Positions 1 to 64,000 of a stretch of DNA of 64,000 nucleotides are shown here, in pieces. The stretch lies in NCBI RefSeq assembly GCF_002177135.1, contig NZ_MWPH01000002.1:186001-250000 (forward strand), given 5' to 3'. Position numbers and translations under genes: made by a program. The notes below the pieces were generated by a model, which ran no database searches, was not told the origin of the DNA, and worked only from the letters and a program-made list of their open reading frames with translations. Position 1 is the stretch's first letter. Every line of letters begins with the position of its first letter. This DNA comes from Natronolimnobius baerhuensis (GTDB lineage Archaea; Halobacteriota; Halobacteria; Halobacteriales; Natrialbaceae).

Positions 1-840
1 CTCGCCACCGGAGAAGCGGTTCACCTTCCTGCCGCGGCCGTCCAGTTTCCCCAGCCCGGCCCGTCGCTGGTGCCCGCGATTACGACCGGCCTCGGCCTCG
101 GTTCGTCGACCGTCGACGCGCTCATCTCAGGGCTAACAGAAGTCATCGAACGCGATGCGACGATGCTCGCCTGGTACTCGTCTTTTGAGCCGCTCGAATT
201 GACAGTCGAGAACGAGCGATTCGACGTTCTCGAGCGCCGGGCGCGAAGCGAAGGGCTGTCGGTGACGCCGCTGCTGGTCACCCAGGACGTAGACGTCCCG
301 GTCGTCGCCGTCGCCGTCCATCGTGACCCTGCAGGGGGGGCTGTCGACCCTGACAGCTCGGAGTGGCCCGCGTTTGCAGCCGGCTCCGCAGCAGGGCTGG
401 ATGCCACGGAGGCCGCGAGTTCGGCGCTCGAGGAGGCACTCCAGAACTGGATGGAACTGCGTGATATCGGTGCGGCAAACGCAGCCAACCAATCGGGTTC
501 GATTGGAGAGTATGCAATGTTCCCGGACACCGTTCAGGAATTCGTCGATGTCGATGGAACGGTTCCCGCAGCGAGTGTCGGCCCGGATGGTGAGGTGACA
601 GGTCAGGACGCACTCGAGGCACTTCTCGAGCGGGTAACGGACGCAGGACTGACGCCGTCTGCAGCGCGGATAACGACGCGGGACGTCTCTGCTATCGGGT
701 TCGAAGCGGTTCGCGTCGTCATCCCCGAGGCACAGCCGCTGTTTACCGGCGAGCCGTTCTTCGGCGAACGAGCTGAGACCGTCCCGGACGAGTTAGGCTT
801 CGAGCCGCGACTCGAGCGTGCGTTCCATCCGTATCCGTAA
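1..840 (+). CDS. YcaO-family protein, 5' end outside the window
   Basis: The reading frame is open from base 1 with no stop upstream, so the N-terminus lies outside the window. Near the visible start is the YcaO hallmark region TTGLGLGSS...EVIERDA. YcaO enzymes are ATP-dependent cyclodehydratases or thioamidation enzymes that activate peptide backbone amides; the glutamates of this region help bind Mg-ATP in the family. The visible 279 residues would be the C-terminal half or more. The substrate cannot be named because the upstream partner genes are not visible. A GTG at 70 is an internal codon and not a credible start, since the conserved motif follows immediately and family similarity continues upstream. 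Confidence 0.85.
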   Translation, partial: LATGEAVHLPAAAVQFPQPGPSLVPAITTGLGLGSSTVDALISGLTEVIERDATMLAWYSSFEPLELTVENERFDVLERRARSEGLSVTPLLVTQDVDVPVVAVAVHRDPAGGAVDPDSSEWPAFAAGSAAGLDATEAASSALEEALQNWMELRDIGAANAANQSGSIGEYAMFPDTVQEFVDVDGTVPAASVGPDGEVTGQDALEALLERVTDAGLTPSAARITTRDVSAIGFEAVRVVIPEAQPLFTGEPFFGERAETVPDELGFEPRLERAFHPYP

Positions 841-868
841 CTGATCACCGGCAATCAATTGAGTTGGG

Positions 869-1366
869 CTAGTCGGACTCGCTGTGTTCGTCCTCGGTGT
901 CCGTCTCGCCGTTCTCGTCGAGATCCGTCGCGTTAGCCTCGATTTCGCCGTCGTCGCCATCGTATACCTCGACGTCGTCGCTCTGTCGGACCTCGACGAC
1001 GAGATCGTCATCGCGGATATACACCACTATGAGTTCCGTTTCGTCGGTGATAGACACGGCTCGAGCAATCGAATTGTCGGTGTCTCGCTCGTATTTGACA
1101 ACCTGTAGATTCTGGTTCGTCCGTTCGAGATTCGGGGCCACAATACTCTCTTCTGGCGTGACCGCATAGCTCTCGTCGTACGTTTCGCGTCCAGTCTCGT
1201 CTTCTCGAGCCTGCAGTTGGAGGTTGTACGCGTCCTCGGCCTCGCTGTAGATCTCGAGTGGGACGATTCCTTGCAGACCGAAATGTTCCTGGACCCCCTC
1301 GAGACAGCCTGCAAGTCCAGCCATTCCGAGTGCACCTGCGGACTGCAGTACGCTGCGGCGATTCAC
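869..1366 (-). CDS. Tat-exported haloarchaeal lipoprotein, function unknown
   Basis: This 165-residue protein starts with a short twin-arginine signal (NRRSVLQSAG) that leads into the lipobox LAGC at about residue 21. It should therefore be exported folded and lipid-anchored outside the membrane. The mature part is acidic, and the C-terminus is a run of Asp/Glu/Ser/Thr typical of halophile surface proteins. No enzymatic motif is recognised. It is convergent with the YcaO gene and divergent from the kinase-like gene at 1503. Confidence 0.75.
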   Translation of the reverse strand: MNRRSVLQSAGALGMAGLAGCLEGVQEHFGLQGIVPLEIYSEAEDAYNLQLQAREDETGRETYDESYAVTPEESIVAPNLERTNQNLQVVKYERDTDNSIARAVSITDETELIVVYIRDDDLVVEVRQSDDVEVYDGDDGEIEANATDLDENGETDTEDEHSESD

Positions 1367-1502
1367 ACTGGTGAGTCGGCACTGAACAACTGTATGCGTT
1401 TCTCTTTGCTGCGTTCACACCGGAGTGCCCATCGATGCGATGGTCTTCCCACCTCATGGCTGGAGTCGGATTGCTTTTCAGATCTCCTGTTGTTGGATAC
1501 AT

Positions 1503-2114
1503 ATGGCTTCATTCGAGACATCGACAGCGGAGATCGAAACGAGTCTGTTTATTACCGTTTCCGGGCCACCTGGCTGTGGCGCGACGACGCTGTGTGAACG
1601 CCTCGCTGACGCGATTGGCTGTCCGTACGTCTCCGGCGGCGACATCTTCCGTGAACTCGCCGAAGACCGCGAGATGAGTCTCAACCAACTAACGGCTAAA
1701 GCCGAGGAATCCGACGAGATCGACCGCGCACTCGATCAACGGCTCCAGCAAATCGCCGAGAAATGGGGCACGGCAAACAAACCCTTCATCCTCGAGTCAC
1801 GACTCGCTGGCTGGCTCGCCGGCGAACGTGCCGACCTGCGAATCTGGCTCGATGCCCCCGAATCCGTCCGCCTCGAGCGCATCGAGGGCCGACTCGAGAC
1901 CGAAGCAGAGATGCGTGTTCGAGAAGTCAGTGAGGCGGGTCGGTATCAGTCCTATTACGACATCGATCTCAACGACCGCGAGTTCTACGACCTGCACATC
2001 AACACGGCTCGCTGGGGGAAAGACAGCGTATTCGCCCTCGTCCGCGCGGCGCTCGAGGAGTACGAACCGGAACTCGACGAAGGAGCATTTGCAACGCCCG
2101 CGATGGACGTCTGA
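1503..2114 (+). CDS. Cytidylate kinase-like protein with degenerate P-loop
   Basis: The 203-residue protein follows the archaeal (d)CMP kinase plan: a P-loop region, then VSGGDIFRELAE, then ESRLAGWLAGE (CMP-binding and core), then the lid and the INTARW ending. The P-loop reads GPPGCGATT at residues 21-29, so the invariant lysine of GxxxxGK[ST] is Ala27. The rest of the active-site framework is kept, which argues against a decayed pseudogene. It may be a paralogue with another nucleotide mode or a regulatory role. The ATG at 1503 is chosen because the in-frame extension back to 1425 has no family-like residues. I infer that a canonical cmk lies elsewhere in the genome. Confidence 0.75.
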   Translation: MASFETSTAEIETSLFITVSGPPGCGATTLCERLADAIGCPYVSGGDIFRELAEDREMSLNQLTAKAEESDEIDRALDQRLQQIAEKWGTANKPFILESRLAGWLAGERADLRIWLDAPESVRLERIEGRLETEAEMRVREVSEAGRYQSYYDIDLNDREFYDLHINTARWGKDSVFALVRAALEEYEPELDEGAFATPAMDV

Positions 2115-2126
2115 CAGACGAATTTA

Positions 2127-3626
2127 TCAGCTATCCGGTGAGTAGTTCGGCGCTTCGTCCGTAATCACGACATCGTGAGCGTGGCTCTCAGCCTGCCCGG
2201 CCGAGGAGACGCGGACGAACTCACTGCGCTCTTTGAACTCGGGGATCGTCGGCGCGCCGACATAGCCCATCCCCGACTGCATACCGCCAGCGAGTTGGTG
2301 GAGTTCGGACTTGAGTGTCCCTTTGTACGGCGTCGCGGCTTCGACACCCTCGGGGACATAGTCTTCTTCCTCGTCCGGTTCTTCTTTGAGGTATCGGTCG
2401 CTGTCACCGGATTTCATCGCACCGACACTGCCCATCCCGCGGTACTGCTTGTACTTCTTGCCGTTCATCGTGACGACGCGGCCCGGTGCCTCCTCGGTGC
2501 CTGCGAAGTACGAGCCGAGCATGACTGCGTCCGCACCGGCTGCGATTGCCTTGATCGCATCACCGGAGTATCGAATGCCACCGTCTGCAATGACGGGAAC
2601 GTCGTGTTCGCTCGCGACATCTGCGACCTGCGCGACGGCCGTGATCTGGGGCATCCCCGCCCCGGAGACGACTCGAGTCGTACAAATCGAGCCCGGCCCG
2701 ATGCCGACTTTGATGCCGTCTGCAAAGTCGACCAGTTCGGCGGCCGCTTCGCGAGTGCCGACGTTGCCGACGACGACGTCCGCATCGACAGCCTCCTTGA
2801 TCTCTCGAGCGCCGTCGATGACGTTTCGGTTGTGTGCGTGAGCGGTGTCGATAAAGAGGATATCCGCGTCCGCCTCGTCTGCGGCCTCGGCACGGTCCAT
2901 CTCGAAGGGACTGACGGCGACGCCACAGCGGAGTTTGCCGTCGTCGTCGCGGACAGCTTCCTCGTACTCACGACGCTGGAGAATGCCCTGCATCGTGACG
3001 AGACCCACGAGGAGGTTCTCGTCGTCGACCACCGGCACGCGTTCGATCTTGTGCTCGTACATCAACTCGAACGCATCGCGTGGCTCGATCTTGTCCCCGG
3101 CCGTGATGACTTCGTCCGTCATCGCCTCCGTGACCGGGTCGTCCTCGTTGACCTCGAGATGTGGGCGGATGTCCGTACTCGAGATGATACCAAGGACTTC
3201 ACCGCGAGTGTTGACGACGGGTGCACCGCCGACGCCTTCGCGGGCCATCAGGCTGTCGACTTCGCGGACGGACATCTCGGGGTCAGCGGTGACGACTGAA
3301 TCCTGTGGGATGATGAGCTCGTCGGCGCTTTTAACGCGGCCGATTTCCTCGACCATCTCGTCGATGTTCATGTTGCGATGAAGGACACCGAGTCCACCGT
3401 GGCGAGCCATTGCGATAGCCATGCGGCTCTCGGTGACGGTATCCATCGCTGCTGAAAGAATCGGCACTGATACCTCGACGTCTTTCGAGACCTGCGAGGT
3501 GAGGTCTGCATCGTCTGGTTCGACACGGCTCTCTTTGGGTCGCAAGAGGACGTCGTCGAACGTTAGCGCTTCCGGTACCTGTAGCTTCGACAAATAAGGC
3601 TCGTGCTCGGGAACGTCGTTCGCCAT
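2127..3626 (-). CDS. guaB: IMP dehydrogenase
   Basis: IMP dehydrogenase oxidises IMP to XMP with NAD+, the committed step of GMP synthesis in the cytosol. The 499-residue length is normal. The beta/alpha barrel opens with LTFDDVLL and [11 protein letters not shown]. Two CBS domains lie at about residues 95-215. The catalytic cysteine loop GPGSICTTR is intact, and the flap region carries RGMGSVGAM. The gene is convergent with the kinase-like gene, with a 12-base gap. The ATG at 3626 fits the family start. Nothing suggests truncation. Confidence 0.96.
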
Positions 3627-3799
3627 GTAAACCGTCCGAAGCCGTCAGCAAAAAGGGTTGCGAGATAGAACCGTTTGTCAGGAAGATACACGTTCACATG
3701 GGTCCTACGATCAGCACGCACTATCTGTGTGTGCCAAAAAACAGTCATCGGCCCCAACCAGTGAACAGTTTATCATCTGTCAGGCCGTCTAGTCACTGA

Positions 3800-4771
3800 A
3801 TGTCGGAGACGAACACTGCAATCGATCACCACCTGCCAGCGACCGACGAAACCATACACAGCGTCTGGAACAATGCCCTCGAGCCAGTGCTGACGATTGA
3901 TCCCGGCGACGTCGTCCAGTTTGAGTGTCGAGATGCCACGAACGGCCAACTCACGCGAGCGTCGACGGTCGCGGACCTTCCGTCGCTGGATATCGACCAG
4001 ATCCACCCGCTGACGGGGCCAGTCGCAGTCGAGGGTGCCCAGCCCGGTGACGTCCTCTCCGTCGAAATTCTGGCACTCGAACATCAGGGCTGGGGATACA
4101 CGCTCGTCCTGCCGGGTGAGATGGGTCTCGGATTGCTTCCGGAGGAGTTTCCGGAGCCTGCGATACACGTCTGGGACCTCGAGGACGGCGTTGCGCACTT
4201 TACGAACGGCATCGAGGTGCCGATCAAGCCGTTCCCTGGAACGATTGGCGTTGCACCTGCTGCGGACGGAGAACACAGCACGAACCCGCCACGATCCGTC
4301 GGTGGCAATCTCGATATTAAGCACTTAACTGCGGGGTCGACGCTGCACCTGCCTGTCGCCGTCGAAAACGCCCTGTTCAGTATCGGCGACTGCCATGCTG
4401 CTCAGGGCGACGGCGAGGTCTGTATCAACGGCCTCGAGGCACCGATGTCCGTCACTTGTCGCTTCAGCCTGCAGTCAGATCGCTCGCTCGAGCGACCCCA
4501 GTTTGAAACGGCCGTCGCAAGTGGCCGCGACGAACCCATGTACGGCACGACGGGAGTCGATTCGGATCTCTATGAAGCGACGAAACAGGCCGTTCGAGGG
4601 ATGGTCGATCATCTCCACAGCGAGCGCGGCCTCGCGCGCGAAGAAGCATATATCCTGTGCTCAGTCGCTGTCGATCTGAAAATCAATCAGGTCGTCAACG
4701 CGCCGAACTGGGTCGTTTCGGCGTACCTTCCGGAACAACTCTTTCCGGACGAGACCGCTGGCCACCAGTGA
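3800..4771 (+). CDS. Acetamidase/formamidase family protein
   Basis: This 323-residue protein matches the FmdA_AmdA family, metal-dependent amidases that release ammonia from short amides such as formamide or acetamide. The family signatures seen are the N-terminal WNNALEPVLTIDPGD, the central GTIGVAPA and GGNLDIKHLTAGSTL, and the GDCHAAQGDGEVC region, which carries the metal-binding and catalytic residues. The protein is cytoplasmic, with no signal peptide. It stands alone between guaB and a sensor-regulator gene. The physiological amide cannot be told from sequence. Confidence 0.9.
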   Translation: MSETNTAIDHHLPATDETIHSVWNNALEPVLTIDPGDVVQFECRDATNGQLTRASTVADLPSLDIDQIHPLTGPVAVEGAQPGDVLSVEILALEHQGWGYTLVLPGEMGLGLLPEEFPEPAIHVWDLEDGVAHFTNGIEVPIKPFPGTIGVAPAADGEHSTNPPRSVGGNLDIKHLTAGSTLHLPVAVENALFSIGDCHAAQGDGEVCINGLEAPMSVTCRFSLQSDRSLERPQFETAVASGRDEPMYGTTGVDSDLYEATKQAVRGMVDHLHSERGLAREEAYILCSVAVDLKINQVVNAPNWVVSAYLPEQLFPDETAGHQ

Positions 4772-5012
4772 TTCTTTCGGAGCAGTGACGTCTCGAATCG
4801 GATGCGAAGAAAGCAGACCTACTCATGCCAAAGAAGATATTCGATTGTCAGTTTCCTCGCGCAACTCATATTCGCTGACAACGAAGTAGGCGTATGGTGT
4901 GTACAGGGCATGAAACAACTAGAAACCGGACGTTCGTCGACGGAACCCCTCGAGCGAATAGACAGTCACTCCGACTCAATCCTGCGTTCTATCAGTTCCC
5001 AGTGGTGGTTCG

Positions 5013-6248
5013 ATGACGGATCCTGCCGACTGGGGTCGAACGGAGACACACGAGGCTGCTGAGTCCGATGCGGACAGCGATGCTCGGCACCTCCCAGCCG
5101 ATCTCGCCCGGCGCATTTTCACTGTCGGGCCGATCAGCACCCTCGTCATCGACTCGAGCGGGGCAATCGCGTTTGCAAACGAACGGGCAACCGAGACGCT
5201 TGGTATCTCGATGGCGGAACTGACGAGTCAGACGGCGGGTCCGGCGACGTGGCCGCTGACGGACGACAATGGCGCGCCGATTCCGCCGGCTGACCATCCC
5301 GTTACGTGTGTGTTCGAAACTGGCGACCCCGTTTTCGGCTTCGAACACTGGATCGAACTTCCGGATGGCACCAAACGGTGGCTCACAACCAACTCCTGTC
5401 CCGTTGTGGCCGACGGCGGCACTGTCGAGTACGTTGTCCTCGCGTTCGAGGACGTCACAGCGCTCAAACAGCGCGAGGACCGCTTGACCAGCGACCACAT
5501 GCGCCACCTCGAGTTTCGTGTCGACCAGTCTGCCGTGCCGCCGTCGCTCCGTGGCGCTCCCGATGCAATCGACGACAGCGACGAGTCCGATGTCGATACC
5601 GGTGACGACAGTGACGGTGACAGCGATACCAACAGTTCCAACGAGACGCCCACCGAACGACGCATTGATATCGAATCCGTCGTCTCCGTCCCCGACAACG
5701 GCACTGTCCAGTACATGGGCACGGCCGACCTCTCCGCGAGCGAGTTTCTCGCTGCCATCGACGAGGTTCCCCACTACACGGACGTCCGACTGCTCAGCAC
5801 GACGGAGGGATACAGCCGTCTCGAGGCGCGTGCGGAGTCAGCGACGGTCTCGGAACTGTTCCAGACGCTCGGTGGACAGCCCTGTGCGATCATCGTTGCC
5901 GACGACGAGGTTCGATTTCTCGGCGAACTGCCGGGTGATGTCGAGTATCGCCGTGTTGCGGATGGCATTCGACAGTTCCACACCGGGGTCGAACTGGTCG
6001 ACGATGACCTCGTCTACTCGCCGCAGTTGCTGGCCGATGTCGTGCGGGATGCGCTGACTGACCGCCAACTGGCAACGCTCGATGCGGCCTACTACAGTGG
6101 CTACTTCGAGACTCCCCGGACCAGTACCGGCGACGAACTCGCGGCGAGTTTCGGTGTGACACGCCAGACGTTCAACCAGCACCTCCGCAAAGCCCAACAG
6201 ATCGTCTTCAGACACTTGTTCGAAAAATCCGGTGCAGACGCACGCTGA
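5013..6248 (+). CDS. PAS domain / HTH_10 (Bat-like) transcriptional regulator
   Basis: The 411-residue protein has an N-terminal PAS domain at about residues 30-155 (ISTLVIDSSGAIAFANERATETLG, ending in VVLAFEDVTALKQRE). An acidic linker and a bacterio-opsin-activator type middle domain follow. The C-terminal helix-turn-helix of the HTH_10 type is seen as LTDRQLATLDAAYYSGYFETPR...LAASFGVTRQTFNQHLRKAQ. It is probably a cytoplasmic sensor that couples a small signal (redox, light or ligand) to transcription. No target gene is evident. The HalOD1 gene downstream starts only 46 bases later and may be co-transcribed. Confidence 0.88.
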   Translation: MTDPADWGRTETHEAAESDADSDARHLPADLARRIFTVGPISTLVIDSSGAIAFANERATETLGISMAELTSQTAGPATWPLTDDNGAPIPPADHPVTCVFETGDPVFGFEHWIELPDGTKRWLTTNSCPVVADGGTVEYVVLAFEDVTALKQREDRLTSDHMRHLEFRVDQSAVPPSLRGAPDAIDDSDESDVDTGDDSDGDSDTNSSNETPTERRIDIESVVSVPDNGTVQYMGTADLSASEFLAAIDEVPHYTDVRLLSTTEGYSRLEARAESATVSELFQTLGGQPCAIIVADDEVRFLGELPGDVEYRRVADGIRQFHTGVELVDDDLVYSPQLLADVVRDALTDRQLATLDAAYYSGYFETPRTSTGDELAASFGVTRQTFNQHLRKAQQIVFRHLFEKSGADAR

Positions 6249-6294
6249 CTAGTCAGCGCGGCCGCTTACCACTCCGCTATCCGTATGTGGAGTA

Positions 6295-6624
6295 ATGAAT
6301 AATAACACGACTCGTGCTGAATCGGTGGCTGCTGCCGACGCGTTTTTCGAGACAGATCCCGAATCAGTCATCCGCACCGAATTCGACACTGACGAATCTG
6401 ATGCAGTCGTCGTCACAGTCGTCACAACCGTTGCAACCATCGTCGACGAGGCTGTCGACGCGATGCCGCCACTGTTTAACTCCATCGACACCGAGGCAAT
6501 GACCGAACTCATGGCCCATGGCCGACATCGTCCACACCCCACACTCGTTTCCTTTTCCTACCACGGGTGTTATGTAACCGTCTCGAGTCGCGGCGAGATT
6601 ATCGTTGTTGCGCCGCCAGAGTAA
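6295..6624 (+). CDS. HalOD1 output domain protein
   Basis: The 109-residue protein is one HalOD1 domain, a haloarchaeal output module normally placed in signalling proteins. The recognisable core runs from VVVTVVTTVATIVDEAVDAMPPLFNSID to VSFSYHGCYVTVSSRGEIIVV. It has no signal peptide or membrane span. It lies directly downstream of a PAS/HTH_10 regulator in the same direction, so the two may act in one signalling route. The domain's molecular action is not established. Confidence 0.8.
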   Translation: MNNNTTRAESVAAADAFFETDPESVIRTEFDTDESDAVVVTVVTTVATIVDEAVDAMPPLFNSIDTEAMTELMAHGRHRPHPTLVSFSYHGCYVTVSSRGEIIVVAPPE

Positions 6625-6966
6625 CGCGTTTTCCGTTTCGTCACCGGTTGAGGTTGCAGATCAGTACACCGACGCCCGGACCTGCACGTTAGTGTCGGGA
6701 ACGCGACTGATCGTGAAAACCGGTCTCACACAACGCTTATTGACAATCCCATCGTTTCATCAAATATGTACGCTGTGAGTACAATCGATTCCCGAATCGG
6801 TGGCAAGGTGAGCAGTGACTCCGCCTTCACGTTTACATTCGGGAATCGCAAACGCAAACTCACAGCACGGGGCCACACCTGGACGAACTGGACGCCGACG
6901 TCCCAGTTACGGCATCGTCCACCCTATTACCCACCGGCCTCGGGTCATGGCCACTGTCCCTGACCG
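6625..6966 (+). other. Intergenic region with two dyads of one motif
   Basis: No convincing gene is seen in these 342 bases; a 65-codon frame at 6766 lacks haloarchaeal acidic composition. The region holds the 12-base sequence CGATTCCCGAAT at 6786-6797 and its exact inverse complement at 6837-6848. Each copy contains or nearly contains the dyad GATTC-CC-GAATC. This could be an operator pair or a hairpin in front of the DUF5794 gene. A TATA-like stretch near 6735-6742 (GCTTATTG) precedes it. Confidence 0.4.
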
Positions 6967-7896
6967 ATGAGTACCTCTCAACACCCGATTGCCCTTCGCC
7001 TCGAGCGATTAGTCGGCGGTGACACGCGGCTGCTGGCGCTGGTAATGATGCTCCCGCTGATCGACGGCGTCTTCCCGGCGCTGATCCTCGCGGGCGCACT
7101 CGACAGTCCGATGGGGGCAGTTCAGGTCGGACTGCTCATCTTCGGTGGCAGTGCAACCGTCGCCGTCATCCTCGCGGAGATGAGCGGCACGCCCCGCGAG
7201 CAGGCGACGATAGTCCTGTTAGTCGGGATTCCGCTCATACTACTTGCGGCCATTCAGGCCGCGCTCGCGCCGGCAATCGAGAGCGTCCTCGATATCGTTA
7301 TCTTCGAGCGCTTCGCCGCCCTGGTAATCCTCGCAATCGCCGCAAAAACCGCGAGTGCGACTATCGGCGAGTATCTCCCCAGCCCCGCCGTCATCATCGG
7401 CCTCGGACTGGTTGCGAGTCTCGATCTGAACGGCATGGCGTTCGTCCTCATGGACGACCCCGCGCTCGTGATGAACGCGACGCTCTCCGCGACGGTTGGC
7501 GTCGCCTTCGCGCTCGCCATTGCACTCACCGGCCCGTACCTGCGTGAGTACATGGACCTCGACCGCTTCCGATTCGGGAGCGCCGTTGCGCTGGGCTTGC
7601 TCCCAATCGCGCTGGTCGCCGATACGTTCGGCCAGGCCCCACTCGCCGCGCTCATCGTCGCCGGCCTGTTCGCCCTCGATCTCCCACTCGAGCGCGGCGG
7701 CGACTCGGACGATGATGACGACGACTCGTTCGCCCCCGCAGTCGGAACCGGCCCGCTCACCGACGGCGGGAGTCTGGGAGAGAGTTCGACTGACTCGAGT
7801 GACGCTGGTGACGGCGACGACAGCACCGGCGGTGACACAAAGTCGTCTCCCGGCGACGACTCGACCGACACCGAGGAACGCGCCCCCTGGTTGTAA
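6967..7896 (+). CDS. DUF5794 family membrane protein
   Basis: This 309-residue integral membrane protein has about six or seven hydrophobic segments between residues 20 and 240, followed by a long acidic Asp/Ser/Gly tail of about 65 residues that should be cytoplasmic. The start HPIALRLERLVGGDTRLLALVMMLPLIDGVFPALILAGA matches the haloarchaeal family I recall as DUF5794. The function is unknown. The gene stands just upstream of tRNA-Trp, without overlap. Confidence 0.8.
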   Translation: MSTSQHPIALRLERLVGGDTRLLALVMMLPLIDGVFPALILAGALDSPMGAVQVGLLIFGGSATVAVILAEMSGTPREQATIVLLVGIPLILLAAIQAALAPAIESVLDIVIFERFAALVILAIAAKTASATIGEYLPSPAVIIGLGLVASLDLNGMAFVLMDDPALVMNATLSATVGVAFALAIALTGPYLREYMDLDRFRFGSAVALGLLPIALVADTFGQAPLAALIVAGLFALDLPLERGGDSDDDDDDSFAPAVGTGPLTDGGSLGESSTDSSDAGDGDDSTGGDTKSSPGDDSTDTEERAPWL

Positions 7897-7945
7897 CGGT
7901 TCGAATCGAAACCACTTTAGGGCGGATCCCCCAACGTATGCTCGA

Positions 7946-8120
7946 GGGGTCGTGGCCAAGCCAGGGATGGCGACTGACTCCAGAGGCACCGCGCCCGGGA
8001 CGACACTCCAGACTGATATACTGATCGGACACCTGATCAGTGTCCGTGTGATGACCCTCTGGAGTTCCGAGGCGCACCGGAGATATCAGTCGATCGGGGG
8101 TTCAAATCCCTCCGACCCCA
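7946..8120 (+). tRNA. trnW: tRNA-Trp (CCA) with intron
   Basis: The acceptor strands GGGGTCG (7946-7952) and CGACCCC (8113-8119) pair, with discriminator A8120. The anticodon stem ACTGA/TCAGT is 7973-7977 with 8086-8090, the anticodon CCA is 7980-7982, and the T-arm is 8096-8112 with loop TTCAAAT. An intron of about 101 bases interrupts the anticodon loop after position 37. The mature tRNA would be 74 nt, and CCA is not encoded. The large intron is characteristic of haloarchaeal tRNA-Trp and is removed by the splicing endonuclease at a bulge-helix-bulge. Confidence 0.97.
7984..8084 (+). ncRNA. Intronic box C/D guide RNA in tRNA-Trp
   Basis: The intron carries box C' GTGATGA at 8048-8054, box D CCGA at 8067-8070, box D' CTGA at 8021-8024 and a degenerate box C near 7998-8003. 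Guide 8056-8065 is fully complementary to pre-tRNA 7977-7986. The fifth base upstream of box D (G8062) pairs with C7980, position 34. Guide 8011-8019 is complementary to 8083-8091, and the fifth base upstream of D' (A8016) pairs with T8086, position 39. This predicts Cm34 and Um39, the modifications known for the Haloferax volcanii intron. The exact splice ends could shift by one or two bases. Confidence 0.93.
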
Positions 8121-8388
8121 TTTCCTCACCGCGAACAACGTCGTGAGCGGTGCATACTGCTCGAGAGAACAGAAACTCCTCACTCGAGTCGTCGACGATC
8201 CGTTCGAACTGATACCAGAGGCCGAGCAGAATAGCAAAGAAGACGACACCTAATCCGACGCGGAGGCCGATCTCCTTGAGCCCGGTCGCTTCTGCGTGGA
8301 CGAGTCCACCGGCCCAGTCGCCGATGAGGACCGCGAACCCGGTCGCGACGATCACCATAATGAGGTGCCGATCAGTCGGGATATCCAT
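8086..8388 (-). CDS. Small membrane protein overlapping tRNA-Trp 3' exon
   Basis: The 100-residue form starting MDIPTDRH has two hydrophobic segments (LIMVIVATGFAVLIGDWAGG and a second around IGLRVGLGVVFFAILLGLWYQF), then a soluble acidic tail. An upstream in-frame start at 8484 would add 32 residues; the 8388 start is favoured because the extension is uncharacteristic. The last residues come from the antisense of the tRNA T-arm, so the gene converges with and overlaps tRNA-Trp by 35 bases. No family is recognised. Confidence 0.6.
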   Translation of the reverse strand: MDIPTDRHLIMVIVATGFAVLIGDWAGGLVHAEATGLKEIGLRVGLGVVFFAILLGLWYQFERIVDDSSEEFLFSRAVCTAHDVVRGEEMGSEGFEPPID

Positions 8389-8695
8389 GCGACAGGTATC
8401 GTCATAGGACGGGTAAACAGCCCTCCCTGAAGTGGCCACGTCAATGCTTGCAGTGAGAGTGTCGTCGAAATCTATTGGCGACAAGACCGAGTGACTCGAG
8501 ACGGGTGAGACTGCCTCGATTCGAAAAGCGACGGGGGCGTTGGCCAGTGCAGTGTATTCGTCACCGACAGTAGTGCCAGCGTAATTGGTTACTCAAACCG
8601 ACCGTTTGGTTACACTGACTCTCACCCGAATTGGGTGGCGGGAAAGGCTACCGGAAACCCAACGCGTCTATACGTCTCTGTGGTGGATTCCGGTG

Positions 8696-9385
8696 ATGAC
8701 TACGGTCGTCGAACTCGAGATTCCGGCTGAACGGCTTGGACTCGCACGGACGTTTGATCGCGTCCCGACGTTCGAATGTGAGGTTGGCGGATTGATTGGT
8801 GATACAGCACCGCTGGTTCACGTCTCGGGTCCAGACCGACACACGGTCGAACGCGCACTCGAGGACGATCCATCGGTTTCGGTCGTCGCCTGCCTGAGTG
8901 GCGAGACACAGTCGACTGGGGCAAGCGCCACTCGCTGGCTGTTCCGACTCGAGTTTGGATCGGAGATCAAACTGTTTCAGGAGATCGTCTCGAGCAACAA
9001 CGGGGCGATGCTGTCGGCGCGCAGCCACGACAACACGTGGTCGCTTCGGTTGCTGTATCACGACCGCAAGTCGGTGTCTGCCTCGCACGCGCTGTTCGAG
9101 CAGTACGACTATCACGTCAACGTCACACGGATCACGGAAACCGATTCGGCGGACCTCGATCTCGACCGACTCGAGACGCCGCTGACGGAGACCCAGTACG
9201 AGACGATCACGATGGCACATGAACTGGGCTACTTCGATGTCCCGCGACAGGTCACACTCGAGGAACTGGCCTCCGAATTAGATATTTCTCATCAGGCGCT
9301 GTCGGAGCGGCTTCGGCGCAGTCACGATGCACTGATCAGCTCAGAATTGACTGACCGACGAGCGCCGACGAAGGCCGATCCCTAA
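8696..9385 (+). CDS. HTH_10 (Bat-like) transcriptional regulator
   Basis: The 229-residue protein has the common two-part haloarchaeal plan. An N-terminal bacterioopsin-activator sensor-like domain starts with TTVVELEIPAERLGLARTF. The C-terminal HTH_10 starts at LTETQYETITMAHELGYFDVPRQ and runs through the recognition helix SHQALSERLRRSH. The ATG at 8696 is preferred over a TTG at 8585 because the family begins a few residues before EIPAERL. It is a single gene with unknown targets. There is no membrane segment, so it is a cytoplasmic DNA-binding protein. Confidence 0.87.
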   Translation: MTTVVELEIPAERLGLARTFDRVPTFECEVGGLIGDTAPLVHVSGPDRHTVERALEDDPSVSVVACLSGETQSTGASATRWLFRLEFGSEIKLFQEIVSSNNGAMLSARSHDNTWSLRLLYHDRKSVSASHALFEQYDYHVNVTRITETDSADLDLDRLETPLTETQYETITMAHELGYFDVPRQVTLEELASELDISHQALSERLRRSHDALISSELTDRRAPTKADP

Positions 9386-9592
9386 ACTGGGGACCAGCGA
9401 GCAACCGATCACGGAGTCGGAGCGACGTGTACAAACGGAGAGTTGCCGGCAGCTACTCATTCAAGAATACAACAGTTTCGACCAAGGACAGGTCCAAGAA
9501 ATACGTTCAGGCACTAAATCCAACCTTTTGGTCGTATTCGCGCTAAGAGATAGGTTTATTGCTGAACAAACAGTAATACAACTGTCGGCGTG
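9386..9592 (+). promoter_or_regulatory. Gene-free stretch ending in a TATA-type promoter
   Basis: No gene is seen here. Near the end a TATA-like box (AGGTTTATTG, about 9551-9560) lies about 30-35 bases upstream of overlapping GTG/ATG starts at 9590/9593. This fits a leaderless archaeal promoter and suggests that the region after 9590 once encoded, or still encodes, a small protein. Confidence 0.4.
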
Positions 9593-9906
9593 ATGCCGAC
9601 CCCGACGTATCGGCACCAGATCGCCTGTGAGCGCCGGTGGATCACTCGTGCTCATGCAGTATCGGCCATTCGTGGCTGTGTGGCCGACGCTGCGGACAGA
9701 TCTACTTGCGGGCGCAGATACCTGTCGCCCGCCACAGTTTTTCGCAGTTCGTCCCCATCAAGAGCAACAGATTGGAGAGCGAAGACGCAACCGTACTCGA
9801 GGACGCAACACACTACACGGTGATACCCGGCGACCGTCAGTCAGCGCGGGAACACGTTACCACCGCACTCGTGTCCGTCGCTTCCTCGAGCAGTTGCTCG
9901 GCGTGA
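9593..9906 (+). pseudogene. Possible frameshifted small zinc-ribbon protein
   Basis: From the ATG at 9593 one frame reads PTPTYRHQIACERRW and continues to about base 9700. The adjacent frame then takes over with RRCGQIYLRAQIPV...DATVLEDATHYTVIPGD until a stop at 9904-9906. Cysteines on both sides of the switch, and the well-formed C-terminal text in the second frame, suggest a single small Zn-binding protein broken by a frameshift between about 9660 and 9700. A leaderless promoter lies upstream. The end overlaps the convergent peptidase gene. This is my reading of frame texture only and may be chance. Confidence 0.3.
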
Positions 9907-10289
9907 AAGGCAACGGAGAAGTCCTGTGGGCTTGGAATCGAGCAGGCGAGCCAGCCAATCGCCGCTGCCGTGACAGCCGGCGTCGCGGCGGTCAGATACC
10001 CCGCAGCACCAAGTGCGAGGACGGGAGCGGCAAGCAACAGTGGCATGAGCGCCGCGATTCGAAGCACCCAGGCAGAATCGCGGCCGGTAGGCTGGGGTTC
10101 CACGACAGCCCACGGACAACTCGCAAGGAGTCCAAGCGGTCCGCTCGAGCGATCTGGGAGATACTCGAGGGTAAAATCGATTCCTGCAGATCGGAGTACG
10201 AGTGCATGCGACCACTCGTGAGCACACAATCCAATTCCAACCGCGAGTGCGAGCGCGACGCCAGCACCCACCACATCTATTCCGATCAT
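9837..10289 (-). CDS. Membrane metalloprotease-like protein (M50-like)
   Basis: The 150-residue membrane protein carries HEWSH (HExxH) at residues 24-28, inside or next to the first hydrophobic segment, as in site-2-protease-like membrane peptidases. Three further hydrophobic stretches lie at about residues 78-130. A second conserved metal ligand motif (NxxPxxxLDG of classic S2P) is not seen, so activity is uncertain; it may resemble DUF3267-type proteins. It is divergent from the ychF-like gene. The ATG at 10289 gives a sensible N-terminal helix. Confidence 0.65.
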   Translation of the reverse strand: MIGIDVVGAGVALALAVGIGLCAHEWSHALVLRSAGIDFTLEYLPDRSSGPLGLLASCPWAVVEPQPTGRDSAWVLRIAALMPLLLAAPVLALGAAGYLTAATPAVTAAAIGWLACSIPSPQDFSVAFHAEQLLEEATDTSAVVTCSRAD

Positions 10290-10519
10290 GCAACGCGCGG
10301 ACCAGTGCTCGAGTCAACTGTGTCGAACGGGAGCAACCGCGCATTCGGTTGGTGGGACGCTTGGTGCAAGTGCCATCGGATGCACGGATTTGTGTTTTAA
10401 AGCAGAACTGGCCTCGGCGGCTGACTTGGTCGTCCCACCGAGAGCTGCGAGCGGCTGTCGACGCCAGCGCGAGACACACAATCGAAAGACAGTTTGAACC
10501 CACGATGCTACGAGGACGC

Positions 10520-11698
10520 ATGCTCTCGATTGCACTTGCCGGAAAACCAAACGCCGGCAAGTCCACGTTCTACACCGCGGCGACCATGGCCGAGGTTGAC
10601 GTCGCCAACTACCCGTTCACGACAATCGACGCTAATCGGGGCGTCAGCTACGTCCGAACGGAGTGTCCGTGCCTCGAGCGCGACGAGCGCTGTAACGCTG
10701 ACGACTGCGAGGACGGCAAACGCTACGTCCCAATCGAACTGATCGACGTCGCCGGACTCGTCCCCGGTGCACACGAGGGGAAAGGCCTGGGGAACCAGTT
10801 CCTCGATGAACTCACGAACGCCGACGTCATCGTCAACGTGATCGACGCCTCCGGTGGCACGAACGAGAAGGGCGAACCCGTCGACATCGGCGAACATGAC
10901 CCACTCGAGGACATCGATTTCGTCGAGGAGGAGATGGACCTCTGGCTTGCAGGTATCGTCGAAAACAACTGGGAATCCGTCGAGCGAAAGTCTCGTTCGC
11001 CCGATTTCGATATCGACGACGTGCTGGCGGACATGCTCTCAGGCTTTGGCGCTTCACCGACCCAGATCGCAAAAGTCCTGCGCGAACTCGACTACCCGGC
11101 CGACCCGATCCAGTGGGAGGATAGCCACCGCGAGGAACTCGCCCGTCTTGTTCGCGAGCGCACCAAGCCAATTGTCGTCGCCGCGAACAAAATCGACGTC
11201 GCTCCCGAGGAGAACGTCGAAAAGCTACTCGAACTCGATAAACCCGTCATCCCGACGACTGCGGAGGGCGAACTCGCGCTCCGGCGGGCAGCAGAGAACG
11301 GTCTCGTCGACTACGACCCTGGCGACAAGTCACTCGCAATCGGCGACGACGTCACCGACGCCCAGCGCGAGGCACTCGAGGGACTCCGCGAGACGATGAC
11401 CAACTGGGACGGCACCGGTGTCCAGGGCGCGCTCAACTACGCCGTCTACGACCTACTCGAGCACATCACAGCGTATCCAGTTGAAGACGCCGCGAAGTGG
11501 TCCGACGGCAGCGGGAATATTCTACCCGATGCCTTTCTCTTGTCCGACGGTTCGACGCCCGTCGACCTCGCCTACGCCGTCCACTCCGATATCGGCGACG
11601 GCTACCTGCACGCCGTCAACGCGAAATCGAGTCGGGAAGTGAGCGACGAGTACGAACTCGAGGAGGGCGACGTGATCAAGATCGTGAGTACGAATTAG
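10520..11698 (+). CDS. ychF: Redox-regulated ATPase/GTPase of the YchF (Obg) family
   Basis: The 392-residue protein starts LSIALAGKPNAGKSTFYTAAT, where AGKPNAGKS is the G1/Walker A motif. It continues with YPFTTID (G2), IDVAGLVPGAHEGKGLGNQFL (G3 region) and AANKID (G4-like). The C-terminal TGS-like domain includes LPDAFLLSDGSTPVDLAYAVH and ends DVIKIVSTN. A cysteine pair in CPCLERDERCNADDC inserts early, as in archaeal members. The protein acts in the cytosol, probably in ribosome- or stress-linked processes. An ATG at 10505 is a possible alternative; longer frames upstream run into non-coding sequence. Confidence 0.9.
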   Translation: MLSIALAGKPNAGKSTFYTAATMAEVDVANYPFTTIDANRGVSYVRTECPCLERDERCNADDCEDGKRYVPIELIDVAGLVPGAHEGKGLGNQFLDELTNADVIVNVIDASGGTNEKGEPVDIGEHDPLEDIDFVEEEMDLWLAGIVENNWESVERKSRSPDFDIDDVLADMLSGFGASPTQIAKVLRELDYPADPIQWEDSHREELARLVRERTKPIVVAANKIDVAPEENVEKLLELDKPVIPTTAEGELALRRAAENGLVDYDPGDKSLAIGDDVTDAQREALEGLRETMTNWDGTGVQGALNYAVYDLLEHITAYPVEDAAKWSDGSGNILPDAFLLSDGSTPVDLAYAVHSDIGDGYLHAVNAKSSREVSDEYELEEGDVIKIVSTN

Positions 11699-12267
11699 CA
11701 CATTCTCACAGTTCGCTACGGAGGGCGGCGGCAACCTCTTGATTTGACTTCTCGGTAGAGTCGCCGGAAGCCCAGTGAAGGGTCACATCGTCGTCCTCGT
11801 ACCGCGGTACGACGTGGACGTGTGCATGGAAAATCTCTTGACCAGCAGCAGTCCCGTTCGACTGGACGATGTTTATTCCGTCCGGATTACAGGCCGACTC
11901 GATGGCGTCCGCTATACGCCAAGCGGTCTGGAACACGCTACCCACGAATGTCTCTTCCATATCCGTCAGCGTTTCGTAGTGAGCCGTCGGAACAACCAGC
12001 ACGTGTCCGGGGTTGGTCGGCTCGATGTCGAGGAAGGCGAGGCTTTCCTCGTCCTCGTAAATTCGGTGGGTAGATTCCTCTTCGTCGACAATGTCACAAA
12101 AGATACAGTCGGACATACGCTACTCTGAGAGTTGATCGTCCAAAGACTCTTTTGCTAGAGTATGTCCACAGCAGTAGTAATCACGAAACAGACGAGAATA
12201 GATCGCATTTTATCTGTTGTGTACGCTGTGTGGACTCAGTATCTGTGATCAAGATCGTGAGTACGAA
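11672..12267 (+). repeat. 23-base direct repeat of the ychF 3' end flanking the HIT gene
   Basis: Bases 11672-11694, the last codons of ychF, recur without mismatch at 12245-12267, on the far side of the HIT gene. The second copy is again followed by a stop in the matching frame (AACTGA versus AATTAG). Between the copies lies only the oppositely oriented HIT gene. This looks like a duplication footprint at a gene 3' end. Confidence 0.8.
11706..12116 (-). CDS. HIT family nucleotide-binding protein
   Basis: The 136-residue protein is a histidine-triad hydrolase. It starts CIFCDIVDEEE, has a middle FLDIEPTNPGHVLVVP, and ends with the triad HAHVHVVPR that forms the nucleotidyl-intermediate active site. 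Such enzymes cleave AMP from phosphoramidates, dinucleoside polyphosphates or adenylylated residues in the cytosol. The paired cysteines near the N-terminus (CIFC) resemble the zinc site of Fhit/HINT-like members. It is convergent with ychF, with a 7-base gap. Confidence 0.92.
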   Translation of the reverse strand: MSDCIFCDIVDEEESTHRIYEDEESLAFLDIEPTNPGHVLVVPTAHYETLTDMEETFVGSVFQTAWRIADAIESACNPDGINIVQSNGTAAGQEIFHAHVHVVPRYEDDDVTLHWASGDSTEKSNQEVAAALRSEL

Positions 12268-12430
12268 CTGATGATTGGCGAACGCTCCCGTATTCTGCTT
12301 TTTTTATCTGTGCTGCAGTTGCACGCAGTGATCAGTGAGGGAAGTAAATTGGGTACCATAGATCGCACTCCCCGGTGTAACTGACCACTCTCTGCGAACA
12401 TTTTTGTGGACGTGTCGTTACTTAGTTCCC
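12117..12430 (+). other. Intergenic region without recognised gene
   Basis: These 314 bases hold the second copy of the ychF 3' end (12245-12267) and a T-rich run at 12298-12306 that could end transcription. Just before the hydrolase gene lies a TATA-like stretch around 12401-12407 (TTTTTGTG). Otherwise I see no coding signal. Confidence 0.5.
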
Positions 12431-13210
12431 ATGGGTAGTGTCATTGAAGAACAAAATATCCGTTTCAAACAAACCCCTGAACGCGACCTTCTTGCGAACG
12501 TGTTTCTTCCGTCTACCGAGGAGTGGAGAGACACGGTCGTCATCTGTCTTCACGGCGGCGTTTGGAATCGCGGCAACCGGTCGTTCTTTGACGACCGATG
12601 TCGAGCGTTCGCCGAGCAACGTATCCCTGCGCTGACGACCGATTATCGGCGTTCCGGCGAAGCGACGTATCCGGCTGCAGTACAGGACGTAAAGAGTGCG
12701 GTTCGCTGGATTCGACACGAGGAGCCGTTCGGAATCACGCCACACCAAATTGTACTCTGCGGGCACTCAGCCGGAGCCCATCTCGCTGCTTTGACCGGGG
12801 CAACTGCGGCGAGCGAACCGACACCCGATGACGAATACGAAAACGCTGCGATGACGGTCGATGGACTCGTCTGTTTCGATGGCCCCTACGACCTACTCGG
12901 TGCGAAAGAACACGGTGAAACAGCAGACTTCATGGGCGGGTCGCCGACCGAGATCCCCAAACAGTACCAAGAAGCGTCACCACGTGAGCGCGTTACATCT
13001 TCGCATCCGCCGACGCTACTGTACCTTGCAGAAGACGATGAGTGGCTCACAATGCGTGAAACGCGTGCGTACCGTGACGCCCTCAACATCGCGGGTGTGG
13101 ATGTCGAACTGCGTACACCACCGGGAGACCACTTCTTTTTCACCGAGAATCCGTGGTTCGAGCGAACAGTGAACCGAACTGTGACCTTCATAGAGCGAAT
13201 TCAATCTTGA
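12431..13210 (+). CDS. Alpha/beta hydrolase (esterase, BD-FAE/HSL-like)
   Basis: The 259-residue cytoplasmic hydrolase has the oxyanion-hole motif LHGGVWN at about residues 41-47, the nucleophile elbow GHSAGAH at about 114-120 and a terminal histidine in GDHFFF. These are the marks of the carboxylesterase group of HGG-type lipases. The ATG at 12431 is chosen over an upstream in-frame start at 12404 because the family begins near it and the TATA-like box sits about 25-30 bases upstream. The substrate is unknown, and the gene stands alone. Confidence 0.87.
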   Translation: MGSVIEEQNIRFKQTPERDLLANVFLPSTEEWRDTVVICLHGGVWNRGNRSFFDDRCRAFAEQRIPALTTDYRRSGEATYPAAVQDVKSAVRWIRHEEPFGITPHQIVLCGHSAGAHLAALTGATAASEPTPDDEYENAAMTVDGLVCFDGPYDLLGAKEHGETADFMGGSPTEIPKQYQEASPRERVTSSHPPTLLYLAEDDEWLTMRETRAYRDALNIAGVDVELRTPPGDHFFFTENPWFERTVNRTVTFIERIQS

Positions 13211-13249
13211 TGAATACGCATCCGTAGTGACCAAGAAATCAGTCTGCAC

Positions 13250-13498
13250 TCACCACAGAATCCAGTCGAGAAGCCCACCGAGCGCAATGAGTGCGACGAA
13301 CCCGATGTACACCGCTCTGTTGGCACTGACCCACGCCGCTGCGGTCGCCGACACACAGACGATCACGGTTCCGAGGAACAGGGACCCGAATGCGATCACT
13401 GCGAGGAGGTTTCCCGCTTCGACGTTTGCGAGACAGAGCAATCCAAACGGAATGCCACCGCCCAGAATATCTGCTCGAGGGCTATTTGTCATAACCAT
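13250..13498 (-). CDS. Small membrane protein
   Basis: The 82-residue protein starting MVMTNSPRAD has three hydrophobic segments (GIPFGLLCLANV, LLAVIAFGSLFLGTVIVCVSATAAAW and YIGFVALIALGGLLDWIL). A longer frame back to 13576 adds residues without membrane-protein character. No family is recognised. It is convergent with the esterase gene. Confidence 0.6.
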   Translation of the reverse strand: MVMTNSPRADILGGGIPFGLLCLANVEAGNLLAVIAFGSLFLGTVIVCVSATAAAWVSANRAVYIGFVALIALGGLLDWILW

Positions 13499-13635
13499 CG
13501 GTTCAGACAGTGAGAGAGTACCTGAGTGTTCGCTAAAATATCTCTCGGAGAACGGACGAGACCACTCGAGCACCACGAGTAACTGAGCCAGTACCTGCGC
13601 ACAACAGCTATAGGGAATCCATCTGTAGTATTTCT

Positions 13636-13866
13636 ATGGACGAACCAGCACGACTCGGAGCCGACTCGATTGCAGACGCGGTGTACTGGCTTGGAAACAT
13701 CGCGTACTTGCTGGTGACACTCGCCGTTGCAGGCGCGCTCGCGAACGCAATCGGGACCGCCCTCGGTGGTGGGTATCCCGGAACAGGGCTCGGCGTGCTC
13801 ACGTTCGTCGCGGTATTCCTAGGCGCGATGCGACTGTACTTTGCGTTGTTCATGCAAAATGCGTAA
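13636..13866 (+). CDS. Small membrane protein
   Basis: The 76-residue protein has two clear hydrophobic helices (WLGNIAYLLVTLAVAGALAN and LTFVAVFLGAMRLYFALFM) after an acidic N-terminus. An ATG start and haloarchaeal codon texture support a real gene. No family or function is recognised. It lies between the oppositely oriented small membrane protein gene and a long gene-free region. Confidence 0.6.
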   Translation: MDEPARLGADSIADAVYWLGNIAYLLVTLAVAGALANAIGTALGGGYPGTGLGVLTFVAVFLGAMRLYFALFMQNA

Positions 13867-14369
13867 CCTCGAGTCAGTGTGAGAGACGCAACCGAACAGT
13901 ACCTGGTCAAGTAACACGTTACGAGAACGGTTGGCTTCGTTCGAGCGCTGTTCTCTTCTTCAAGGGACCTCTTGTCTATAGGGAAACGCCGTTCTCCATC
14001 ACAGCATTCTAGTAGGACTGTACAACACAAGATGTGAACGCAGCCGAAAGCGGCTGCTGAGTGGCACAACTAGTCCCTATCTCGAGGAGAAGCATCGATG
14101 CGAAGACAACACTGAGTATATGTACAGTCAACATAGTACGAAGAACTTCTGAATCAGGGCTTTCTCGGAAACGCGGCGACTGAGTATTGAGAGAGGCCGC
14201 TATTCGAGAGACCAGAATTCGCCCGGTAGGGCATGTGTCGTCGTCTCGAACGAACTGCTCAGGCCCTATTACTCATGCACACCTGTACTGTACTATCTCA
14301 GAAAGTAAGCCACTATATAGTGAATCGGCCTGCGAGGGATTTTTAGACCCCCAGCGCAATCGACGTGAT
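13867..14369 (+). other. Long gene-free region upstream of ppc
   Basis: No coding frame of convincing character is seen in these 503 bases, which are more AT-rich than their surroundings. A perfect 12-base palindrome CACTATATAGTG lies at 14311-14322. A TATA box directly serves ppc. The rest could be decayed mobile DNA, but no transposase remnant could be identified. Confidence 0.5.
14339..14347 (+). promoter_or_regulatory. TATA box of ppc
   Basis: The sequence ATTTTTAGA is centred 27 bases upstream of the ATG at 14370. This is the distance expected for an archaeal promoter giving a leaderless mRNA, and it supports 14370 as the start codon. Confidence 0.6.
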
Positions 14370-17060
14370 ATGCAACTCCATAACAGAGACGTTCGCCAGG
14401 ACGTTCGCGAACTCGGGGAACTCCTTGGAAACGTACTTGAGGGCCAAACCTCTCGAAAGTCGTTCGAGACGGTCGAGTCCTGTCGCCAGACAGCAATCGA
14501 CTACCGCGCAGGGGATATCGACTCGAGGGAGTCACTCATCTCGGAACTCGAAACGCTCTCACCACACCAACAGCGGGTCGTCGCGCGGGCGTTTACGACC
14601 TACTTCGAACTGATTAATCTCGCCGAGGAGCGCGAGCGCGTGCGAACAATCCGCGAGGCATCACAGGAGGGCACGCTCGAGGACAGCCTCGAGACGGCAG
14701 CCGAGCAACTCGGTGCGGACGACCTCGAGACCGTCCAGCAGGTACTGGATGACGTACTCATCGAGCCGACGTTTACCGCCCACCCGACTGAAGCCCGGCG
14801 TAAAACGGTCAAATCGAAGCTGCGAGCGATTGCGACCGACCTCGAAACGCTGGACGAACGGCTCTTGACAGACAAGGAGTCGGAGCAGGTCTGGCGCGAT
14901 ATCGATTCGGAAGTGACGAGCCTCTGGCAGACGCCGCAGGTTCGGAACCGCCAGCCAGAACCCGAAGACGAGGCACGCAATGTCCAGTGGTATCTCGAGA
15001 ACACGCTGTTCGACGTCGTTGGCGAGGTGTACGACGAACTTGCGGATGCCATCGACGAGGAAGTCGACGGCGACCTCGAGATTCCCAAACTGTTCGAGTT
15101 CCGCTCGTGGGCCGGCAGCGACCGGGACGGGAACCCATACGTCACGCCCGACGTCACGGCCAACACGCTCGAGCGCCAGCGGTCACTCGTCCTCGAGCGC
15201 TACCGCGAACAACTCAAACGGCTCTCAGGCGTGCTCAGTCAGGATGGCAGCCGAATCGACGCGGGCTCTGCGTTTCAGGCGACGCTCGAGGCAGATCGGG
15301 AGCGGCTTCCGGGAAGCGCCCGCGAAGCCGAGGATCGCTACCCCGGCGAACCGTACCGCCAGAAACTCAAGCTCATGCGCGAGCGCCTCGACCGCGTCGG
15401 CGATGTTCGCCCCGGCGGCTACGAAACCGTCGACGAACTGCTCGAGGATCTCGAGGTCATCGCGGAGAGTCTCCAGAACAACGGCGGCGAAAGCGTCGTC
15501 ACCGCCCATGTCGATCCAATTCGACGGCAGGTCGCAACGTTTGGCTTCTCGCTGGCCAGTCTGGACCTGCGCGAACACCAGCAAAAACACACCGACGCCA
15601 TCGCTGACGCCCTCGAGGGTGAAGGAATCGACTACCACGCCTTAGACGAAGACGAGCGCGTCGAGTTACTGACGGATGCTATCCTGCAGGACGAGCGTGT
15701 GATCGACCTCAGCGACACCGACGGCCTCTCGGACGACTCCGCCCGCGTGCTTCGGCTGTTCGACAGTCTCGGCGACTGGCAGACCGAGTACGGCGTCGAG
15801 GCCATCGACACCTACGCCATCTCGATGACCGACGAGCCAAGCCACGTCCTCGAGGTGCTGTTCCTCGCCGATCAGTCCGGTGTCGTCTCCCTGCCCGAAC
15901 ACTGCGGACTCGACATCGTGCCGCTGCTCGAGACCGAATACGCCCTCTCCGGTGCCCGGCGCATCATGGGCACGCTGTTCGAGAACGAAGCCTACAGCCA
16001 GGCGCTCGAGGCTCGCGGACAGACCCAGGAGATCATGCTTGGCTACTCCGACTCGAACAAAGAGAACGGCTTCCTCGCGGCGAACTGGTCGCTGTACAAG
16101 AACCAGCGCCGACTGGGCGAAATCTGTGACGACTACGACGTAACGATGCGGCTGTTTCACGGCCGCGGCGGCTCGATTTCTCGCGGCGGCGGGCCGATGG
16201 GCGAGGCGTTACTCGCGTTGCCAAACAGCACCGTTACGGGGCAGGTCAAGTTCACTGAGCAGGGCGAGGCAATTGCCGAGAAGTACGGCAACCCGCGTAT
16301 CGCCGAGCGCAACATCGAACAGATGGTAAACGCCCAACTGCGCGCACGTCACAACGCGATCAACAACCCGACAGAAGAGATTCCCGACGAGTGGATGGAC
16401 GCGATGGAGACGATGGCCAACGCCGCTCGCCAGGAGTACCGTGATCTGCTCGAGAGCGACGGGTTCGTCCAGTACTTCGAGCAGGCGACGCCGATCACCG
16501 TCATCGAAAACCTCGATCTTGGCTCGCGGCCAGCCTCCCGGTCGGGCGAACGTACCGTCGAGGATCTGCGAGCGATTCCGTGGGTGTTCTCCTGGACCCA
16601 GTCGCGCTGTATCCTCCCGGGCTGGTACGCCATCGCGACGGGTATCGACGCCTACCTCGAGGACGGCGGCTCGGAGAAAATCCTCCAGGAGATGTACGAC
16701 GAGTGGGACTTCTTCCGGACGACGGTCGACAATGCCGCACTCTCGCTATCACGGACTGAACTCGAGATCGCCGAGCGGTACGCGAATATGGCTGACGAAG
16801 ACCTGCGAGAGACCTTCTTCCCGCGACTTACCGGCGAGTACGAGCGGGCTACGGAACTTATTCAGACCATTGGCCAGCGCGATCAACTGCACACGCGTGA
16901 TTGGCTCGGCGAGAACTTAGAGCGCCGGAATCCTTACGTCGATCCACTGAACCTGCTGCAAACCTATCTGCTCGACCGAACGCACCGCACAGACATCGAG
17001 GAGCGAACGCTGCGCCTGACGGTGAAAGGAATCGCAGCCGGGATGAAAAACACCGGATAG
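14370..17060 (+). CDS. ppc: Phosphoenolpyruvate carboxylase
   Basis: This 896-residue protein is a bacterial-type PEP carboxylase, which carboxylates PEP with bicarbonate to oxaloacetate to refill the citric acid cycle. Signatures in order are the catalytic-histidine region FTAHPTEARR, the PEP-site loop GYSDSNKENGFLAANW, the glycine-rich FHGRGGSISRGGGP, RNIEQMVNAQLRA, and the normal C-terminal ending NTG. The length is usual for the family. The ATG at 14370 is chosen over an upstream frame starting at 14187 because the promoter spacing fits and the extension is non-acidic. Confidence 0.96.
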   Translation: MQLHNRDVRQDVRELGELLGNVLEGQTSRKSFETVESCRQTAIDYRAGDIDSRESLISELETLSPHQQRVVARAFTTYFELINLAEERERVRTIREASQEGTLEDSLETAAEQLGADDLETVQQVLDDVLIEPTFTAHPTEARRKTVKSKLRAIATDLETLDERLLTDKESEQVWRDIDSEVTSLWQTPQVRNRQPEPEDEARNVQWYLENTLFDVVGEVYDELADAIDEEVDGDLEIPKLFEFRSWAGSDRDGNPYVTPDVTANTLERQRSLVLERYREQLKRLSGVLSQDGSRIDAGSAFQATLEADRERLPGSAREAEDRYPGEPYRQKLKLMRERLDRVGDVRPGGYETVDELLEDLEVIAESLQNNGGESVVTAHVDPIRRQVATFGFSLASLDLREHQQKHTDAIADALEGEGIDYHALDEDERVELLTDAILQDERVIDLSDTDGLSDDSARVLRLFDSLGDWQTEYGVEAIDTYAISMTDEPSHVLEVLFLADQSGVVSLPEHCGLDIVPLLETEYALSGARRIMGTLFENEAYSQALEARGQTQEIMLGYSDSNKENGFLAANWSLYKNQRRLGEICDDYDVTMRLFHGRGGSISRGGGPMGEALLALPNSTVTGQVKFTEQGEAIAEKYGNPRIAERNIEQMVNAQLRARHNAINNPTEEIPDEWMDAMETMANAARQEYRDLLESDGFVQYFEQATPITVIENLDLGSRPASRSGERTVEDLRAIPWVFSWTQSRCILPGWYAIATGIDAYLEDGGSEKILQEMYDEWDFFRTTVDNAALSLSRTELEIAERYANMADEDLRETFFPRLTGEYERATELIQTIGQRDQLHTRDWLGENLERRNPYVDPLNLLQTYLLDRTHRTDIEERTLRLTVKGIAAGMKNTG

Positions 17061-17148
17061 CGAACTCGAATCGAGGCTCGAGTTGGTGTCTCTCAAGTGC
17101 GAAACGTCGCCCTGATCAGTCGACGTTTCTCGAGTGCGGTCGAAGGCC

Positions 17149-18099
17149 TTAGTCAATCGTCGGCACTGGTACCGACTCGAGGACACTCTCGATCACGCGT
17201 GATTTCTGGACTTCGTTGACCGTTGCGTCGGGAGTGAGGACGAGTCGGTGGGCAAGCACCGGCTGGGCGACGCGCTTGATGTCGTCCGGCGTGACGTACT
17301 CCTGGCCGCGCATGGCCGCGTAGGCGCGAGCCGCCTCGAACAGTCGCTGGGTCCCACGTGGCGAGACCCCGACATCAACGCGGCCATCAGTCCGCGTCTC
17401 GCGGGCGAGTTTGGCGACGTACTCGAGAAGATCCTCGTCGACACGGACGGATTCGGAGACCGTTCGAAGCTGTGCAACCTGTTCAGGCTCGAGAACCGAC
17501 TCAAGCGACGGGCTCCCGGTTTCGCGACTCGCACGGCGGCGCAGCAGTTCGATCTCGCCGGCCTCGTCGGGATAGCCCATCGAGGTCTTGACGAGGAAGC
17601 GATCAACCTGCGCTTCTGGCAGCGGGAAGGTCCCCTCCTGTTCGACGGGATTCTGCGTCGCGATCACGAAGAAGGGATCAGGCAACTGGCGCGTCTCGCC
17701 ATCGGTCGTGACCTGTCCTTCTTCCATCGCCTCGAGCAGCGCGGCCTGGGTCTTCGGCGGCGCGCGGTTGATCTCGTCGGCGAGCACGATGTTCGCGAAG
17801 ATGGGGCCTTCGTTGAACTCGAATTGGCGCTCGCGTTCGTTGAACACGTGCGTGCCAGTCACGTCCGCGGGCAGGAGGTCGGGCGTGAACTGGATGCGGG
17901 AAAAGGAAAGTCCAAGCGCGCTTGCGATACTGTGGGCGGTGAGCGTCTTTCCGGTCCCGGGCACGTCCTCTAAGAGTACGTGGCCGCGGCCGACGACGCC
18001 GACCATAATCTCCTCGAGGAACGACCGCTCGCAGATGACTGCCTCACTGATCGTCTCGAGGACGGCCTCGCACTCGCTGCTGGCCTGCGTAACGTCCAT
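17149..18099 (-). CDS. MoxR-type AAA+ ATPase
   Basis: The 316-residue MoxR ATPase has Walker A EDVPGTGKT, Walker B IVLADEIN, the sensor/insert region ATQNPVEQEGTFPLPEAQVDRF and a C-terminal lid with GVSPRGTQRL. MoxR proteins act as chaperone-like ATPases with von Willebrand/DUF58 partners in maturing metal or surface complexes. The start at 18099 (MDVTQASSE) fits the family; an extension to 18204 looks untranslated. The usual DUF58 and DUF4129 partners are not adjacent but lie about 20 kb away at 37365-40297. Confidence 0.92.
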   Translation of the reverse strand: MDVTQASSECEAVLETISEAVICERSFLEEIMVGVVGRGHVLLEDVPGTGKTLTAHSIASALGLSFSRIQFTPDLLPADVTGTHVFNERERQFEFNEGPIFANIVLADEINRAPPKTQAALLEAMEEGQVTTDGETRQLPDPFFVIATQNPVEQEGTFPLPEAQVDRFLVKTSMGYPDEAGEIELLRRRASRETGSPSLESVLEPEQVAQLRTVSESVRVDEDLLEYVAKLARETRTDGRVDVGVSPRGTQRLFEAARAYAAMRGQEYVTPDDIKRVAQPVLAHRLVLTPDATVNEVQKSRVIESVLESVPVPTID

Positions 18100-18253
18100 G
18101 GCAACGCCGTCGGCCCCTCGTATCAAATTAGTTTCGTTCTCGGCACTCGAGGTGGTGTATTGACACAACGGCCAAACGCCGTCACGTGAATCCGTTCCAC
18201 TCACAGCGAAAAATCGAAACCGGTAAAAACGTCTCCCCGGTATGTACAGGTGA

Positions 18254-18338
18254 GCCGAGATAGCCTAGCCCGGCCAAGGCGGTAGATTCGAAATCTACTG
18301 TCCTCACGGACTCGGGAGTTCAAATCTCCCTCTCGGCG
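18254..18338 (+). tRNA. trnS: tRNA-Ser (CGA)
   Basis: The acceptor strands GCCGAGA (18254-18260) and TCTCGGC (18331-18337) pair, with discriminator G18338. The anticodon loop TTCGAAA gives anticodon CGA, a long variable arm of class II type is present, and the T-arm is GGGAG-TTCAAAT-CTCCC at 18314-18330. CCA is not encoded. A copy of its 3' tail recurs 148 bases downstream. Confidence 0.96.
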
Positions 18339-18722
18339 CTTTTACAACACCAATTCCGATGAGCGACGCATAGCGGCGCGAATCACAGACAGGTGCTGTA
18401 AACCGATACAGAGGAGATTTGAACGAGGTCAGGCGCGCACAACGGAGCGGGCACGTCTGGACGTTGTTCAAATCTCCCTCTCGGCATTGTTACGCCGCTT
18501 AAGCCTTCCTACTACAACTCGAGCGACGAGTCTGACTGCCGACTCTCGAGCAGTCAGACCACCACGTTGACCCAGGCAACGAACCCAGTAACCGCGGTCC
18601 ATGCCCGTCATTCTCAGGGGCCTTTTTTATTCGTACTGGGCTGGTCGGAGAACCGTGTTCGTGACTATAATCTCGAGGTATCCGCAGTCTGTGATCGCGC
18701 CGGAACAGTGGGGTGAGAGGCG
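18339..18722 (+). other. Gene-free region after tRNA-Ser(CGA)
   Basis: It holds a T-rich stretch directly after the tRNA (CTTTTA, a likely terminator), the tRNA-tail hairpin at 18411-18485, and a T-run (CCTTTTTTATT, about 18611-18621) that could end or start transcription before the Fe-S protein gene. No coding frame was judged real. Confidence 0.5.
18411..18485 (+). repeat. tRNA-tail hairpin of tRNA-Ser(CGA)
   Basis: Bases 18466-18485 repeat tRNA positions 18318-18337 (T-loop to acceptor end) exactly, 20 of 20. Bases 18411-18424 are an inverted copy of the same tail (GAGGAGATTTGAAC), so the two strands can pair over at least 11-12 bases. The 41-base loop contains an inner stem of CAGGCG with CGTCTG. 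The same arrangement follows tRNA-Val and tRNA-Leu in this window. Confidence 0.85.
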
Positions 18723-20192
18723 ATGAGTTCACCTGACTCACCCAGCGATGCACACAGTGACGACGACGGTGGCTTTCACCCCCTCGGCGAGGCCGCCGAG
18801 GAGGAGTTCGAAAAGATGCTCGAGGAGACGGAGTACGACGCCGAACTCGGGATGGAGATGGCCAAGGATGCGATGCGGGTGACGAAAGGCGAACTCTCCG
18901 ACGAGGTGTTCTACGACCGCTACCACGAGGAGGTTGTCGAGGAGTTCGGCGAGGATAGCCGCCCGATGGCCGAGGAGATCGAAGCCGCTCGAGAGGCAGA
19001 CGACGACGGTGCTGAACTCCTTTCACGGCTTGGACTCGACGAGGACTCCCGCCGTGGCATGATGAAGAAGATGGGAGCCGGGGCTGGCGCTGTCGGATTC
19101 GGTGCGTGGACTATGTCAGAAAGCGGTGACGACCCGGAGCGTGCCGTTGCGGCCCAAGACGAGGAGGACGACGAGACGGCAGCCGACGCCGATGGTGAGG
19201 GCGATGGCGACGACGTCCAGTGGGGGATGGCGCTCGACCTCGAGGTCTGTGATGGCTGTCTCTCCTGTGTCGTGGCCTGTAACGCTGAGCACAACTGGAA
19301 CGAAGGGGCGAACTGGATGTACGTGCTGGCCTACGACGATGGGACGGTCGAGTCGCCTGAGCCGGACGAGTTCGAGGATACACGGGACTTCAACTACCTC
19401 ATCCGGCCGTGCCAGCACTGTACCGATGCGCCCTGTGAGAAGGTCTGTCCAACGACCGCTCGCCACACTCGAGACGAAGGCGGCCTCGTGTTGACCGATT
19501 ATGACGTCTGTATCGGCTGTCGATACTGTCAGGTCGCTTGCCCCTACGGGGTGAATTACTTCCAGTGGGATGACCCGACCGCGGAAGCCGAGGAGATGGA
19601 CGCGGAGATGCAGTTCGACGAGCGCGACCGCTGGGTCAGTGGCTCCGGTCCGCGCGGCGTCATGGAAAAGTGCATTTTCGATCCGGCGCGTCAGGACGGC
19701 CAGATGGGCGAGGACATGGTCGGGACGACCGCCTGCGAGGATGCCTGTCCGCCCGGCGCGATCCAGTTTGGTGACATGAACGACCCCGAGAGCGATCCCC
19801 AGCAGTACGTCGATAACGTCCCACTGGCGCGTGCACTCGAGAACGACCCAGACGAGGAGGATGACGAAGAGTTAGTAGAGGCAATCGAGATACTCGCCGG
19901 CGAGCAAGAGCCTGCAGACGAGGACGACGAGGATGCCGACACGCTCACTGAGGCGGAAGCGACGCGGTTAGTCGAAGGCGAGTACGGCAGCCCCGACTCG
20001 ACGTTCCGACTGCTCGAGGAGTACAACACGAATCCGAACGTGATCTATATCGGTAACGAGCCGGGGCCGAACGCCGAGCAGGTTCCCGGGCCGATTTCGT
20101 ACGCCGATGTCGGGCAGGTCGACGACCGACAGGACGTCCTCGAGGAGGGGACGGTTGACCCGAGCTGGGTTGCAGATCAGTTGGGACTGTAA
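18723..20192 (+). CDS. 4Fe-4S dicluster electron-transfer subunit (DmsB/PsrB/NrfC-like)
   Basis: The 489-residue protein has the four-cluster cysteine pattern of iron-sulfur subunits of molybdopterin oxidoreductases: CDGCLSCVVAC, CQHCTDAPCEKVC, CIGCRYCQVAC and a fourth set around CIF and CEDACP. Such subunits pass electrons between a catalytic molybdoprotein and the membrane quinone pool. About 100 residues of helical acidic domain precede a Tat-like stretch (SRRGMMKKMGAGAGAVGFGAW, residues about 109-129). That is an odd internal position. No catalytic subunit or membrane anchor gene is adjacent, apart from the one-helix-to-two-helix protein downstream. Confidence 0.85.
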   Translation: MSSPDSPSDAHSDDDGGFHPLGEAAEEEFEKMLEETEYDAELGMEMAKDAMRVTKGELSDEVFYDRYHEEVVEEFGEDSRPMAEEIEAAREADDDGAELLSRLGLDEDSRRGMMKKMGAGAGAVGFGAWTMSESGDDPERAVAAQDEEDDETAADADGEGDGDDVQWGMALDLEVCDGCLSCVVACNAEHNWNEGANWMYVLAYDDGTVESPEPDEFEDTRDFNYLIRPCQHCTDAPCEKVCPTTARHTRDEGGLVLTDYDVCIGCRYCQVACPYGVNYFQWDDPTAEAEEMDAEMQFDERDRWVSGSGPRGVMEKCIFDPARQDGQMGEDMVGTTACEDACPPGAIQFGDMNDPESDPQQYVDNVPLARALENDPDEEDDEELVEAIEILAGEQEPADEDDEDADTLTEAEATRLVEGEYGSPDSTFRLLEEYNTNPNVIYIGNEPGPNAEQVPGPISYADVGQVDDRQDVLEEGTVDPSWVADQLGL

Positions 20193-20247
20193 CGCCACCG
20201 GCATACGAACTCGAGAGCTTCATAACGGTTCGTTCGAACACTCGCAT

Positions 20248-20460
20248 ATGAATTCACGCGGACGGTTGATCGTCGGGCTGCTCTGGATCGGCGTTGCAGG
20301 ATTGATGGCGATGAGCCTCGAGTTCGGTATGCCGACGTCGTTCGACGACGCGATTCGGCTGTTCGTCGTCGTGTTAGCCCTGTTTCTCGCGGTCGTCTAT
20401 CTGTTCGACCCGTGGGGCATTCATGATCGTATGATGCCGGGCACCGACGAGCAGGAATAA
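20248..20460 (+). CDS. Small membrane protein downstream of the Fe-S subunit
   Basis: The 70-residue protein starts NSRGRLIVGLLWIGVAGLMAMS and has two hydrophobic helices, the second around IRLFVVVLALFLAVVYLF, with an acidic end. It begins 55 bases after the Fe-S protein gene in the same direction and could be a small partner, but no family is recognised. The in-frame extension further upstream overlaps the Fe-S gene and is discarded. Confidence 0.6.
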   Translation: MNSRGRLIVGLLWIGVAGLMAMSLEFGMPTSFDDAIRLFVVVLALFLAVVYLFDPWGIHDRMMPGTDEQE

Positions 20461-20469
20461 AAACGGAGA

Positions 20470-22002
20470 TTAGTCGTCTGCGGGCGTGAGTGGCTGATTC
20501 TCGGAGGCAAGAAGTCGATCAAGCGCGTCGACCATCGCCTCGACGCTGGCGCGGGTGATGTCGGCCTCGCTGCGGGCGACGGTCACCGAGCGGTCATCGC
20601 GAGCCATCGTCACTTCGACCGTGACGACGGCGTCGGTGCCGCCCGTGACGGCGTTGACGCGATAGGACTCGAGTTCCGCATCGGCCTGCGAGCCGAGCGC
20701 TTCGCGCACGGCGGAGACGGCGGCGTCGACGGGTCCGGAGCCGGTGCCGCTAGCGACGCGTTCCTCGCCGTCGACTGCGAGTCGGATGCTCGCGGTCGGG
20801 ACGGCACCGCCGCTGGTGGCAGTCAGATCGAGCAGTTCGACGACGCGCTCGCGGTCGTCGCCGGTGACGTCCTCGGCGATTGCGAGCAAGTCGGCGTCGG
20901 TGACGCGACGACCGCGGTCGCCGAGTTCCGTCACGCGCGTCGCGATTTCGGAAATCTCGTCGTCGCCAGCTTCGACGCCGTGTTCCTCGAGCGTGGCCTT
21001 GACGCCCGCGCGGCCGGTGTGCTTGCCGAGTGCGAGCCGGCGTTCCCGGCCGACGGTTTCGGGCGCATAGGGCTCGTACATCTTGTCGTCTTTGAGCGTG
21101 CCGTCCGTGTGGATGCCACTTTCGTGCGTGAAGGCGTTCTCGCCGATGACGGCCTTGTTCGGTGGGAGTTGGACGCCCGTTGCTCGCGAGACGAGTTGGG
21201 CGAGATCGTACAGCTCCTCGAGTTCGAGCGTTTCCACGTCGTAAACGTGTGAGAGCGCGATTGCAACTTCCTCTAAGGCGACGTTACCGGCGCGTTCGCC
21301 GAGGCCGTTGACCGTACAGTGGACGAGATCAGCACCCGCCGAAACGGCCGTGATGGCGTTCGTGACGCCGAGACCCAGATCATCGTGCGTGTGTGCGCTG
21401 ACGGGGCCGAGATCGGCGAGTCGGGAGACTGCCTCGGCGGTGCGCTCGGGACCCGTGTGGCCGACGGTATCGGCGAAACAGGTTCGATCCGCGCCCGCGT
21501 CGAGTGCGGTCGCCATGAGTTCCTCGAGATAGTCCAGATCCGCTCGAGAGCCGTCCTCGCCGATGACTTCGACCCAGAGGTCGTGGTCGGTGGCATACTC
21601 GACGAGTTCGGCGGTGGCCTCGAGGTTGTCCTCGCGGGAGGTGCCGACCTTGCCCTCGACGTGGCGGTCGCTCGCGGGGACGACGATGTGGACCCCGTCG
21701 ACGTCACACTCGAGCGCGAGGTCGATGTCGTGCTCGAGGCCGCGACAGAAACTCGTCACGGTGGCGTCGAGTTCGAGGTCGGTGACTCTCGAGATGGCCT
21801 GTCGCTCACCCGCACCGGTACAGGCGCTTCCGGCTTCGATGACGGCGACACCCGCACGCTCTAGGCCGCGGGCGATTTCGACCTTTTCGTCGGGTGAGAG
21901 CGACACACCTGGGGCTTGTTCGCCGTCGCGAAGCGTGGTATCGAGAAGGCGGACGGTACGGTCCGATGGAATCGTCTGCTCGGTGGAGTAATTAACAGGC
22001 AA
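20470..22002 (-). CDS. (R)-citramalate synthase / 2-isopropylmalate synthase
   Basis: The 510-residue protein is a DRE-TIM metallolyase: LLDTTLRDGEQAPGVS at the start, the HTHDDLGLGVTNA metal site, and the NGLGERAGN loop. The C-terminal LeuA dimer/allosteric domain lies at about residues 385-500. It condenses acetyl-CoA with pyruvate (citramalate, isoleucine route) or 2-oxoisovalerate (leucine route). The two are hard to separate by sequence; I favour citramalate synthase (CimA/LeuA2) by its overall form. The start codon appears to be TTG at 22002, since no ATG or GTG precedes the conserved DTTLRDG. Confidence 0.88.
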   Translation of the reverse strand: MPVNYSTEQTIPSDRTVRLLDTTLRDGEQAPGVSLSPDEKVEIARGLERAGVAVIEAGSACTGAGERQAISRVTDLELDATVTSFCRGLEHDIDLALECDVDGVHIVVPASDRHVEGKVGTSREDNLEATAELVEYATDHDLWVEVIGEDGSRADLDYLEELMATALDAGADRTCFADTVGHTGPERTAEAVSRLADLGPVSAHTHDDLGLGVTNAITAVSAGADLVHCTVNGLGERAGNVALEEVAIALSHVYDVETLELEELYDLAQLVSRATGVQLPPNKAVIGENAFTHESGIHTDGTLKDDKMYEPYAPETVGRERRLALGKHTGRAGVKATLEEHGVEAGDDEISEIATRVTELGDRGRRVTDADLLAIAEDVTGDDRERVVELLDLTATSGGAVPTASIRLAVDGEERVASGTGSGPVDAAVSAVREALGSQADAELESYRVNAVTGGTDAVVTVEVTMARDDRSVTVARSEADITRASVEAMVDALDRLLASENQPLTPADD

Positions 22003-22170
22003 ATGTGATGAACTGCGACTACGTTCGTCGCTGAATTTCGCATCCAGCCGGGTCGCCCCGACTTCCTCTATCCTCGTGCGGCGGTGAGACGGAATCTCGT
22101 GCCATAGTATCTCGTTCTATCGAACGACTGCGACTTAAACTCGCCGGTTTCACACCTCGAGTGCGTTTCG

Positions 22171-22557
22171 TTACTCCTCGAGAACGAGCCGATCACCGAC
22201 TTCAACATCGGCCGCAGCGCCTGCCGGGAGTTCGACGATGGTGTCTGCCTCCTCGCGTCTAAAGCCGAGCCAGGGGCGCAAGCGCTCGACACGCTGGACG
22301 ACCCCATCGACGAGCCAGACCACATCGAGCGGGACGAACACGAACAGCATGTGGATATCGCGCGTCTTCGCGCTCCCGAATTGAAAGACGAGCGCATAGT
22401 CGTCTGGAACTGAGCGACGAAACATCAGCCCGCGCGTCTGGCTCACCAGCGAGTCGGCGATATCGACACTCGAGGCGAGTGTCACAGCGTCGGCACCGGA
22501 GCGAACGTGTCGGAGTGTCACTGCATCGAATCGACGTGCAGGACGCAAAAAGCTCAC
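22171..22557 (-). CDS. DUF192 family protein
   Basis: The protein of up to 128 residues shows the DUF192 core: VDIADSLVSQTRGLMFRRS, DIHMLFVFVPLDVVWLVDGVV, then VELPAGAAADVEVGDRL. The family is small, secreted or cytoplasmic, and of unproven function. Two GTG starts are possible, 22557 and 22521; the shorter fits the family better. The IS element begins immediately upstream, so its promoter may have been altered by insertion. Confidence 0.85.
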   Translation of the reverse strand: MSFLRPARRFDAVTLRHVRSGADAVTLASSVDIADSLVSQTRGLMFRRSVPDDYALVFQFGSAKTRDIHMLFVFVPLDVVWLVDGVVQRVERLRPWLGFRREEADTIVELPAGAAADVEVGDRLVLEE

Positions 22558-22739
22558 GCCCGATGGGTGTCCAGTGTATTATGGGGTGAACAGGCGCAAA
22601 ACCTCGCCGTTCACGGCGGGGATACGCGCCGTCACTGGATGGCACTCTCCACCGATAACTGCACGGCTGGATATTCCACGTGCCAACCCAAAAATTTACA
22701 GTATAAGCCAACATAACCTGTTATGGAGACGTTTCACGA

Positions 22740-24059
22740 ATGCACGTCCACCGAACATACCGGGCGAAAATCCGTAACCACTCCCAAGTGGCGCGGATAC
22801 TCGACCTGCACGCGTGGAGTGCATCGAAACTGTGGAACGTTGCGAACTATCACTCCCGAGAAGTCTGGGAGGACACGGGCGAGATTCCCGATGACTCGGA
22901 CTTGAAAAGCGAGTTGAAGACCCACAACAAGTACAAAGGACTCCATTCACAGTCCAGTCAGCGCGTTCTGGAGGAACTCGCTGAAGCCTTCAACTCGTGG
23001 TACAGCAAACGCAAGTCGGATAATCGAGCGAATCCGCCCGGCTACCGCAAGAAAAACTCCTACGACAACAAGGGCAATCGCGTCCACGAAGAACACCCAC
23101 GCAGCACGGTGACGTGGAAGCAGAAAGGCATCCGTCACGACTCGAACCACAACCGCGTTCGGCTCTCGAAAGGTGCGAACCACAAAGACCACCCGCGAGA
23201 CTGGGACTACATCCTCGTCGAATACGAGACACGCCCCGAGGTCACGGTCGAAAACCTGCAACAAGTCCGCGCCGTCTACAGTAAGTCGAAACAGCGGTGG
23301 GAACTACACCTCGTCTGCAAACACGAAGTGGAGACGCCTACCGCACCCGGCACCGAGACGGCGGGTATCGACCTTGGAATCTGTAACTTCGCCGCCGTCG
23401 CCTACAGCACCGAGGAGGCCGACCTCTACCCCGGCAACCGAGTGAAGCAAGACGGGTACTACTTCCCGAAAGAAATCGCCAAGTGCGACAACTCAAGCGG
23501 TTCTGAAGCCACCCGATTGCACCACAAGTGGTCGGAACGCCGCACCCACTTTTTCCACAGTCTCGCCAAACATATCGTTGAACAGTGTGTCGAGCGAGGC
23601 GTGGGTCGTATCAACATCGGGAAACTCAACGGCGTGCGTGAAGACGAAAACGGCGAGTCGAAGAACTGGGGTCGGCATGGAAACCTTGATTTGCACGGAT
23701 GGGCGTTCGACCGATTCACCAACATTCTCACCTACAAGGCGAAAATCGAGGGCATCGGAGTCGTAGAGGTTTCAGAACGTGGCACGAGCAAGACGTGTTG
23801 CGTCTGCGGTAGAGAAGACGATAGTCAGCGCGTTGAACGTGGCTTGTACGTCTGCGAGGAGTGTGACGCGGCGTTCAACGCTGACGTGAACGGGGCGGAG
23901 AACATCCGGCTCGACATCAACAACGAAAGTAACTCCGAGTCTTCGGCCAGTTTGGATGAGGATAGGAGTACCGGCTGGTTGGCACAGCCCGGAGTCTACC
24001 TTCATGACTTGTCCCACGGATTCTCACCGAGGGAACAAGTGGTGGACTGCAAACCGTAA
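22740..24059 (+). CDS. tnpB: RNA-guided endonuclease TnpB family protein
   Basis: The 439-residue protein has the TnpB layout: an N-terminal HTH_OrfB-like region, then a RuvC core split into GIDLGIC (Asp211), RINIGKLNG, and NADVNGAENI (Asp382). The Cys4 zinc finger is KTCCVCG...YVCEEC at 353-375. At the RuvC-II position, where a catalytic Glu is usual (as in IxxEDL), Gly294 stands instead. Active TnpB cuts DNA with an omega-RNA read from the right end of its element and so helps the element persist. The altered RuvC-II site makes activity uncertain. The ATG at 22740 is used. Confidence 0.9.
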   Translation: MHVHRTYRAKIRNHSQVARILDLHAWSASKLWNVANYHSREVWEDTGEIPDDSDLKSELKTHNKYKGLHSQSSQRVLEELAEAFNSWYSKRKSDNRANPPGYRKKNSYDNKGNRVHEEHPRSTVTWKQKGIRHDSNHNRVRLSKGANHKDHPRDWDYILVEYETRPEVTVENLQQVRAVYSKSKQRWELHLVCKHEVETPTAPGTETAGIDLGICNFAAVAYSTEEADLYPGNRVKQDGYYFPKEIAKCDNSSGSEATRLHHKWSERRTHFFHSLAKHIVEQCVERGVGRINIGKLNGVREDENGESKNWGRHGNLDLHGWAFDRFTNILTYKAKIEGIGVVEVSERGTSKTCCVCGREDDSQRVERGLYVCEECDAAFNADVNGAENIRLDINNESNSESSASLDEDRSTGWLAQPGVYLHDLSHGFSPREQVVDCKP

Positions 24060-24108
24060 TATCCCAACGCTCGGGAATCCTCGCCCTTCAGGGCGGGGAG
24101 GATGTCAA
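24060..24108 (+). ncRNA. Probable omega-RNA 3' scaffold at the element's right end
   Basis: The segment after the tnpB stop holds the stem-loop TCCTCGCCC-ttca-GGGCGGGGAGGA (24078-24102). In the family, the omega-RNA is made from the tnpB 3' region, and its scaffold ends at the right boundary. The guide would then be the flanking DNA starting near 24108. This is inference from family behaviour. Confidence 0.5.
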
Positions 24109-24229
24109 TCTGATAAATGGGACTGAGAGAGGGGCGTCTCTACAATATCGTTCTGGAAGGCTGAACACAAGTCGTCGAACAGCAGCCGAAGATTCAAATT
24201 CTTGCAGTGAAACTGGCTCCTAACGAGGT

Positions 24230-24763
24230 ATGGAGAAAACGCCACAGGGAACATCGGTCGGCGTCGACGACCCCTACGAGTTCGCCGGGCTGTGTGACTA
24301 TCTCACAGGCGATGGCCGCTGTCGGTACGCCCTCGAGCAGTACGGACACGATCCCGAGTTCGCCCGCGAGCGCGCACAGAACGACCACGAGTGTCCTGTC
24401 GTCGATCCCGAACACGAGTGGTCGTGGGCCGACTGTCCACACTTTCGCTCACGCAACCGCGAACGCGCCTGTATCCGCTGTGGACTCGAGGAAAAGCGCA
24501 TGGCCCACGACGATGAGCGCCCACTGCTCGAGGAGCACCATCTGTCGTATGCACGCGACGGCGAGACGCTCTCGCACGAAATCACAGTATATCTCTGTCG
24601 CTGGTGTCACGCGAAAGTCCACAACTCCTGGGCGCGGATCACGGATGACGCCGCACCCGAACCGGATGCGATTGCGGAACTCGAGGGCCGACGAACACGA
24701 GAACACGAGGAGTTGGGGTTCGAATCGGCCGCTGAGCGCTACGGAGACGAGAAAAGCAAGTAG
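24230..24763 (+). CDS. Zn-binding HNH-like haloarchaeal protein
   Basis: The 177-residue acidic protein has paired cysteines and histidines arranged as in HNH-type zinc proteins: CIRCGLEEKRMAHDDERPLLEEHHLSY, followed by CRWCHAKVHNSWARI. The EHH plus CxxCH...H arrangement resembles the core of an HNH nuclease, but the family is not one I can name with confidence (possibly DUF7097). It starts 121 bases after the IS right end and may originally have neighboured DUF192. Confidence 0.65.
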   Translation: MEKTPQGTSVGVDDPYEFAGLCDYLTGDGRCRYALEQYGHDPEFARERAQNDHECPVVDPEHEWSWADCPHFRSRNRERACIRCGLEEKRMAHDDERPLLEEHHLSYARDGETLSHEITVYLCRWCHAKVHNSWARITDDAAPEPDAIAELEGRRTREHEELGFESAAERYGDEKSK

Positions 24764-24787
24764 CCGACTGCACAACTGAACGTTGAC

Positions 24788-24985
24788 TCAGTCGAGAATA
24801 TCGCCAACGCGTCGGGGTTCGCCCTGTAGATTCGGCTGTTTCGCGACGATTTTGAGCACTTCGTGGTCGGTCACGTCGTAGTACGTTTTCTCGATTGCTT
24901 CCTCGAGTAACTCTTTCTCGAGGCGGAACTCGGTTCCTTCATACACGACATCGACGCCATCGTCATCGAACGCGAGCGTTGTCAT
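24788..24985 (-). CDS. DUF5800 family small protein
   Basis: The 65-residue protein MTTLAFDDDGVDVVYEGTEF... ending PRRVGDILD matches the small conserved haloarchaeal family I recall as DUF5800. It is soluble, without cysteines, and of unknown function. It is convergent with the HNH-like gene, with a 24-base gap. Confidence 0.75.
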   Translation of the reverse strand: MTTLAFDDDGVDVVYEGTEFRLEKELLEEAIEKTYYDVTDHEVLKIVAKQPNLQGEPRRVGDILD

Positions 24986-25075
24986 AGCCGGGCGTACGTG
25001 ATGGGATAGTAAAAACTGGTCGACTGAGCGAGACGACAGCCAACCCTAGCCGATCCGTGTCAGACATCGCGAGAG

Positions 25076-25082
25076 GTTTATT
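25076..25082 (+). promoter_or_regulatory. TATA box of the bactofilin gene
   Basis: A TATA-like TTTATTA is centred about 30 bases upstream of the GTG at 25109. This spacing favours that GTG over the TTG at 25097 as a leaderless start. Confidence 0.5.
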
Positions 25083-25108
25083 ACTCGGGGGTCACATTGG
25101 ATGCGAGT

Positions 25109-25966
25109 GTGGCATTCAGTACGGACCCGCTCGACGAACTCGTCGTCCCCGCCGGCACCGAAGCAAAGGAAGTCGCCTTAGAGACCGATGGTGACGTCCT
25201 CGTCGGCAGTCGGTCGACGATTGAGTTCGGCGTACGCGGCCGCAACGTCCTCGCCGGAGAAAACGTCGAGTTCGGCGGCGACATCGAAGCCGGTGGTGAC
25301 TGTCGACTCGATATGTGGTGTGATGTCGCGGATAACGTACTGGTCGGCCAGGACGCCTATATCGGCGAGCGCGTTCATATCGCAGGAAAGCTCAAAGTCG
25401 CTGGCGACCTCGACATTGGCGACGACGTCGACATCGAGGAGGGGTTCGAGGCCAACGGCTGGATCGTCATTCGAAATCCGATGCCGACAATCGTCCTCCT
25501 GTTCGTCTATCTCAAACATCTCTTGCTTGTCGGTGATGAAGAGACCGCACAGCGTTTAATCTCCGAAGTCGTCGACGACGGAGACGACGAGCCAACAGCA
25601 GAGCCCCTTGTTATCCCACGAAATGCGAGCGTCGGTGATGACGCCTGGCGCGTCTCAACGCCCGCAACGATTGGCGACGACTGCCGACTCCACGGTAACG
25701 TCCGCGCAGAAACAATCGATGTCGGTGAAAACTGCAACATCTTCGGCAGTCTCCGCGCTCGCGGCGACGTCACCGTCGGCACCGAAACCCGAATTCACGG
25801 CGATCTGACGACCCGCGACGGCGATGTCGTCGTCGGCAACGACGCACGAATCCTCGGCGACGTCTCCTGTCGCGACCTCACGCTCGAGCCCGGAGCCGAA
25901 GTCGACGGCACGATTCGCGCCGACGGCGAGATTACGATGGGCACAACTGAACGCGACCTCGAGTAG
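25109..25966 (+). CDS. Bactofilin-like polymer-forming protein
   Basis: The protein (about 285 residues) has two regions of right-handed beta-helix repeats rich in short V/I-x-G-D turns (for example GDLDIGDDVDIEEG and GDVTVGTETRIHGDL). A hydrophobic stretch of about 20 residues around PMPTIVLLFVYLKHLLLV separates them. This is the build of bactofilins and related polymer-forming cytoskeletal proteins. The central hydrophobic segment could be a membrane anchor that tethers the filament. The GTG start at 25109 is preferred on promoter spacing. Confidence 0.8.
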   Translation: MAFSTDPLDELVVPAGTEAKEVALETDGDVLVGSRSTIEFGVRGRNVLAGENVEFGGDIEAGGDCRLDMWCDVADNVLVGQDAYIGERVHIAGKLKVAGDLDIGDDVDIEEGFEANGWIVIRNPMPTIVLLFVYLKHLLLVGDEETAQRLISEVVDDGDDEPTAEPLVIPRNASVGDDAWRVSTPATIGDDCRLHGNVRAETIDVGENCNIFGSLRARGDVTVGTETRIHGDLTTRDGDVVVGNDARILGDVSCRDLTLEPGAEVDGTIRADGEITMGTTERDLE

Positions 25967-26045
25967 TCGAACAGACGAGAGCGCTCGAGGATCGCCCCGT
26001 CGCTCTCCGTCCGGCTTTTTGTATCTTCCCTGCAAACGACCAGCT

Positions 26046-26447
26046 ATGATGGACGAGGATCGGTTCACGCTGTTCGGTGTCTACGTCTCACCCACGGTTG
26101 CCGACGCACTCGAAGAGTACATCTACGAACAGGCAGGCGTCGTCGACCTCGAGTCGTACTTCGAGGAGACGACAGCCCCCATCTCGACGGATGATCCTGG
26201 TGCGGACGCGACGAACGATTTCGTCTCGGAACTGGTCAGCGAGTTTGCGACGCTGTACGACGAGGCAGCGTTCGACGCGGTCGAGGCCGTCGACCCGACC
26301 GAGTTTAGACTTATTTCGGTGGCTGCGACACCATCACAGGTCACAGCGCTTCGCGAACGATTTGAGGCCGCAGCGACGATTCAGGAGACGGACCTGCGCA
26401 CGGTTCACACCGCAATCGTCGCAGCGAAACTCGAGACTGACGTCTAA
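26046..26447 (+). CDS. Conserved haloarchaeal protein, function unknown
   Basis: The 133-residue acidic soluble protein (FTLFGVYVSPTVADALEEYIYEQAGVVDLESYF...) has no cysteine or membrane helix and no recognised domain. A TATA-like stretch CTTTTTGTAT (about 26015-26024) sits about 27 bases upstream of the ATG and supports a leaderless start; an ATG at 26049 is equally possible. It is in the same direction as the bactofilin gene, with its own promoter. Confidence 0.65.
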   Translation: MMDEDRFTLFGVYVSPTVADALEEYIYEQAGVVDLESYFEETTAPISTDDPGADATNDFVSELVSEFATLYDEAAFDAVEAVDPTEFRLISVAATPSQVTALRERFEAAATIQETDLRTVHTAIVAAKLETDV

Positions 26448-26560
26448 TCGGATACCCGCTATCCAGTCTCAAATACATCACTATTTCAACCATAACAGAA
26501 TTTTTAACTCGATTCTGTATTAGGGTACCTTTACATAGGAGCCGATTGTAGCCATCGTTG

Positions 26561-26671
26561 ATGCCCGAAGTCACGATCTCGGAGCGACTGTACGAAAAGT
26601 TGGACGAACAGTGCAATGACACGGTTGAAGACGCGCTGTGGGACCTCATGTACCAGTCGCATCGCGAATAA
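26561..26671 (+). CDS. 36-residue ribbon-helix-helix-like protein
   Basis: The short gene encodes MPEVTISERLYEKLDEQ followed by a second helix (DTVEDALWDLMYQSHRE). This is the pattern of a minimal RHH DNA-binding protein, as in CopG-like antitoxins or the small family I recall as DUF7557. A TATA-like TTTACATA at 26530-26537 lies 27 bases upstream of the ATG, fitting a leaderless transcript. No toxin gene is next to it. Confidence 0.6.
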   Translation: MPEVTISERLYEKLDEQCNDTVEDALWDLMYQSHRE

Positions 26672-26730
26672 GACTGACGCTGGTTCCCCGCCCCCCGTCG
26701 ATCAGACGCCACCTGATTCGAGAGTCCGTC

Positions 26731-27198
26731 TCACTGCGACACCTCCCGCTGCCATCGTCGATATAGAACCCCACTAATCAGGGCAATTGCAGCCCCACCG
26801 AGCAGCGGCCGCAGCGGATCGACGTACGTCGCAAGCCACGACGTCCCAACCGCTGCCACGAGGATCGCGTTACAGTGGGGACAGGCAACTGCAACAAAGC
26901 CACCCGCAGCCCCGCCGTAGGCACACGCATCGCCAGAACACTCCTTGAGCGTCGACCGCTGGACGACGTAGACGCCGAGCAAGAGCGATGTCGTCGCGAG
27001 CAACCCGTACTCGAGTGCTGTCCGGGGGACCATGCGGTCGAAGACTGGCGTTGGGAGCAGGCCTGTGACGACGCCGGTGAACAGAAAAAAGCCACCAGCG
27101 ACGAGCACACCGTTTTGAACAGCTGTTCGATCCCTGAACACAGATCGGAGTTTTGACTGCGACTGCAAATCGATTCCGACTGGTGGGCCACCCCTCAC
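26731..27198 (-). CDS. Membrane protein with Cys pairs
   Basis: The 155-residue protein has four hydrophobic segments. Between the second and third lies CSGDACAYGGAAGGFVAVACPHCN, with two cysteine pairs and CPHC, which could bind metal or be redox active. It starts with GTG, 8 bases downstream of the preceding PH-like gene, and is probably co-transcribed with it. No family is recognised. Confidence 0.6.
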   Translation of the reverse strand: MRGGPPVGIDLQSQSKLRSVFRDRTAVQNGVLVAGGFFLFTGVVTGLLPTPVFDRMVPRTALEYGLLATTSLLLGVYVVQRSTLKECSGDACAYGGAAGGFVAVACPHCNAILVAAVGTSWLATYVDPLRPLLGGAAIALISGVLYRRWQREVSQ

Positions 27199-27205
27199 AG
27201 CCCAC

Positions 27206-28045
27206 TCAGCGCGGCTCGTACTGCACGCTCTCGAGTGAGAACTGCTGGCGCTGTGACGTCAAACACCCGAGTTCGCGCTCGAGATCAGCCGACGGGTCGG
27301 TCCAAATCGAAAACGTTCGGCCATCGACAGTCGTCACCTCAATCTGTTTTCGGTACTGCGTCTCGAAGTCAATCCCGTCGTACTCGTTCTCGAGGATTCG
27401 GCCGTACTGCGCCATGGCGAGTCCAGCAAGTGCACTGACGACCAGCAGTACTGCAGCGACGTTCCCCGACTGCGCTAGCCAGCCAAACGAGAGCGTCGCG
27501 AGCACCGCGCTTACACCGCCTGCAAGCAGTAGCTTCTGTCGCTCCGACTCGAGGTCGCGTTCGGAGCCGCCATCGGGGGTTGCTGTGGTAGCGCGGCCTG
27601 GTGGACGGTCCTGGTCCATCCCATCGAACGCGTCGAACAGATCGAACCGGCTCCCGTGATGAAACGCAAGCACTGCGGCACAGGTTCCTGCAATGACTGC
27701 GACCGACAATCCGAGCGTGGACAGTCCGCCCATTCCAGCCAGCACAGCACTGAGGACGATTCCACATAGCGATAGTACCGCCATCACTCCGCCACCAGCC
27801 ATCACAACCCGGTCGTCCACCCCGCGAAACGACGATGTCGCTCGCCGAGTACTCTGAATCGTCGTCAGATAGTCGTGTTTGACGTCCACAAACGTCCCAT
27901 CCTCGCCACAGCCGACCAGCCGCCGATCAGTTACCCCGAGCGTGACCGGCGTCCGTGACGTCTCCGTCTCGAGTTCTCCCTCGTACACCGCGTTCAACGA
28001 CTCACTCGGAACGAGATGCTTCCTGAGCGTCTGTGCTGTCGTCAT
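27206..28045 (-). CDS. Membrane protein with PH-like N-terminal domain
   Basis: The 279-residue form starts TTAQTLRKHLVPSESL. Residues about 10-70 (LVPSESLNAVYEGELE...LGVTDRRLVGCGEDGTFVDV) look like a bacterial PH-type fold. Two hydrophobic pairs (about residues 80-130 and 185-225) and a C-terminal soluble part follow. An N-terminal extension to 28135 looks untranslated. The gene is followed closely by the Cys-rich membrane protein gene. The function is unknown. Confidence 0.6.
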   Translation of the reverse strand: MTTAQTLRKHLVPSESLNAVYEGELETETSRTPVTLGVTDRRLVGCGEDGTFVDVKHDYLTTIQSTRRATSSFRGVDDRVVMAGGGVMAVLSLCGIVLSAVLAGMGGLSTLGLSVAVIAGTCAAVLAFHHGSRFDLFDAFDGMDQDRPPGRATTATPDGGSERDLESERQKLLLAGGVSAVLATLSFGWLAQSGNVAAVLLVVSALAGLAMAQYGRILENEYDGIDFETQYRKQIEVTTVDGRTFSIWTDPSADLERELGCLTSQRQQFSLESVQYEPR

Positions 28046-28288
28046 ATCACAGGCGCCACCGTACGGGACCAAAGTAAACAACGCCATTACCCGCTGAATT
28101 TCACCCTCGTGCCATCCCGATTGTGGACCAATCACTGGTTAGAAAGTCGCTCGAGGGTAATGTTGAACGGCCAGCGTTAGCAGTCGAGTACCACCGGAAC
28201 TGGACAGTCACTCTCTGAACTCGAGTGTCATCCTCGAGTGTACCCAACAGTCGGTGTAGAGAATGGGTTGCGTGTCGGCTCGAGTTCC

Positions 28289-28361
28289 GGGTTGGGACAG
28301 AGTTGAACCTCGCCGAGACGTGCGCGCTGCGCGCGACTCGTCTGGTTCAAACTGCCCCAAC
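28289..28361 (-). repeat. tRNA-tail hairpin of tRNA-Val
   Basis: On the tRNA-Val strand the copy at 28308-28289 repeats the tRNA tail (28425-28406) with 19 of 20 identities. Bases 28361-28345 are its inverted, slightly diverged copy (GTTGGGGCAGTTTGAAC on that strand). The 36-base loop between them contains an inner stem AGACG...CGTCT around a GCGCGC palindrome. The inverted copy begins 44 bases after the tRNA end. Confidence 0.85.
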
Positions 28362-28404
28362 GTGACGATGCTGTCGCTCACGAATTTGTTCGCGACAGAA
28401 GTAG

Positions 28405-28479
28405 TGGGTTGGGACAGATTTGAACTGTCGACTTCCTCCGTGTGAAGGAGGTATCATAACCGGACTAGATCACCAACCC
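28405..28479 (-). tRNA. trnV: tRNA-Val (CAC)
   Basis: On the minus strand the acceptor GGGTTGG (28479-28473) pairs with CCAACCC (28412-28406), with discriminator A at 28405. The anticodon stem CCTCC/GGAGG encloses TTCACAC, giving anticodon CAC. The T-arm is present with loop TTCAAAT. CCA is not encoded and there is no intron. A stem-loop made of copies of its 3' tail lies downstream. Confidence 0.96.
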
Positions 28480-28651
28480 GCACGAAATGATTGCCCTGCG
28501 TGCGACTTAAGACTTCCTTTCGTCACCCGTGGTTGAGTCCCTCTCGGGTGCCCCAGCGGCGAACACGTCCCCATGAGTTTCCCCGAGCAGACGCTCCCGG
28601 TTAGCAAAGACAGGCGTCCATGTTCGGGTACGGAACTGCGAATTGCGGATG

Positions 28652-28662
28652 AAGTATCCTTT
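28652..28662 (+). promoter_or_regulatory. TATA box of the HTH_10 gene at 28690
   Basis: CTTTATACACC contains a TATA-like core about 30-35 bases upstream of the GTG at 28690. This supports that start over an ATG 48 bases further downstream. Confidence 0.45.
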
Positions 28663-28689
28663 ATACACCATAGACCTAATTGGTTAGGC

Positions 28690-29334
28690 GTGTTGGTGGC
28701 CGAGTACGTTGTTTCGTCGACAATACTCCACAACACGATGAGGGCCAACCCTGCGGCTGAACTGTCTCACGAGGCGCAGTATTGGACGCAGAGTGGGAAG
28801 ATCAGGTTCTTCTTTTGGATGTCTGGCGTCAAGCACGATCCGTTCGAAACAGCGGTTGCAGTTGACCCAACGGTGACGAATCTACACTGGTTAGATACCG
28901 TCGAGTCACAGCACTTGTATCGAGTCGATTTCACGGCTGTCGGTCGCAACATGTCGACGTTTCCGATGTGGGCCGATGACGATGCTATACTACTCGATGC
29001 ACAGGCCACAGAGGGTGAATGGCGGATTCGGATGCGACTCCCGGATCGAGCGACACTCAGCAAGTACCGAGATACCTACATCAATCACGACTGTTCGTTT
29101 GCGCTGTTAGCACTCTACCAAGAAACAGCGGGTAGTGACCTTCTCGAGGCCTCGCTCTCGAGTTCACAGCGAGAGGTGTTACTCACGGCGTACGAGGCTG
29201 GCTACTTCGAGATTCCACGGCAGATCTCTCAGCGTGAACTCGGATCCCAGCTGGGAATGGCCTCGCAGTCCGTTTCGGAGCAGTTGCGTCGGGCCATCGT
29301 GGCGCTGATCGAATCGACACTCGAGCGGCAGTAA
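28690..29334 (+). CDS. HTH_10 (Bat-like) transcriptional regulator
   Basis: The protein of about 214 residues has the haloarchaeal N-terminal regulator half (starting VLVAEYVVSS) and a C-terminal HTH_10 domain: LSSSQREVLLTAYEAGYFEIPRQ...LGMASQSVSEQLRRAI. The GTG start at 28690 is chosen because homologous regulators begin just before such a strand and the TATA box fits. It probably regulates a nearby or unlinked operon; the next gene downstream also encodes a DNA-binding-type protein. Confidence 0.83.
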   Translation: MLVAEYVVSSTILHNTMRANPAAELSHEAQYWTQSGKIRFFFWMSGVKHDPFETAVAVDPTVTNLHWLDTVESQHLYRVDFTAVGRNMSTFPMWADDDAILLDAQATEGEWRIRMRLPDRATLSKYRDTYINHDCSFALLALYQETAGSDLLEASLSSSQREVLLTAYEAGYFEIPRQISQRELGSQLGMASQSVSEQLRRAIVALIESTLERQ

Positions 29335-29397
29335 TATATAAAGGCCTGCGTTGCAAGGGCAGTTCGACACAGTAGTAGCTGATGGAAATTAGAATCG

Positions 29398-29730
29398 ATG
29401 ACAGAGGTTGATACTGTTGATATGGTTTTTGAAGCGCTCGCTGATCACCGTCGCCGCGAACTGTGTGCGTACCTCGCTTCCAAATCGGACACGGTTGAGA
29501 TCACAGCGATCCTCTCTCACTTTGAGCAACGACAATCGACGACTCCGGACGGTGGTCACCCTCGAGCACGGTTCAAAATCGAACTCCATCACGTCCATCT
29601 CCCGCTGTTAGATGACGCGGATATCGTCGAGTACACGCCCCAGTCGAAACAAATCTCGCCGGATCGACACTTCGACGTGGCCGAGGCACTCCTCGAGACG
29701 ACAACAGAACAGGAACTGATTGCCCGATAG
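29398..29730 (+). CDS. Winged-helix-like DUF7344 protein
   Basis: The 110-residue protein contains MVFEALADHRRRELCAYLAS, then a middle region, then LHHVHLPLLDDADIVEYTPQSKQI. This is the ArsR-like winged-helix pattern that I recall as the haloarchaeal DUF7344 family. It is probably a small transcription regulator. It lies 63 bases downstream of an HTH_10 regulator. Confidence 0.75.
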   Translation: MTEVDTVDMVFEALADHRRRELCAYLASKSDTVEITAILSHFEQRQSTTPDGGHPRARFKIELHHVHLPLLDDADIVEYTPQSKQISPDRHFDVAEALLETTTEQELIAR

Positions 29731-29811
29731 GATCGTCTCCAGACTCGAGACGAAACTACTGGCGGCAAACCACCAATTCCCTGTCGAATCCATCCCTTTC
29801 GGCACAAACCG

Positions 29812-30345
29812 TTAGTACTGCGGTGCGTCTTCGGGTTCGCCATCGCGAGCATTGACCACGCGGGCAAACGTGAACAGTCCGTCCGAGAGGCGATTCAGGT
29901 ACTGGACGGCATCGTTGTTGATCTGTTCTGTCTCCGCGAGGGCAACGCTGCGGCGTTCAGCACGGCGACACACTGCTCGCGCATGATGCAGGCGCGCCCC
30001 GGCATCGCTTCCTGTTGGGAGGATAAACGAGGTCAGTGGCTCGAGTTCCTCGTCGAAGTCGTCGATCCACGTCTCGATAGTATCGATGTGATCGGGCCGG
30101 ATTTCGGGGTCGTCTTCATCGGGTTCGGGTGTTGCAAACTCCGCTTGAATGATGTGGAGGTGATTTTGCACCATCTGCAGACAGTCGTCGATATCGTCGT
30201 ATCCAGATGGACGAATCGTCCCGATGAGGGCGTTGAGTTCGTCAACAGTGCCGTAGGCTTCGATTCGCGGACTCGCTTTCGAGACACGAGTCATATCGCG
30301 GAGGTCCGTCTCCCCGTCATCGCCGCGACCAGTGTAGATCGACAT
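29812..30345 (-). CDS. Cob(I)alamin adenosyltransferase, PduO type
   Basis: The 177-residue PduO-type enzyme transfers the adenosyl group of ATP to reduced cobalt of corrinoids, making adenosylcobalamin precursors. Signatures are the N-terminal IYTGRGDDGETDL, GTVDELNALIG, FILPTGSDAGARLHHARAVCRRAER and LNRLSDGLFTFAR. The length is normal. It stands alone and is cytoplasmic. Confidence 0.93.
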   Translation of the reverse strand: MSIYTGRGDDGETDLRDMTRVSKASPRIEAYGTVDELNALIGTIRPSGYDDIDDCLQMVQNHLHIIQAEFATPEPDEDDPEIRPDHIDTIETWIDDFDEELEPLTSFILPTGSDAGARLHHARAVCRRAERRSVALAETEQINNDAVQYLNRLSDGLFTFARVVNARDGEPEDAPQY

Positions 30346-30485
30346 GGTCGAGTCGACGGCAGACGCGCACTTATAGTACCGGACAACAGCAGTATCGATA
30401 TTCGATCCTCGCGTTCAGTCGAACAGTGTGACTGTCGACGCCCGGAACCAGTACGTTAAACTCGCTCGGCACGCAACGCCCACGT

Positions 30486-30668
30486 ATGACACTGGAACTC
30501 GACCACGAATGCCCCGACTGCGAGGCGGACAAAACGTTCTACCGCGCTGCGAGTACGACCCTCCATCTGGGAACCAAGATCAAGTGGCACTGCCCCGACT
30601 GTGACTACGGCTTCATCCAGATCAACGGCAACCGCGAGGACCCAATCGACTCGAGCGTTTCTGCCTGA
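30486..30668 (+). CDS. Small zinc-ribbon protein
   Basis: The 60-residue protein has two CPDC motifs (HECPDCEADKTF and HCPDCDYGF) that would bind one zinc, forming a beta-ribbon. It matches the kind of conserved haloarchaeal micro-zinc-finger that I recall as DUF7838, of unknown function. It sits 140 bases downstream of the divergent adenosyltransferase start. Confidence 0.75.
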   Translation: MTLELDHECPDCEADKTFYRAASTTLHLGTKIKWHCPDCDYGFIQINGNREDPIDSSVSA

Positions 30669-30776
30669 GTCGACTCCTGAGACGGCTGTTCTCGAGATTC
30701 TGAAGCGTCGCTCGGTTACTGGTTCGAGTGCCAATTGCTGATCTGATTCATGCCCGGGAGTACGACCGTCGTCGGT

Positions 30777-30796
30777 CTATATAGTCCTCTATAGAT
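30777..30796 (+). promoter_or_regulatory. CTATATAG-type motif pair upstream of pstB
   Basis: CTATATAG at 30777-30784 and CTATAGAT at 30789-30796 lie about 60-80 bases upstream of the small leader ORF. Closely similar motifs precede pstS and the gene at 60675, so they may be the operator for a phosphate response. This is inference from the shared sequence and gene content. Confidence 0.45.
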
Positions 30797-30830
30797 CGCA
30801 GTGTCTCAATAGAGTCCTCATAGCATCCCC

Positions 30831-30837
30831 TTTATTC
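30831..30837 (+). promoter_or_regulatory. TATA box of the pstB leader ORF
   Basis: TTTATTC is centred about 25-26 bases upstream of the ATG at 30859, as expected for a leaderless transcript beginning at that ATG rather than at the pstB start about 100 bases later. Confidence 0.55.
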
Positions 30838-30858
30838 ACCCGTCGCGCTGGTTTGCGT

Positions 30859-30960
30859 ATGTCACGCGAGCGGAGACGACTGGAACAGTCCACGCCGGCC
30901 CCGCGGAGAAATCCGGAACTGGTAACTGCTCGAGGCCCAAGATTCACGTATCTCCTATGA
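30859..30960 (+). CDS. 33-residue leader ORF overlapping pstB
   Basis: The [19 protein letters not shown]... ends at a TGA that overlaps the pstB start codon (ATGA, 30957-30960). A TATA box at the correct distance makes its ATG the first codon of the transcript. It is very basic, unlike halophile proteins, which argues for a leader or coupling function rather than a stable soluble protein. Alternatively it is an in-frame accident and the region is an untranslated leader. Confidence 0.45.
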
Positions 30961-31820
30961 CCGCGAATAGCGGCGGACAACGAACCGTATCGACGTCCGA
31001 GGCGGGTGAGAGTCGGTCGGACCCGATGACTGATGCGCCACTTGGCTCACCACATGTTGCAGATCCGATTATCGAGTCACGCGATCTCGATGTCTACTAC
31101 GGTGACGATCAGGCCCTCCACAGCATCGACATGGAGATTCCCGAGCAGCAAGTGACGGCCCTGATCGGCCCCTCCGGCTGTGGGAAATCAACGTTCTTGC
31201 GCTCGATCAACCGGATGAACGATCTGATCGACATCGCACGCGTCGACGGTGATCTCTCTTTCCGCGGGAAAAACGTCTATGACGAGGACGTCGACCCCGT
31301 TGCACTGCGCCGGAAAATCGGAATGGTATTCCAGAAACCGAACCCCTTCCCGAAGAGCATCTTCGACAACGTCGCCTACGGCCTGCGCGTCCAGGGCAAA
31401 GACGGTGCCGACGTCGACGTCGAAGCAGAGGTTCGAACGGCTCTCGAGCGCGCTGCCCTCCTTGAGGAGGTCGAGGATCAACTCGACGAGAGTGGCCTCG
31501 AACTCTCCGGTGGGCAACAGCAGCGACTCTGTATCGCCCGCGCTATCGCGCCGGACCCGGAAGTGATTCTGATGGACGAGCCAGCGAGCGCGCTCGACCC
31601 CGTTGCAACCTCGAAAATCGAGGATCTGGTCGAAGAACTCGCCGAGGAGTATACGGTCGTCATCGTCACCCACAACATGCAGCAGGCGGCCCGCATCTCC
31701 GACAAGACGGCGGTCTTCCTCACCGGCGGCCACCTTGTTGAGTTCGACGACACGAACAAAATCTTCGAGAATCCCGAGAGCGACCGCGTCGAGGATTACA
31801 TTACGGGCAAATTCGGGTAA
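30957..31820 (+). CDS. pstB: Phosphate ABC transporter ATP-binding protein
   Basis: The 287-residue ATPase drives high-affinity phosphate uptake with PstC/PstA. It has Walker [10 protein letters not shown], a Q-loop around [18 protein letters not shown], the signature [14 protein letters not shown] and Walker [14 protein letters not shown], followed by the switch His in VTHNM. The [10 protein letters not shown] text is diagnostic of PstB. No pstS, pstC, pstA or phoU is adjacent here, so it is an orphan in this locus. An ATG at 31026 could be an alternative start, since the first 23 residues are not conserved. Confidence 0.94.
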
Positions 31821-31897
31821 TCGAATTTCGGCTCGAGAAGCCCTCGACACCCGCTCGAGCACACGTCCGCCGATTCGATTGCAGTCTGTTTCGCTTG

Positions 31898-32635
31898 TTA
31901 CAGCACAGTTGCAACGACGAAGACCAGCGCCACGTAGCTTATGACGCCAATCGCCAGCCAGCGCCCGCCCTCGTGGTTCCAGACGAACCGAAGCGGCGTA
32001 TCATCGACTACTCGTTCGCGAAGCGTCCGGGGCGTCCGGCGGACCGCGACCTGCGAGGGTGCAAACACACTCGAGCGAACAGGCGCGTCGAGTCGCCACG
32101 CTGAGAGTTCGTGGATGCCAAAGCGATGGTTGGCAGTGAGGTCCTCGCGCCGGATCGGTGAACATTCGCACTCGAGCAGGAAGCCTGCACACGGTTTGCA
32201 GAGCGTGAGGTGGTCGGGGGCGCTGGCGCGAGGTGTCCTCGAGTCGGAATCCGGAATGTCGGTCCAGGCGACGAGGTCGTTCGGGTACTGGTCGTGACCG
32301 CAGCGACTGCAGTAGCCATCGTCCGGACGCTGCATCCGCGCGACGGGGTCGGGTGCGTCGGGATTGGGAAAGAGCGGGGCGTCGTCGCGCACGTCGTCGA
32401 ATGACTTGTTCGTCTGATGGATGACGCCGTGGCAGGGCCGACACAGCGTCAACAGGTTCGACAACTCGTCCGGGCCGCCCTGTCCACGCGGGATGATGTG
32501 GTGAGCCTGCAGCGTGCGGTCGTCAGCCCCACAGCGGGTACAGGCGTAGCCATCGCGGCGCAGCGTTTGCCGGCGGAGGTCCTCCCAGCCCTCGCCGTAG
32601 CCGCGTTGGTCCGACTCGCCGTCACCAGTGCCCAT
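31898..32635 (-). CDS. HNH endonuclease with C-terminal membrane segment
   Basis: The 245-residue protein starts with an HNH nuclease domain: RDGYACTRCGADDRTLQAHHIIPRGQGGPDELSNLLTLCRPCHGVIH, where two CxxC pairs hold zinc and HH...N...H forms the active site. A second zinc-binding stretch (CSRCGHDQYP...CKPC) follows. The C-terminus is a hydrophobic segment (WLAIGVISYVALVFVVATVL). A nuclease tethered at a membrane by its tail is unusual; its target is unknown. Confidence 0.85.
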   Translation of the reverse strand: MGTGDGESDQRGYGEGWEDLRRQTLRRDGYACTRCGADDRTLQAHHIIPRGQGGPDELSNLLTLCRPCHGVIHQTNKSFDDVRDDAPLFPNPDAPDPVARMQRPDDGYCSRCGHDQYPNDLVAWTDIPDSDSRTPRASAPDHLTLCKPCAGFLLECECSPIRREDLTANHRFGIHELSAWRLDAPVRSSVFAPSQVAVRRTPRTLRERVVDDTPLRFVWNHEGGRWLAIGVISYVALVFVVATVL

Positions 32636-32707
32636 TCACTCAGTGCTGTGCGAGCAGCGCTCAAAATACCATCGGCGCGCCAGTCCAGAGACGCCAGAAC
32701 TGCTGTC

Positions 32708-32971
32708 TCAGCGTACTCGAGCAAGGCTATACTCGGCACCCACAAACACGAGCATGACGAAACAGCCGAACACCCATGCGTTTCCGGCTGAGACGCCCGC
32801 GGCGGAGGCGACGCCTGCGATGATGGCTGCGCTGGCGACGATGACCCACGACAGTTCCCGCGGATCTTCGGCCCTCCGGAACCGACCGACAAGCCGCTCG
32901 CTCCAGGCTTGCGAGTCGGAACCCGTGTGGCTCGTCGCTGACTCACTCATCGGCGAGTCTGGGGAAGTCAT
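32708..32971 (-). CDS. Small membrane protein
   Basis: The 87-residue protein has a polar N-terminus and two hydrophobic helices (WVIVASAAIIAGVASAAGVSAG and VFGCFVMLVFVGAEYSLA). An ATG at 32950 is an alternative start. No family is recognised. Confidence 0.6.
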   Translation of the reverse strand: MTSPDSPMSESATSHTGSDSQAWSERLVGRFRRAEDPRELSWVIVASAAIIAGVASAAGVSAGNAWVFGCFVMLVFVGAEYSLARVR

Positions 32972-33014
32972 GCTGCGTTCTACACGACAACGTCAAAAAT
33001 AACTATCGGAAATC

Positions 33015-33998
33015 CTACTCCTGCCGGCGTTCCGCATCGGCCAACCACTCGAGCCGTTCAGGCGTCGGCGGGTGCGTCCGAAACAGTTTGTAGAGGCGTT
33101 TTCGAAGCCACCAGTAGGACGGTTCCTGCTGGCCCTCGGGACCGAGCATGATCTTTTCGGGTTCGTCAGGCTCAAGCGAGAGGATCGACAGCGACGACAC
33201 GGCGGCTGCATCACGGAGGTCTCGCGTCGGCGTCGCCGTAATCTCGTCGTCGAGGCGCTCGAGCGCGGTCGCGAGTGCGGCCGGGGAACCAGTGACGCCG
33301 ACGGCGGCGCGGTCGGCGGCGCGTTCGCGCTCTCGAGAGAGGTGTGCCGTGAGACAGCGCCCGCAAAAGGAGACGACGAGCGAGAGGAGTCCAAGCGGGA
33401 CGGTCAGGATGGAGAGAAACGCAGCGTTGTTGTCCTCGTTGTCGTTGATCCGTTCGAATCGCGTGAGTAGGCCATCGGCGAGCACCACAGGGGCAGAGAC
33501 TGCGGTCATCACCATCGCGTCGCGGTTGGCGACGTGGGCGAGTTCGTGTGCCACCACCGCCTCGAGCTCCGCGGTCGTCTCGAGTGAGTCAAGCGCCCCA
33601 CTCGAGATGACGAGGTGGATGTTCGATGGGCGAAAGCCGACGGCCATCGCCTCGGGTGCGTGTCGGTCGGCGATTGCAATCGTCGGCTTCGGGACATCGA
33701 GTTGAGCGGCGATTCGGGTGGTGATTCGCTCGAGTTCGGACTCTGCGTCGGGATCGATTGGGCGAGCGCCCGCCAGCGCTTCGATTGTGTCCCGTTGCTT
33801 GTACTCGGCGTAGCCGATCACGCCCAGCAAGACGACAGTGAGGATAGTCGCGGGCCAGGTTGCCGGCCTAAATCCAACAATCGTAAGCAATCCAAAGAGG
33901 GTTGCCCAAATGCCAGCGAGGAAAACGGCGACGACCACGAAAAGCGCAAGGAGCGTACTTGCCATTCGAACGCGGAGGCTGCGTATCGGGGAGGGCAT
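33015..33998 (-). CDS. M48 family metalloprotease (HtpX-like)
   Basis: The protein of about 327 residues is an integral-membrane zinc peptidase. It has two hydrophobic segments near the N-terminus (LLALFVVVAVFLAGIWATLFGLLTI) and a catalytic HELAH (VVAHELAHVANRDAMV) at mid-protein; a glutamate further on should serve as third zinc ligand. HtpX-type proteases take part in quality control of membrane proteins. The start at 33998 (PSPIRSLRVRM) is preferred over 34061. Confidence 0.88.
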   Translation of the reverse strand: MPSPIRSLRVRMASTLLALFVVVAVFLAGIWATLFGLLTIVGFRPATWPATILTVVLLGVIGYAEYKQRDTIEALAGARPIDPDAESELERITTRIAAQLDVPKPTIAIADRHAPEAMAVGFRPSNIHLVISSGALDSLETTAELEAVVAHELAHVANRDAMVMTAVSAPVVLADGLLTRFERINDNEDNNAAFLSILTVPLGLLSLVVSFCGRCLTAHLSRERERAADRAAVGVTGSPAALATALERLDDEITATPTRDLRDAAAVSSLSILSLEPDEPEKIMLGPEGQQEPSYWWLRKRLYKLFRTHPPTPERLEWLADAERRQE

Positions 33999-34110
33999 GT
34001 ATCGTGACGACTGATTGGCGTATAGGTTCTTGATACTACCGGACAGTACTCGAGACGTCACCGATCACGAGAGTCTGTGTGGGCAGTCTACCAGCGTATC
34101 CTGTGTAATG

Positions 34111-34117
34111 TTTATCA
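34111..34117 (+). promoter_or_regulatory. TATA box upstream of the small ORF at 34144
   Basis: TTTATCA is centred about 30 bases upstream of the ATG at 34144. The next gene's ATG at 34263 is too far for a leaderless start from this box. Confidence 0.45.
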
Positions 34118-34143
34118 CCTCAGGCGGGGTGCCACGAGTGCAA

Positions 34144-34263
34144 ATGAACGGCCAATACCACCTCGTGTGTGCCTCTCGAGACGCCACGAACGACGGGTTG
34201 AATGGACACTCCAAACAGCGAAAACGGGCGACTCGAGTCGCTCGAACGGAGGGTGCGGACTGA
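34144..34263 (+). CDS. 39-residue ORF coupled to the Ntn hydrolase gene
   Basis: The ORF MNGQYHLVCASRDATND... ends in a TGA (34261-34263) whose final A is also the A of the next gene's ATG. A TATA box stands at about leaderless distance. The first residues resemble short haloarchaeal zinc or Cys proteins, but the tail is basic. It may be a real small protein with translational coupling or a leader peptide. Confidence 0.4.
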   Translation: MNGQYHLVCASRDATNDGLNGHSKQRKRATRVARTEGAD

Positions 34264-35258
34264 TGTGTACGCGACTCACCTATCTCGGTCCCGACGGTCG
34301 CGTACTTACCGCTCGGTCGATGGACTGGAAAGAGGATATCGGGACTAACATCTGGGCGCTCCCGCGCGGCCTCGAGCGCGAGGGGAACGTCGGGCCGGCG
34401 TCGCTGACCTGGACGGCTGAGTACGGCAGCGTAGTCGCGACGGCGTACGACATCGCCACGACCGATGGGCTAAACGAGGCCGGATTGGCGGCCAATCTGC
34501 TGTGGCTGCCCGAATCGGAGTATCCAGACTGGGACGGAGAGACGCCCGCCATTTCGATTTCGCTGTGGGCACAGTACATGCTCGACAACTTCGCCACCGT
34601 TGCCGAGGCGGTCGACCACGTCGAGCGCGAGGAATTCGCTGTCGTGACCGAGCAGGTGCCGGGCGAGGATCGACTGGCAGCACTCCATCTCTCGCTGTCG
34701 GATGTGACCGGCGACAGCGCGATCATGGAGTACGTCAACGGCGACCTGGTGATCCACCACAGCCGCGAGCATCAGGTGATGACCAACTCGCCGACGTTCG
34801 AGAAGCAACGTGCGCTGGTCGAGTACTGGGAAGACATCGGCGGTACGGTCATGCTCCCGGGAACGAACCGCCCGGCAGACCGCTTCGCTCGAGCGCGGTT
34901 CTACGTCGATGCGATTCCCCAGACCGATGATCGGCGAGCCGCGACCGCGAGCGTGTTAAGCGTGATCCGGAACGTCTCCGTCCCGTACGGCATCGCCACG
35001 CCGGACGAACCACACATTTCCTCGACGCGCTGGCGAACCGTCGCTGACCACACCGATGGCATCTATTACTTCGAATCGGCACTCATGCCGAACGCGTTCT
35101 GGGTGTCACTCGAGGAACTCGATTTCGAGGCTGGTGCTGAGGCCCGTGTACTTCGGTTGGGGCCGGACCAGTCAGCGGTTTTCGCTGGCGACGCATCCGA
35201 CCAGTTAGAAGCAAGCGAGCCGTTTCAGTTTCTCGGGGCGGCGACGGCCTCACAGTGA
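34263..35258 (+). CDS. Linear amide C-N hydrolase (choloylglycine hydrolase/penicillin acylase type)
   Basis: The 331-residue Ntn hydrolase starts with Met-Cys (MCTRLTYLGPDGRVLTARSMDW). Removal of Met exposes Cys2 as nucleophile, and Arg18 and Asp21 in ARSMDW match the conserved active site. Later conserved parts are TNSPTFEKQ and a terminal R-rich NRPADRFARARF. Family members hydrolyse bile-salt conjugates, penicillin V or acyl-homoserine lactones. The ATG at 34263 is required for the N-terminal cysteine. The substrate is unknown; quorum-signal degradation is one possibility for an archaeon. Confidence 0.85.
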   Translation: MCTRLTYLGPDGRVLTARSMDWKEDIGTNIWALPRGLEREGNVGPASLTWTAEYGSVVATAYDIATTDGLNEAGLAANLLWLPESEYPDWDGETPAISISLWAQYMLDNFATVAEAVDHVEREEFAVVTEQVPGEDRLAALHLSLSDVTGDSAIMEYVNGDLVIHHSREHQVMTNSPTFEKQRALVEYWEDIGGTVMLPGTNRPADRFARARFYVDAIPQTDDRRAATASVLSVIRNVSVPYGIATPDEPHISSTRWRTVADHTDGIYYFESALMPNAFWVSLEELDFEAGAEARVLRLGPDQSAVFAGDASDQLEASEPFQFLGAATASQ

Positions 35259-35264
35259 CAGGGC

Positions 35265-35495
35265 TCACTTCAGTCGGAATGGATTGTCGTCGTCTTCGTC
35301 CTCGTCGCCGTCCGCTGATCCGTTGCCGTCGCCCTCGTAGGGCTTTCGCGCCGTGATCGTAATCGTCGCCTCGGGGTCGTCTTCGTCGGACCAGGGACTG
35401 TCGTAGGCCGAAATCTCGAGGTCGGTCACGTCCCAGCCCTCGGATTCGATGCGGTCGACGAGTCGGCGCTGATCCGCGAGCATATCCTCGTCCAT
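35265..35495 (-). CDS. Small acidic haloarchaeal protein
   Basis: The 76-residue protein MDEDMLADQRRLVDRIESEGWDVTDLE... has an alpha-beta look and a tail rich in Asp/Gly/Ser. It has no membrane segment or cysteines. The shorter start is chosen because the extension to 35570 is non-acidic. Function unknown; convergent with the Ntn hydrolase gene, with a 6-base gap. Confidence 0.55.
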   Translation of the reverse strand: MDEDMLADQRRLVDRIESEGWDVTDLEISAYDSPWSDEDDPEATITITARKPYEGDGNGSADGDEDEDDDNPFRLK

Positions 35496-35650
35496 ACTGG
35501 CCGATTCGGTCGTCACGGGCGTAGGTCTTGTGCCGAACTCGAGGGCAGTCGCGAGAACGGCCGTGAGCACACCCTGTTCGAAACCAAAATAGGTTACGTG
35601 CGGTAGAAATACCCGGCGAGTTTAAGCGGATCCGCCTGCAACTGCGTGAC

Positions 35651-36640
35651 ATGCTCACCGACGACTTCGGACGCGAGGTCACCGGCGTCCGCGTTTCTCT
35701 CACTGATCGGTGTAATTTCGACTGTGTCTACTGTCACAACGAGGGCCTGGGGGACACCCGCGGACCAATGGACCCACAGGACGACGAGATGTCAGCCGAC
35801 GACGTCGTCACGTTTCTCGAGGTCGCCGCCGAGTTCGGCGTCGACGCGGTGAAGTTCACCGGCGGCGAGCCGATGCTTCGCCAGGACTTAGCGGAGATCA
35901 TCCGTCGCACACCCGAGTCGATGGATGTCTCGCTGACAACCAACGGGACCTTCCTGCCCGGCCGCGCTGAGGCCCTCGTCGATGCCGGCCTCGAGCGGGT
36001 CAACGTCTCTCAGGATGCACTCGATCCCGAGGATTTTGCCGCAGTCACAAAAAGTGGGGCCTACGAGAAAGTCCTCGAGGGCGTCGACGCCGCACTCGAG
36101 GCGGGTCTCGATCCGGTCAAACTCAATATGGTCGTCTTCGAGCACACCGCGGGCTACGTGCCGGAGATGGTCGACCACGTCGCGGAAAACGAGGGGCTGC
36201 AACTGCAACTCATCGAGTACATGCCCGAGTTGACGGGCAAGCCGGAGTGGAACATCGATATCGAGCGCGTCCACGATTGGCTCGCCGAGCAGGCCACGGA
36301 GATCGAACACCGCGAGATGCACAACCGGAAGCGCTACTGGATCGAAAGCGACGACTGCGACGGCCGCGGCATGGTCGAAATCGTCGACCCCGTCGAGAAT
36401 CCAACCTTCTGTGCGAACTGCCATCGCGTGCGCGTGACACACGAAGGCTACCTGAAGGGCTGTCTCAACCGCAACGACGACCTCAAATCGATGGGCGAAA
36501 TGACGAAACCCGAAATTCGTGAGGCCTTCCGCGAGGTCGTCTCGAATCGCGTCCCTTACTACGGCGAATACATGGTCAAAAACGACGCCGGCGAGTGGGA
36601 GGTCAACGACAAGTATATCGAGGAATTCGCGGGAGCCTGA
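35651..36640 (+). CDS. moaA: GTP 3',8-cyclase (molybdenum cofactor biosynthesis)
   Basis: The 329-residue radical SAM enzyme converts GTP to 3',8-cyclo-GTP, the first step of molybdopterin synthesis. The N-terminal SAM cluster motif is CNFDCVYC, followed by FTGGEPMLR. The C-terminal second cluster is [18 protein letters not shown]. The start at 35651 fits, with a TATA-like GTTTAAGC about 29 bases upstream. Cofactor supply would serve molybdoenzymes such as the partner expected for the Fe-S subunit at 18723. Confidence 0.94.
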
Positions 36641-36669
36641 CGCCTCGCCGAGTCGTTTCTCGTCCAATT

Positions 36670-37368
36670 TTAGTGGCGGCGTGATCGTTCCGTATGCCGA
36701 GAGCGCTGGCGTCCCGACTGCTGTCGGCGCTTGCCCAATCCAATTGTAATGAGCGCTGCTGCCAGCAACAACAGGACAACCATCGCAACCGGCTGCCCGC
36801 CAGCACCGGCGATGAACACCGCATAGCCGATTGCCCCCGCGAGCAAGCCCACCAGCAGACTCGAGACGATTGCCACGGCCTCGAGCCGGCGGGTCTGTGT
36901 TTCACGACCCAGTTGCTCGCCGATATCGATTGCGGTGTGTGCGAGGTCCCAGGCCAGGACGACCGCAATCGTCCCGAACACTGTCGGCCCGACGACGGTC
37001 GCCTCGAGGCCGGCAACGACGACGCCGAAGAAGACTGCGACTGCGCCGACGTCGACAAATGTTCGCCCGCCTGTGGCGAGGCCGGCACCGATGGCGAGTG
37101 CGCCGACTGCCCCAAAGCCGAGACCGGTCGTTGAGGCAAGGCCGGCCACGGCAGTCGCGACGACGGCAGCCACGAGTGCAACGCCACTCGAGAGAAGCGT
37201 TGGTTTGTGTGTGAGCGCGATACTCCCCTCGTCGGTGACGTCGTCGGGAGCGGTCTCGCTGTCAGCGTCAGTGTTGGTGTCGGGAGCGTGCATTCCGGTT
37301 GTGGTGTCGCTTGGTGTCGGTTCTGTGTCTGCGTGTGACCGCTCGCCGGTCGCAGCAGCGTCACTCAT
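36670..37368 (-). CDS. Membrane protein of the DUF58/DUF4129 operon
   Basis: The 232-residue protein has an acidic N-terminal half-tail (about 50 residues) and then six or so hydrophobic segments. It overlaps the DUF58 gene by 4 bases (ATGA). I recall this as DUF7519, regularly found with haloarchaeal DUF58/MoxR clusters. No catalytic motif is seen. Confidence 0.75.
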   Translation of the reverse strand: MSDAAATGERSHADTEPTPSDTTTGMHAPDTNTDADSETAPDDVTDEGSIALTHKPTLLSSGVALVAAVVATAVAGLASTTGLGFGAVGALAIGAGLATGGRTFVDVGAVAVFFGVVVAGLEATVVGPTVFGTIAVVLAWDLAHTAIDIGEQLGRETQTRRLEAVAIVSSLLVGLLAGAIGYAVFIAGAGGQPVAMVVLLLLAAALITIGLGKRRQQSGRQRSRHTERSRRH

Positions 37369-39350
37369 TGGCGACCACCCGCGTGGCGCGCGAACACTTC
37401 ATCGATGGACTCGTCGGCGGGCCAGTCGATCACCGGGATCCCGATTCGCTGCAGGTCGAATCGACGCACCCGGCGGGCAACGGCCGCGAGTTGCTGGCTC
37501 GTCGTTTCCTCGCTGGTCGGATCCGGACTGACGACGGTGACGGGGTGGCCCCGGGACTCGAGTTGGCGGGCAATGGTGACCGAGCCGGTATCACACAGCG
37601 GCGAGAGGAAGATAATCTGTGTTTCCGCCGAGAGACGTCGGCGAAGCGTCCGCAACTGCGGGAGCCAGCGACTCTCCGATTCGGGTCGGGTGGCATCGAA
37701 CTGTGGATGCGTCGCGAGCAGGTCCTGCAAGCGAACCTCGTGGTCGCGTCCCGACGCGGGTGCGAGCCAACATGGATCCGCGTCAGCCGCCGCATCACCG
37801 GTTCGACTGACTGGGCCGAGTGCAGCGAGGCCGACCGTATCGCCCTCTGCAAGCAGTGACGCAGCGATTCGACCGGCAGCCCCGACCGACCGGTCGACGG
37901 CGTGTGTCGCATCGGGTTCGGGCGCGAGGAACGACATCTTCCGGGCGTCGACGAGCACCACGACGCGTGCTGCGCGTTCTTCATGGAACTCGAGTGTGGC
38001 GAGTTCGCCCGTTTTGGCGTGACGGTTCCAGTCGATCCTCGAGAGTGGGTCGTTTGGTCGGTACTCACGAACCGAGTGGAACGTCGTTCCGGAGCCACCG
38101 TCGCTGGTCATGAGCCGTCCAGAGAATGAGGCAGCAGTCGAGCGCAGCGGGACCGAGGTGCCAACCGGGCGCAACACTGGTTCGCAGACGAGTTCGCTCT
38201 CGCTCTCAACAAGATACTCGCGCTCGCGCGAGCGCGAGAGATCACGAACAATCGCCAGCGCCGGATCGAACTCGTGTGTGCCACGCTGGACCAGTACCGT
38301 ATACTCGAGCGTGACGGACTCCTGTGGTCGAAGCGCCGTTCCGAGGCGACTCGAGCCCTGTGTGACGGCCAGTCCGGGCGGCACACCGTCGATGAATCGC
38401 AAGTCGGGAACGAAGCGACCGCTCTCGTTGGTGATCGTAACAGTCACGTCGACTTCGTCGCCCGGTTCGGGATTGTCGACGCTTAGTTCCCGGTCGACTG
38501 CAATCTCGAGTTCGGGCGGGTCAAACGCGTGTGCAAAGCCGGCATAGCCAACGCCGATAACGCCGGCGAGTGCAACGGCGGGCGCTTCAGCGACCGCGCC
38601 GATGCCGACCGCAAACAGCGCGACGACGCCGATACCAGTCCAGTACTCCGTCGAGCGCTGGTCGCGCGTTTCGATGCCCTCGACGTCGGCCGTCGTCGTT
38701 CTCGAGGCAGTCTCTGCGTGCGCGCGTCGACCGCTGTAGGTCGGCAGTGACGACGTGGAGTTGGCATCAGTGTCGCTGTCTCCATCCTCGAGCGTCCCGC
38801 TGTTGTAGCCGACGTTTGCAATTGCGTCGGTCGTGTGGCGCACGGCCGATTGGAACGACGATTCCTGGCGACTCAGTCGATTTGGCAGCCAATCCTGAAG
38901 TGATCGCTCGCGGTGGCGTTCCGGTGCGAGAAACTTGGCAGCCGTCGTATCGTCCGTCCAGGTTCCGTCGTCGAGCGTCTGCTCGGCTTCCGTGCGGGTG
39001 TGGCCCCCAAAGCGGGTGAGTACGGCTGTCGCCGCGATTCGGAGCCCGCTTGCGATTCGGCGACTGCCAACGCTGTACTCCGAAGTCATCGAGCGGAACT
39101 CACCGATTGCATCCGAAATTGTCTCGCCGGGCGCTGGGACACCGGCTCGTTGTTCCGGTGTCGGCGTGTCAATGCTGACGCGAGCGCCACGACGTCGAAA
39201 GAGCGAGCGAGTCCCGATTGCGAGTGCGACCAGCCCGACGAGGATAATTAGGCCTTCGTTCAACGACATCGTAATCGTGCCGGTCGCGACCGCAATCGCC
39301 CCGGCAAACAAGAGTAGTCCGGCGAGCAGTGCGAGCTGTCGGTAGTTCAT
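37365..39350 (-). CDS. DUF58 domain protein
   Basis: The 661-residue protein has N-terminal hydrophobic helices (LLAGLLLFAGAIAVATGTI) and more around residues 240-275. An Ig/DUF11-like region follows (VDVTVTITNESGRFVPDLRF), and then the DUF58 core VREYRPNDPLSRIDWNRHAKTGELATLEF, with a vWA-like MVVLVDAR part after it. Partners are MoxR ATPases. It overlaps both neighbours by 4 bases, so the three genes are translated from one mRNA. Confidence 0.88.
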   Translation of the reverse strand: MNYRQLALLAGLLLFAGAIAVATGTITMSLNEGLIILVGLVALAIGTRSLFRRRGARVSIDTPTPEQRAGVPAPGETISDAIGEFRSMTSEYSVGSRRIASGLRIAATAVLTRFGGHTRTEAEQTLDDGTWTDDTTAAKFLAPERHRERSLQDWLPNRLSRQESSFQSAVRHTTDAIANVGYNSGTLEDGDSDTDANSTSSLPTYSGRRAHAETASRTTTADVEGIETRDQRSTEYWTGIGVVALFAVGIGAVAEAPAVALAGVIGVGYAGFAHAFDPPELEIAVDRELSVDNPEPGDEVDVTVTITNESGRFVPDLRFIDGVPPGLAVTQGSSRLGTALRPQESVTLEYTVLVQRGTHEFDPALAIVRDLSRSREREYLVESESELVCEPVLRPVGTSVPLRSTAASFSGRLMTSDGGSGTTFHSVREYRPNDPLSRIDWNRHAKTGELATLEFHEERAARVVVLVDARKMSFLAPEPDATHAVDRSVGAAGRIAASLLAEGDTVGLAALGPVSRTGDAAADADPCWLAPASGRDHEVRLQDLLATHPQFDATRPESESRWLPQLRTLRRRLSAETQIIFLSPLCDTGSVTIARQLESRGHPVTVVSPDPTSEETTSQQLAAVARRVRRFDLQRIGIPVIDWPADESIDEVFARHAGGRQ

Positions 39351-40297
39351 GACTGGTCACCTCCGAATTCGGCGTCCGATTGTGTCTCGTCGGCTGTTGC
39401 CCCAGCGTACGTGTCTTCGATCTGTCGAAGCACCTCGAGGGCACGTTCTTCCATCGCCGGCGTCGTCTCGGCATCGCCGTAGCGGACGTCTTCGAACAGA
39501 CGTGTGAGTTCATCCACGTGCTCGCGCTCGAGGCCGGCATCGATAGCGGCGTCTGCGAACTCCCGCGGGGTACTCGACTCGGGCCGGCTGACCTCGAGTA
39601 ACTCGGTCATCTCCTGCCAGGCGCGATAGATTTCGTTGTCGACGTCGTCGCCGCCTGCCGTATCGATCCGGTCTGCGGCACGGCCGGCCGCGCTTGCAAC
39701 GGCCGCGGCGTCGGTGTGTTCGTCTGGTTCTGGGTCGGCTTCGGCTGGTGCCGGATCATCATCGTCGCCTGCCTCTCGAGTGGCGAACAGGCCGCCGACG
39801 AAGATTGCGGTGATAACGCCCAACACGAACAGTATGGGACCCATCGAGAACACCCCGTTGTCGCCGTCACCACTGGTACCACTGCCGCCACCATCCGTTT
39901 CGTTCACCTCCTCAGGGGGAGCCGGTGGCTCGACATCCATTCCACCACTTTCCATGAACAGGTAGATGAGCCCAACGCCGACGAGGATGACACCCAACCC
40001 GACGGCGATCATCCGGAGCGCATCGCGGCGGTGAGCGAGTAAATACCAGACGAACGCAAGCGCAAGGACGATTGCAAGTGCATACAGCAGATACTCGAGG
40101 AAGACAGGGATATCGGCGACGCCTGAGTTCGGTTGTTCAGTCGGCGGTGGCTGCATCGGTGTACCTCCTTCACCGTTTCCAATTCCGCCGTTCCCGCCGC
40201 TTTCAAGCGGCGACTCGAGCGTTGCTGCGGCCAGAGCGATGGCGGTGATTGCGCCAATGGCAGCAAGCAGTCGAAGGAAGAGCGTATTTCGTGACAC
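39347..40297 (-). CDS. DUF4129 domain protein
   Basis: The 316-residue protein has a signal-anchor start (LFLRLLAAIGAITAIALAAAT), two mid helices (about residues 65-115), a further helix around GPILFVLGVITAIFVGGLF, and a C-terminal cytoplasmic DUF4129 region: NEIYRAWQEMTELLEVSRPESSTPREFA. It is the first gene of the DUF4129-DUF58-DUF7519 operon. In other genomes it belongs with MoxR and transglutaminase genes; here MoxR is 21 kb away. Confidence 0.85.
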   Translation of the reverse strand: MSRNTLFLRLLAAIGAITAIALAAATLESPLESGGNGGIGNGEGGTPMQPPPTEQPNSGVADIPVFLEYLLYALAIVLALAFVWYLLAHRRDALRMIAVGLGVILVGVGLIYLFMESGGMDVEPPAPPEEVNETDGGGSGTSGDGDNGVFSMGPILFVLGVITAIFVGGLFATREAGDDDDPAPAEADPEPDEHTDAAAVASAAGRAADRIDTAGGDDVDNEIYRAWQEMTELLEVSRPESSTPREFADAAIDAGLEREHVDELTRLFEDVRYGDAETTPAMEERALEVLRQIEDTYAGATADETQSDAEFGGDQS

Positions 40298-40577
40298 TAG
40301 TTACCAGCACTTGTAGGCCGATAGTAATAAGTTAATACTTCGAGGTATCTTTGCCGGGAAAATCGCGTGCCGGAGGCGGTATGAGGCGTCTTTTTCGCTA
40401 GTATTCACTCGAAGTTCAGTAAATTGTCAGCATTTTTGTGTGCAGTGGTAACATGGTGAACCGCATCGATCTCACCACCTTTCGTTGCGCTTAAGTACCC
40501 GTCGGCGGTAGAATTGGGTGCGATACGTGTAGAGGAGTGATCCTCGAGTCCGCAAGGGCGATGATACAAGACACGGT

Positions 40578-40660
40578 GTCGTGGTAGCCAAGCGGCCCAA
40601 GGCGCATGGTTGCTAACCATGTGGCGTCAAGCCTCCGGGGTTCGAATCCCCGCCACGACG
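40578..40660 (+). tRNA. trnS: tRNA-Ser (GCT)
   Basis: The acceptor GTCGTGG (40578-40584) pairs with CCACGAC (40653-40659), with discriminator G. The anticodon loop TTGCTAA on stem CATGG/CCATG gives anticodon GCT. A long variable arm and the T-arm with loop TTCGAAT are present. It lies just upstream of the rps13 operon. No tail copy follows it, unlike tRNA-Ser(CGA). Confidence 0.96.
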
Positions 40661-40687
40661 TCGGATACACTACTGTCGAACAATCCG

Positions 40688-40720
40688 ACACGCGTCACTC
40701 AGCGGTGAGTGGCCGCGTGT
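40688..40720 (+). promoter_or_regulatory. Nested hairpin in front of rps13
   Basis: ACACGCG pairs with CGCGTGT, and inside these CACTC pairs with GAGTG. The structure lies between tRNA-Ser(GCT) and rps13, 73 bases before the ATG. It could end or process the tRNA transcript, or act in autoregulation of the ribosomal operon, which is known for several r-protein operons. Confidence 0.4.
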
Positions 40721-40793
40721 GTTGTTCGCCAGTCGGACTGGCGCTTTCGTCAGTCGTTTGCAACGCACGCAGACCAGACACACATACCCAACT

Positions 40794-41318
40794 ATGAGCG
40801 CGGAAGAACCTCAAGAACAAGAAGACGACGAAGACCTTCAGTACTTCGTCCGTATCGGTCAAACCGACCTCGACGGGACGAAGTCGGTCGAGCGCTCGCT
40901 TTCGGAGATGAACGGGATTGGTCACCGGACCGCCCGACTCATCGCACAGGAAGCGGGTGTTGATCGAACGGCAACGTTCGGTCGACTCGACGACGACGTC
41001 ATTGACGAGGTCGTGACCCTGGTAGAGAACTACGCCGACGAAGTTCCAAACTGGCTCAACAACCGCCAGAACGACTTCTACACCGGCGAAACAACCCACG
41101 AGATCGGCAACGATCTGCAGCTGACCCGGCAGCACGATATCAACCGGATGAAGATGATTAACTCCTACCGAGGCGTTCGCCACAAGCGCGGCCAGAAGGT
41201 CCGTGGCCAGCGAACCAAGTCCACCGGTCGTACGGAGGGCACCATCGGAGTTAACGTCGAAGAAATCCGCGAAGAGCAGGCTGAAGAAGCCGCTGCCGAA
41301 GAGGAGGGTGACGAATAA
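40794..41318 (+). CDS. rps13: 30S ribosomal protein S13
   Basis: The 174-residue archaeal uS13 of the small subunit head contacts the P-site tRNA. Recognised are [37 protein letters not shown] and the basic [24 protein letters not shown]. The acidic terminal extensions are usual for haloarchaea. It is the first gene of an operon with rps4, rps11 and rpo3; rps4 begins at its stop codon. The start at 40794 is preferred over 40719. Confidence 0.96.
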
Positions 41319-41839
41319 TGCCTCTCGGAACGGATACCAAGAACTACGAGACGCCAAATCACCCATATCAGGGTGAGCGGATCGCCTCCGAGCACTCGCT
41401 GCTCGACCGCTACGGTCTCTCGAACAAAGAAGAGCTCTGGCGAGCACAGTCCGAACTTCGCTCCTACCGGCGCGAGGCTCGAGACCTGCTCGGCCAGGCA
41501 CAAGGCGACGAAACCGTCCAGCGACGCTCCGAGGAGTTCCTTGGACGACTCAAGCGCGTCGGCATCCTTGACGAGGAAGACGACCTCGGTGACATTCTGT
41601 CCCTCGAGATCGAAGACGTCTTAGAGCGCCGACTGCAGACGGTTGTGTACCGCAAGGGCCTCGCAAACACGCCCCAGCAGGCTCGACAGTTCATTATCCA
41701 CGGGCACGTCGTCGTCGACGACCAGCGCCACCAGGTGCCATCGTACGTCGTCGACATCGATGAGGAAGACCTCGTCGCGTTCGACGAGACGAGCCCGCTT
41801 GCGGACGAGCTTCACCCAGAACGAGCGGAGGGACAATAA
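41318..41839 (+). CDS. rps4: 30S ribosomal protein S4
   Basis: The 173-residue archaeal uS4 is a primary 16S rRNA-binding protein. Recognised are the N-terminal [25 protein letters not shown] and the S4 RNA-binding domain with [31 protein letters not shown]. The start codon overlaps the rps13 stop, so the genes are translationally coupled. Confidence 0.96.
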
Positions 41840-41842
41840 TCC

Positions 41843-42232
41843 ATGAGCCAGGACGACGACAAGTGGGGAATTGCCCACGTGCACGCATCGTTCAATAACA
41901 CCATCATGACCGTGACGGATGTCACGGGCGCGGAAACGATTGCCAAGTCCTCCGGCGGGACGGCAGTCAAGCAGAACCGCGACGAAGCATCGCCATACGC
42001 GGCGATGCAGATGGCCGAGTCCATCGCTGAGGAGGTCAAAGCAGCCGGCATCACGGGCCTACACGTACACGTCCGTGGCCCCGGTGGAAACCTCCAGAAA
42101 TCCCCCGGTCCGGGCGCGCAGGCAACGATTCGTGCGCTTGCACGCTCCGGCATCGAAATCGGGCGCATCGAAGACGTCACGCCGGTCCCACACGACGGAT
42201 CGCGCGCACCCAAAGGCAAGGGCGGCTACTAG
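41843..42232 (+). CDS. rps11: 30S ribosomal protein S11
   Basis: The 129-residue uS11 of the platform has the core [43 protein letters not shown] and a C-terminal [23 protein letters not shown]. It begins 3 bases after rps4, in the universal archaeal order. Confidence 0.97.
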
Positions 42233-42235
42233 ACC

Positions 42236-42985
42236 ATGAGTGCAGAGTACGACGTCGAGTTTGTCGAACGCGAGGAACGCGAAGCGCGATTCCTCGTCCG
42301 GGGTGTCACCCCCGCCTTCGCCAACGGCATCCGCCGTGCGATGCTCGCCGACGTCCCGACGATGTCAATCGATGAAGTTCGCTTCATCGAGAACTCGTCG
42401 GTCATGTTCGACGAGCAACTCGCACTTCGCCTGGGTCTCGTCCCACTGACGACTCCCCCCGAGGGTGAGTTCGGCGACGACGCCACCGTCACGCTTGCAA
42501 TCGACGTCGAGGGACCGAACACGGCATACTCGGGCGACCTCGAGTCCAGCGACGACCTCGTTCAGCCCGCCGAACAGAACGTGCCGATTATCGATCTCAA
42601 AGACGGGCAGCGACTCGAGGCCGAAGCCGACGCCGTACTTGACCACGGAAAATCACACGCGAAACATCAAGGTGCCGCTGCAGTCGGATACAGCCACCTT
42701 CAGCGTGTAACGGTCGGGGACGACCTGCCGGAGTTCGAAGCCCAAGAGAGTCAGATCGTACGCGGTGTTGTCGAAGACGACGGTGAACTCGTCTCGACCA
42801 GCGAGTTCGATCACGACCTCTCGAATCGCTATCCCGGCAAGCAGGTGACGGTCGAAGACGTCTCGAACGCCTTCGTCTTCCACGTGCAGACGGACGGCTC
42901 AATGCCGGTCGACGAACTCGTCACGCGCGCCGCCGACTCAATCGAGTCACGCGCCCGCGACCTCGAAGAAGCCGTACAACTATAG
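42236..42985 (+). CDS. rpo3: DNA-directed RNA polymerase subunit D
   Basis: The 249-residue archaeal Rpo3 (subunit D) pairs with subunit L in polymerase assembly, like bacterial alpha. It opens [35 protein letters not shown] and has the insert and dimerisation domains. The protein contains no cysteine, so it lacks the 4Fe-4S clusters found in some archaeal Rpo3 proteins. It starts 3 bases after rps11. Confidence 0.95.
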
Positions 42986-43143
42986 ACAAATGACCCACCG
43001 CCCCACCCACACGACCCCAGCACCTGACTCGAGTGTGTCCACAGTGCGTCCCGTGAGCCGCAAGGCTGGGACGCCAGCACACTCACACGCAGGGACTGGA
43101 ATCGAAAGGGGTTTGAAGGGGCGACGGGTAGACGGAAGTGCAC

Positions 43144-43228
43144 GCAGGGATAGCCAAGTCAGGCCAACGGCGCAGCGTTCAGGGCGCTGTCTCGTAGGAG
43201 TCCGCAGGTTCAAATCCTGCTCCCTGCA
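43144..43228 (+). tRNA. trnL: tRNA-Leu (CAG)
   Basis: The acceptor GCAGGGA (43144-43150) pairs with TCCCTGC (43221-43227), discriminator A. The anticodon loop TTCAGGG on stem CAGCG/CGCTG gives CAG; a long variable arm and T-arm are present. It lies between rpo3 and rpl18e, the known haloarchaeal arrangement of a tRNA-Leu within this ribosomal region. A copy of its tail follows. Confidence 0.96.
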
Positions 43229-43263
43229 CTTTTCCGGTTCGTCTGATAGACGAGCCGTGAAAA

Positions 43264-43339
43264 TGCACCGTGCAGATTTGGGCTACGGGAGTCGGAGCGG
43301 TTATGCCGTCTCCCGGCAGTTCAAATCCTGCTCCCTGCA
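43264..43339 (+). repeat. tRNA-tail hairpin of tRNA-Leu(CAG)
   Basis: Bases 43319-43339 repeat the tRNA tail 43208-43228 exactly, 21 of 21. Bases 43264-43280 form a diverged inverted copy (TGCA...GCAG-ATTTG). The 38-base loop contains an inner stem of CGGGAGTCGG with CCGTCTCCCG, 9 of 10 pairs. It lies 36 bases after the tRNA end and before the rpl18e operon. Confidence 0.85.
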
Positions 43340-43441
43340 TCACTTCCATTTCTGCAGAACCGAAATCGAATCCGTTTCAGCGTCGAGTCCGGTCTCGGCG
43401 CATTCATCGACATCCACATCGATACTATTTGGAGGAAACCA

Positions 43442-43795
43442 ATGAGTAGCAAGACTAATCCGAGGCTCAACGATCTTATCGCCGAGCTGAAGTCGACGTC
43501 CCGCAGTTCGGACGCCGACGTCTGGCGAGATATTGCGGATCGACTCGAGAAGCCCCGGCGTTCCCACGCTGAGGTTAACCTAGGCCGCATCGAGCGATAC
43601 GCACGCGAAGAAGAGACTGTCGTCGTTCCCGGCAAGGTGCTGGGTTCAGGCGCACTACAGAAATCGGTCACCGTCGCTGCCGTCGACTTCTCGTCGTCGG
43701 CCGAGACGAAGATCGAACAAGTTGGAGAGCTAGTACCGCTCGAGCAACTGCTCGAAGAGAACCCCGACGGCTCTGAGGTACGGGTGATTGCATGA
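43442..43795 (+). CDS. rpl18e: 50S ribosomal protein L18e
   Basis: The 117-residue archaeal eL18 has the start [17 protein letters not shown], then [16 protein letters not shown] and [21 protein letters not shown]. It belongs to the operon rpl18e-rpl13-rps9-rpo10-rpo6-eno-rps2. rpl13 overlaps it by 4 bases (ATGA). Confidence 0.96.
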
Positions 43796-44241
43796 GTGTT
43801 AACGCATCCGAGTTCGACGCCGACATCGTCGTCGACGCTCGAGACTGTATTCTCGGTCGTGTCGCAAGCGAAGTCGCCCAGCGCGGCCTCGATGGCGAGA
43901 CGGTCGCAATCGTCAACGCCGAAGATGCGATCATCACCGGCAACAAAGAAGACATCTTCGACACCTACCGCACGCGGATCCAACTCGGTTCCGACCGCGG
44001 GCCGTACTATCCAAAGCGACCGGATACGATCTTCAAGCGCGCAGTCCGTGGCATGCTTCCGTACAAGAAGCCACGCGGCCGCGAAGCGTTCGAGAACATC
44101 CGTGTCTACGTCGGCAACCCCTACGAGGGCGAGCAGGACGCGGAGGTCCTCGAGGGCACGTCGCTGGATCGTCTGTCGAACATCCGCTTCGTCCAGCTGG
44201 GCGAAGTGTCCGACCAACTCGGTGCTAACGTCACATGGTAA
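43792..44241 (+). CDS. rpl13: 50S ribosomal protein L13
   Basis: The 149-residue uL13 has [42 protein letters not shown] and [25 protein letters not shown]. It is a 23S rRNA-binding protein. It overlaps rpl18e by 4 bases and rps9 by 7 bases. Confidence 0.96.
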
Positions 44242-44633
44242 CTAACACGAGTGGAAAGAAAAAGACGGCCGTTGCCCGCGCTACCGTTAGCGAGGGCGAG
44301 GGTCGCGTGCGAATCAATTCGCAGCCAGTCGAACTGGTCGACCCCGAGATGGCTCGGCTCAAAATGCTCGAGCCGTTCCGTATCGCGGGTGAGCAACTGC
44401 GCGACGAGATGGACATCGATATCCGCGTCGAAGGTGGCGGTGTGAGCGGGCAGGCAGACGCTGTCCGAACGGCCATCGCACGCGGGATCGTCCAGCACAC
44501 GAACGATGCTGAACTCCGCGATGCGTACATGGAGTTCGACCGCTCGCTGCTGGTCAACGACGTTCGCCAGTCCGAACCAAAGAAATGGGGCGGCCCAGGC
44601 GCTCGGGCGCGCTACCAGAAGTCCTACCGCTAA
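44235..44633 (+). CDS. rps9: 30S ribosomal protein S9
   Basis: The 132-residue uS9 reaches the decoding P site with its C-terminal tail. Recognised are [37 protein letters not shown] and the terminal [17 protein letters not shown]. It is in the eno ribosomal operon. Confidence 0.96.
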
Positions 44634-44645
44634 GGTGATTCAACA

Positions 44646-44840
44646 ATGATGGTACCGGTTCGGTGTTTCACCTGTGGCAACGTGGTCGGCGAACACTGGG
44701 AAGAGTTTGACGAACGAGCGAACGAGGGCGACGAGGATCCACAAGAAGTACTCGACGAACTCGGTGTCGACCGCTACTGCTGTCGGCGGATGCTCGTCAG
44801 TCACACTGACCTCGTCGACGTCGTCTCACCGTACCAGTAG
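44646..44840 (+). CDS. rpo10: DNA-directed RNA polymerase subunit N
   Basis: The 64-residue Rpo10 (RPB10 homologue) has the zinc motif [12 protein letters not shown] near the start and CC (in DRYCCRRML) at about residue 45. It stabilises the D/L/N/P assembly platform. It starts 12 bases after rps9. Confidence 0.96.
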
Positions 44841-44857
44841 CGAGGCGAACCCAAACT

Positions 44858-45037
44858 ATGCAACAGCAACATAACCGCTACGAGAAAGCACGCATCCTCG
44901 GCGCACGGGCACTGCAAGTGTCGTATGGCGCGCCGGTACTCGTCGAGACGGATCAGTCCCAACCGATCCTGATCGCCGCCGAAGAGTACGATGCTGGCGT
45001 CCTGCCGTTTACCGTCAATCGAGGGAAGGATCGATGA
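44858..45037 (+). CDS. rpo6: DNA-directed RNA polymerase subunit K
   Basis: The 59-residue Rpo6 (RPB6/omega homologue) reads [51 protein letters not shown]. This is the conserved core that clamps the large subunit. Its stop overlaps the eno start (ATGA, 45034-45037). It is just under the length many gene finders accept. Confidence 0.96.
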
Positions 45038-46245
45038 CGCTCATCACAGACGTTCGACTCCGCCGCATCCTCGATTCCCGCGGGAACCCAACGGTCGAAG
45101 CAGACGTGATCACCGAAAGCGGTGGCTTTGGCCGTGCGGCCGCACCGAGCGGTGCCAGCACTGGCGAGTACGAAGCCATCGAGAAGCCACCAGGCGAAGC
45201 CATCGCGGCAGCCCGCGAACACGCTGTTCCCCGACTCGTTGGGGATGCCTACGCCGGCAACCAGCGCGAGGTCGACTCGATTCTGCACGCCGCCGACGGC
45301 ACCGATGACTTCTCGAAAATTGGCGCAAACAGCGCGGTCGCCATCTCCATGGCCGCCGCAAAAGCTGGTGCCGATGTCCTCGGTGCCCCGCTGTTCCAGC
45401 ACCTCGGTGGTGCGTTCCGCGGCGAGAACTTCCCGGTCCCACTCGGAAACGTCGTCGGCGGTGGCGAACACGCCGCTGACGCGACGGACATTCAGGAGTT
45501 CCTTGCCGTCCCCGTCGGTGCACCAAACGTCGAAGACGCCGTCTTCGCAAACGCCGCCGTCCACGCCGCCGTTGCCGACCTGCTCGAGGAACGTGATGTT
45601 CCGTCGGGCAAGGGCGACGAAGGTGCGTGGGCGCCGTCGATTAACGACGAGGACGCGTTCGAACTTGTCGACGAGGCCGTGTCGCTGGTCGAAGACGAGG
45701 TTGGCTTCCAGATCGAGTTCGGGCTGGACGTCGCTGCCGCGGAGATGTACGACGCCGACTCGGAAACCTACGAGTACGAGTCTGCTGGCATCAGCCGCGA
45801 CACTGACGAACAGATCGACTACATCGCTGGACTCGTCAAAGAATACAACCTCGTCTACGTCGAGGACCCACTCGACGAGAACGATTACGAGGCGTTTGCC
45901 GAACTCACCGACCGCGTCGGTGACCAGACACTGATCTGTGGCGACGACCTGTTCGTGACGAACACCGAGCGTCTCACGGACGGCATCGCACAGGATGCAG
46001 CGAACAGCATCCTGATCAAGCCGAATCAGATCGGCACGCTGACCGACGCCTTCGACGCAATCGAACTCGCGACGGAGAACGGCTATGACTCGGTCATCTC
46101 CCACCGCTCGGGTGAGACTGAGGATACGACCATTGCACACCTCGCCGTGGCGACCGATGCACCCTTCATCAAGACGGGTGCCGTCGGCGGCGAGCGAACC
46201 GCAAAGCTCAACGAGCTCATCAGAATCGCAGACGACGCGACATGA
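45034..46245 (+). CDS. eno: Enolase (phosphopyruvate hydratase)
   Basis: The 403-residue enolase interconverts 2-phosphoglycerate and phosphoenolpyruvate. Recognised are the N-terminal [16 protein letters not shown], the mobile loop GASTGEYEA, the Mg-binding residues in [13 protein letters not shown] and [11 protein letters not shown], and the catalytic Lys region [11 protein letters not shown] with SHRSGETED. It sits within the ribosomal operon, as in other haloarchaea. Confidence 0.97.
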
Positions 46246-47039
46246 CAGACGATAACGCAACCCAGGAAGGGCTCGACGCCGCCGAAGAGGAGATCGACGA
46301 GGAGCCAGCCGAAGGGGCTGGCCCTGCCGCCGATCCCGAGGAGGACGTCGAGCCTGCAGACGAACAGCCCGCTGACGCCGCTGACGCGGCCGATGCTGAA
46401 GAAGCCGATGAGGAAGATGCCGGTCCAACCCTCGACGACGACGTGATGTCTGACGAGGAAGCCGACCTGCTCATCCCCGTCGAGGACTACCTTGGTGCCG
46501 GTGTTCACATCGGGACCCAGCAAAAGACCAACGACATGGAGCGGTTCATCCACCGCGTCCGAACCGATGGTCTCTACGTTCTCGACGTCTCGAAGACCGA
46601 CGGCCGCATCCGCACGGCCGCGGACTTCCTCGCAAACTACGATCCAGAGCAGATTCTGGTCACGTCTTCGCGCCAGTACGGTCGCTTCCCAGCAGAGAAG
46701 TTCGCCGAAGCCGTGGGCGCTCGCGCCCGCACCGGCCGCTTCATCCCCGGGACGCTGACCAATCCAAAGTACGACGGGTACATCGAACCCGATGTCCTCG
46801 TCGTCACTGACCCAATCGGTGACGCCCAGGCAGTCAAAGAGGCGATCACCGTTGGGATCCCAGTTATCGCGATGTGTGACTCGAACAACCAAGTCAGCAA
46901 CGTCGACCTCGTTGTCCCAACGAACAACAAGGGTCGAAAGGCGCTTTCAGTCGTCTACTGGCTCCTCGCAAACGAAGTCCTCGACCGACGCGGTGCCGAG
47001 CCGTCGTACTCGCTCGACGACTTCGAGAGCATGGTCTAA
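46242..47039 (+). CDS. rps2: 30S ribosomal protein S2
   Basis: The 265-residue uS2 has an N-terminal extension of about 70 residues rich in Asp/Glu/Ala, as in haloarchaea. The core [34 protein letters not shown] follows, then [26 protein letters not shown]. It overlaps eno by 4 bases and closes the operon. Confidence 0.96.
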
Positions 47040-47168
47040 AAGACGCGTTTCGCTTCGATTCGAGCGATCATTTTCACTGGTTCTCAGCGGGAATCTCGTA
47101 GTCACATCACTCGAGTCGCTCTCAGTACTGTCCGAAGGAGTTACCTGCAGGCCGTCCGAAACCGGGGT

Positions 47169-47294
47169 ATGGTCGATCTACTGTTCGAATTCGACGAGGG
47201 GAAAATGCCGACGCCGGTCTTTCTCGCGACGGCAGCGTTGGTCGCGCTGTTTGCGATTGGGATTCCGGTTCGGATTCTGCTTACACTCTTGTAA
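47169..47294 (+). CDS. 41-residue membrane protein
   Basis: The short gene encodes MVDLLFEFDEGKMPTPVFLATAAL and continues into one hydrophobic helix (LVALFAIGIPVRILLTLL). It lies 130 bases after rps2, in the same direction. A single tail-anchored helix after an acidic start suggests a small membrane-bound protein. No family is recognised, and it is absent from automatic calls by length. Confidence 0.5.
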   Translation: MVDLLFEFDEGKMPTPVFLATAALVALFAIGIPVRILLTLL

Positions 47295-47329
47295 CCGGCA
47301 CACGAAGCCAAACACTATTCTGTGCGTTG

Positions 47330-48271
47330 TCAAGCGCTATCGACAGCGAGCGACGAATCATCTACTAGCAGTGACTCGAGCAAGTCGACTGCGTCGGCGG
47401 CCGTTGCCCCGAAAATGAACGTCGTCGGCTCGATGCCGAACGCGCCGCGGTGGTAGGCCACTCGCGGGACGCCATCCGACTCTGTGAATCGCTCGAGGAG
47501 ATGCGCGTGTCGATCCTCGTAGTCTGCATCGAACTCGAGTGGCTCGAGTCCGGTCTCACGGGCGGCCTCGAGAATGCGTTCATCGGTTGCAACGTTGAGT
47601 GCGCCTCGAACATCTGCATCGACAGCATTGGCTGCGAGGACAGCCGTGGCGACGTGTTTTGAGGCTCCAAATTCGGGGTTTGCAGGGATTTCGATGCGCC
47701 CGCCCATTGCGTATATTCGGCCGGGAATGGCAGCGACATCGGTTTCGTCTTGCGGTTCAGGGAGACACATCCCCACGTTGGTGCCAACGTTCGGGATGAA
47801 CGCAGCCATCTCCGGGATCGAAGCGAGCGTTCGCGCAGCGGTTCGGACGGTCGCGAGCACGTCGCGTTCAGCTCGAACGCTGGGGTCGAGTCCACGAACG
47901 CACAGATCACAGCCAAGTCCCTGCAGTTCGGGCATCTGCTCTTCGTGGAGTTCACAGATCGGGCCGCGGTCCTCGAGCGAGCGGATGAGCGAGAGCAGTT
48001 CGGCGAGGGCGTCGTAGCCGTCCATCTCACCACCTGCGAGGCCATCAGCGATGCGGTCGACGGTCGCGACCGTTTCGGGATGGTCTCGGAATCGGTCGTC
48101 ACCGCCGCTGTCGCCGCTGACGTACTTGCTGACGGCGGCTTGCGTAACGCCGAGTTCGTCTGCAATTTCCTGTTGGGTCAGTCCGCGATCAGACAGGCGC
48201 GTCGCGAGCATCGCCCGTACTGTCGGGAGAAAGTGGTCGACGACGAGTTCGTTCGGCAGGACGAGCGACAT
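47330..48271 (-). CDS. ThiR-like regulator: HTH fused to ThiN thiamine-phosphate synthase domain
   Basis: The 313-residue protein begins with an XRE-type helix-turn-helix (residues about 18-52, RGLTQQEIADELGVTQAAVSKYVSG). It ends with a ThiN-like domain (residues about 140-305: IPNVGTNVGMCLPEP, GRIEIPANPEFGASKHVA, GIEPTTFIFG). In archaea this fusion is the ThiR family, which senses thiamine phosphate and controls thiamine biosynthesis genes. CDLC and other Cys residues in the middle may bind metal. No thi operon is visible here. Confidence 0.85.
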   Translation of the reverse strand: MSLVLPNELVVDHFLPTVRAMLATRLSDRGLTQQEIADELGVTQAAVSKYVSGDSGGDDRFRDHPETVATVDRIADGLAGGEMDGYDALAELLSLIRSLEDRGPICELHEEQMPELQGLGCDLCVRGLDPSVRAERDVLATVRTAARTLASIPEMAAFIPNVGTNVGMCLPEPQDETDVAAIPGRIYAMGGRIEIPANPEFGASKHVATAVLAANAVDADVRGALNVATDERILEAARETGLEPLEFDADYEDRHAHLLERFTESDGVPRVAYHRGAFGIEPTTFIFGATAADAVDLLESLLVDDSSLAVDSA

Positions 48272-48355
48272 GGCTCGGGATTTGGACGACGGTGGCTTAA
48301 ATCCGACTACACCGGTTCGCTCGAGTGGTCCGCACTCTCGAGGTGCTGGTGAGAG

Positions 48356-49234
48356 TCAGTGGGATGTCTGACGATCCGCATCGAGCAGATCACGCAGTCG
48401 ATTCGCGACGAACTCGACACCAACGACGAGCACAAAAATTGCGACGATAGCGGCCATCACCCGCGTGTAGTTGCGCGCGTTGAACGCCATAATGAGCGGG
48501 TAGCCGATCCCGCCGGCTCCGACGATGCCGAGCACGGAACTCTTGCGCGCGTTGAGCTCGAGATAAAAGAGCGTCCAGGCGACGTAGGCGGTTGCAACCT
48601 GTGGAATCCGGGCGGCGGAGGTCGTCGCGAGGAGTCCCGCACCGCTCGAGGTGACGGCCTCGACTGGCCGGCTGTCGATTTCTTCCATCTCGTCGGCAAA
48701 GAGGCGGCCGAGGTCGCCGATGGTTCCCATGGCGATGGCGAGTGCGCCAGCGACGGGGCCAAGGCCGGCGAGAATCACGAATAGGAGTGCGTAGACCATG
48801 CTGGGCACGGCACGCACGCCGCCGAGCAGGAGCCGGACGGGTTCGTGGACGACCCGCGGCGTCACGTTACTCGCACCGAGAATCCCAAGACAGAACGCGA
48901 GCGGCAAGCCGAGTGCCGTGCCGACGGCTGCAATCGCGAGCGTCTCGAGCGTGGCCGGGACGAGTGTCGAGGCGTCACCCTGGAGTTGCGCCCAGAGTTG
49001 GCCGGGCGCGAGCATCTCCTCGAGTAAGACATCTCGGAGGTTGTCTCGGTGAGCCCAGAGATACGCGAGGTCGAATCCGAGCCAGCGCGCGGTTGCGACG
49101 ACGAGTGCGAGCAGGCCCACGACGGCAGCGACGCGCCCGAGCATGCGTCGTCGCCAGCGTTGTTGAATCTGGTCGAACTCCTCGTCGACGCCCGGTTCAT
49201 CGGCCCCGTTCGCTGGTCGATCACGCCGTGACAT
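48356..49234 (-). CDS. phnE: Phosphonate/phosphite-type ABC transporter permease
   Basis: The permease of about 292 residues starts SRRDRPANGADEPG and has a short N-terminal soluble part, then six or so membrane helices. The inner-membrane coupling loop is GTIGDLGRLFADEMEEIDSRPVEAV, and the second permease motif area follows at GAGGIGYPLIMAF. Family PhnE. Its start overlaps the phnC stop by 14 bases. Confidence 0.88.
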   Translation of the reverse strand: MSRRDRPANGADEPGVDEEFDQIQQRWRRRMLGRVAAVVGLLALVVATARWLGFDLAYLWAHRDNLRDVLLEEMLAPGQLWAQLQGDASTLVPATLETLAIAAVGTALGLPLAFCLGILGASNVTPRVVHEPVRLLLGGVRAVPSMVYALLFVILAGLGPVAGALAIAMGTIGDLGRLFADEMEEIDSRPVEAVTSSGAGLLATTSAARIPQVATAYVAWTLFYLELNARKSSVLGIVGAGGIGYPLIMAFNARNYTRVMAAIVAIFVLVVGVEFVANRLRDLLDADRQTSH

Positions 49235-49934
49235 CGGACTCGTACACCTCCTCGAGACACTCGGGATCGACCTCATCTGCTGTCGCATCGAGCGTGAGAC
49301 GGCCATCTGCAAGGCCGAGATATCGGTCCGTCAGTCCGTCGGCGAGTTGGGGTTGATGCAAGCTCACGAGGCCGATCAGGTTGTGCTCGGAAACGACCGT
49401 TGCGAGGCGCTCGAGGACGGCACGCGCGGTTTCCGGATCGAGCGAGGCGACGGGTTCGTCCGCGAGCACTACTCGCGGCTCCTGCTGGAGCGCGCGGGCG
49501 ATGCCAACGCGCTGGCGCTCGCCGCCGGAGAGGTCCCCAACGCGACGGTCCGCGTACCCAGCCAAATCGACCGCATGCAGGCGCTCGAGTGCGGCGCGTT
49601 TTTCGTCGGGGTCGTGCCAGCCGAGCAGTTCCCGCCAGACCGGTTCGCGACCGAGACCGCCATCGAGGACGTTTGCGAGCGCGGATTTCGTCTCGAGAAG
49701 AGCACCGTCCTGAAAGACGAGCGCGACGTCGGTTGGGTCGATTGGTTCTCCGTCAAGTCGAATCCGGCCTGCATCTGGCTCCTCGAGGCCGTTGAGACAC
49801 CGCAGGAGCGTCGTCTTGCCGGCACCCGAGCGTCCGATGAGGATCGTGAGCGTGCCAGGCTCGAGGTCAAGCGAAACGTCGGCGAACGCCTCGTGGTCGC
49901 CGTAGCGTTTCGTGAGGTCGGTGACGGAGAGCAT
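49221..49934 (-). CDS. phnC: Phosphonate ABC transporter ATP-binding protein
   Basis: The 237-residue ATPase has Walker A GRSGAGKTT, signature LSGGERQRVGIARALQQEP and Walker B VVLADEPVASLDPE. LALVFQDGALLETKSALANVL marks the Q-loop, as in PhnC proteins. It couples ATP hydrolysis to import of phosphonate, phosphite or a related oxyanion together with PhnE and the binding lipoprotein. Confidence 0.88.
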   Translation of the reverse strand: MLSVTDLTKRYGDHEAFADVSLDLEPGTLTILIGRSGAGKTTLLRCLNGLEEPDAGRIRLDGEPIDPTDVALVFQDGALLETKSALANVLDGGLGREPVWRELLGWHDPDEKRAALERLHAVDLAGYADRRVGDLSGGERQRVGIARALQQEPRVVLADEPVASLDPETARAVLERLATVVSEHNLIGLVSLHQPQLADGLTDRYLGLADGRLTLDATADEVDPECLEEVYESDVTA

Positions 49935-49970
49935 TGCGTGTGAGTACGTCGCGGTTAGTAGGCCCGCGTA

Positions 49971-50927
49971 TTAGTCGTCGTCTTCGGCGTCGTCGAGCGT
50001 CTCGATATCGAGACCCATCTGTTCGGCGATGTCGCGGACGTGATCGTACAGGTCGGGATCGAACTCGCCGTACTCGTCGACGCGGTGGTCCGCGAGTGCG
50101 TCCTCGGGCGTTTCGATCAGTCGGTCGGCGAGTTCGTTCTGCACGTCGTCGGGCGTGTCGGGTTTGGCGACGATCACGTCGAACGGAATCGGGTCGCTCT
50201 CGGCGATCTTGACGATGTCATCGTCATCTGGATGCTCGAAATCGCCGTATGCTGCGGCGTCGACGTGGCCCTCCTCAAGTACGCGGAGTGCGGCGTCGTG
50301 GCTGCCGGCCCACTGAATGTCGAAGTCTTCGGGTTCGGTCTCGAGGTCGCCCGCGTGGAGGCCAGCCTCGTTCAGCCGGTAGCGAGGGAACATGCCACCG
50401 CTTGCGGACATCGGATCGACCATTGCGATTGTCGTGCCCTCGAGGTCGTCGATGGTCTCGATGCCGGTGTCTGCTCGCGTCGCGATGTAGGTGTGATAGG
50501 AGTCCGAGCCGTGTGACCAGTTAATCGCCAGCGGGTGAACGTCGTCTTCCTGTGCGAGGACGAAGATAAACGGCGAGAGATTCGCGAGTTCAGTGTGGCC
50601 GTTGACGACGCTCTCGACGACGCCGGCGTAGCTCGTCGTTGGAACGCCCTCGACCTCGTCGACGCCGTCGAAGCCGTTGGCGAGCCACTCGAAGGTGCCA
50701 GCGTACTGTGTCTCGAGGTCTTCGGCGTCCTGAAACGGCGGGAGACCGAACTCGATGTGACCGTCGGCCCACTCGCCGACTGAGTCGGTACCTGACTCAT
50801 CTGTCTCGGCCGACTCGTCAGTATCGTCACTCGAGTCGTCAGCAGCCCCATCGTCGCCATCGAGACAGCCAGCCGTGCTGGCGATTGCAGTTCCTGTGAC
50901 CAGTCCAAGATACGTACGTCGGTCCAT
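49971..50927 (-). CDS. phnD: Phosphonate-type ABC transporter substrate-binding lipoprotein
   Basis: The protein of about 318 residues starts with a Tat-type lipoprotein signal (MDRRTYLGLVTGTAIASTAGC), then an acidic spacer. It then has the PhnD fold with FGLPPFQDAEDLETQYAGTFEWL, an ATRADTGIETIDDLEG segment and VDPMSASGGMFPRYRL, where the substrate-contact serines would be. It is the first gene of the phnD-phnC-phnE operon. A longer start at 51131 runs into mvk and is rejected. Confidence 0.87.
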   Translation of the reverse strand: MDRRTYLGLVTGTAIASTAGCLDGDDGAADDSSDDTDESAETDESGTDSVGEWADGHIEFGLPPFQDAEDLETQYAGTFEWLANGFDGVDEVEGVPTTSYAGVVESVVNGHTELANLSPFIFVLAQEDDVHPLAINWSHGSDSYHTYIATRADTGIETIDDLEGTTIAMVDPMSASGGMFPRYRLNEAGLHAGDLETEPEDFDIQWAGSHDAALRVLEEGHVDAAAYGDFEHPDDDDIVKIAESDPIPFDVIVAKPDTPDDVQNELADRLIETPEDALADHRVDEYGEFDPDLYDHVRDIAEQMGLDIETLDDAEDDD

Positions 50928-51046
50928 ATCCCCGTTCGGAACCACCCAGGGATAACACCCTCGAATACTCAATTGTCGTGTGGTGAGTCCACGACTCGCA
51001 CGCTCGAGAAGATAGCTATTAACCGTCGTCGGCCGAACGGCCGAGT
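50928..51046. promoter_or_regulatory. Divergent promoter region between phnD and mvk
   Basis: Only 119 bases separate the two divergent starts. On the plus strand CTATTAACC (about 51015-51023) is centred 27-28 bases before the mvk ATG, which suits a leaderless transcript. Confidence 0.5.
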
Positions 51047-52033
51047 ATGACAGTCTCGAGCGCTCCCGGGAAGGTCTATCTGTTCGGGGAGCACGCGGTG
51101 GTCTATGGCGAGCCTGCGGTCCCGTGTGCAATCGAGGTACGGGCCCAGGTCACCGCCGAGCAACGAACCGACGGGAAATTACGCGTCCACGCGGACGATC
51201 TCAGCCTGGACGGGTTCACCGTGGAGTATGACGGCACGGCCGGCGAGCACCCACACGTCGACGCGCCGGAATCGCTGTTGATGGCGGCGACACAGTACGT
51301 CGACGGCGCAATCGAACAGGTATACGACGTAACTGACGAGGACGATATTGGCTTCGACGTCACGATTGAGAGCGACATCCCGCTCGGGGCAGGGCTAGGC
51401 TCGTCCGCTGCAGTCGTCGTCTCCGCCATCGACGCCGCAACGCGGGAACTCGGGGTCACGCTCGAGCCTGACGAAATCGCAGAGCGTGCCTACCGAACCG
51501 AACACGCGGTCCAGGACGGACAGGCCTCTCGTGCAGATACATTCTGTTCTGCGACCGGCGGCGCGGTTCGCGTGGAGGGCGACGACTGCCGGGCAATCGA
51601 CGCACCCGACCTCCCGTTGGTCATCGGTTTCGACGGCGGGGCGGGCGACACCGGTGAACTGGTCTCTGGCGTGCGCGACCTGCGCGAGGAGTACGACTTT
51701 GCGGCCGACACCGTCGAAACTATCGGCGATATCGTCCGCAACGGCGAAGACGCGCTCGCTGCAGGTGATTTAGAGGAACTTGGCCGGCTGATGAACTTCA
51801 ATCACGGCCTCCTGTCGGCGCTGGGTGTCTCCTCGAGATCGCTTGATTCGATGGTCTGGGGGGCTCGCGATGCAGGTGCCCACGGCGCGAAGTTGACGGG
51901 TGCAGGCGGGGGTGGCTGTATCGTGGCGCTCGATCCGACGCCCGAAACAGAGACAGCGCTCTCGTTTACACCCGGCTGTGAGGACGCCTTCCGCGCCGAA
52001 CTCGCCGAAACAGGGGTGAAACGGCTCGAATGA
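51047..52033 (+). CDS. mvk: Mevalonate kinase
   Basis: The 328-residue GHMP kinase phosphorylates mevalonate, an early step of isoprenoid (archaeal lipid) synthesis. Motifs are APGKVYLFGEHAVVYG, the phosphate-binding GAGLGSSAAVVVS at about residues 106-118, and the third GHMP motif KLTGAGGGGCIVAL. It overlaps the following kinase gene by 4 bases. Confidence 0.95.
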   Translation: MTVSSAPGKVYLFGEHAVVYGEPAVPCAIEVRAQVTAEQRTDGKLRVHADDLSLDGFTVEYDGTAGEHPHVDAPESLLMAATQYVDGAIEQVYDVTDEDDIGFDVTIESDIPLGAGLGSSAAVVVSAIDAATRELGVTLEPDEIAERAYRTEHAVQDGQASRADTFCSATGGAVRVEGDDCRAIDAPDLPLVIGFDGGAGDTGELVSGVRDLREEYDFAADTVETIGDIVRNGEDALAAGDLEELGRLMNFNHGLLSALGVSSRSLDSMVWGARDAGAHGAKLTGAGGGGCIVALDPTPETETALSFTPGCEDAFRAELAETGVKRLE

Positions 52034-52776
52034 TCGTCCTGAAACTCGGCGGCAGCGCAATCACGGACAAGGATCGGCCCGAAACGCTCGACGGCGCGGC
52101 ACTCGAGGAGGCTGCAGCGGCAATTGCTGTGACGCATGCAGCCAAAGAACGCGATGAGGGACTTGTGATCGTCCACGGCGGCGGGAGCTTCGGCCACCAC
52201 AACGCAAGCGAACACGGCGTGACGACGACCGAGGGAAGCCACGACACGGCTGCCGTCTTCGACATCCACGGCGCGATGACGACGCTCAACCAATTCGTCC
52301 TCACCCGACTGGCTGAACACGACGTGCCTGCAGTCCCAGTGCATCCGTTCTCGGCGGCCCACCGCGACACCGACGGCGATCTGACGCTCCCGACCGGCCA
52401 GGTCGAAACGCTGCTCGAGGAAGGGTTCGTCCCCGTCCTCCACGGCGACCTCGTCGCTCATGCGGGCGCGGGCGTGACAGTTGTCAGCGGCGACGAACTC
52501 GTCACCGCACTGGCGACGGCACTCGAGGCCGACCGCGTCGGACTCTGTTCAACGGTTCCGGGCGTGCTGGACGACGATGATGCCGTCATCGAGCAAATCA
52601 CAGCGTTCGACGACGTTGCGTCCGTCCTTGGCGAGAGTGAATCGACTGACGTCACCGGCGGTATGGCCGCAAAAGTCCAGACCCTCCTCGAACTCGAGGC
52701 GTCAGCGTCTATTTTCGGCCTCGCGGACATCAAGGCGTTTCTCGAGGGTGGAGAGCCGGGAACGACGGTCGACTAG
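52030..52776 (+). CDS. Isopentenyl phosphate kinase
   Basis: The 248-residue amino-acid-kinase-fold enzyme phosphorylates isopentenyl phosphate to isopentenyl diphosphate in the archaeal mevalonate pathway variant. It starts VLKLGGSAITDK and has HGGGSFGHH, where the third His is a catalytic feature of the family, and ends with DVTGGMAAKVQTLLELE. It is translationally coupled to mvk (ATGA). Confidence 0.94.
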   Translation: MIVLKLGGSAITDKDRPETLDGAALEEAAAAIAVTHAAKERDEGLVIVHGGGSFGHHNASEHGVTTTEGSHDTAAVFDIHGAMTTLNQFVLTRLAEHDVPAVPVHPFSAAHRDTDGDLTLPTGQVETLLEEGFVPVLHGDLVAHAGAGVTVVSGDELVTALATALEADRVGLCSTVPGVLDDDDAVIEQITAFDDVASVLGESESTDVTGGMAAKVQTLLELEASASIFGLADIKAFLEGGEPGTTVD

Positions 52777-52777
52777 G

Positions 52778-52798
52778 CGGCCGGAAATTCGGCGGCCG
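52778..52798 (+). terminator. GC-rich hairpin after the mvk-ipk operon
   Basis: CGGCCG at 52778-52783 and CGGCCG at 52793-52798 flank a 9-base loop right after the kinase stop. No long T-run follows, so it may act as a 3' stabilising hairpin rather than a clear terminator. Confidence 0.35.
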
Positions 52799-52985
52799 AC
52801 ACGTATGCGATTCTTCTCGAGTGCGAGGAGAGACTCCATCCCGCGAGCGACTCCACTACGGAACGTGTGATTCGACCGATGGTCTCAGAGCGCCGCTATT
52901 CGTCTCCCATACCTCGTCTTACCCGCGACTTCAGGCCCTGAAGCTGTGGGGTTTACCTTACGACGCACAAAACGGAGTTCTATAT

Positions 52986-53327
52986 ATGAGCGAGGAGTGC
53001 GATGTCGAAACAATCGGCAGTGTTCTCGAAGATGCTGTTGCCCGTTCTATCCTCGTTCACGCACAGTCAGACCCCGTCTCGGCGAGCGCGCTTGCAGACC
53101 ACTGTGACGTGTCGACAGTCACGATCTATCGTCGCCTCGAAACGCTTCGCGAGCACGATTTAGTGGTTGCGTCGACCGTTCCCGAGCGTGATGGTAACCA
53201 CTACAAGGTGTACAAAACGAACGTGCGCCGACTGTCGGTCACACTTACCGAAGACGGGTTTGAACTGTCGATCGAACGCACAGACACACCGGCGGACCGG
53301 TTTACCAGACTCATCGAGGAACTGTGA
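52986..53327 (+). CDS. ArsR-like winged-helix regulator
   Basis: The 113-residue protein is a winged-helix DNA-binding protein: ARSILVHAQSDPVSASALADHCDVSTVTIYRRLETLREHDLV, with the wing at about residues 65-85. The start at 52986 is used because a frame back to 52821 is not acidic; the ATG sits in a TATATATG context. It overlaps a membrane-protein gene at its stop, so it probably regulates or cooperates with it. Confidence 0.82.
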   Translation: MSEECDVETIGSVLEDAVARSILVHAQSDPVSASALADHCDVSTVTIYRRLETLREHDLVVASTVPERDGNHYKVYKTNVRRLSVTLTEDGFELSIERTDTPADRFTRLIEEL

Positions 53328-53626
53328 GCATGATTCCAACCATCAATCTATCGTTCGAAGCCATTGTACAGAGCAGCCTGTTTGTTATCCTAACCGTGCT
53401 TGGTCTTGCGATTATCATCATCGCGTTACAGGGCTATCGCCGGAATCAGAGCCGCCCGATGCTGTTTCTCGCGCTCGGGTTTGCCGCGATCATTGTTCCC
53501 GAACTCGCGATGACGGTCATTACGAGGGTCGTCGACATCTCTCAGTTCTGGACGATTACTATCTACCAAGTAACGAACGTCTTCGCGTTTTTGAGCATCC
53601 TCTATGCGATTACGATGGAGCCCTGA
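53324..53626 (+). CDS. Three-helix membrane protein (DUF7521-like)
   Basis: The 100-residue protein has three hydrophobic helices (VILTVLGLAIIIIALQGY, PMLFLALGFAAIIVPELAMTVI and WTITIYQVTNVFAFLSILYAI). The start is GTG at 53324, overlapping the stop of the winged-helix gene, or ATG at 53330. I recall the HTH-membrane pair as a recurring haloarchaeal module (DUF7521). It may sense the membrane and signal to the HTH partner. Confidence 0.7.
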   Translation: MSMIPTINLSFEAIVQSSLFVILTVLGLAIIIIALQGYRRNQSRPMLFLALGFAAIIVPELAMTVITRVVDISQFWTITIYQVTNVFAFLSILYAITMEP

Positions 53627-53735
53627 CAGCGGTTACCCGGCTATACATAGTCTGCCCCATTTCTGTTATCACCCACAGGTTCTCCGTTTGAAGCTGTGAT
53701 AGGCGGTATTTGGATGTCTATTTCGTACACCCTCT

Positions 53736-54761
53736 ATGGCTGACTCGACAGTCGACAGCAATACCGATCCCAACCGAACCGCTGCTGGCACACTCCTGTA
53801 CGCCTCGAGCGAAACACGGTTGCGCGCGACATGGCGGGCACTCATCCCGCTCGTCGTCGCAGTTTCAGTCTATTTCGTTAGTCATCTGCTTCTCGAGAGT
53901 GCTATGGGTGCTGTCGCCGGGACGAGTACGACGGGGACGGCAACCGTTATCGCGACCGTAACCGGGCTGGCGACACTGACAGTGCTGATCGCACTGTCGG
54001 CGATCACGGGAATCGTGGTCGCTGCGCGTCTCGACCACCGATACGTTCGTAGCTACGGATTTGCGATTTCCAGTCGATGGGTCAGTGATTTCGGCGCAGG
54101 CGCACTCATTGGTGCCCTCGCCAGCGTGGGTGCAGTCGGCTATCACGTCTTGCGTGGCTACTCGACTGTCAGCGTAGAGCTGACGGGTATCGGTGTCGGT
54201 GGGACGATTCTGGCACCGGCTGTGTTGCTGGTCTTCGTCCTGTTTTATCTCAGCAACACCGCCTTCGAGGAAGTGGTCTTTCGTGCGATTCTTATTCCCA
54301 CTGCGGCCGAGGGACTCCACGCGCGCACTCTCGAGCGAACGGCGGCCGTTCTCGGTGCAATCGCGGTCAGCCTCCCGCTATTCGGGGCGATACATCTGCT
54401 CGGCGGCGGGTTCGCAGCCGTCATTACGAGCGCCGTCGGCGGTGTTCTGTTCGCAACGGCATACGTACTTACTGGACAGCTCGGACTCCCGATCGGCGTC
54501 CACTTCGGTGGGGTGGCGATTCTCTCGGTTATGCAGTCACCTGTCTCCGCTGACCCCGAACTGACGCTTCCCTCGATCGTCGTCGCCGAGTGGACCACGA
54601 CGCCGTCGCTCGCTGTCAGTGTCGAGTTGTGGATTGTTCGACTGGTAGTTGGTGTCGCCCTCATCTGCCTCTGGGTCCGCCTCCGATACGGCGACGTATC
54701 GATTGCAGATCAGGTGGTTCCCGACGATGAGACGGACTCGAGGCGGCCGATAGACAGTTAA
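53736..54761 (+). CDS. CPBP family intramembrane metalloprotease
   Basis: The 341-residue multispanning protein has the CPBP motif 1 EEVVFRAILIPTA (EExxxR) at about residue 177, motif 2 FGAIHLLGGGF and the later histidine motif GVHFGGVAIL. These provide zinc-binding and catalytic residues in the Rce1/CAAX-like family. Eight or so hydrophobic segments are present. Haloarchaeal members have unknown substrates. Confidence 0.88.
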   Translation: MADSTVDSNTDPNRTAAGTLLYASSETRLRATWRALIPLVVAVSVYFVSHLLLESAMGAVAGTSTTGTATVIATVTGLATLTVLIALSAITGIVVAARLDHRYVRSYGFAISSRWVSDFGAGALIGALASVGAVGYHVLRGYSTVSVELTGIGVGGTILAPAVLLVFVLFYLSNTAFEEVVFRAILIPTAAEGLHARTLERTAAVLGAIAVSLPLFGAIHLLGGGFAAVITSAVGGVLFATAYVLTGQLGLPIGVHFGGVAILSVMQSPVSADPELTLPSIVVAEWTTTPSLAVSVELWIVRLVVGVALICLWVRLRYGDVSIADQVVPDDETDSRRPIDS

Positions 54762-54820
54762 GTGCAACATCGCTCCGCGGGTCGAAATCGATGCCACCGC
54801 GGGTAGATGCTCACTCCAAC

Positions 54821-55594
54821 TCAACACACTCGCTCGAGAAAGTCCACGACGGCGTCGTTGAACGCACCGGGTTGCTCGAGCATCGGTAAGTGTGCTGCAT
54901 CCTCGAGTTCGGCGTACTCGCCGGCGGGAATCTCGTCTGCGAGGAACTCGTGGAACCATGGCGGTGTCAGTTGATCGTATTCGCCACAGACGGCGAGGAC
55001 CGGCACTTCGATCTCCTCGAGTTGGTCGCGAACGTCGAAGGTGTGGCAGGTTCGAAAGTCGCGGTTGGTCACGGCCTGCCCGCACTCATAGAAGCGATCT
55101 TTCGAATCGGCCTGGAGTTCCGGGGCCGGCTGGTGAAAGAGTCGATCCTCGCCGTGGAGGAACTCGACTGCCCGCTCGAAGTCGTTTGCGAGCCACGCGA
55201 GCAGATCCTCAAGGACGCCGAGTCGTGCGCCAGCACCTGTCAAGACGACGGCGTCAGGGCTGTAGGACCGCTCAAGTAGAATGTGCATGGCAACAGCACC
55301 GCCGAGAGTGGAGCCAACGAGGACGTCTGCGTCGGTGTCTTCGACGACGGCCAAGGTGTCATCGGCGTAGGCGGAAAGCGTCGAATACCCTGCAGACGCA
55401 TCGATATCGTCAGAGTCGCCGTGGCCGCTGAGGTCGACTGCTGCGAGTGGGTAGCGGTCCGCCAGACGGTGTTGAAACGACCAGACATCGTGGCGGCCGC
55501 CGCTTCCGTGGATACAACAGAGCGTCGGGCCGTTCCCGCCCTGATCGACCCAGTCATAGGCTGTCTCCCGATTGCGGTGTGATACCGTGTCCAT
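54821..55594 (-). CDS. Alpha/beta hydrolase with Thr in the nucleophile position
   Basis: The 257-residue hydrolase starts MDTVSHRNRETAYDW. It has the oxyanion loop CCIHGSGGRHDVWSF, DLSGHGDSD, and an elbow LVGSTLGGAVAM, where the normal nucleophile in GHSxGG is threonine. A late Asp in CGEYDQLTPP and His in DAAHLPMLEQP complete a normal triad. The longer start at 55891 would overlap the NYN gene in another frame and is rejected. Activity is uncertain. Confidence 0.8.
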   Translation of the reverse strand: MDTVSHRNRETAYDWVDQGGNGPTLCCIHGSGGRHDVWSFQHRLADRYPLAAVDLSGHGDSDDIDASAGYSTLSAYADDTLAVVEDTDADVLVGSTLGGAVAMHILLERSYSPDAVVLTGAGARLGVLEDLLAWLANDFERAVEFLHGEDRLFHQPAPELQADSKDRFYECGQAVTNRDFRTCHTFDVRDQLEEIEVPVLAVCGEYDQLTPPWFHEFLADEIPAGEYAELEDAAHLPMLEQPGAFNDAVVDFLERVC

Positions 55595-55676
55595 AGGTAC
55601 TCGAACGAGAGGTGTCGGCATAAAGACTCGAGTCGGTTCACACGGTGTGGGCTGTCTCACCAACGCGCAAGACGAG

Positions 55677-56141
55677 TTACTCCTCGATTGTGACCGCCTT
55701 GTCCGCCGCGTTCCGGAGGGCATCCGAGCGACCGTACGATCCCGGTGCAATTGCAATTGTTTCGATTCCTGTGGTACCCGCGTGCTCGAGGACTGGCTTG
55801 AAATCCGTATCTCTCGAGACGATTGCGAGGCGGTCGATGGTGCCGGCACTCCCGAGGGCAGTGGCGTCGACCGCGAGTTTGACGTCGACATCGCCGCTCG
55901 TGACGATCACTTCGAAGCCGCGGGCTTCAGCGGCCTGGATGAGTCCCGGTGTGGCGTGTTCGTCGAGATAGAGCCGGATAACGCCGACGCGGCCCAGATC
56001 CTGGGCGACAGCTCGAAGCTCATCGAGATCAACATCAAACTCTTCTCGGAGGACGTTCGGTCCGTCCACGAAGAGACCGACCGAGGGTGGCGACTGCGTT
56101 TCCGCCTCGAGACCGAGACGGGAACGAACCTGATCAAACAT
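55677..56141 (-). CDS. NYN (PIN-like) nuclease domain protein
   Basis: The 154-residue protein has the NYN-type core: SVGLFVDGPNVLREEFDVDL at the start (catalytic Asp in FVDGPN), VIVTSGDVDVKLAVDA and IDRLAIVSRDTDFKPVLE. These acidic residues bind metal in the PIN-like fold. The family is related to the archaeal TIGR00288/LabA-like proteins. It is probably an RNase-like protein of unknown role. Confidence 0.83.
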   Translation of the reverse strand: MFDQVRSRLGLEAETQSPPSVGLFVDGPNVLREEFDVDLDELRAVAQDLGRVGVIRLYLDEHATPGLIQAAEARGFEVIVTSGDVDVKLAVDATALGSAGTIDRLAIVSRDTDFKPVLEHAGTTGIETIAIAPGSYGRSDALRNAADKAVTIEE

Positions 56142-56500
56142 GCCGAGAAGTTGCCGGGGCCGAGAGATAGGTGTGACGGAACGGCCGTCACCGTCCCGCT
56201 TGAGCCACGGCCCGCGCGCCAGATTCAGTACTCAAAATCGCCAGAGTGAGGCGTTCTATTGACTCCTGAGAATCTGCGTTACAGCGATACAGTCCACTGT
56301 GAACATGACACACATGTCGAGGAAACCCTTGCCGGGTTTTGTCGGGGAACTGACGTCGTATAGAGACCGACGTGTACAGAGTCACGCTTTATTACTGATT
56401 TATTTCTCATTCTAGACGTCTAGTTCGAATAATACGCCGAATAAATACACTCAAGTTCGATAAACGTTTACTACATTCAGGTTTTGATGACTTTCGTCTC
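56142..56500 (+). other. Gene-free region upstream of the subtilisin-like protease
   Basis: These 359 bases hold a small perfect hairpin AAACCC-ttgcc-GGGTTT (56323-56339) followed by TTTGTCGG. They also hold an AT-rich stretch (56385-56480) with several TATA-like runs; GTTTACTAC at about 56467-56475 is centred 30 bases before the protease ATG. No coding frame appears real. Confidence 0.5.
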
Positions 56501-58939
56501 ATGGCACAGAACGATCCCCATGATGGGGAGGCTCACGACGACACCGAATACAACCGCCGCTCATTTCTGACGGGTGCCGGGTCGGCTTCGATGGCCGGCT
56601 TACTCGCATCGACTGGCCTCGTCAGTGCCGACGACGATGGGCGCGACCCCGGTCCGAAAGAAGACGAACTGCTCATCGGTATCTCCCCGTCTGTCTCAGA
56701 TATCGAAGCCGAAGTCGGTCCCGAAATTCCCGGCGACGCCTGGATCGAACACACGAACGAGACGATCCACTACGCGGTCATCTCACTTCCCGAATCAACG
56801 CCCGAGTCAGCACGCAAAACGATCATCGACACGCTCGAGGGCATCGACCAGATCGAGTACGTCGAAGAAAACGCCACGCTCGAGGCGCTTGCGACGCCAA
56901 ATGACCCCTACTACGGTCAACAACATGCACCACAGCAGGTCAACTGCGAACAGGCCTGGGAGACGACACTCGGCAGCGACGACGTCGTTATCTCGATTGT
57001 CGACCAGGGCATTCAGTACGATCATCCAGTGCTGGCCGACAATATGGACGACAGCGTCTCGAACCACGGCAACGTCTTCGTCGGCCGTGGCAGCGACCCC
57101 TACCCGGTCGCTGGCGACGAACAACACGGCACTCACGTCGGCGGGATTGCTGCTGCCGGGACGAACAATGGCACCGGCCACGCCGGAATCAGCAACTGCT
57201 CGCTGCTCTCCGCTCGAGCGCTCGACCGAAGCGGTCGCGGGTCGCTCTCGGACATCGCCGATGCGATCCAGTGGTCAGTCGACGCCGGCGCAGACGTAAT
57301 TAACCTCTCGCTGGGTTCCTCGAGCAGTTTCCGCACGCTCGCATCGGCCTGCCGGTACGCCGCGAACAACGACGTGTTGCTCGTCGGTGCAGCCGGGAAT
57401 TCGGGTTCTTACGGCGTCATGTACCCAGCAGCCTACGACGAAGTTGTCGCGGTGTCCGCACTGAACAGCAACAACTCGCGCTCGTCGTTCTCGAACTACG
57501 GCCCCGATATTGACCTCGCCGCGCCCGGTTCGCGTCTCATCTCTGCGGTTCCCTGGGACAACTACACCAGAATGTCGGGCACGTCGATGGCAGCACCCGT
57601 TGTCGCCGGCGTTGCCGGACTGGTCTTATCGGCCTATACCGACCTCTCCGGGACCGAACTGCGCAACCACCTGCAGTCGACAGCGGTCGACGTTGGACTC
57701 TCTGCGAACGCACAGGGCGACGGCCGCGTCGATGCTGGGCAAGCCGTCACGACCGTTCCCGAGGGATACGACGGAGAGACACCGGATAGCGGGAACGAAG
57801 ACGAGGAAGACGAATCCGACGATGACGACGAACAGGACGAACAATCGGGTCGTCTCCTCGCGTTCATCACGGACCCAGACGCCAGAAACGCAGGCTACGA
57901 GTTCACGGCGGAGGGTACTGTCGAATTCGCCGAGGCTCCCTACGAGAGCCCATCCGGCGGCTCTATCGAGGGTGGAACGTACTCCGGCGAGGACTTCATC
58001 GACGAGGACGGCGACACCGTCCACGCCGGCGGCATTACCGGCGGCGGCCACGGCGATGCCTTCCGCGTCGACGGTGCAGTCATCGATATCGACCTCGAGC
58101 AGTCCGATGTCATGTGGATCGAACTCGACGGCGAGGAGATGAGTGTCGAGGAAGTCATCGAGGAAACTGGTGGGAGCGACGACGATGACGATGCTGTCGA
58201 CCCCATAGAGCGACTCCTTGCGTTTATCACGGATCCAAACGCCAGCAACGCCGGCTACGAGTTCACGGCGGCCGGTCCCGTCGAGTTCACCGACGCGCCG
58301 TACGAGAGTCCGTCCGGCGGGTCGATTGAAGGTGGCACCTACACGAGCGAGGACTTCATCGACGACGACAGTGATCCAGTCCACGCCGGCGGAATCACTG
58401 GTGGCGGCCACGGTGACTCGTTCACTGTGACCGGGCCGATCCACTCACTTGACCTCGAGCAACCCGACGTGATGTGGGTCGAACTCGATGGCGAGGAACT
58501 GACACCGGACGAAATCATCGACGAAACTGGCGGCGACGGTGGCGAAAACGAACCCGAGGACGGAGACGAAGACGAGGACGAGCCAGATGAAGACGATAGC
58601 GATGACGAGCCCCGCTGTGGCACCGAAACCGACGGTGCAGCAGCCGAGGGAGAACTCGAGGGCAACTGGTGGGGCGACAGCGACGACTACACGTACGCGC
58701 TGCGAACGGCGAACCCCTGTGGCGTGACGATCACGCTCGAGAGTTCCGGCGACGCTGCGGTCACACTCTACGTAAATACTGACGGCAGTGTGCCGGATCG
58801 GTGGTCCTACGAGGAGTCGCTATCTGCGGACGGCGAACTCACCCTCGACCTCGAGGGCGACGAGCATCTCGGACTGCGAGTACACGCAAGCAGTGGCAGC
58901 GCCACCTACGCGTTCGAAATCGAAGAACGCGGTCGGTAA
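56501..58939 (+). CDS. Secreted subtilisin-like (S8) protease with duplicated module
   Basis: The 812-residue preproprotein starts with a Tat signal (NRRSFLTGAGSASMAG), then an I9-like prodomain at about 50-130. The catalytic domain (about 130-430) has Asp in ISIVDQGIQ, His in HGTHVGGI and Ser in MSGTSMAAP. After an acidic linker come two similar modules of about 105 residues (about 450-555 and 570-675), beginning RLLAFITDP and containing ESPSGGSIEGGTY and HAGGITGGGHGD. A second acidic linker and a C-terminal PPC-like beta domain (about 710-812) finish it. It is a halolysin-type extracellular enzyme. Confidence 0.9.
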   Translation: MAQNDPHDGEAHDDTEYNRRSFLTGAGSASMAGLLASTGLVSADDDGRDPGPKEDELLIGISPSVSDIEAEVGPEIPGDAWIEHTNETIHYAVISLPESTPESARKTIIDTLEGIDQIEYVEENATLEALATPNDPYYGQQHAPQQVNCEQAWETTLGSDDVVISIVDQGIQYDHPVLADNMDDSVSNHGNVFVGRGSDPYPVAGDEQHGTHVGGIAAAGTNNGTGHAGISNCSLLSARALDRSGRGSLSDIADAIQWSVDAGADVINLSLGSSSSFRTLASACRYAANNDVLLVGAAGNSGSYGVMYPAAYDEVVAVSALNSNNSRSSFSNYGPDIDLAAPGSRLISAVPWDNYTRMSGTSMAAPVVAGVAGLVLSAYTDLSGTELRNHLQSTAVDVGLSANAQGDGRVDAGQAVTTVPEGYDGETPDSGNEDEEDESDDDDEQDEQSGRLLAFITDPDARNAGYEFTAEGTVEFAEAPYESPSGGSIEGGTYSGEDFIDEDGDTVHAGGITGGGHGDAFRVDGAVIDIDLEQSDVMWIELDGEEMSVEEVIEETGGSDDDDDAVDPIERLLAFITDPNASNAGYEFTAAGPVEFTDAPYESPSGGSIEGGTYTSEDFIDDDSDPVHAGGITGGGHGDSFTVTGPIHSLDLEQPDVMWVELDGEELTPDEIIDETGGDGGENEPEDGDEDEDEPDEDDSDDEPRCGTETDGAAAEGELEGNWWGDSDDYTYALRTANPCGVTITLESSGDAAVTLYVNTDGSVPDRWSYEESLSADGELTLDLEGDEHLGLRVHASSGSATYAFEIEERGR

Positions 58940-59052
58940 CCGGACTCGAGCGCTCGCGTCACCTATTTATGACAGAGAGTCGACTCGAGAAGCGGCGATA
59001 GCAGCACTGGCCGACGAAAAGACATTACTATCCCGGGAGTGTCCACCCGACT

Positions 59053-60207
59053 ATGCCGCTTCAGACGCCGCCGTTACGTGGGATCCACGACGAGCGTGGA
59101 GCGAAGTTTACGGAGTTTGGCGGCTGGGATATGCCTGTCGAGTTCGATTCGATCCGAACGGAACACGCAGCCGTTCGTGAGGACGCCGGCATCTTCGATG
59201 TCTCGCATATGGGCCAGATTCACGTTACCGGCCCCGACGCGACGGCGTTGATGCAACGGCTCACCACGAACGACGTGAGCGAACTCGCAATTGGGGACTC
59301 CCAGTACGCGACGATCACCGACGAGGACGGCACCATCATCGACGATACCGTCATCTATCGGCTGCCAAACGAGGATAACGGGTCTCCCGTCGACACAAGC
59401 AGTGTCGCCGAAAGCGACGGCAACGACCTCGAGGGAGAGCCAACGTATCTGTTCGTGCCAAACGCCGGGACCGACGAGGCGACTCACCAGCGCTGGATCG
59501 ACTACCGCAACGAGTGGGACCTCGAGGCGACCGTCGATAACCGCACCGACGAGTACGCAATGTTCGCGGTCCAGGGCCCGAACGCCGTCGAACTGGTCGC
59601 TGACGTCACCGACGATCCGGTCACGGATCTCTCGCGATTCGAGGCGACCAACGCAACCATCGACGGCGTCGACTGCTGGATTGCTCGTACGGGCTACACT
59701 GGCGAGGATGGATTCGAGCTGATCGTTCCCGAAACTGAGGCCGAATCGATCTGGGCGCAGTTTGACTGCCAGCCATGCGGACTCGGCGCACGCGATACGC
59801 TGCGCATCGAAGCAGGCTTGCTCCTTGCAGGCCAGGACTTCGACCACGAATCCGACCCAAGAACGCCCTACGAAGCCGGCATCGGCTTCACCGTCGACCT
59901 CGAGACCGAGTTCATCGGCCGCGACGCCTTAGCGCAAGTCAAGGCGGACGGCCTCGAGGAGCAACTCGTTGGCTTCGAGTTGATCGACCGTGGGGTCCCC
60001 CGCCACGGCTACGACATCACGAACACGGAGAGTCGGGTCATCGGCACCGTAACGAGTGGAACAATGAGCCCAACGCTCGAGCAGGCACTCGGGCTTGGGT
60101 ACGTGCCGGTCGAGTACGCAGAACCGGGGACGACCCTGCAGGTCGTCGTCCGCGGCCAGTCGAAAAAGGCAAGAGTTGAACCACTACCCTTCATCGAAAC
60201 CCAATAA
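59053..60207 (+). CDS. gcvT: Glycine cleavage system T protein (aminomethyltransferase)
   Basis: The 384-residue T protein transfers the methylene group from the H-protein lipoyl arm to tetrahydrofolate and releases ammonia. Recognised are [56 protein letters not shown] and [18 protein letters not shown] haloarchaeal acidic insert lies at about residues 108-130. A TATA-like ATTACTAT is centred 26 bases before the ATG, supporting a leaderless start. gcvH follows at the stop. Confidence 0.95.
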
Positions 60208-60584
60208 TGAGCTTCGACATCCCTGAGGACCGACAGTATCTTGAATCGCACGAGTGGGCACACGAAACCGACGGCATCGTCCGCGTGGGAATTAGCGACT
60301 TCGCACAGGACGAACTCGGCGACGTGGTTTTCGTCGAACTCCCCGACGAGGGCGACAGCGTCACCCAGAACGAGGAGTTCGGCGTCGTCGAATCGATCAA
60401 AGCCGTCTCAGACCTCTACGCGCCCGTCAGCGGCGAGGTCGTCGCCGTCAACGAGGACCTGTTCAACGCCCCCGAACTGGTCAACGAAGACCCCTTCGGC
60501 GAGGGCTGGATGCTCGAGATCGACCCCGACGACGACCTCGAGGAATTGCTCTCGGCTGGCGAGTACGAAGACCAGATCGCCTAA
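60207..60584 (+). CDS. gcvH: Glycine cleavage system H protein
   Basis: The 125-residue lipoyl carrier has the lipoylation site Lys65 in [14 protein letters not shown]. It carries the methylamine group between P, T and L proteins. Its ATG overlaps the gcvT stop (TAATG). gcvP does not follow here. Confidence 0.96.
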
Positions 60585-60604
60585 GACGACACAATCGGTG
60601 GTAT

Positions 60605-60616
60605 ATCTATATAGAT
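60605..60616 (+). promoter_or_regulatory. ATCTATATAGAT palindrome upstream of the gene at 60675
   Basis: A perfect 12-base palindrome, 59 bases before the ATG of the membrane protein. A related CTATATAGAT precedes pstS at 61170-61179, and both promoters go on to GAATCGCTTTT. The likeness suggests common control. Confidence 0.5.
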
Positions 60617-60674
60617 TCGCGCGGAGTCGCCAAAGAGACGAATCGCTTTTCTCGGTTGGGTCGAAACACCGACT

Positions 60675-61016
60675 ATGACCGACGCGTCGTCGGATGGCGT
60701 CAGCAGACTCGGAAAGTCCGGCATTGGCGTTATCTGTGGCGGGATTCTGTTGCTCGGCGGCGCATCCGTTCTCTCGTTTCCAGTCGTGTCGGCGCTCATT
60801 GTCATCGGTGGACTCGCCGTTCTCTTCTCTCGGTCGGGAGTCGATGCGACACAGGCTGGCATCGGATTAGCTGCTGTCGGTGGAATCGGCCTCCTCGAGT
60901 CAACAACAGCACTCGGGTTCGGGGTTGGACCGATGGTACTCGGCGTGTTTGCCATCGTGTTTGGTGTATTCGATATCCTCGCCAGTGTCGTGTTACGGTC
61001 GGTTCGTCCTACGTAA
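60675..61016 (+). CDS. Membrane protein of unknown function
   Basis: The 113-residue protein has four hydrophobic segments after a short acidic N-terminus (GIGVICGGILLLGGASVLSF, ALIVIGGLAVLF, AGIGLAAVGGIGLLE and VLGVFAIVFGVFDILASVVL). A TATA-like GCTTTT stretch is centred 27 bases upstream of its ATG. It shares a promoter pattern with pstS, so a link to phosphate supply is inferred, not shown. Confidence 0.65.
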   Translation: MTDASSDGVSRLGKSGIGVICGGILLLGGASVLSFPVVSALIVIGGLAVLFSRSGVDATQAGIGLAAVGGIGLLESTTALGFGVGPMVLGVFAIVFGVFDILASVVLRSVRPT

Positions 61017-61149
61017 CACATACGGGGATGGTCCCAAGAGACACACGGTGAGTCTGAAACTGAGAGCGAGCCACAAAGAGAGGTGTGTATTGGGGTCTAT
61101 TGTGTCGAACATAGCTCTCTATCGGTATACAGCAGACTATTGCTAAATC

Positions 61150-61197
61150 TATATACTTATGCCATAGACTATATAGATATTAGAATCGCTTTTATGT
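61150..61197 (+). promoter_or_regulatory. pstS promoter with repeated CTATATA motifs
   Basis: CTATATA at 61150-61156 and CTATATAGAT at 61170-61179 are 20 bases apart, about two helical turns. A TATA-like CTTTTATG (61190-61197) is centred 27 bases before the ATG at 61220. The arrangement looks like an operator upstream of a leaderless promoter. Confidence 0.55.
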
Positions 61198-61219
61198 GCC
61201 CTCTGGAAAGGATCGAGTG

Positions 61220-62257
61220 ATGGCACCCAGCCAACACCCAGCGGGGGACAAGATGACGCGAAGATCGGCGATTGCAACGGTCGGGAGCGTCGGTGCGTTG
61301 AGTCTGGCCGGCTGTTTTGGAAGTGATGACAGCGGCCTCTCAGGGGAGATTCAGGCATCGGGATCGAACACCGTCGCGCCGATCACGCAGATTGCGGCGG
61401 AGGACTTCGAAACCGAGTACGGCGGCGTCGCGGTCAACGTCGAACCCGAAGGAACCGGCGCGGGCTTCCAGGAGTTCTGCCGGGGTAACTCAGCGTTCCA
61501 GAGTGCAAGCCGAGAGATCACCGAAGAGGAAATCGACCTCTGTGGCGAGAACGACATCGAGTACACCAGCTACACCGTCGGCCAGGACACGCTCGCGGTC
61601 GGGGTCAACGAGGACAACGACTGGTGTGACCAAATCACGCTCGAGGAACTCAACATGATCTGGGAGTTCCAGTCCGACGTCGAACAGTGGAGCGACGTCC
61701 GCGACGAGTGGCCCGACGAGGACATCGCACTACACGGACGGGACTCGGCGTCGGGGACGTTCGACTACTTCACCGGAAGCATCAACGGCGAGATGGGCAA
61801 CATCCGCGACGACTACTCCGCGACGAGCCAGACCGACGAGATCTGGAACGCCGTCGACGACAACGAGTGGGCCCTCGGCTGGGGTGGTGTCGGCCACCTT
61901 CGGAGCCTACAGGACGCCGGCGGGACGCTCCAGACCGTCGATGTCGAGAGCAACCACCCCGACTACGAAGGCGAATTCTTCCCGCCCGAGGAACAGTACA
62001 TCGCAGAAGGGCAGTACTCGCCGCTTGCCCGGCCGCTCTTTTTCTACTTTAATCACGCCTCCCTCGAGGAGGAACCGGACCTTATCGGCTCGTTTGCCCG
62101 CTTCTACATCAACAACCAGCATCAGTTCGCCGAGGAGGTCGGCTTCTACCGGGCGCCCGACGAGCACATCGTCGAGAACCACGACCAACTCGAGTCGGTG
62201 CTCGAAGAGATCGGCGAAGACCCCGATGACCTCACCGTCGAGCGACAGGATCCCTGA
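61220..62257 (+). CDS. pstS: Phosphate ABC transporter substrate-binding lipoprotein
   Basis: The protein of 345 residues has a Tat-type signal (MTRRSAIATVGSVGALSLAGC) with lipobox LAGC, preceded by an 11-residue extension. The PstS fold follows: IQASGSNTVAPITQIAAEDFE, the phosphate-contact GTGAGFQEFC and RDSASGTFDYF. The ATG at 61220 is favoured by the TATA distance; the ATG at 61253 would be the classical signal-peptide start. It is the first gene of a pst operon. Confidence 0.93.
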   Translation: MAPSQHPAGDKMTRRSAIATVGSVGALSLAGCFGSDDSGLSGEIQASGSNTVAPITQIAAEDFETEYGGVAVNVEPEGTGAGFQEFCRGNSAFQSASREITEEEIDLCGENDIEYTSYTVGQDTLAVGVNEDNDWCDQITLEELNMIWEFQSDVEQWSDVRDEWPDEDIALHGRDSASGTFDYFTGSINGEMGNIRDDYSATSQTDEIWNAVDDNEWALGWGGVGHLRSLQDAGGTLQTVDVESNHPDYEGEFFPPEEQYIAEGQYSPLARPLFFYFNHASLEEEPDLIGSFARFYINNQHQFAEEVGFYRAPDEHIVENHDQLESVLEEIGEDPDDLTVERQDP

Positions 62258-62290
62258 CGCGGCCGCTGAACAGTTCACCAATCCATACCC

Positions 62291-63367
62291 ATGAGTACAG
62301 AACCACAATCAGGGTCGGGAATTTCCGGCGACGACAGCCTCGAGGCCGCCCACGAGAAAAACAGACGCGTCCGGCGGGCGTTGTTCGGCTGTGCGGCGAT
62401 TACCGTGGTGACGACGGTCGCCATCTTCCTGGTCCTGTTCGATAACGCAGCACAGTACTTCTTCGGCGCACGAATCAGCGAGGCACTGTTCGATGGTGAT
62501 TCGTTCATCCGAACGATCACGTTTACCGAGTTCCTCACTGGGACGCGGTGGGCACCTGACCACTCCACGCCGGCCCACGGAGTCCTCCCAATCGTCTGGG
62601 GGACGCTGGCGATCACAATCGGTGCCGGCATGGTCTCGATCCCGATTGGCACCGCGACGGCGCTGTACCTCTCCGAGTATGCGACGACAGGAACCCGGAA
62701 CCGACTCAAACCGATACTCGAGATCCTCGCGGGGATCCCAACCATCGTCTACGGCTACTTTGCCATCTCGTTTCTCACGCCGGTACTCGTCGACGGTATC
62801 GCGACGTACCTCGTCAATCCGGTGGGCCAAGGACTCGACTCAGTGAGCCATCTCGCACCGGGGCTGCTCGAGCCGCTGGCCGCGGGTATGATGGGCGCAA
62901 GCGTCGGTCGCTACAGCATGCTCGCGGGAATTCTCGTCGTCGGGACGATGACGATCCCGATGGTCTCCTCGATCAGCGAAGACGCCATGCAGGCGGTGCC
63001 CGATGAGCTTCGAAACGGCGCGTACGCCCTCGGTGCGACGAAGTATCAGGTTTCACTGCGAATCGTCCTGCCGGCGGCGGTCTCTGGGATATTCGCCTCA
63101 TACATCCTCGCGCTTTCGCGAGCCATCGGCGAGACGATGGCTGTCACGATGGCCGCAGGGTTCAACGCGAAGTTGACCGCGAACCCGTTCGACGAGATTA
63201 TGACGATGACGGCCTATCTCGTCTCGATGGCTCGCGGAACGACTGCAGTTGGGACCATCGAGTATCAGAGCCTGTTCGCCGTCGGCTTACTGTTGTTCAT
63301 ACTGACGCTTTCGATGAACGTGCTCAATGACTTGCTGAAACGGCGATTCCAGGAGGAGTACCGATGA
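62291..63367 (+). CDS. pstC: Phosphate ABC transporter permease PstC
   Basis: The 358-residue permease has an N-terminal acidic tail, a first helix (FGCAAITVVTTVAIFLVLF), a wide extracellular loop and five more helices. The coupling loop is EDAMQAVPDELRNGAYALGATKYQVSLRIVLPAA. It forms the channel with PstA. It overlaps pstA by 4 bases (ATGA). Confidence 0.94.
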   Translation: MSTEPQSGSGISGDDSLEAAHEKNRRVRRALFGCAAITVVTTVAIFLVLFDNAAQYFFGARISEALFDGDSFIRTITFTEFLTGTRWAPDHSTPAHGVLPIVWGTLAITIGAGMVSIPIGTATALYLSEYATTGTRNRLKPILEILAGIPTIVYGYFAISFLTPVLVDGIATYLVNPVGQGLDSVSHLAPGLLEPLAAGMMGASVGRYSMLAGILVVGTMTIPMVSSISEDAMQAVPDELRNGAYALGATKYQVSLRIVLPAAVSGIFASYILALSRAIGETMAVTMAAGFNAKLTANPFDEIMTMTAYLVSMARGTTAVGTIEYQSLFAVGLLLFILTLSMNVLNDLLKRRFQEEYR

Positions 63368-64000
63368 GTACGAAACGAGCTGGCGAGTTCCTTTCCGACA
63401 TCGACCTGCGCCGCGAGAAGTTCCGCAACCGCGTCTTCCACGGGCTGCTCGTCGCGGCGTCGCTGTTCGGACTCGTCATGCTGGTGTTGTTGATCGCGGA
63501 CGTGATCTGGCAGTCCGCACAGGCATTGCTGAACTACGATATCGACTTGTGGAACTTCCTCACGGCCACGTCGTCCTCCCGGGCCGGACAGGCTGGTTTC
63601 GGGGCGTCGATCATCGCCTCGCTCTGGCTGATGGTGCTGACAGCCGGTATGGCGTTCGTCATCGCCGTCGGCTGTGCACTCTACCTCGTCGAGTACGCCC
63701 CCGAAAACCGGACGACCAGACTGATCGAGGCGAACCTCGCGAACCTCGCCGGGGTCCCCTCTATTGTCTATGGGCTGCTCGTGCTCGCGCTGATCGTCAA
63801 CGACGCAGGCATGGGGTCGATCATCCTCGCCGGTGCCATCGCGCTCGCGCTGCTCGTCGTTCCGATCATCATCGTCGCCTCAATCGAATCAATCCGCGCG
63901 GTACCCGAAAGTGTCCGCGACGGCTCCTACGCCATGGGCGCAACGAAGTGGCAAACCGTTCGCCAAGTCGTGCTCCCGAAGGCGATGCCCGGCATCCTGA
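63364..64000 (+). CDS. pstA: Phosphate ABC transporter permease PstA, 3' end outside the window
   Basis: The gene opens STKRAGEFLSDIDLRREKFRNRVFHGLLVAAS and runs through ESVRDGSYAMGATKWQTVRQVVLPKAMPGIL, the permease coupling loop, before the window ends. About 212 residues of the usual 280-plus are visible. It pairs with PstC; a pstB and phoU are expected further on. Confidence 0.93.
   Translation, partial: MSTKRAGEFLSDIDLRREKFRNRVFHGLLVAASLFGLVMLVLLIADVIWQSAQALLNYDIDLWNFLTATSSSRAGQAGFGASIIASLWLMVLTAGMAFVIAVGCALYLVEYAPENRTTRLIEANLANLAGVPSIVYGLLVLALIVNDAGMGSIILAGAIALALLVVPIIIVASIESIRAVPESVRDGSYAMGATKWQTVRQVVLPKAMPGIL

Follow-up and report, generated by a model that had tools for sequence, protein, structure and literature searches.

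Among described systems, those closest to the locus studied here include the tRNA attachment sites of the T-loop type that tyrosine integrases use (Williams 2002, as cited in PMC11078007; archaeal review, PMC8371274). Their core lies in the T-arm and 3' end of the tRNA gene, the tRNA tail is restored after insertion and a direct repeat is left, and they bound kilobase elements with genes. CIMEs are decayed ICE/IMEs that keep cargo between att repeats, contain no integrase or transfer genes, stack at the 3' end of a gene and have no conserved inner structure (PMC5704250). MITEs, including haloarchaeal ones, are short, non-coding and palindromic, and are probably mobilised in trans. Integron cassettes, which are also known from archaeal integrons (PMC9668308), form arrays from a fixed docking site. 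Their attC sites are imperfect palindromes with a conserved stem and a variable loop, which can fold a double-stranded core from one strand and are recombined by a tyrosine recombinase.

The window analysed here is a 64-kb stretch of DNA (G000:C2:186001-250000) in the 3.91-Mb source genome (G000). Several of its tRNA genes are followed by a unit consisting of two hairpins (hp1 and hp2) and two copies of the tRNA tail, one inverted and one direct. The working of these units resembles that of a T-loop tRNA attachment system, and partly resembles CIMEs and integron arrays. The direct repeat begins in the T-arm and runs to the tRNA 3' end, which is the feature of T-loop integration, and integrases of that kind occur in the same genomes. 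In contrast to ordinary T-loop sites with their kilobase elements, however, the units are non-coding double hairpins of about 100–150 bp with no integrase inside, and they stand behind about half of all tRNA genes, often in tandem. Like CIMEs, the units have att sites without integrase or transfer genes. One type of hp2 (type III) is common to units and integrase elements, as decay could explain, but the units hold no residual genes, and their two hairpins are conserved and accompanied by an extra inverted core. The units differ from MITEs in that neither transposase-type terminal inverted repeats nor short duplications of random targets were observed, and in that they insert site-specifically at tRNA T-loops and show a 19–20 bp tail repeat. 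Unlike integron cassettes, the units dock at tRNA genes instead of attI, have no cargo, no linked IntI identified and no clear mismatch strand bias. The crossover box of attC has the consensus GTTRRRY, which the unit core GTTCAAAT/GTTCGAAT does not fit.

tRNA tails and hairpins in the window and the source genome

tRNA-Ser(CGA) locates at 18254-18339 on the plus strand (ARAGORN, RF00005). Its tail from G53 to base 72 (18318-18337) reads GTTCAAATCTCCCTCTCGGC, and an exact second copy is found at 18466-18485. Three parts lie between them on the same strand, which are the hp1 module (18340-18409) with the stem TTTACAACACC...GGTGCTGTAAA, the inverted T-stem/T-loop arm (18410-18424, AGAGGAGATTTGAAC) containing the inverted copy GAGGAGATTTGAAC at 18411-18424, and hp2 (18425-18465, GAGGTCAGGCGCGC...GGGCACGTCTGGACGTT), a 41-base loop with a stem of its own and a covariance-model match at C2:204409-204482 (E 1.2e-13). 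The predicted fold of the unit reached -46 kcal/mol, compared with a mean of -30.3 for shuffled sequences (z -4.8), and none of 200 shuffles was as good. The z values at the Val and Leu loci described below are -3.9 and -4.1.

Behind tRNA-Val(CAC) (28404-28479, minus strand, ARAGORN), the unit is present in the identical order on the minus strand: hp1 (28371-28398, CTGTCGCGAACAAATTCGTGAGCGACAG, with tandem G.A), the inverted arm (28345-28364), hp2 (28309-28344, covariance-model match C2:214292-214360, E 4.4e-11) and a direct tail copy with one mismatch (28308-28289). The order is again the same behind tRNA-Leu(CAG) (43144-43229, plus strand, ARAGORN), with hp1 at 43230-43263, the inverted arm at 43264-43281, hp2 at 43282-43318 (match C2:229268-229335, E 5.3e-8) and an exact direct copy at 43319-43339, all on the plus strand. 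The exact tail copy, the inverted copy and the stemmed loop that the preliminary description reported behind tRNA-Ser(CGA) are therefore all in place, and so is the same order behind the other two tRNAs. Its term "family of three" holds for the recurrence but not for the size, which is far larger: 31 units were segmented in the source genome, and the family is order-wide.

An intron-containing tRNA at 7946-8120 (plus strand) was missed by ARAGORN but matched RF00005 with 45.4 bits; from its long intron, it is probably tRNA-Trp. The hp1-type hairpin CACCGCGAACAACGTCGTGAGCGGTG follows it at 8127-8152 on the same strand (C2:194132) without a direct tail copy, and is regarded as a vestigial unit. 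An Rfam 15 scan of the window gave only tRNAs and leuA-Halobacteria RNA above the gathering score, and no family for the units. The leuA-Halobacteria RNA (RF03001), a known cis-regulatory RNA, is at 22030-22082 on the minus strand.

In the source genome, the 3' end of about 25 of the 42 tRNA genes (from G53 to base 72/73) is repeated about 67–160 bp downstream when a looser cut-off is used (25 of 42 at 72–159 bp by one criterion), and some further copies are degenerate. With the strict cut-off (at least 15 of 17 tail bases, no more than 400 bp from the tRNA), the own tail was found downstream of 19 of 41 tRNAs and upstream of 0 of 40, and tails of other isotypes were found in 10 of 1564 cases. 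A chance repeat was rejected on these counts, and the earlier view that the copy is not a lone chance attachment site is borne out by them. All tRNA loci of the source genome were covered. The identity between tRNA and copy rises from background to 0.92–1.0 at G53 and stops at the tRNA 3' end (source genome, its congener G001 and named loci). The distances of the copies in the source genome are narrow, with quartiles of 91–127 bp.

The layout of a unit is tail>-hp1-<tail-hp2-tail>. Units are about 70–160 bp long, contain neither coding sequence nor integrase, and are often in tandem, with up to 5 units per array. hp1 comes first after the tRNA, its start is often T-rich, and it contains GCGAACAAnnnCGTGAGC (tandem G.A). 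This motif occurs 15 times in the whole source genome, and the places matched are behind tRNAs, including the intron-containing tRNA of the window, or in displaced units. In every unit, both cores have the T-loop side toward hp2 and the acceptor side toward hp1, so that a dumbbell fold is expected for the unit (core> hp1 <core hp2). The inverted arm tracks its own tRNA in the T-loop and T-stem (z 5–6), while its acceptor part shows weak tRNA specificity (z 1.6–2.2). Palindrome correction is a known process, and such correction by template switching could have shaped the acceptor part. Ambidextrous insertion was also considered and rejected, as type-I hp2 holds a single orientation relative to the tRNA.

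Gain, loss and distribution among haloarchaea

The units were compared between the source genome and its congener G001. The unit number is unequal at up to 20 of 42 orthologous tRNA loci, a rough and threshold-dependent figure, and alignments directly show the differences at about a dozen loci. At Gln(TTG) and Leu(CAA), G001 has an extra unit of 104–113 bp that is absent from the source genome, where near-clean empty sites are found and the flanks realign. An older, degenerate tail copy lies further downstream of Gln(TTG) in both genomes. At Ala(CGC), two units are present in the source genome and none in G001, which has the empty site. Empty sites in a relative are also a mark of T-loop integration. 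An extra tRNA-proximal unit was observed at Ala(GGC), Ser(CGA), Ser(TGA), Lys(TTT), Asp and Leu(TAA), and the old unit is shifted downstream at several loci. Exchange of hp2/hp1 modules was found at Leu(TAG), Arg(CCT) and Ile. At Leu(TAG) and Arg(CCT), the differing segment sits between the inverted cores, so not all gains are simple tRNA-proximal insertions. At Ile, hp1 from one unit is fused to hp2 from another. The inverted cores thus also join in exchange or homologous deletion.

With a covariance model, 32 matches with E of 1.6e-5 or lower were obtained in the source genome, nearly all directly behind tRNAs, and 57 of 61 relatives were positive (0–45 matches per genome). In the phylum-wide sample, 44 of the 45 genomes of the same order were positive, compared with one weak match among about 202 others. 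The sole unit-less genome of the order in this sample is G145, while 10 units are present in a sister species of that genus. The hosts include Haloarcula, Halorubrum, Halobacterium, Halorhabdus, Natrinema, Natronomonas, Halosimplex and Halococcus. The exact type-I pattern was found in named haloarchaea in a locus sample picked by a sequence pattern that fixes the T-loop and inner hp2 bases; 113 of its 123 matches follow a same-strand tRNA by no more than 400 bp, and one more is at 401 bp. Matches away from tRNAs are mostly at contig ends or displaced by insertions. Stricter filters were applied in the searches spanning more than 40 genomes, and unit counts depend on the threshold.

One unit is carried by the 828-kb plasmid of Natronorubrum bangense (L206). 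In Halosimplex salinum (L131, about 3740-3800) and Halorubrum rubrum (L158, minus strand), units stand behind a tRNA 3' half that starts in the anticodon loop, which suggests that they were displaced by integrative elements of the anticodon-loop class. The type-I and type-III unit patterns had no match in 2.9 million viral contigs, the integrase of the Val element described below had none in viral contigs, and BLAST of two units against plasmids and phages gave no match either. No description of the units was found in the open-access literature, subscription papers being outside the search. They apparently form a widespread, undescribed family of miniature mobile elements docking at tRNA genes. 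A small mobile element copying the ends of tRNAs was rightly listed among the roles first proposed.

Pairing of hp2 and its link to integrase elements

In an alignment of 128 units, which was made to fit the structure and whose members were in part chosen by a sequence pattern, 97.5% of the cells pair and 10 of 14 pairs have changed on both sides. The hp2 pairs covary; the covariation score is 0.269 versus 0.097 in shuffles, and 0 of 500 shuffles reach it. Base-pair covariation, the lack of which the preliminary description would have held against its own proposal, is thus present, and the units share with attC the character of a palindromic site with covarying arms. The hp2 helix (helix 2) has 734 Watson-Crick, 4 G.T and 2 A.C pairs, and its two outermost pairs, which are not fixed by the search pattern, have 237, 2 and 1, respectively. 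Because wobble pairs in hp2 are no commoner than A.C, a constraint at the DNA level (a palindromic binding site or a DNA hairpin) is favoured over an RNA helix, arguing that hp2 works as DNA rather than RNA. In contrast, helix 1, formed by the arms, has 44 G.T versus 3 A.C, a bias for which the fixed tRNA arm and the search pattern are confounders. In the strand test of G.T versus A.C mismatches, hp2 was symmetric and the T-stem comparison gave 49 versus 59, with no bias in either.

Large elements are present at the same tRNA genes. In the source genome, a 23.66-kb element in tRNA-Val(TAC) (G000:C2:1164956-1188616, L075/L076) lies between the tRNA and an old unit. A tyrosine integrase is located at its distal end beside the T-loop repeat (Pfam PF00589/PF02899 match on the integrase query), and a second, Xer-like recombinase is near the proximal end. 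An element of about 4.9 kb in tRNA-Pro(TGG) (G000:C3:57956-62968, L030, L077) displaced a complete unit, and its repeat matches from the T-stem onward only. The terminus of the Val(TAC) element is CTGAGGTTCTGAAAC-TTT-GTTTCAGGTTCTCAGGTGTGG/TTC, the same hp2 type as in type-III units (ACCGAGGTTCTG...CAGGTTCTCGGGCGTGG/TTC). For the type-III hp2 pattern, 77 exact matches are listed, spread over 49 of the 121 genomes that represent the family, compared with 0 for the reversed-pattern control. Type-III units stand behind at least 14 isoacceptors, and their arms follow each tRNA.

Relatives of the Val integrase were found in 111 of the 121 genomes. The type-III hairpin adjoins a T-loop core 110–190 bp from the integrase start at 5 of 30 inspected loci, the integrases being 45–100% identical, and no inverted core was seen next to hp2 in the inspected integrase elements. 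Only type III is tied to integrases; for the commoner type-I hp2 (AGTCGC...CGTCT), no integrase element bearing this arm turned up. In a relative (G026), a 3.0-kb element in Gly-TCC with its own, different integrase has a whole unit in its attachment region, and near-identical units flank the element. This element offers a concrete route for units with the right tail to reach a tRNA, which is delivery in a larger element followed by loss of that element. Among named genomes, an integrase within the same 8-kb locus as a unit was found only at L239, where it lies upstream of the tRNA.

Candidate insertion mechanism and rival explanations

Judged from sequence, the most probable explanation (about 70%) is integrase-dependent insertion of minimal non-coding elements at tRNA T-loops, either in trans or by delivery inside larger elements. 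The recombination core would be the T-loop/T-stem of tRNA genes from G53 onward, and one unit would be core>-hp1-<core-hp2. A tyrosine recombinase from larger integrative elements may act in trans and join the T-loop core of the unit to that of the tRNA, with hp2 serving as the putative attP-type arm. The tail of the unit would replace, and thereby restore, the tRNA 3' end, and the old tail would move downstream as the direct copy. Repeated insertion could produce tandem arrays, as a rule with the newest unit nearest the tRNA. Units may also ride in the attachment region of larger elements and remain after those are lost. The explanation draws on the tRNA-specific placement, the G53 boundary, presence and absence between congeners, mostly proximal addition, arrays, module exchange, the shared hp2 and the one integrase element with a unit, all of which are observed in the sequences. 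Since units have no integrase, an enzyme from elsewhere must act on them, as the shared hp2 suggests. That this enzyme acts, that units are excised, the physical form in which they move and the absence of a host benefit are our inferences. A double-stranded circle of 100–150 bp would be hard to form, and direct excision would need a special route or delivery in larger elements. Integron-like cassettes docked at tRNAs are a possible but less likely variant: each unit would be a single-stranded DNA dumbbell, and a tyrosine integrase would recombine its folded core with the matching T-loop, building arrays with the newest unit first. Its tail core would be closed by hp1 on the acceptor side and by hp2 on the T-loop side. 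The strand test gives no support to this folded single-strand version.

Passive scars are an unlikely origin, although several observations suit them. The units would then be remnants of ordinary tRNA-integrated elements, CIMEs in the extreme case, whose inside was deleted so that attL and attR adjoin, accreted in tandem. The same tRNAs hold the large elements at Val-TAC, Pro-TGG and, in the relative, Gly-TCC, the type-III hp2 end is common to both, and both CIMEs and accretion in tandem have been reported from bacteria (PMC5704250). However, deletions would not converge on the architecture of hp1, inverted core and hp2 with narrow distances, nor on covarying Watson-Crick stems or the same hp2 behind many isoacceptors, and the inspected integrase elements have no inverted core beside hp2. 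The preliminary description had considered that the copy might be an ordinary att site belonging to a full integrative element; such elements with an integrase and the same hp2 arm do exist, but they do not account for the conserved hp1/inverted-tail/hp2 unit as ordinary att debris. Enzyme-free template switching, in which fold-back replication at the tRNA tail yields the inverted and direct copies, would account for the fit of the inverted arm to its own tRNA. It is scarcely likely, since hp1 and hp2 are homologous modules common to several tRNAs and species, and the G53 boundary and mostly proximal addition suit site-specific recombination.

Two roles listed in the preliminary description are not supported. 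A functional RNA in the tRNA trailer (terminator, processing signal, antisense or tRNA-mimic small RNA) fits the location behind the tRNA with a T-rich start, the strong predicted folds, the tandem G.A and U.U features and the G.T excess in helix 1. Nevertheless it is improbable, because many tRNAs have no unit, unit presence is unequal at many orthologous tRNAs of congeners, hp2 is nearly all Watson-Crick with equally rare G.T and A.C pairs, which is not how a conserved RNA helix looks, the G.T excess of helix 1 has confounders and Rfam gave no match. A host-beneficial decoy or spare tail, which shields tRNA genes from integrases or repairs them after imprecise excision, would explain a ready-made T-loop/acceptor tail beside the tRNA. 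It is very unlikely, since larger elements lie between tRNA and unit, indicating that they insert in the tRNA itself rather than in the downstream copy, and copy number varies freely between congeners.

Nearly all sampled haloarchaeal genomes contain units, which follow up to half or more of their tRNA genes, and many tRNA 3' ends appear to have been repeatedly replaced by incoming DNA. Units provide dense natural arrays for studying site choice by tRNA-targeting integrases, and connect miniature elements that code for nothing with one specific family of integrases, whose attP hairpin can be tested. Should they use a folded single strand, they would join integrons and some phages as a second natural system of tyrosine recombinases working on hairpin DNA. 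At one further locus (L194, minus strand, about 280-430), tRNA-Asp is seemingly broken exactly at the T-loop by an inverted arm and hp2 without tail>-hp1, possibly a deletion product.
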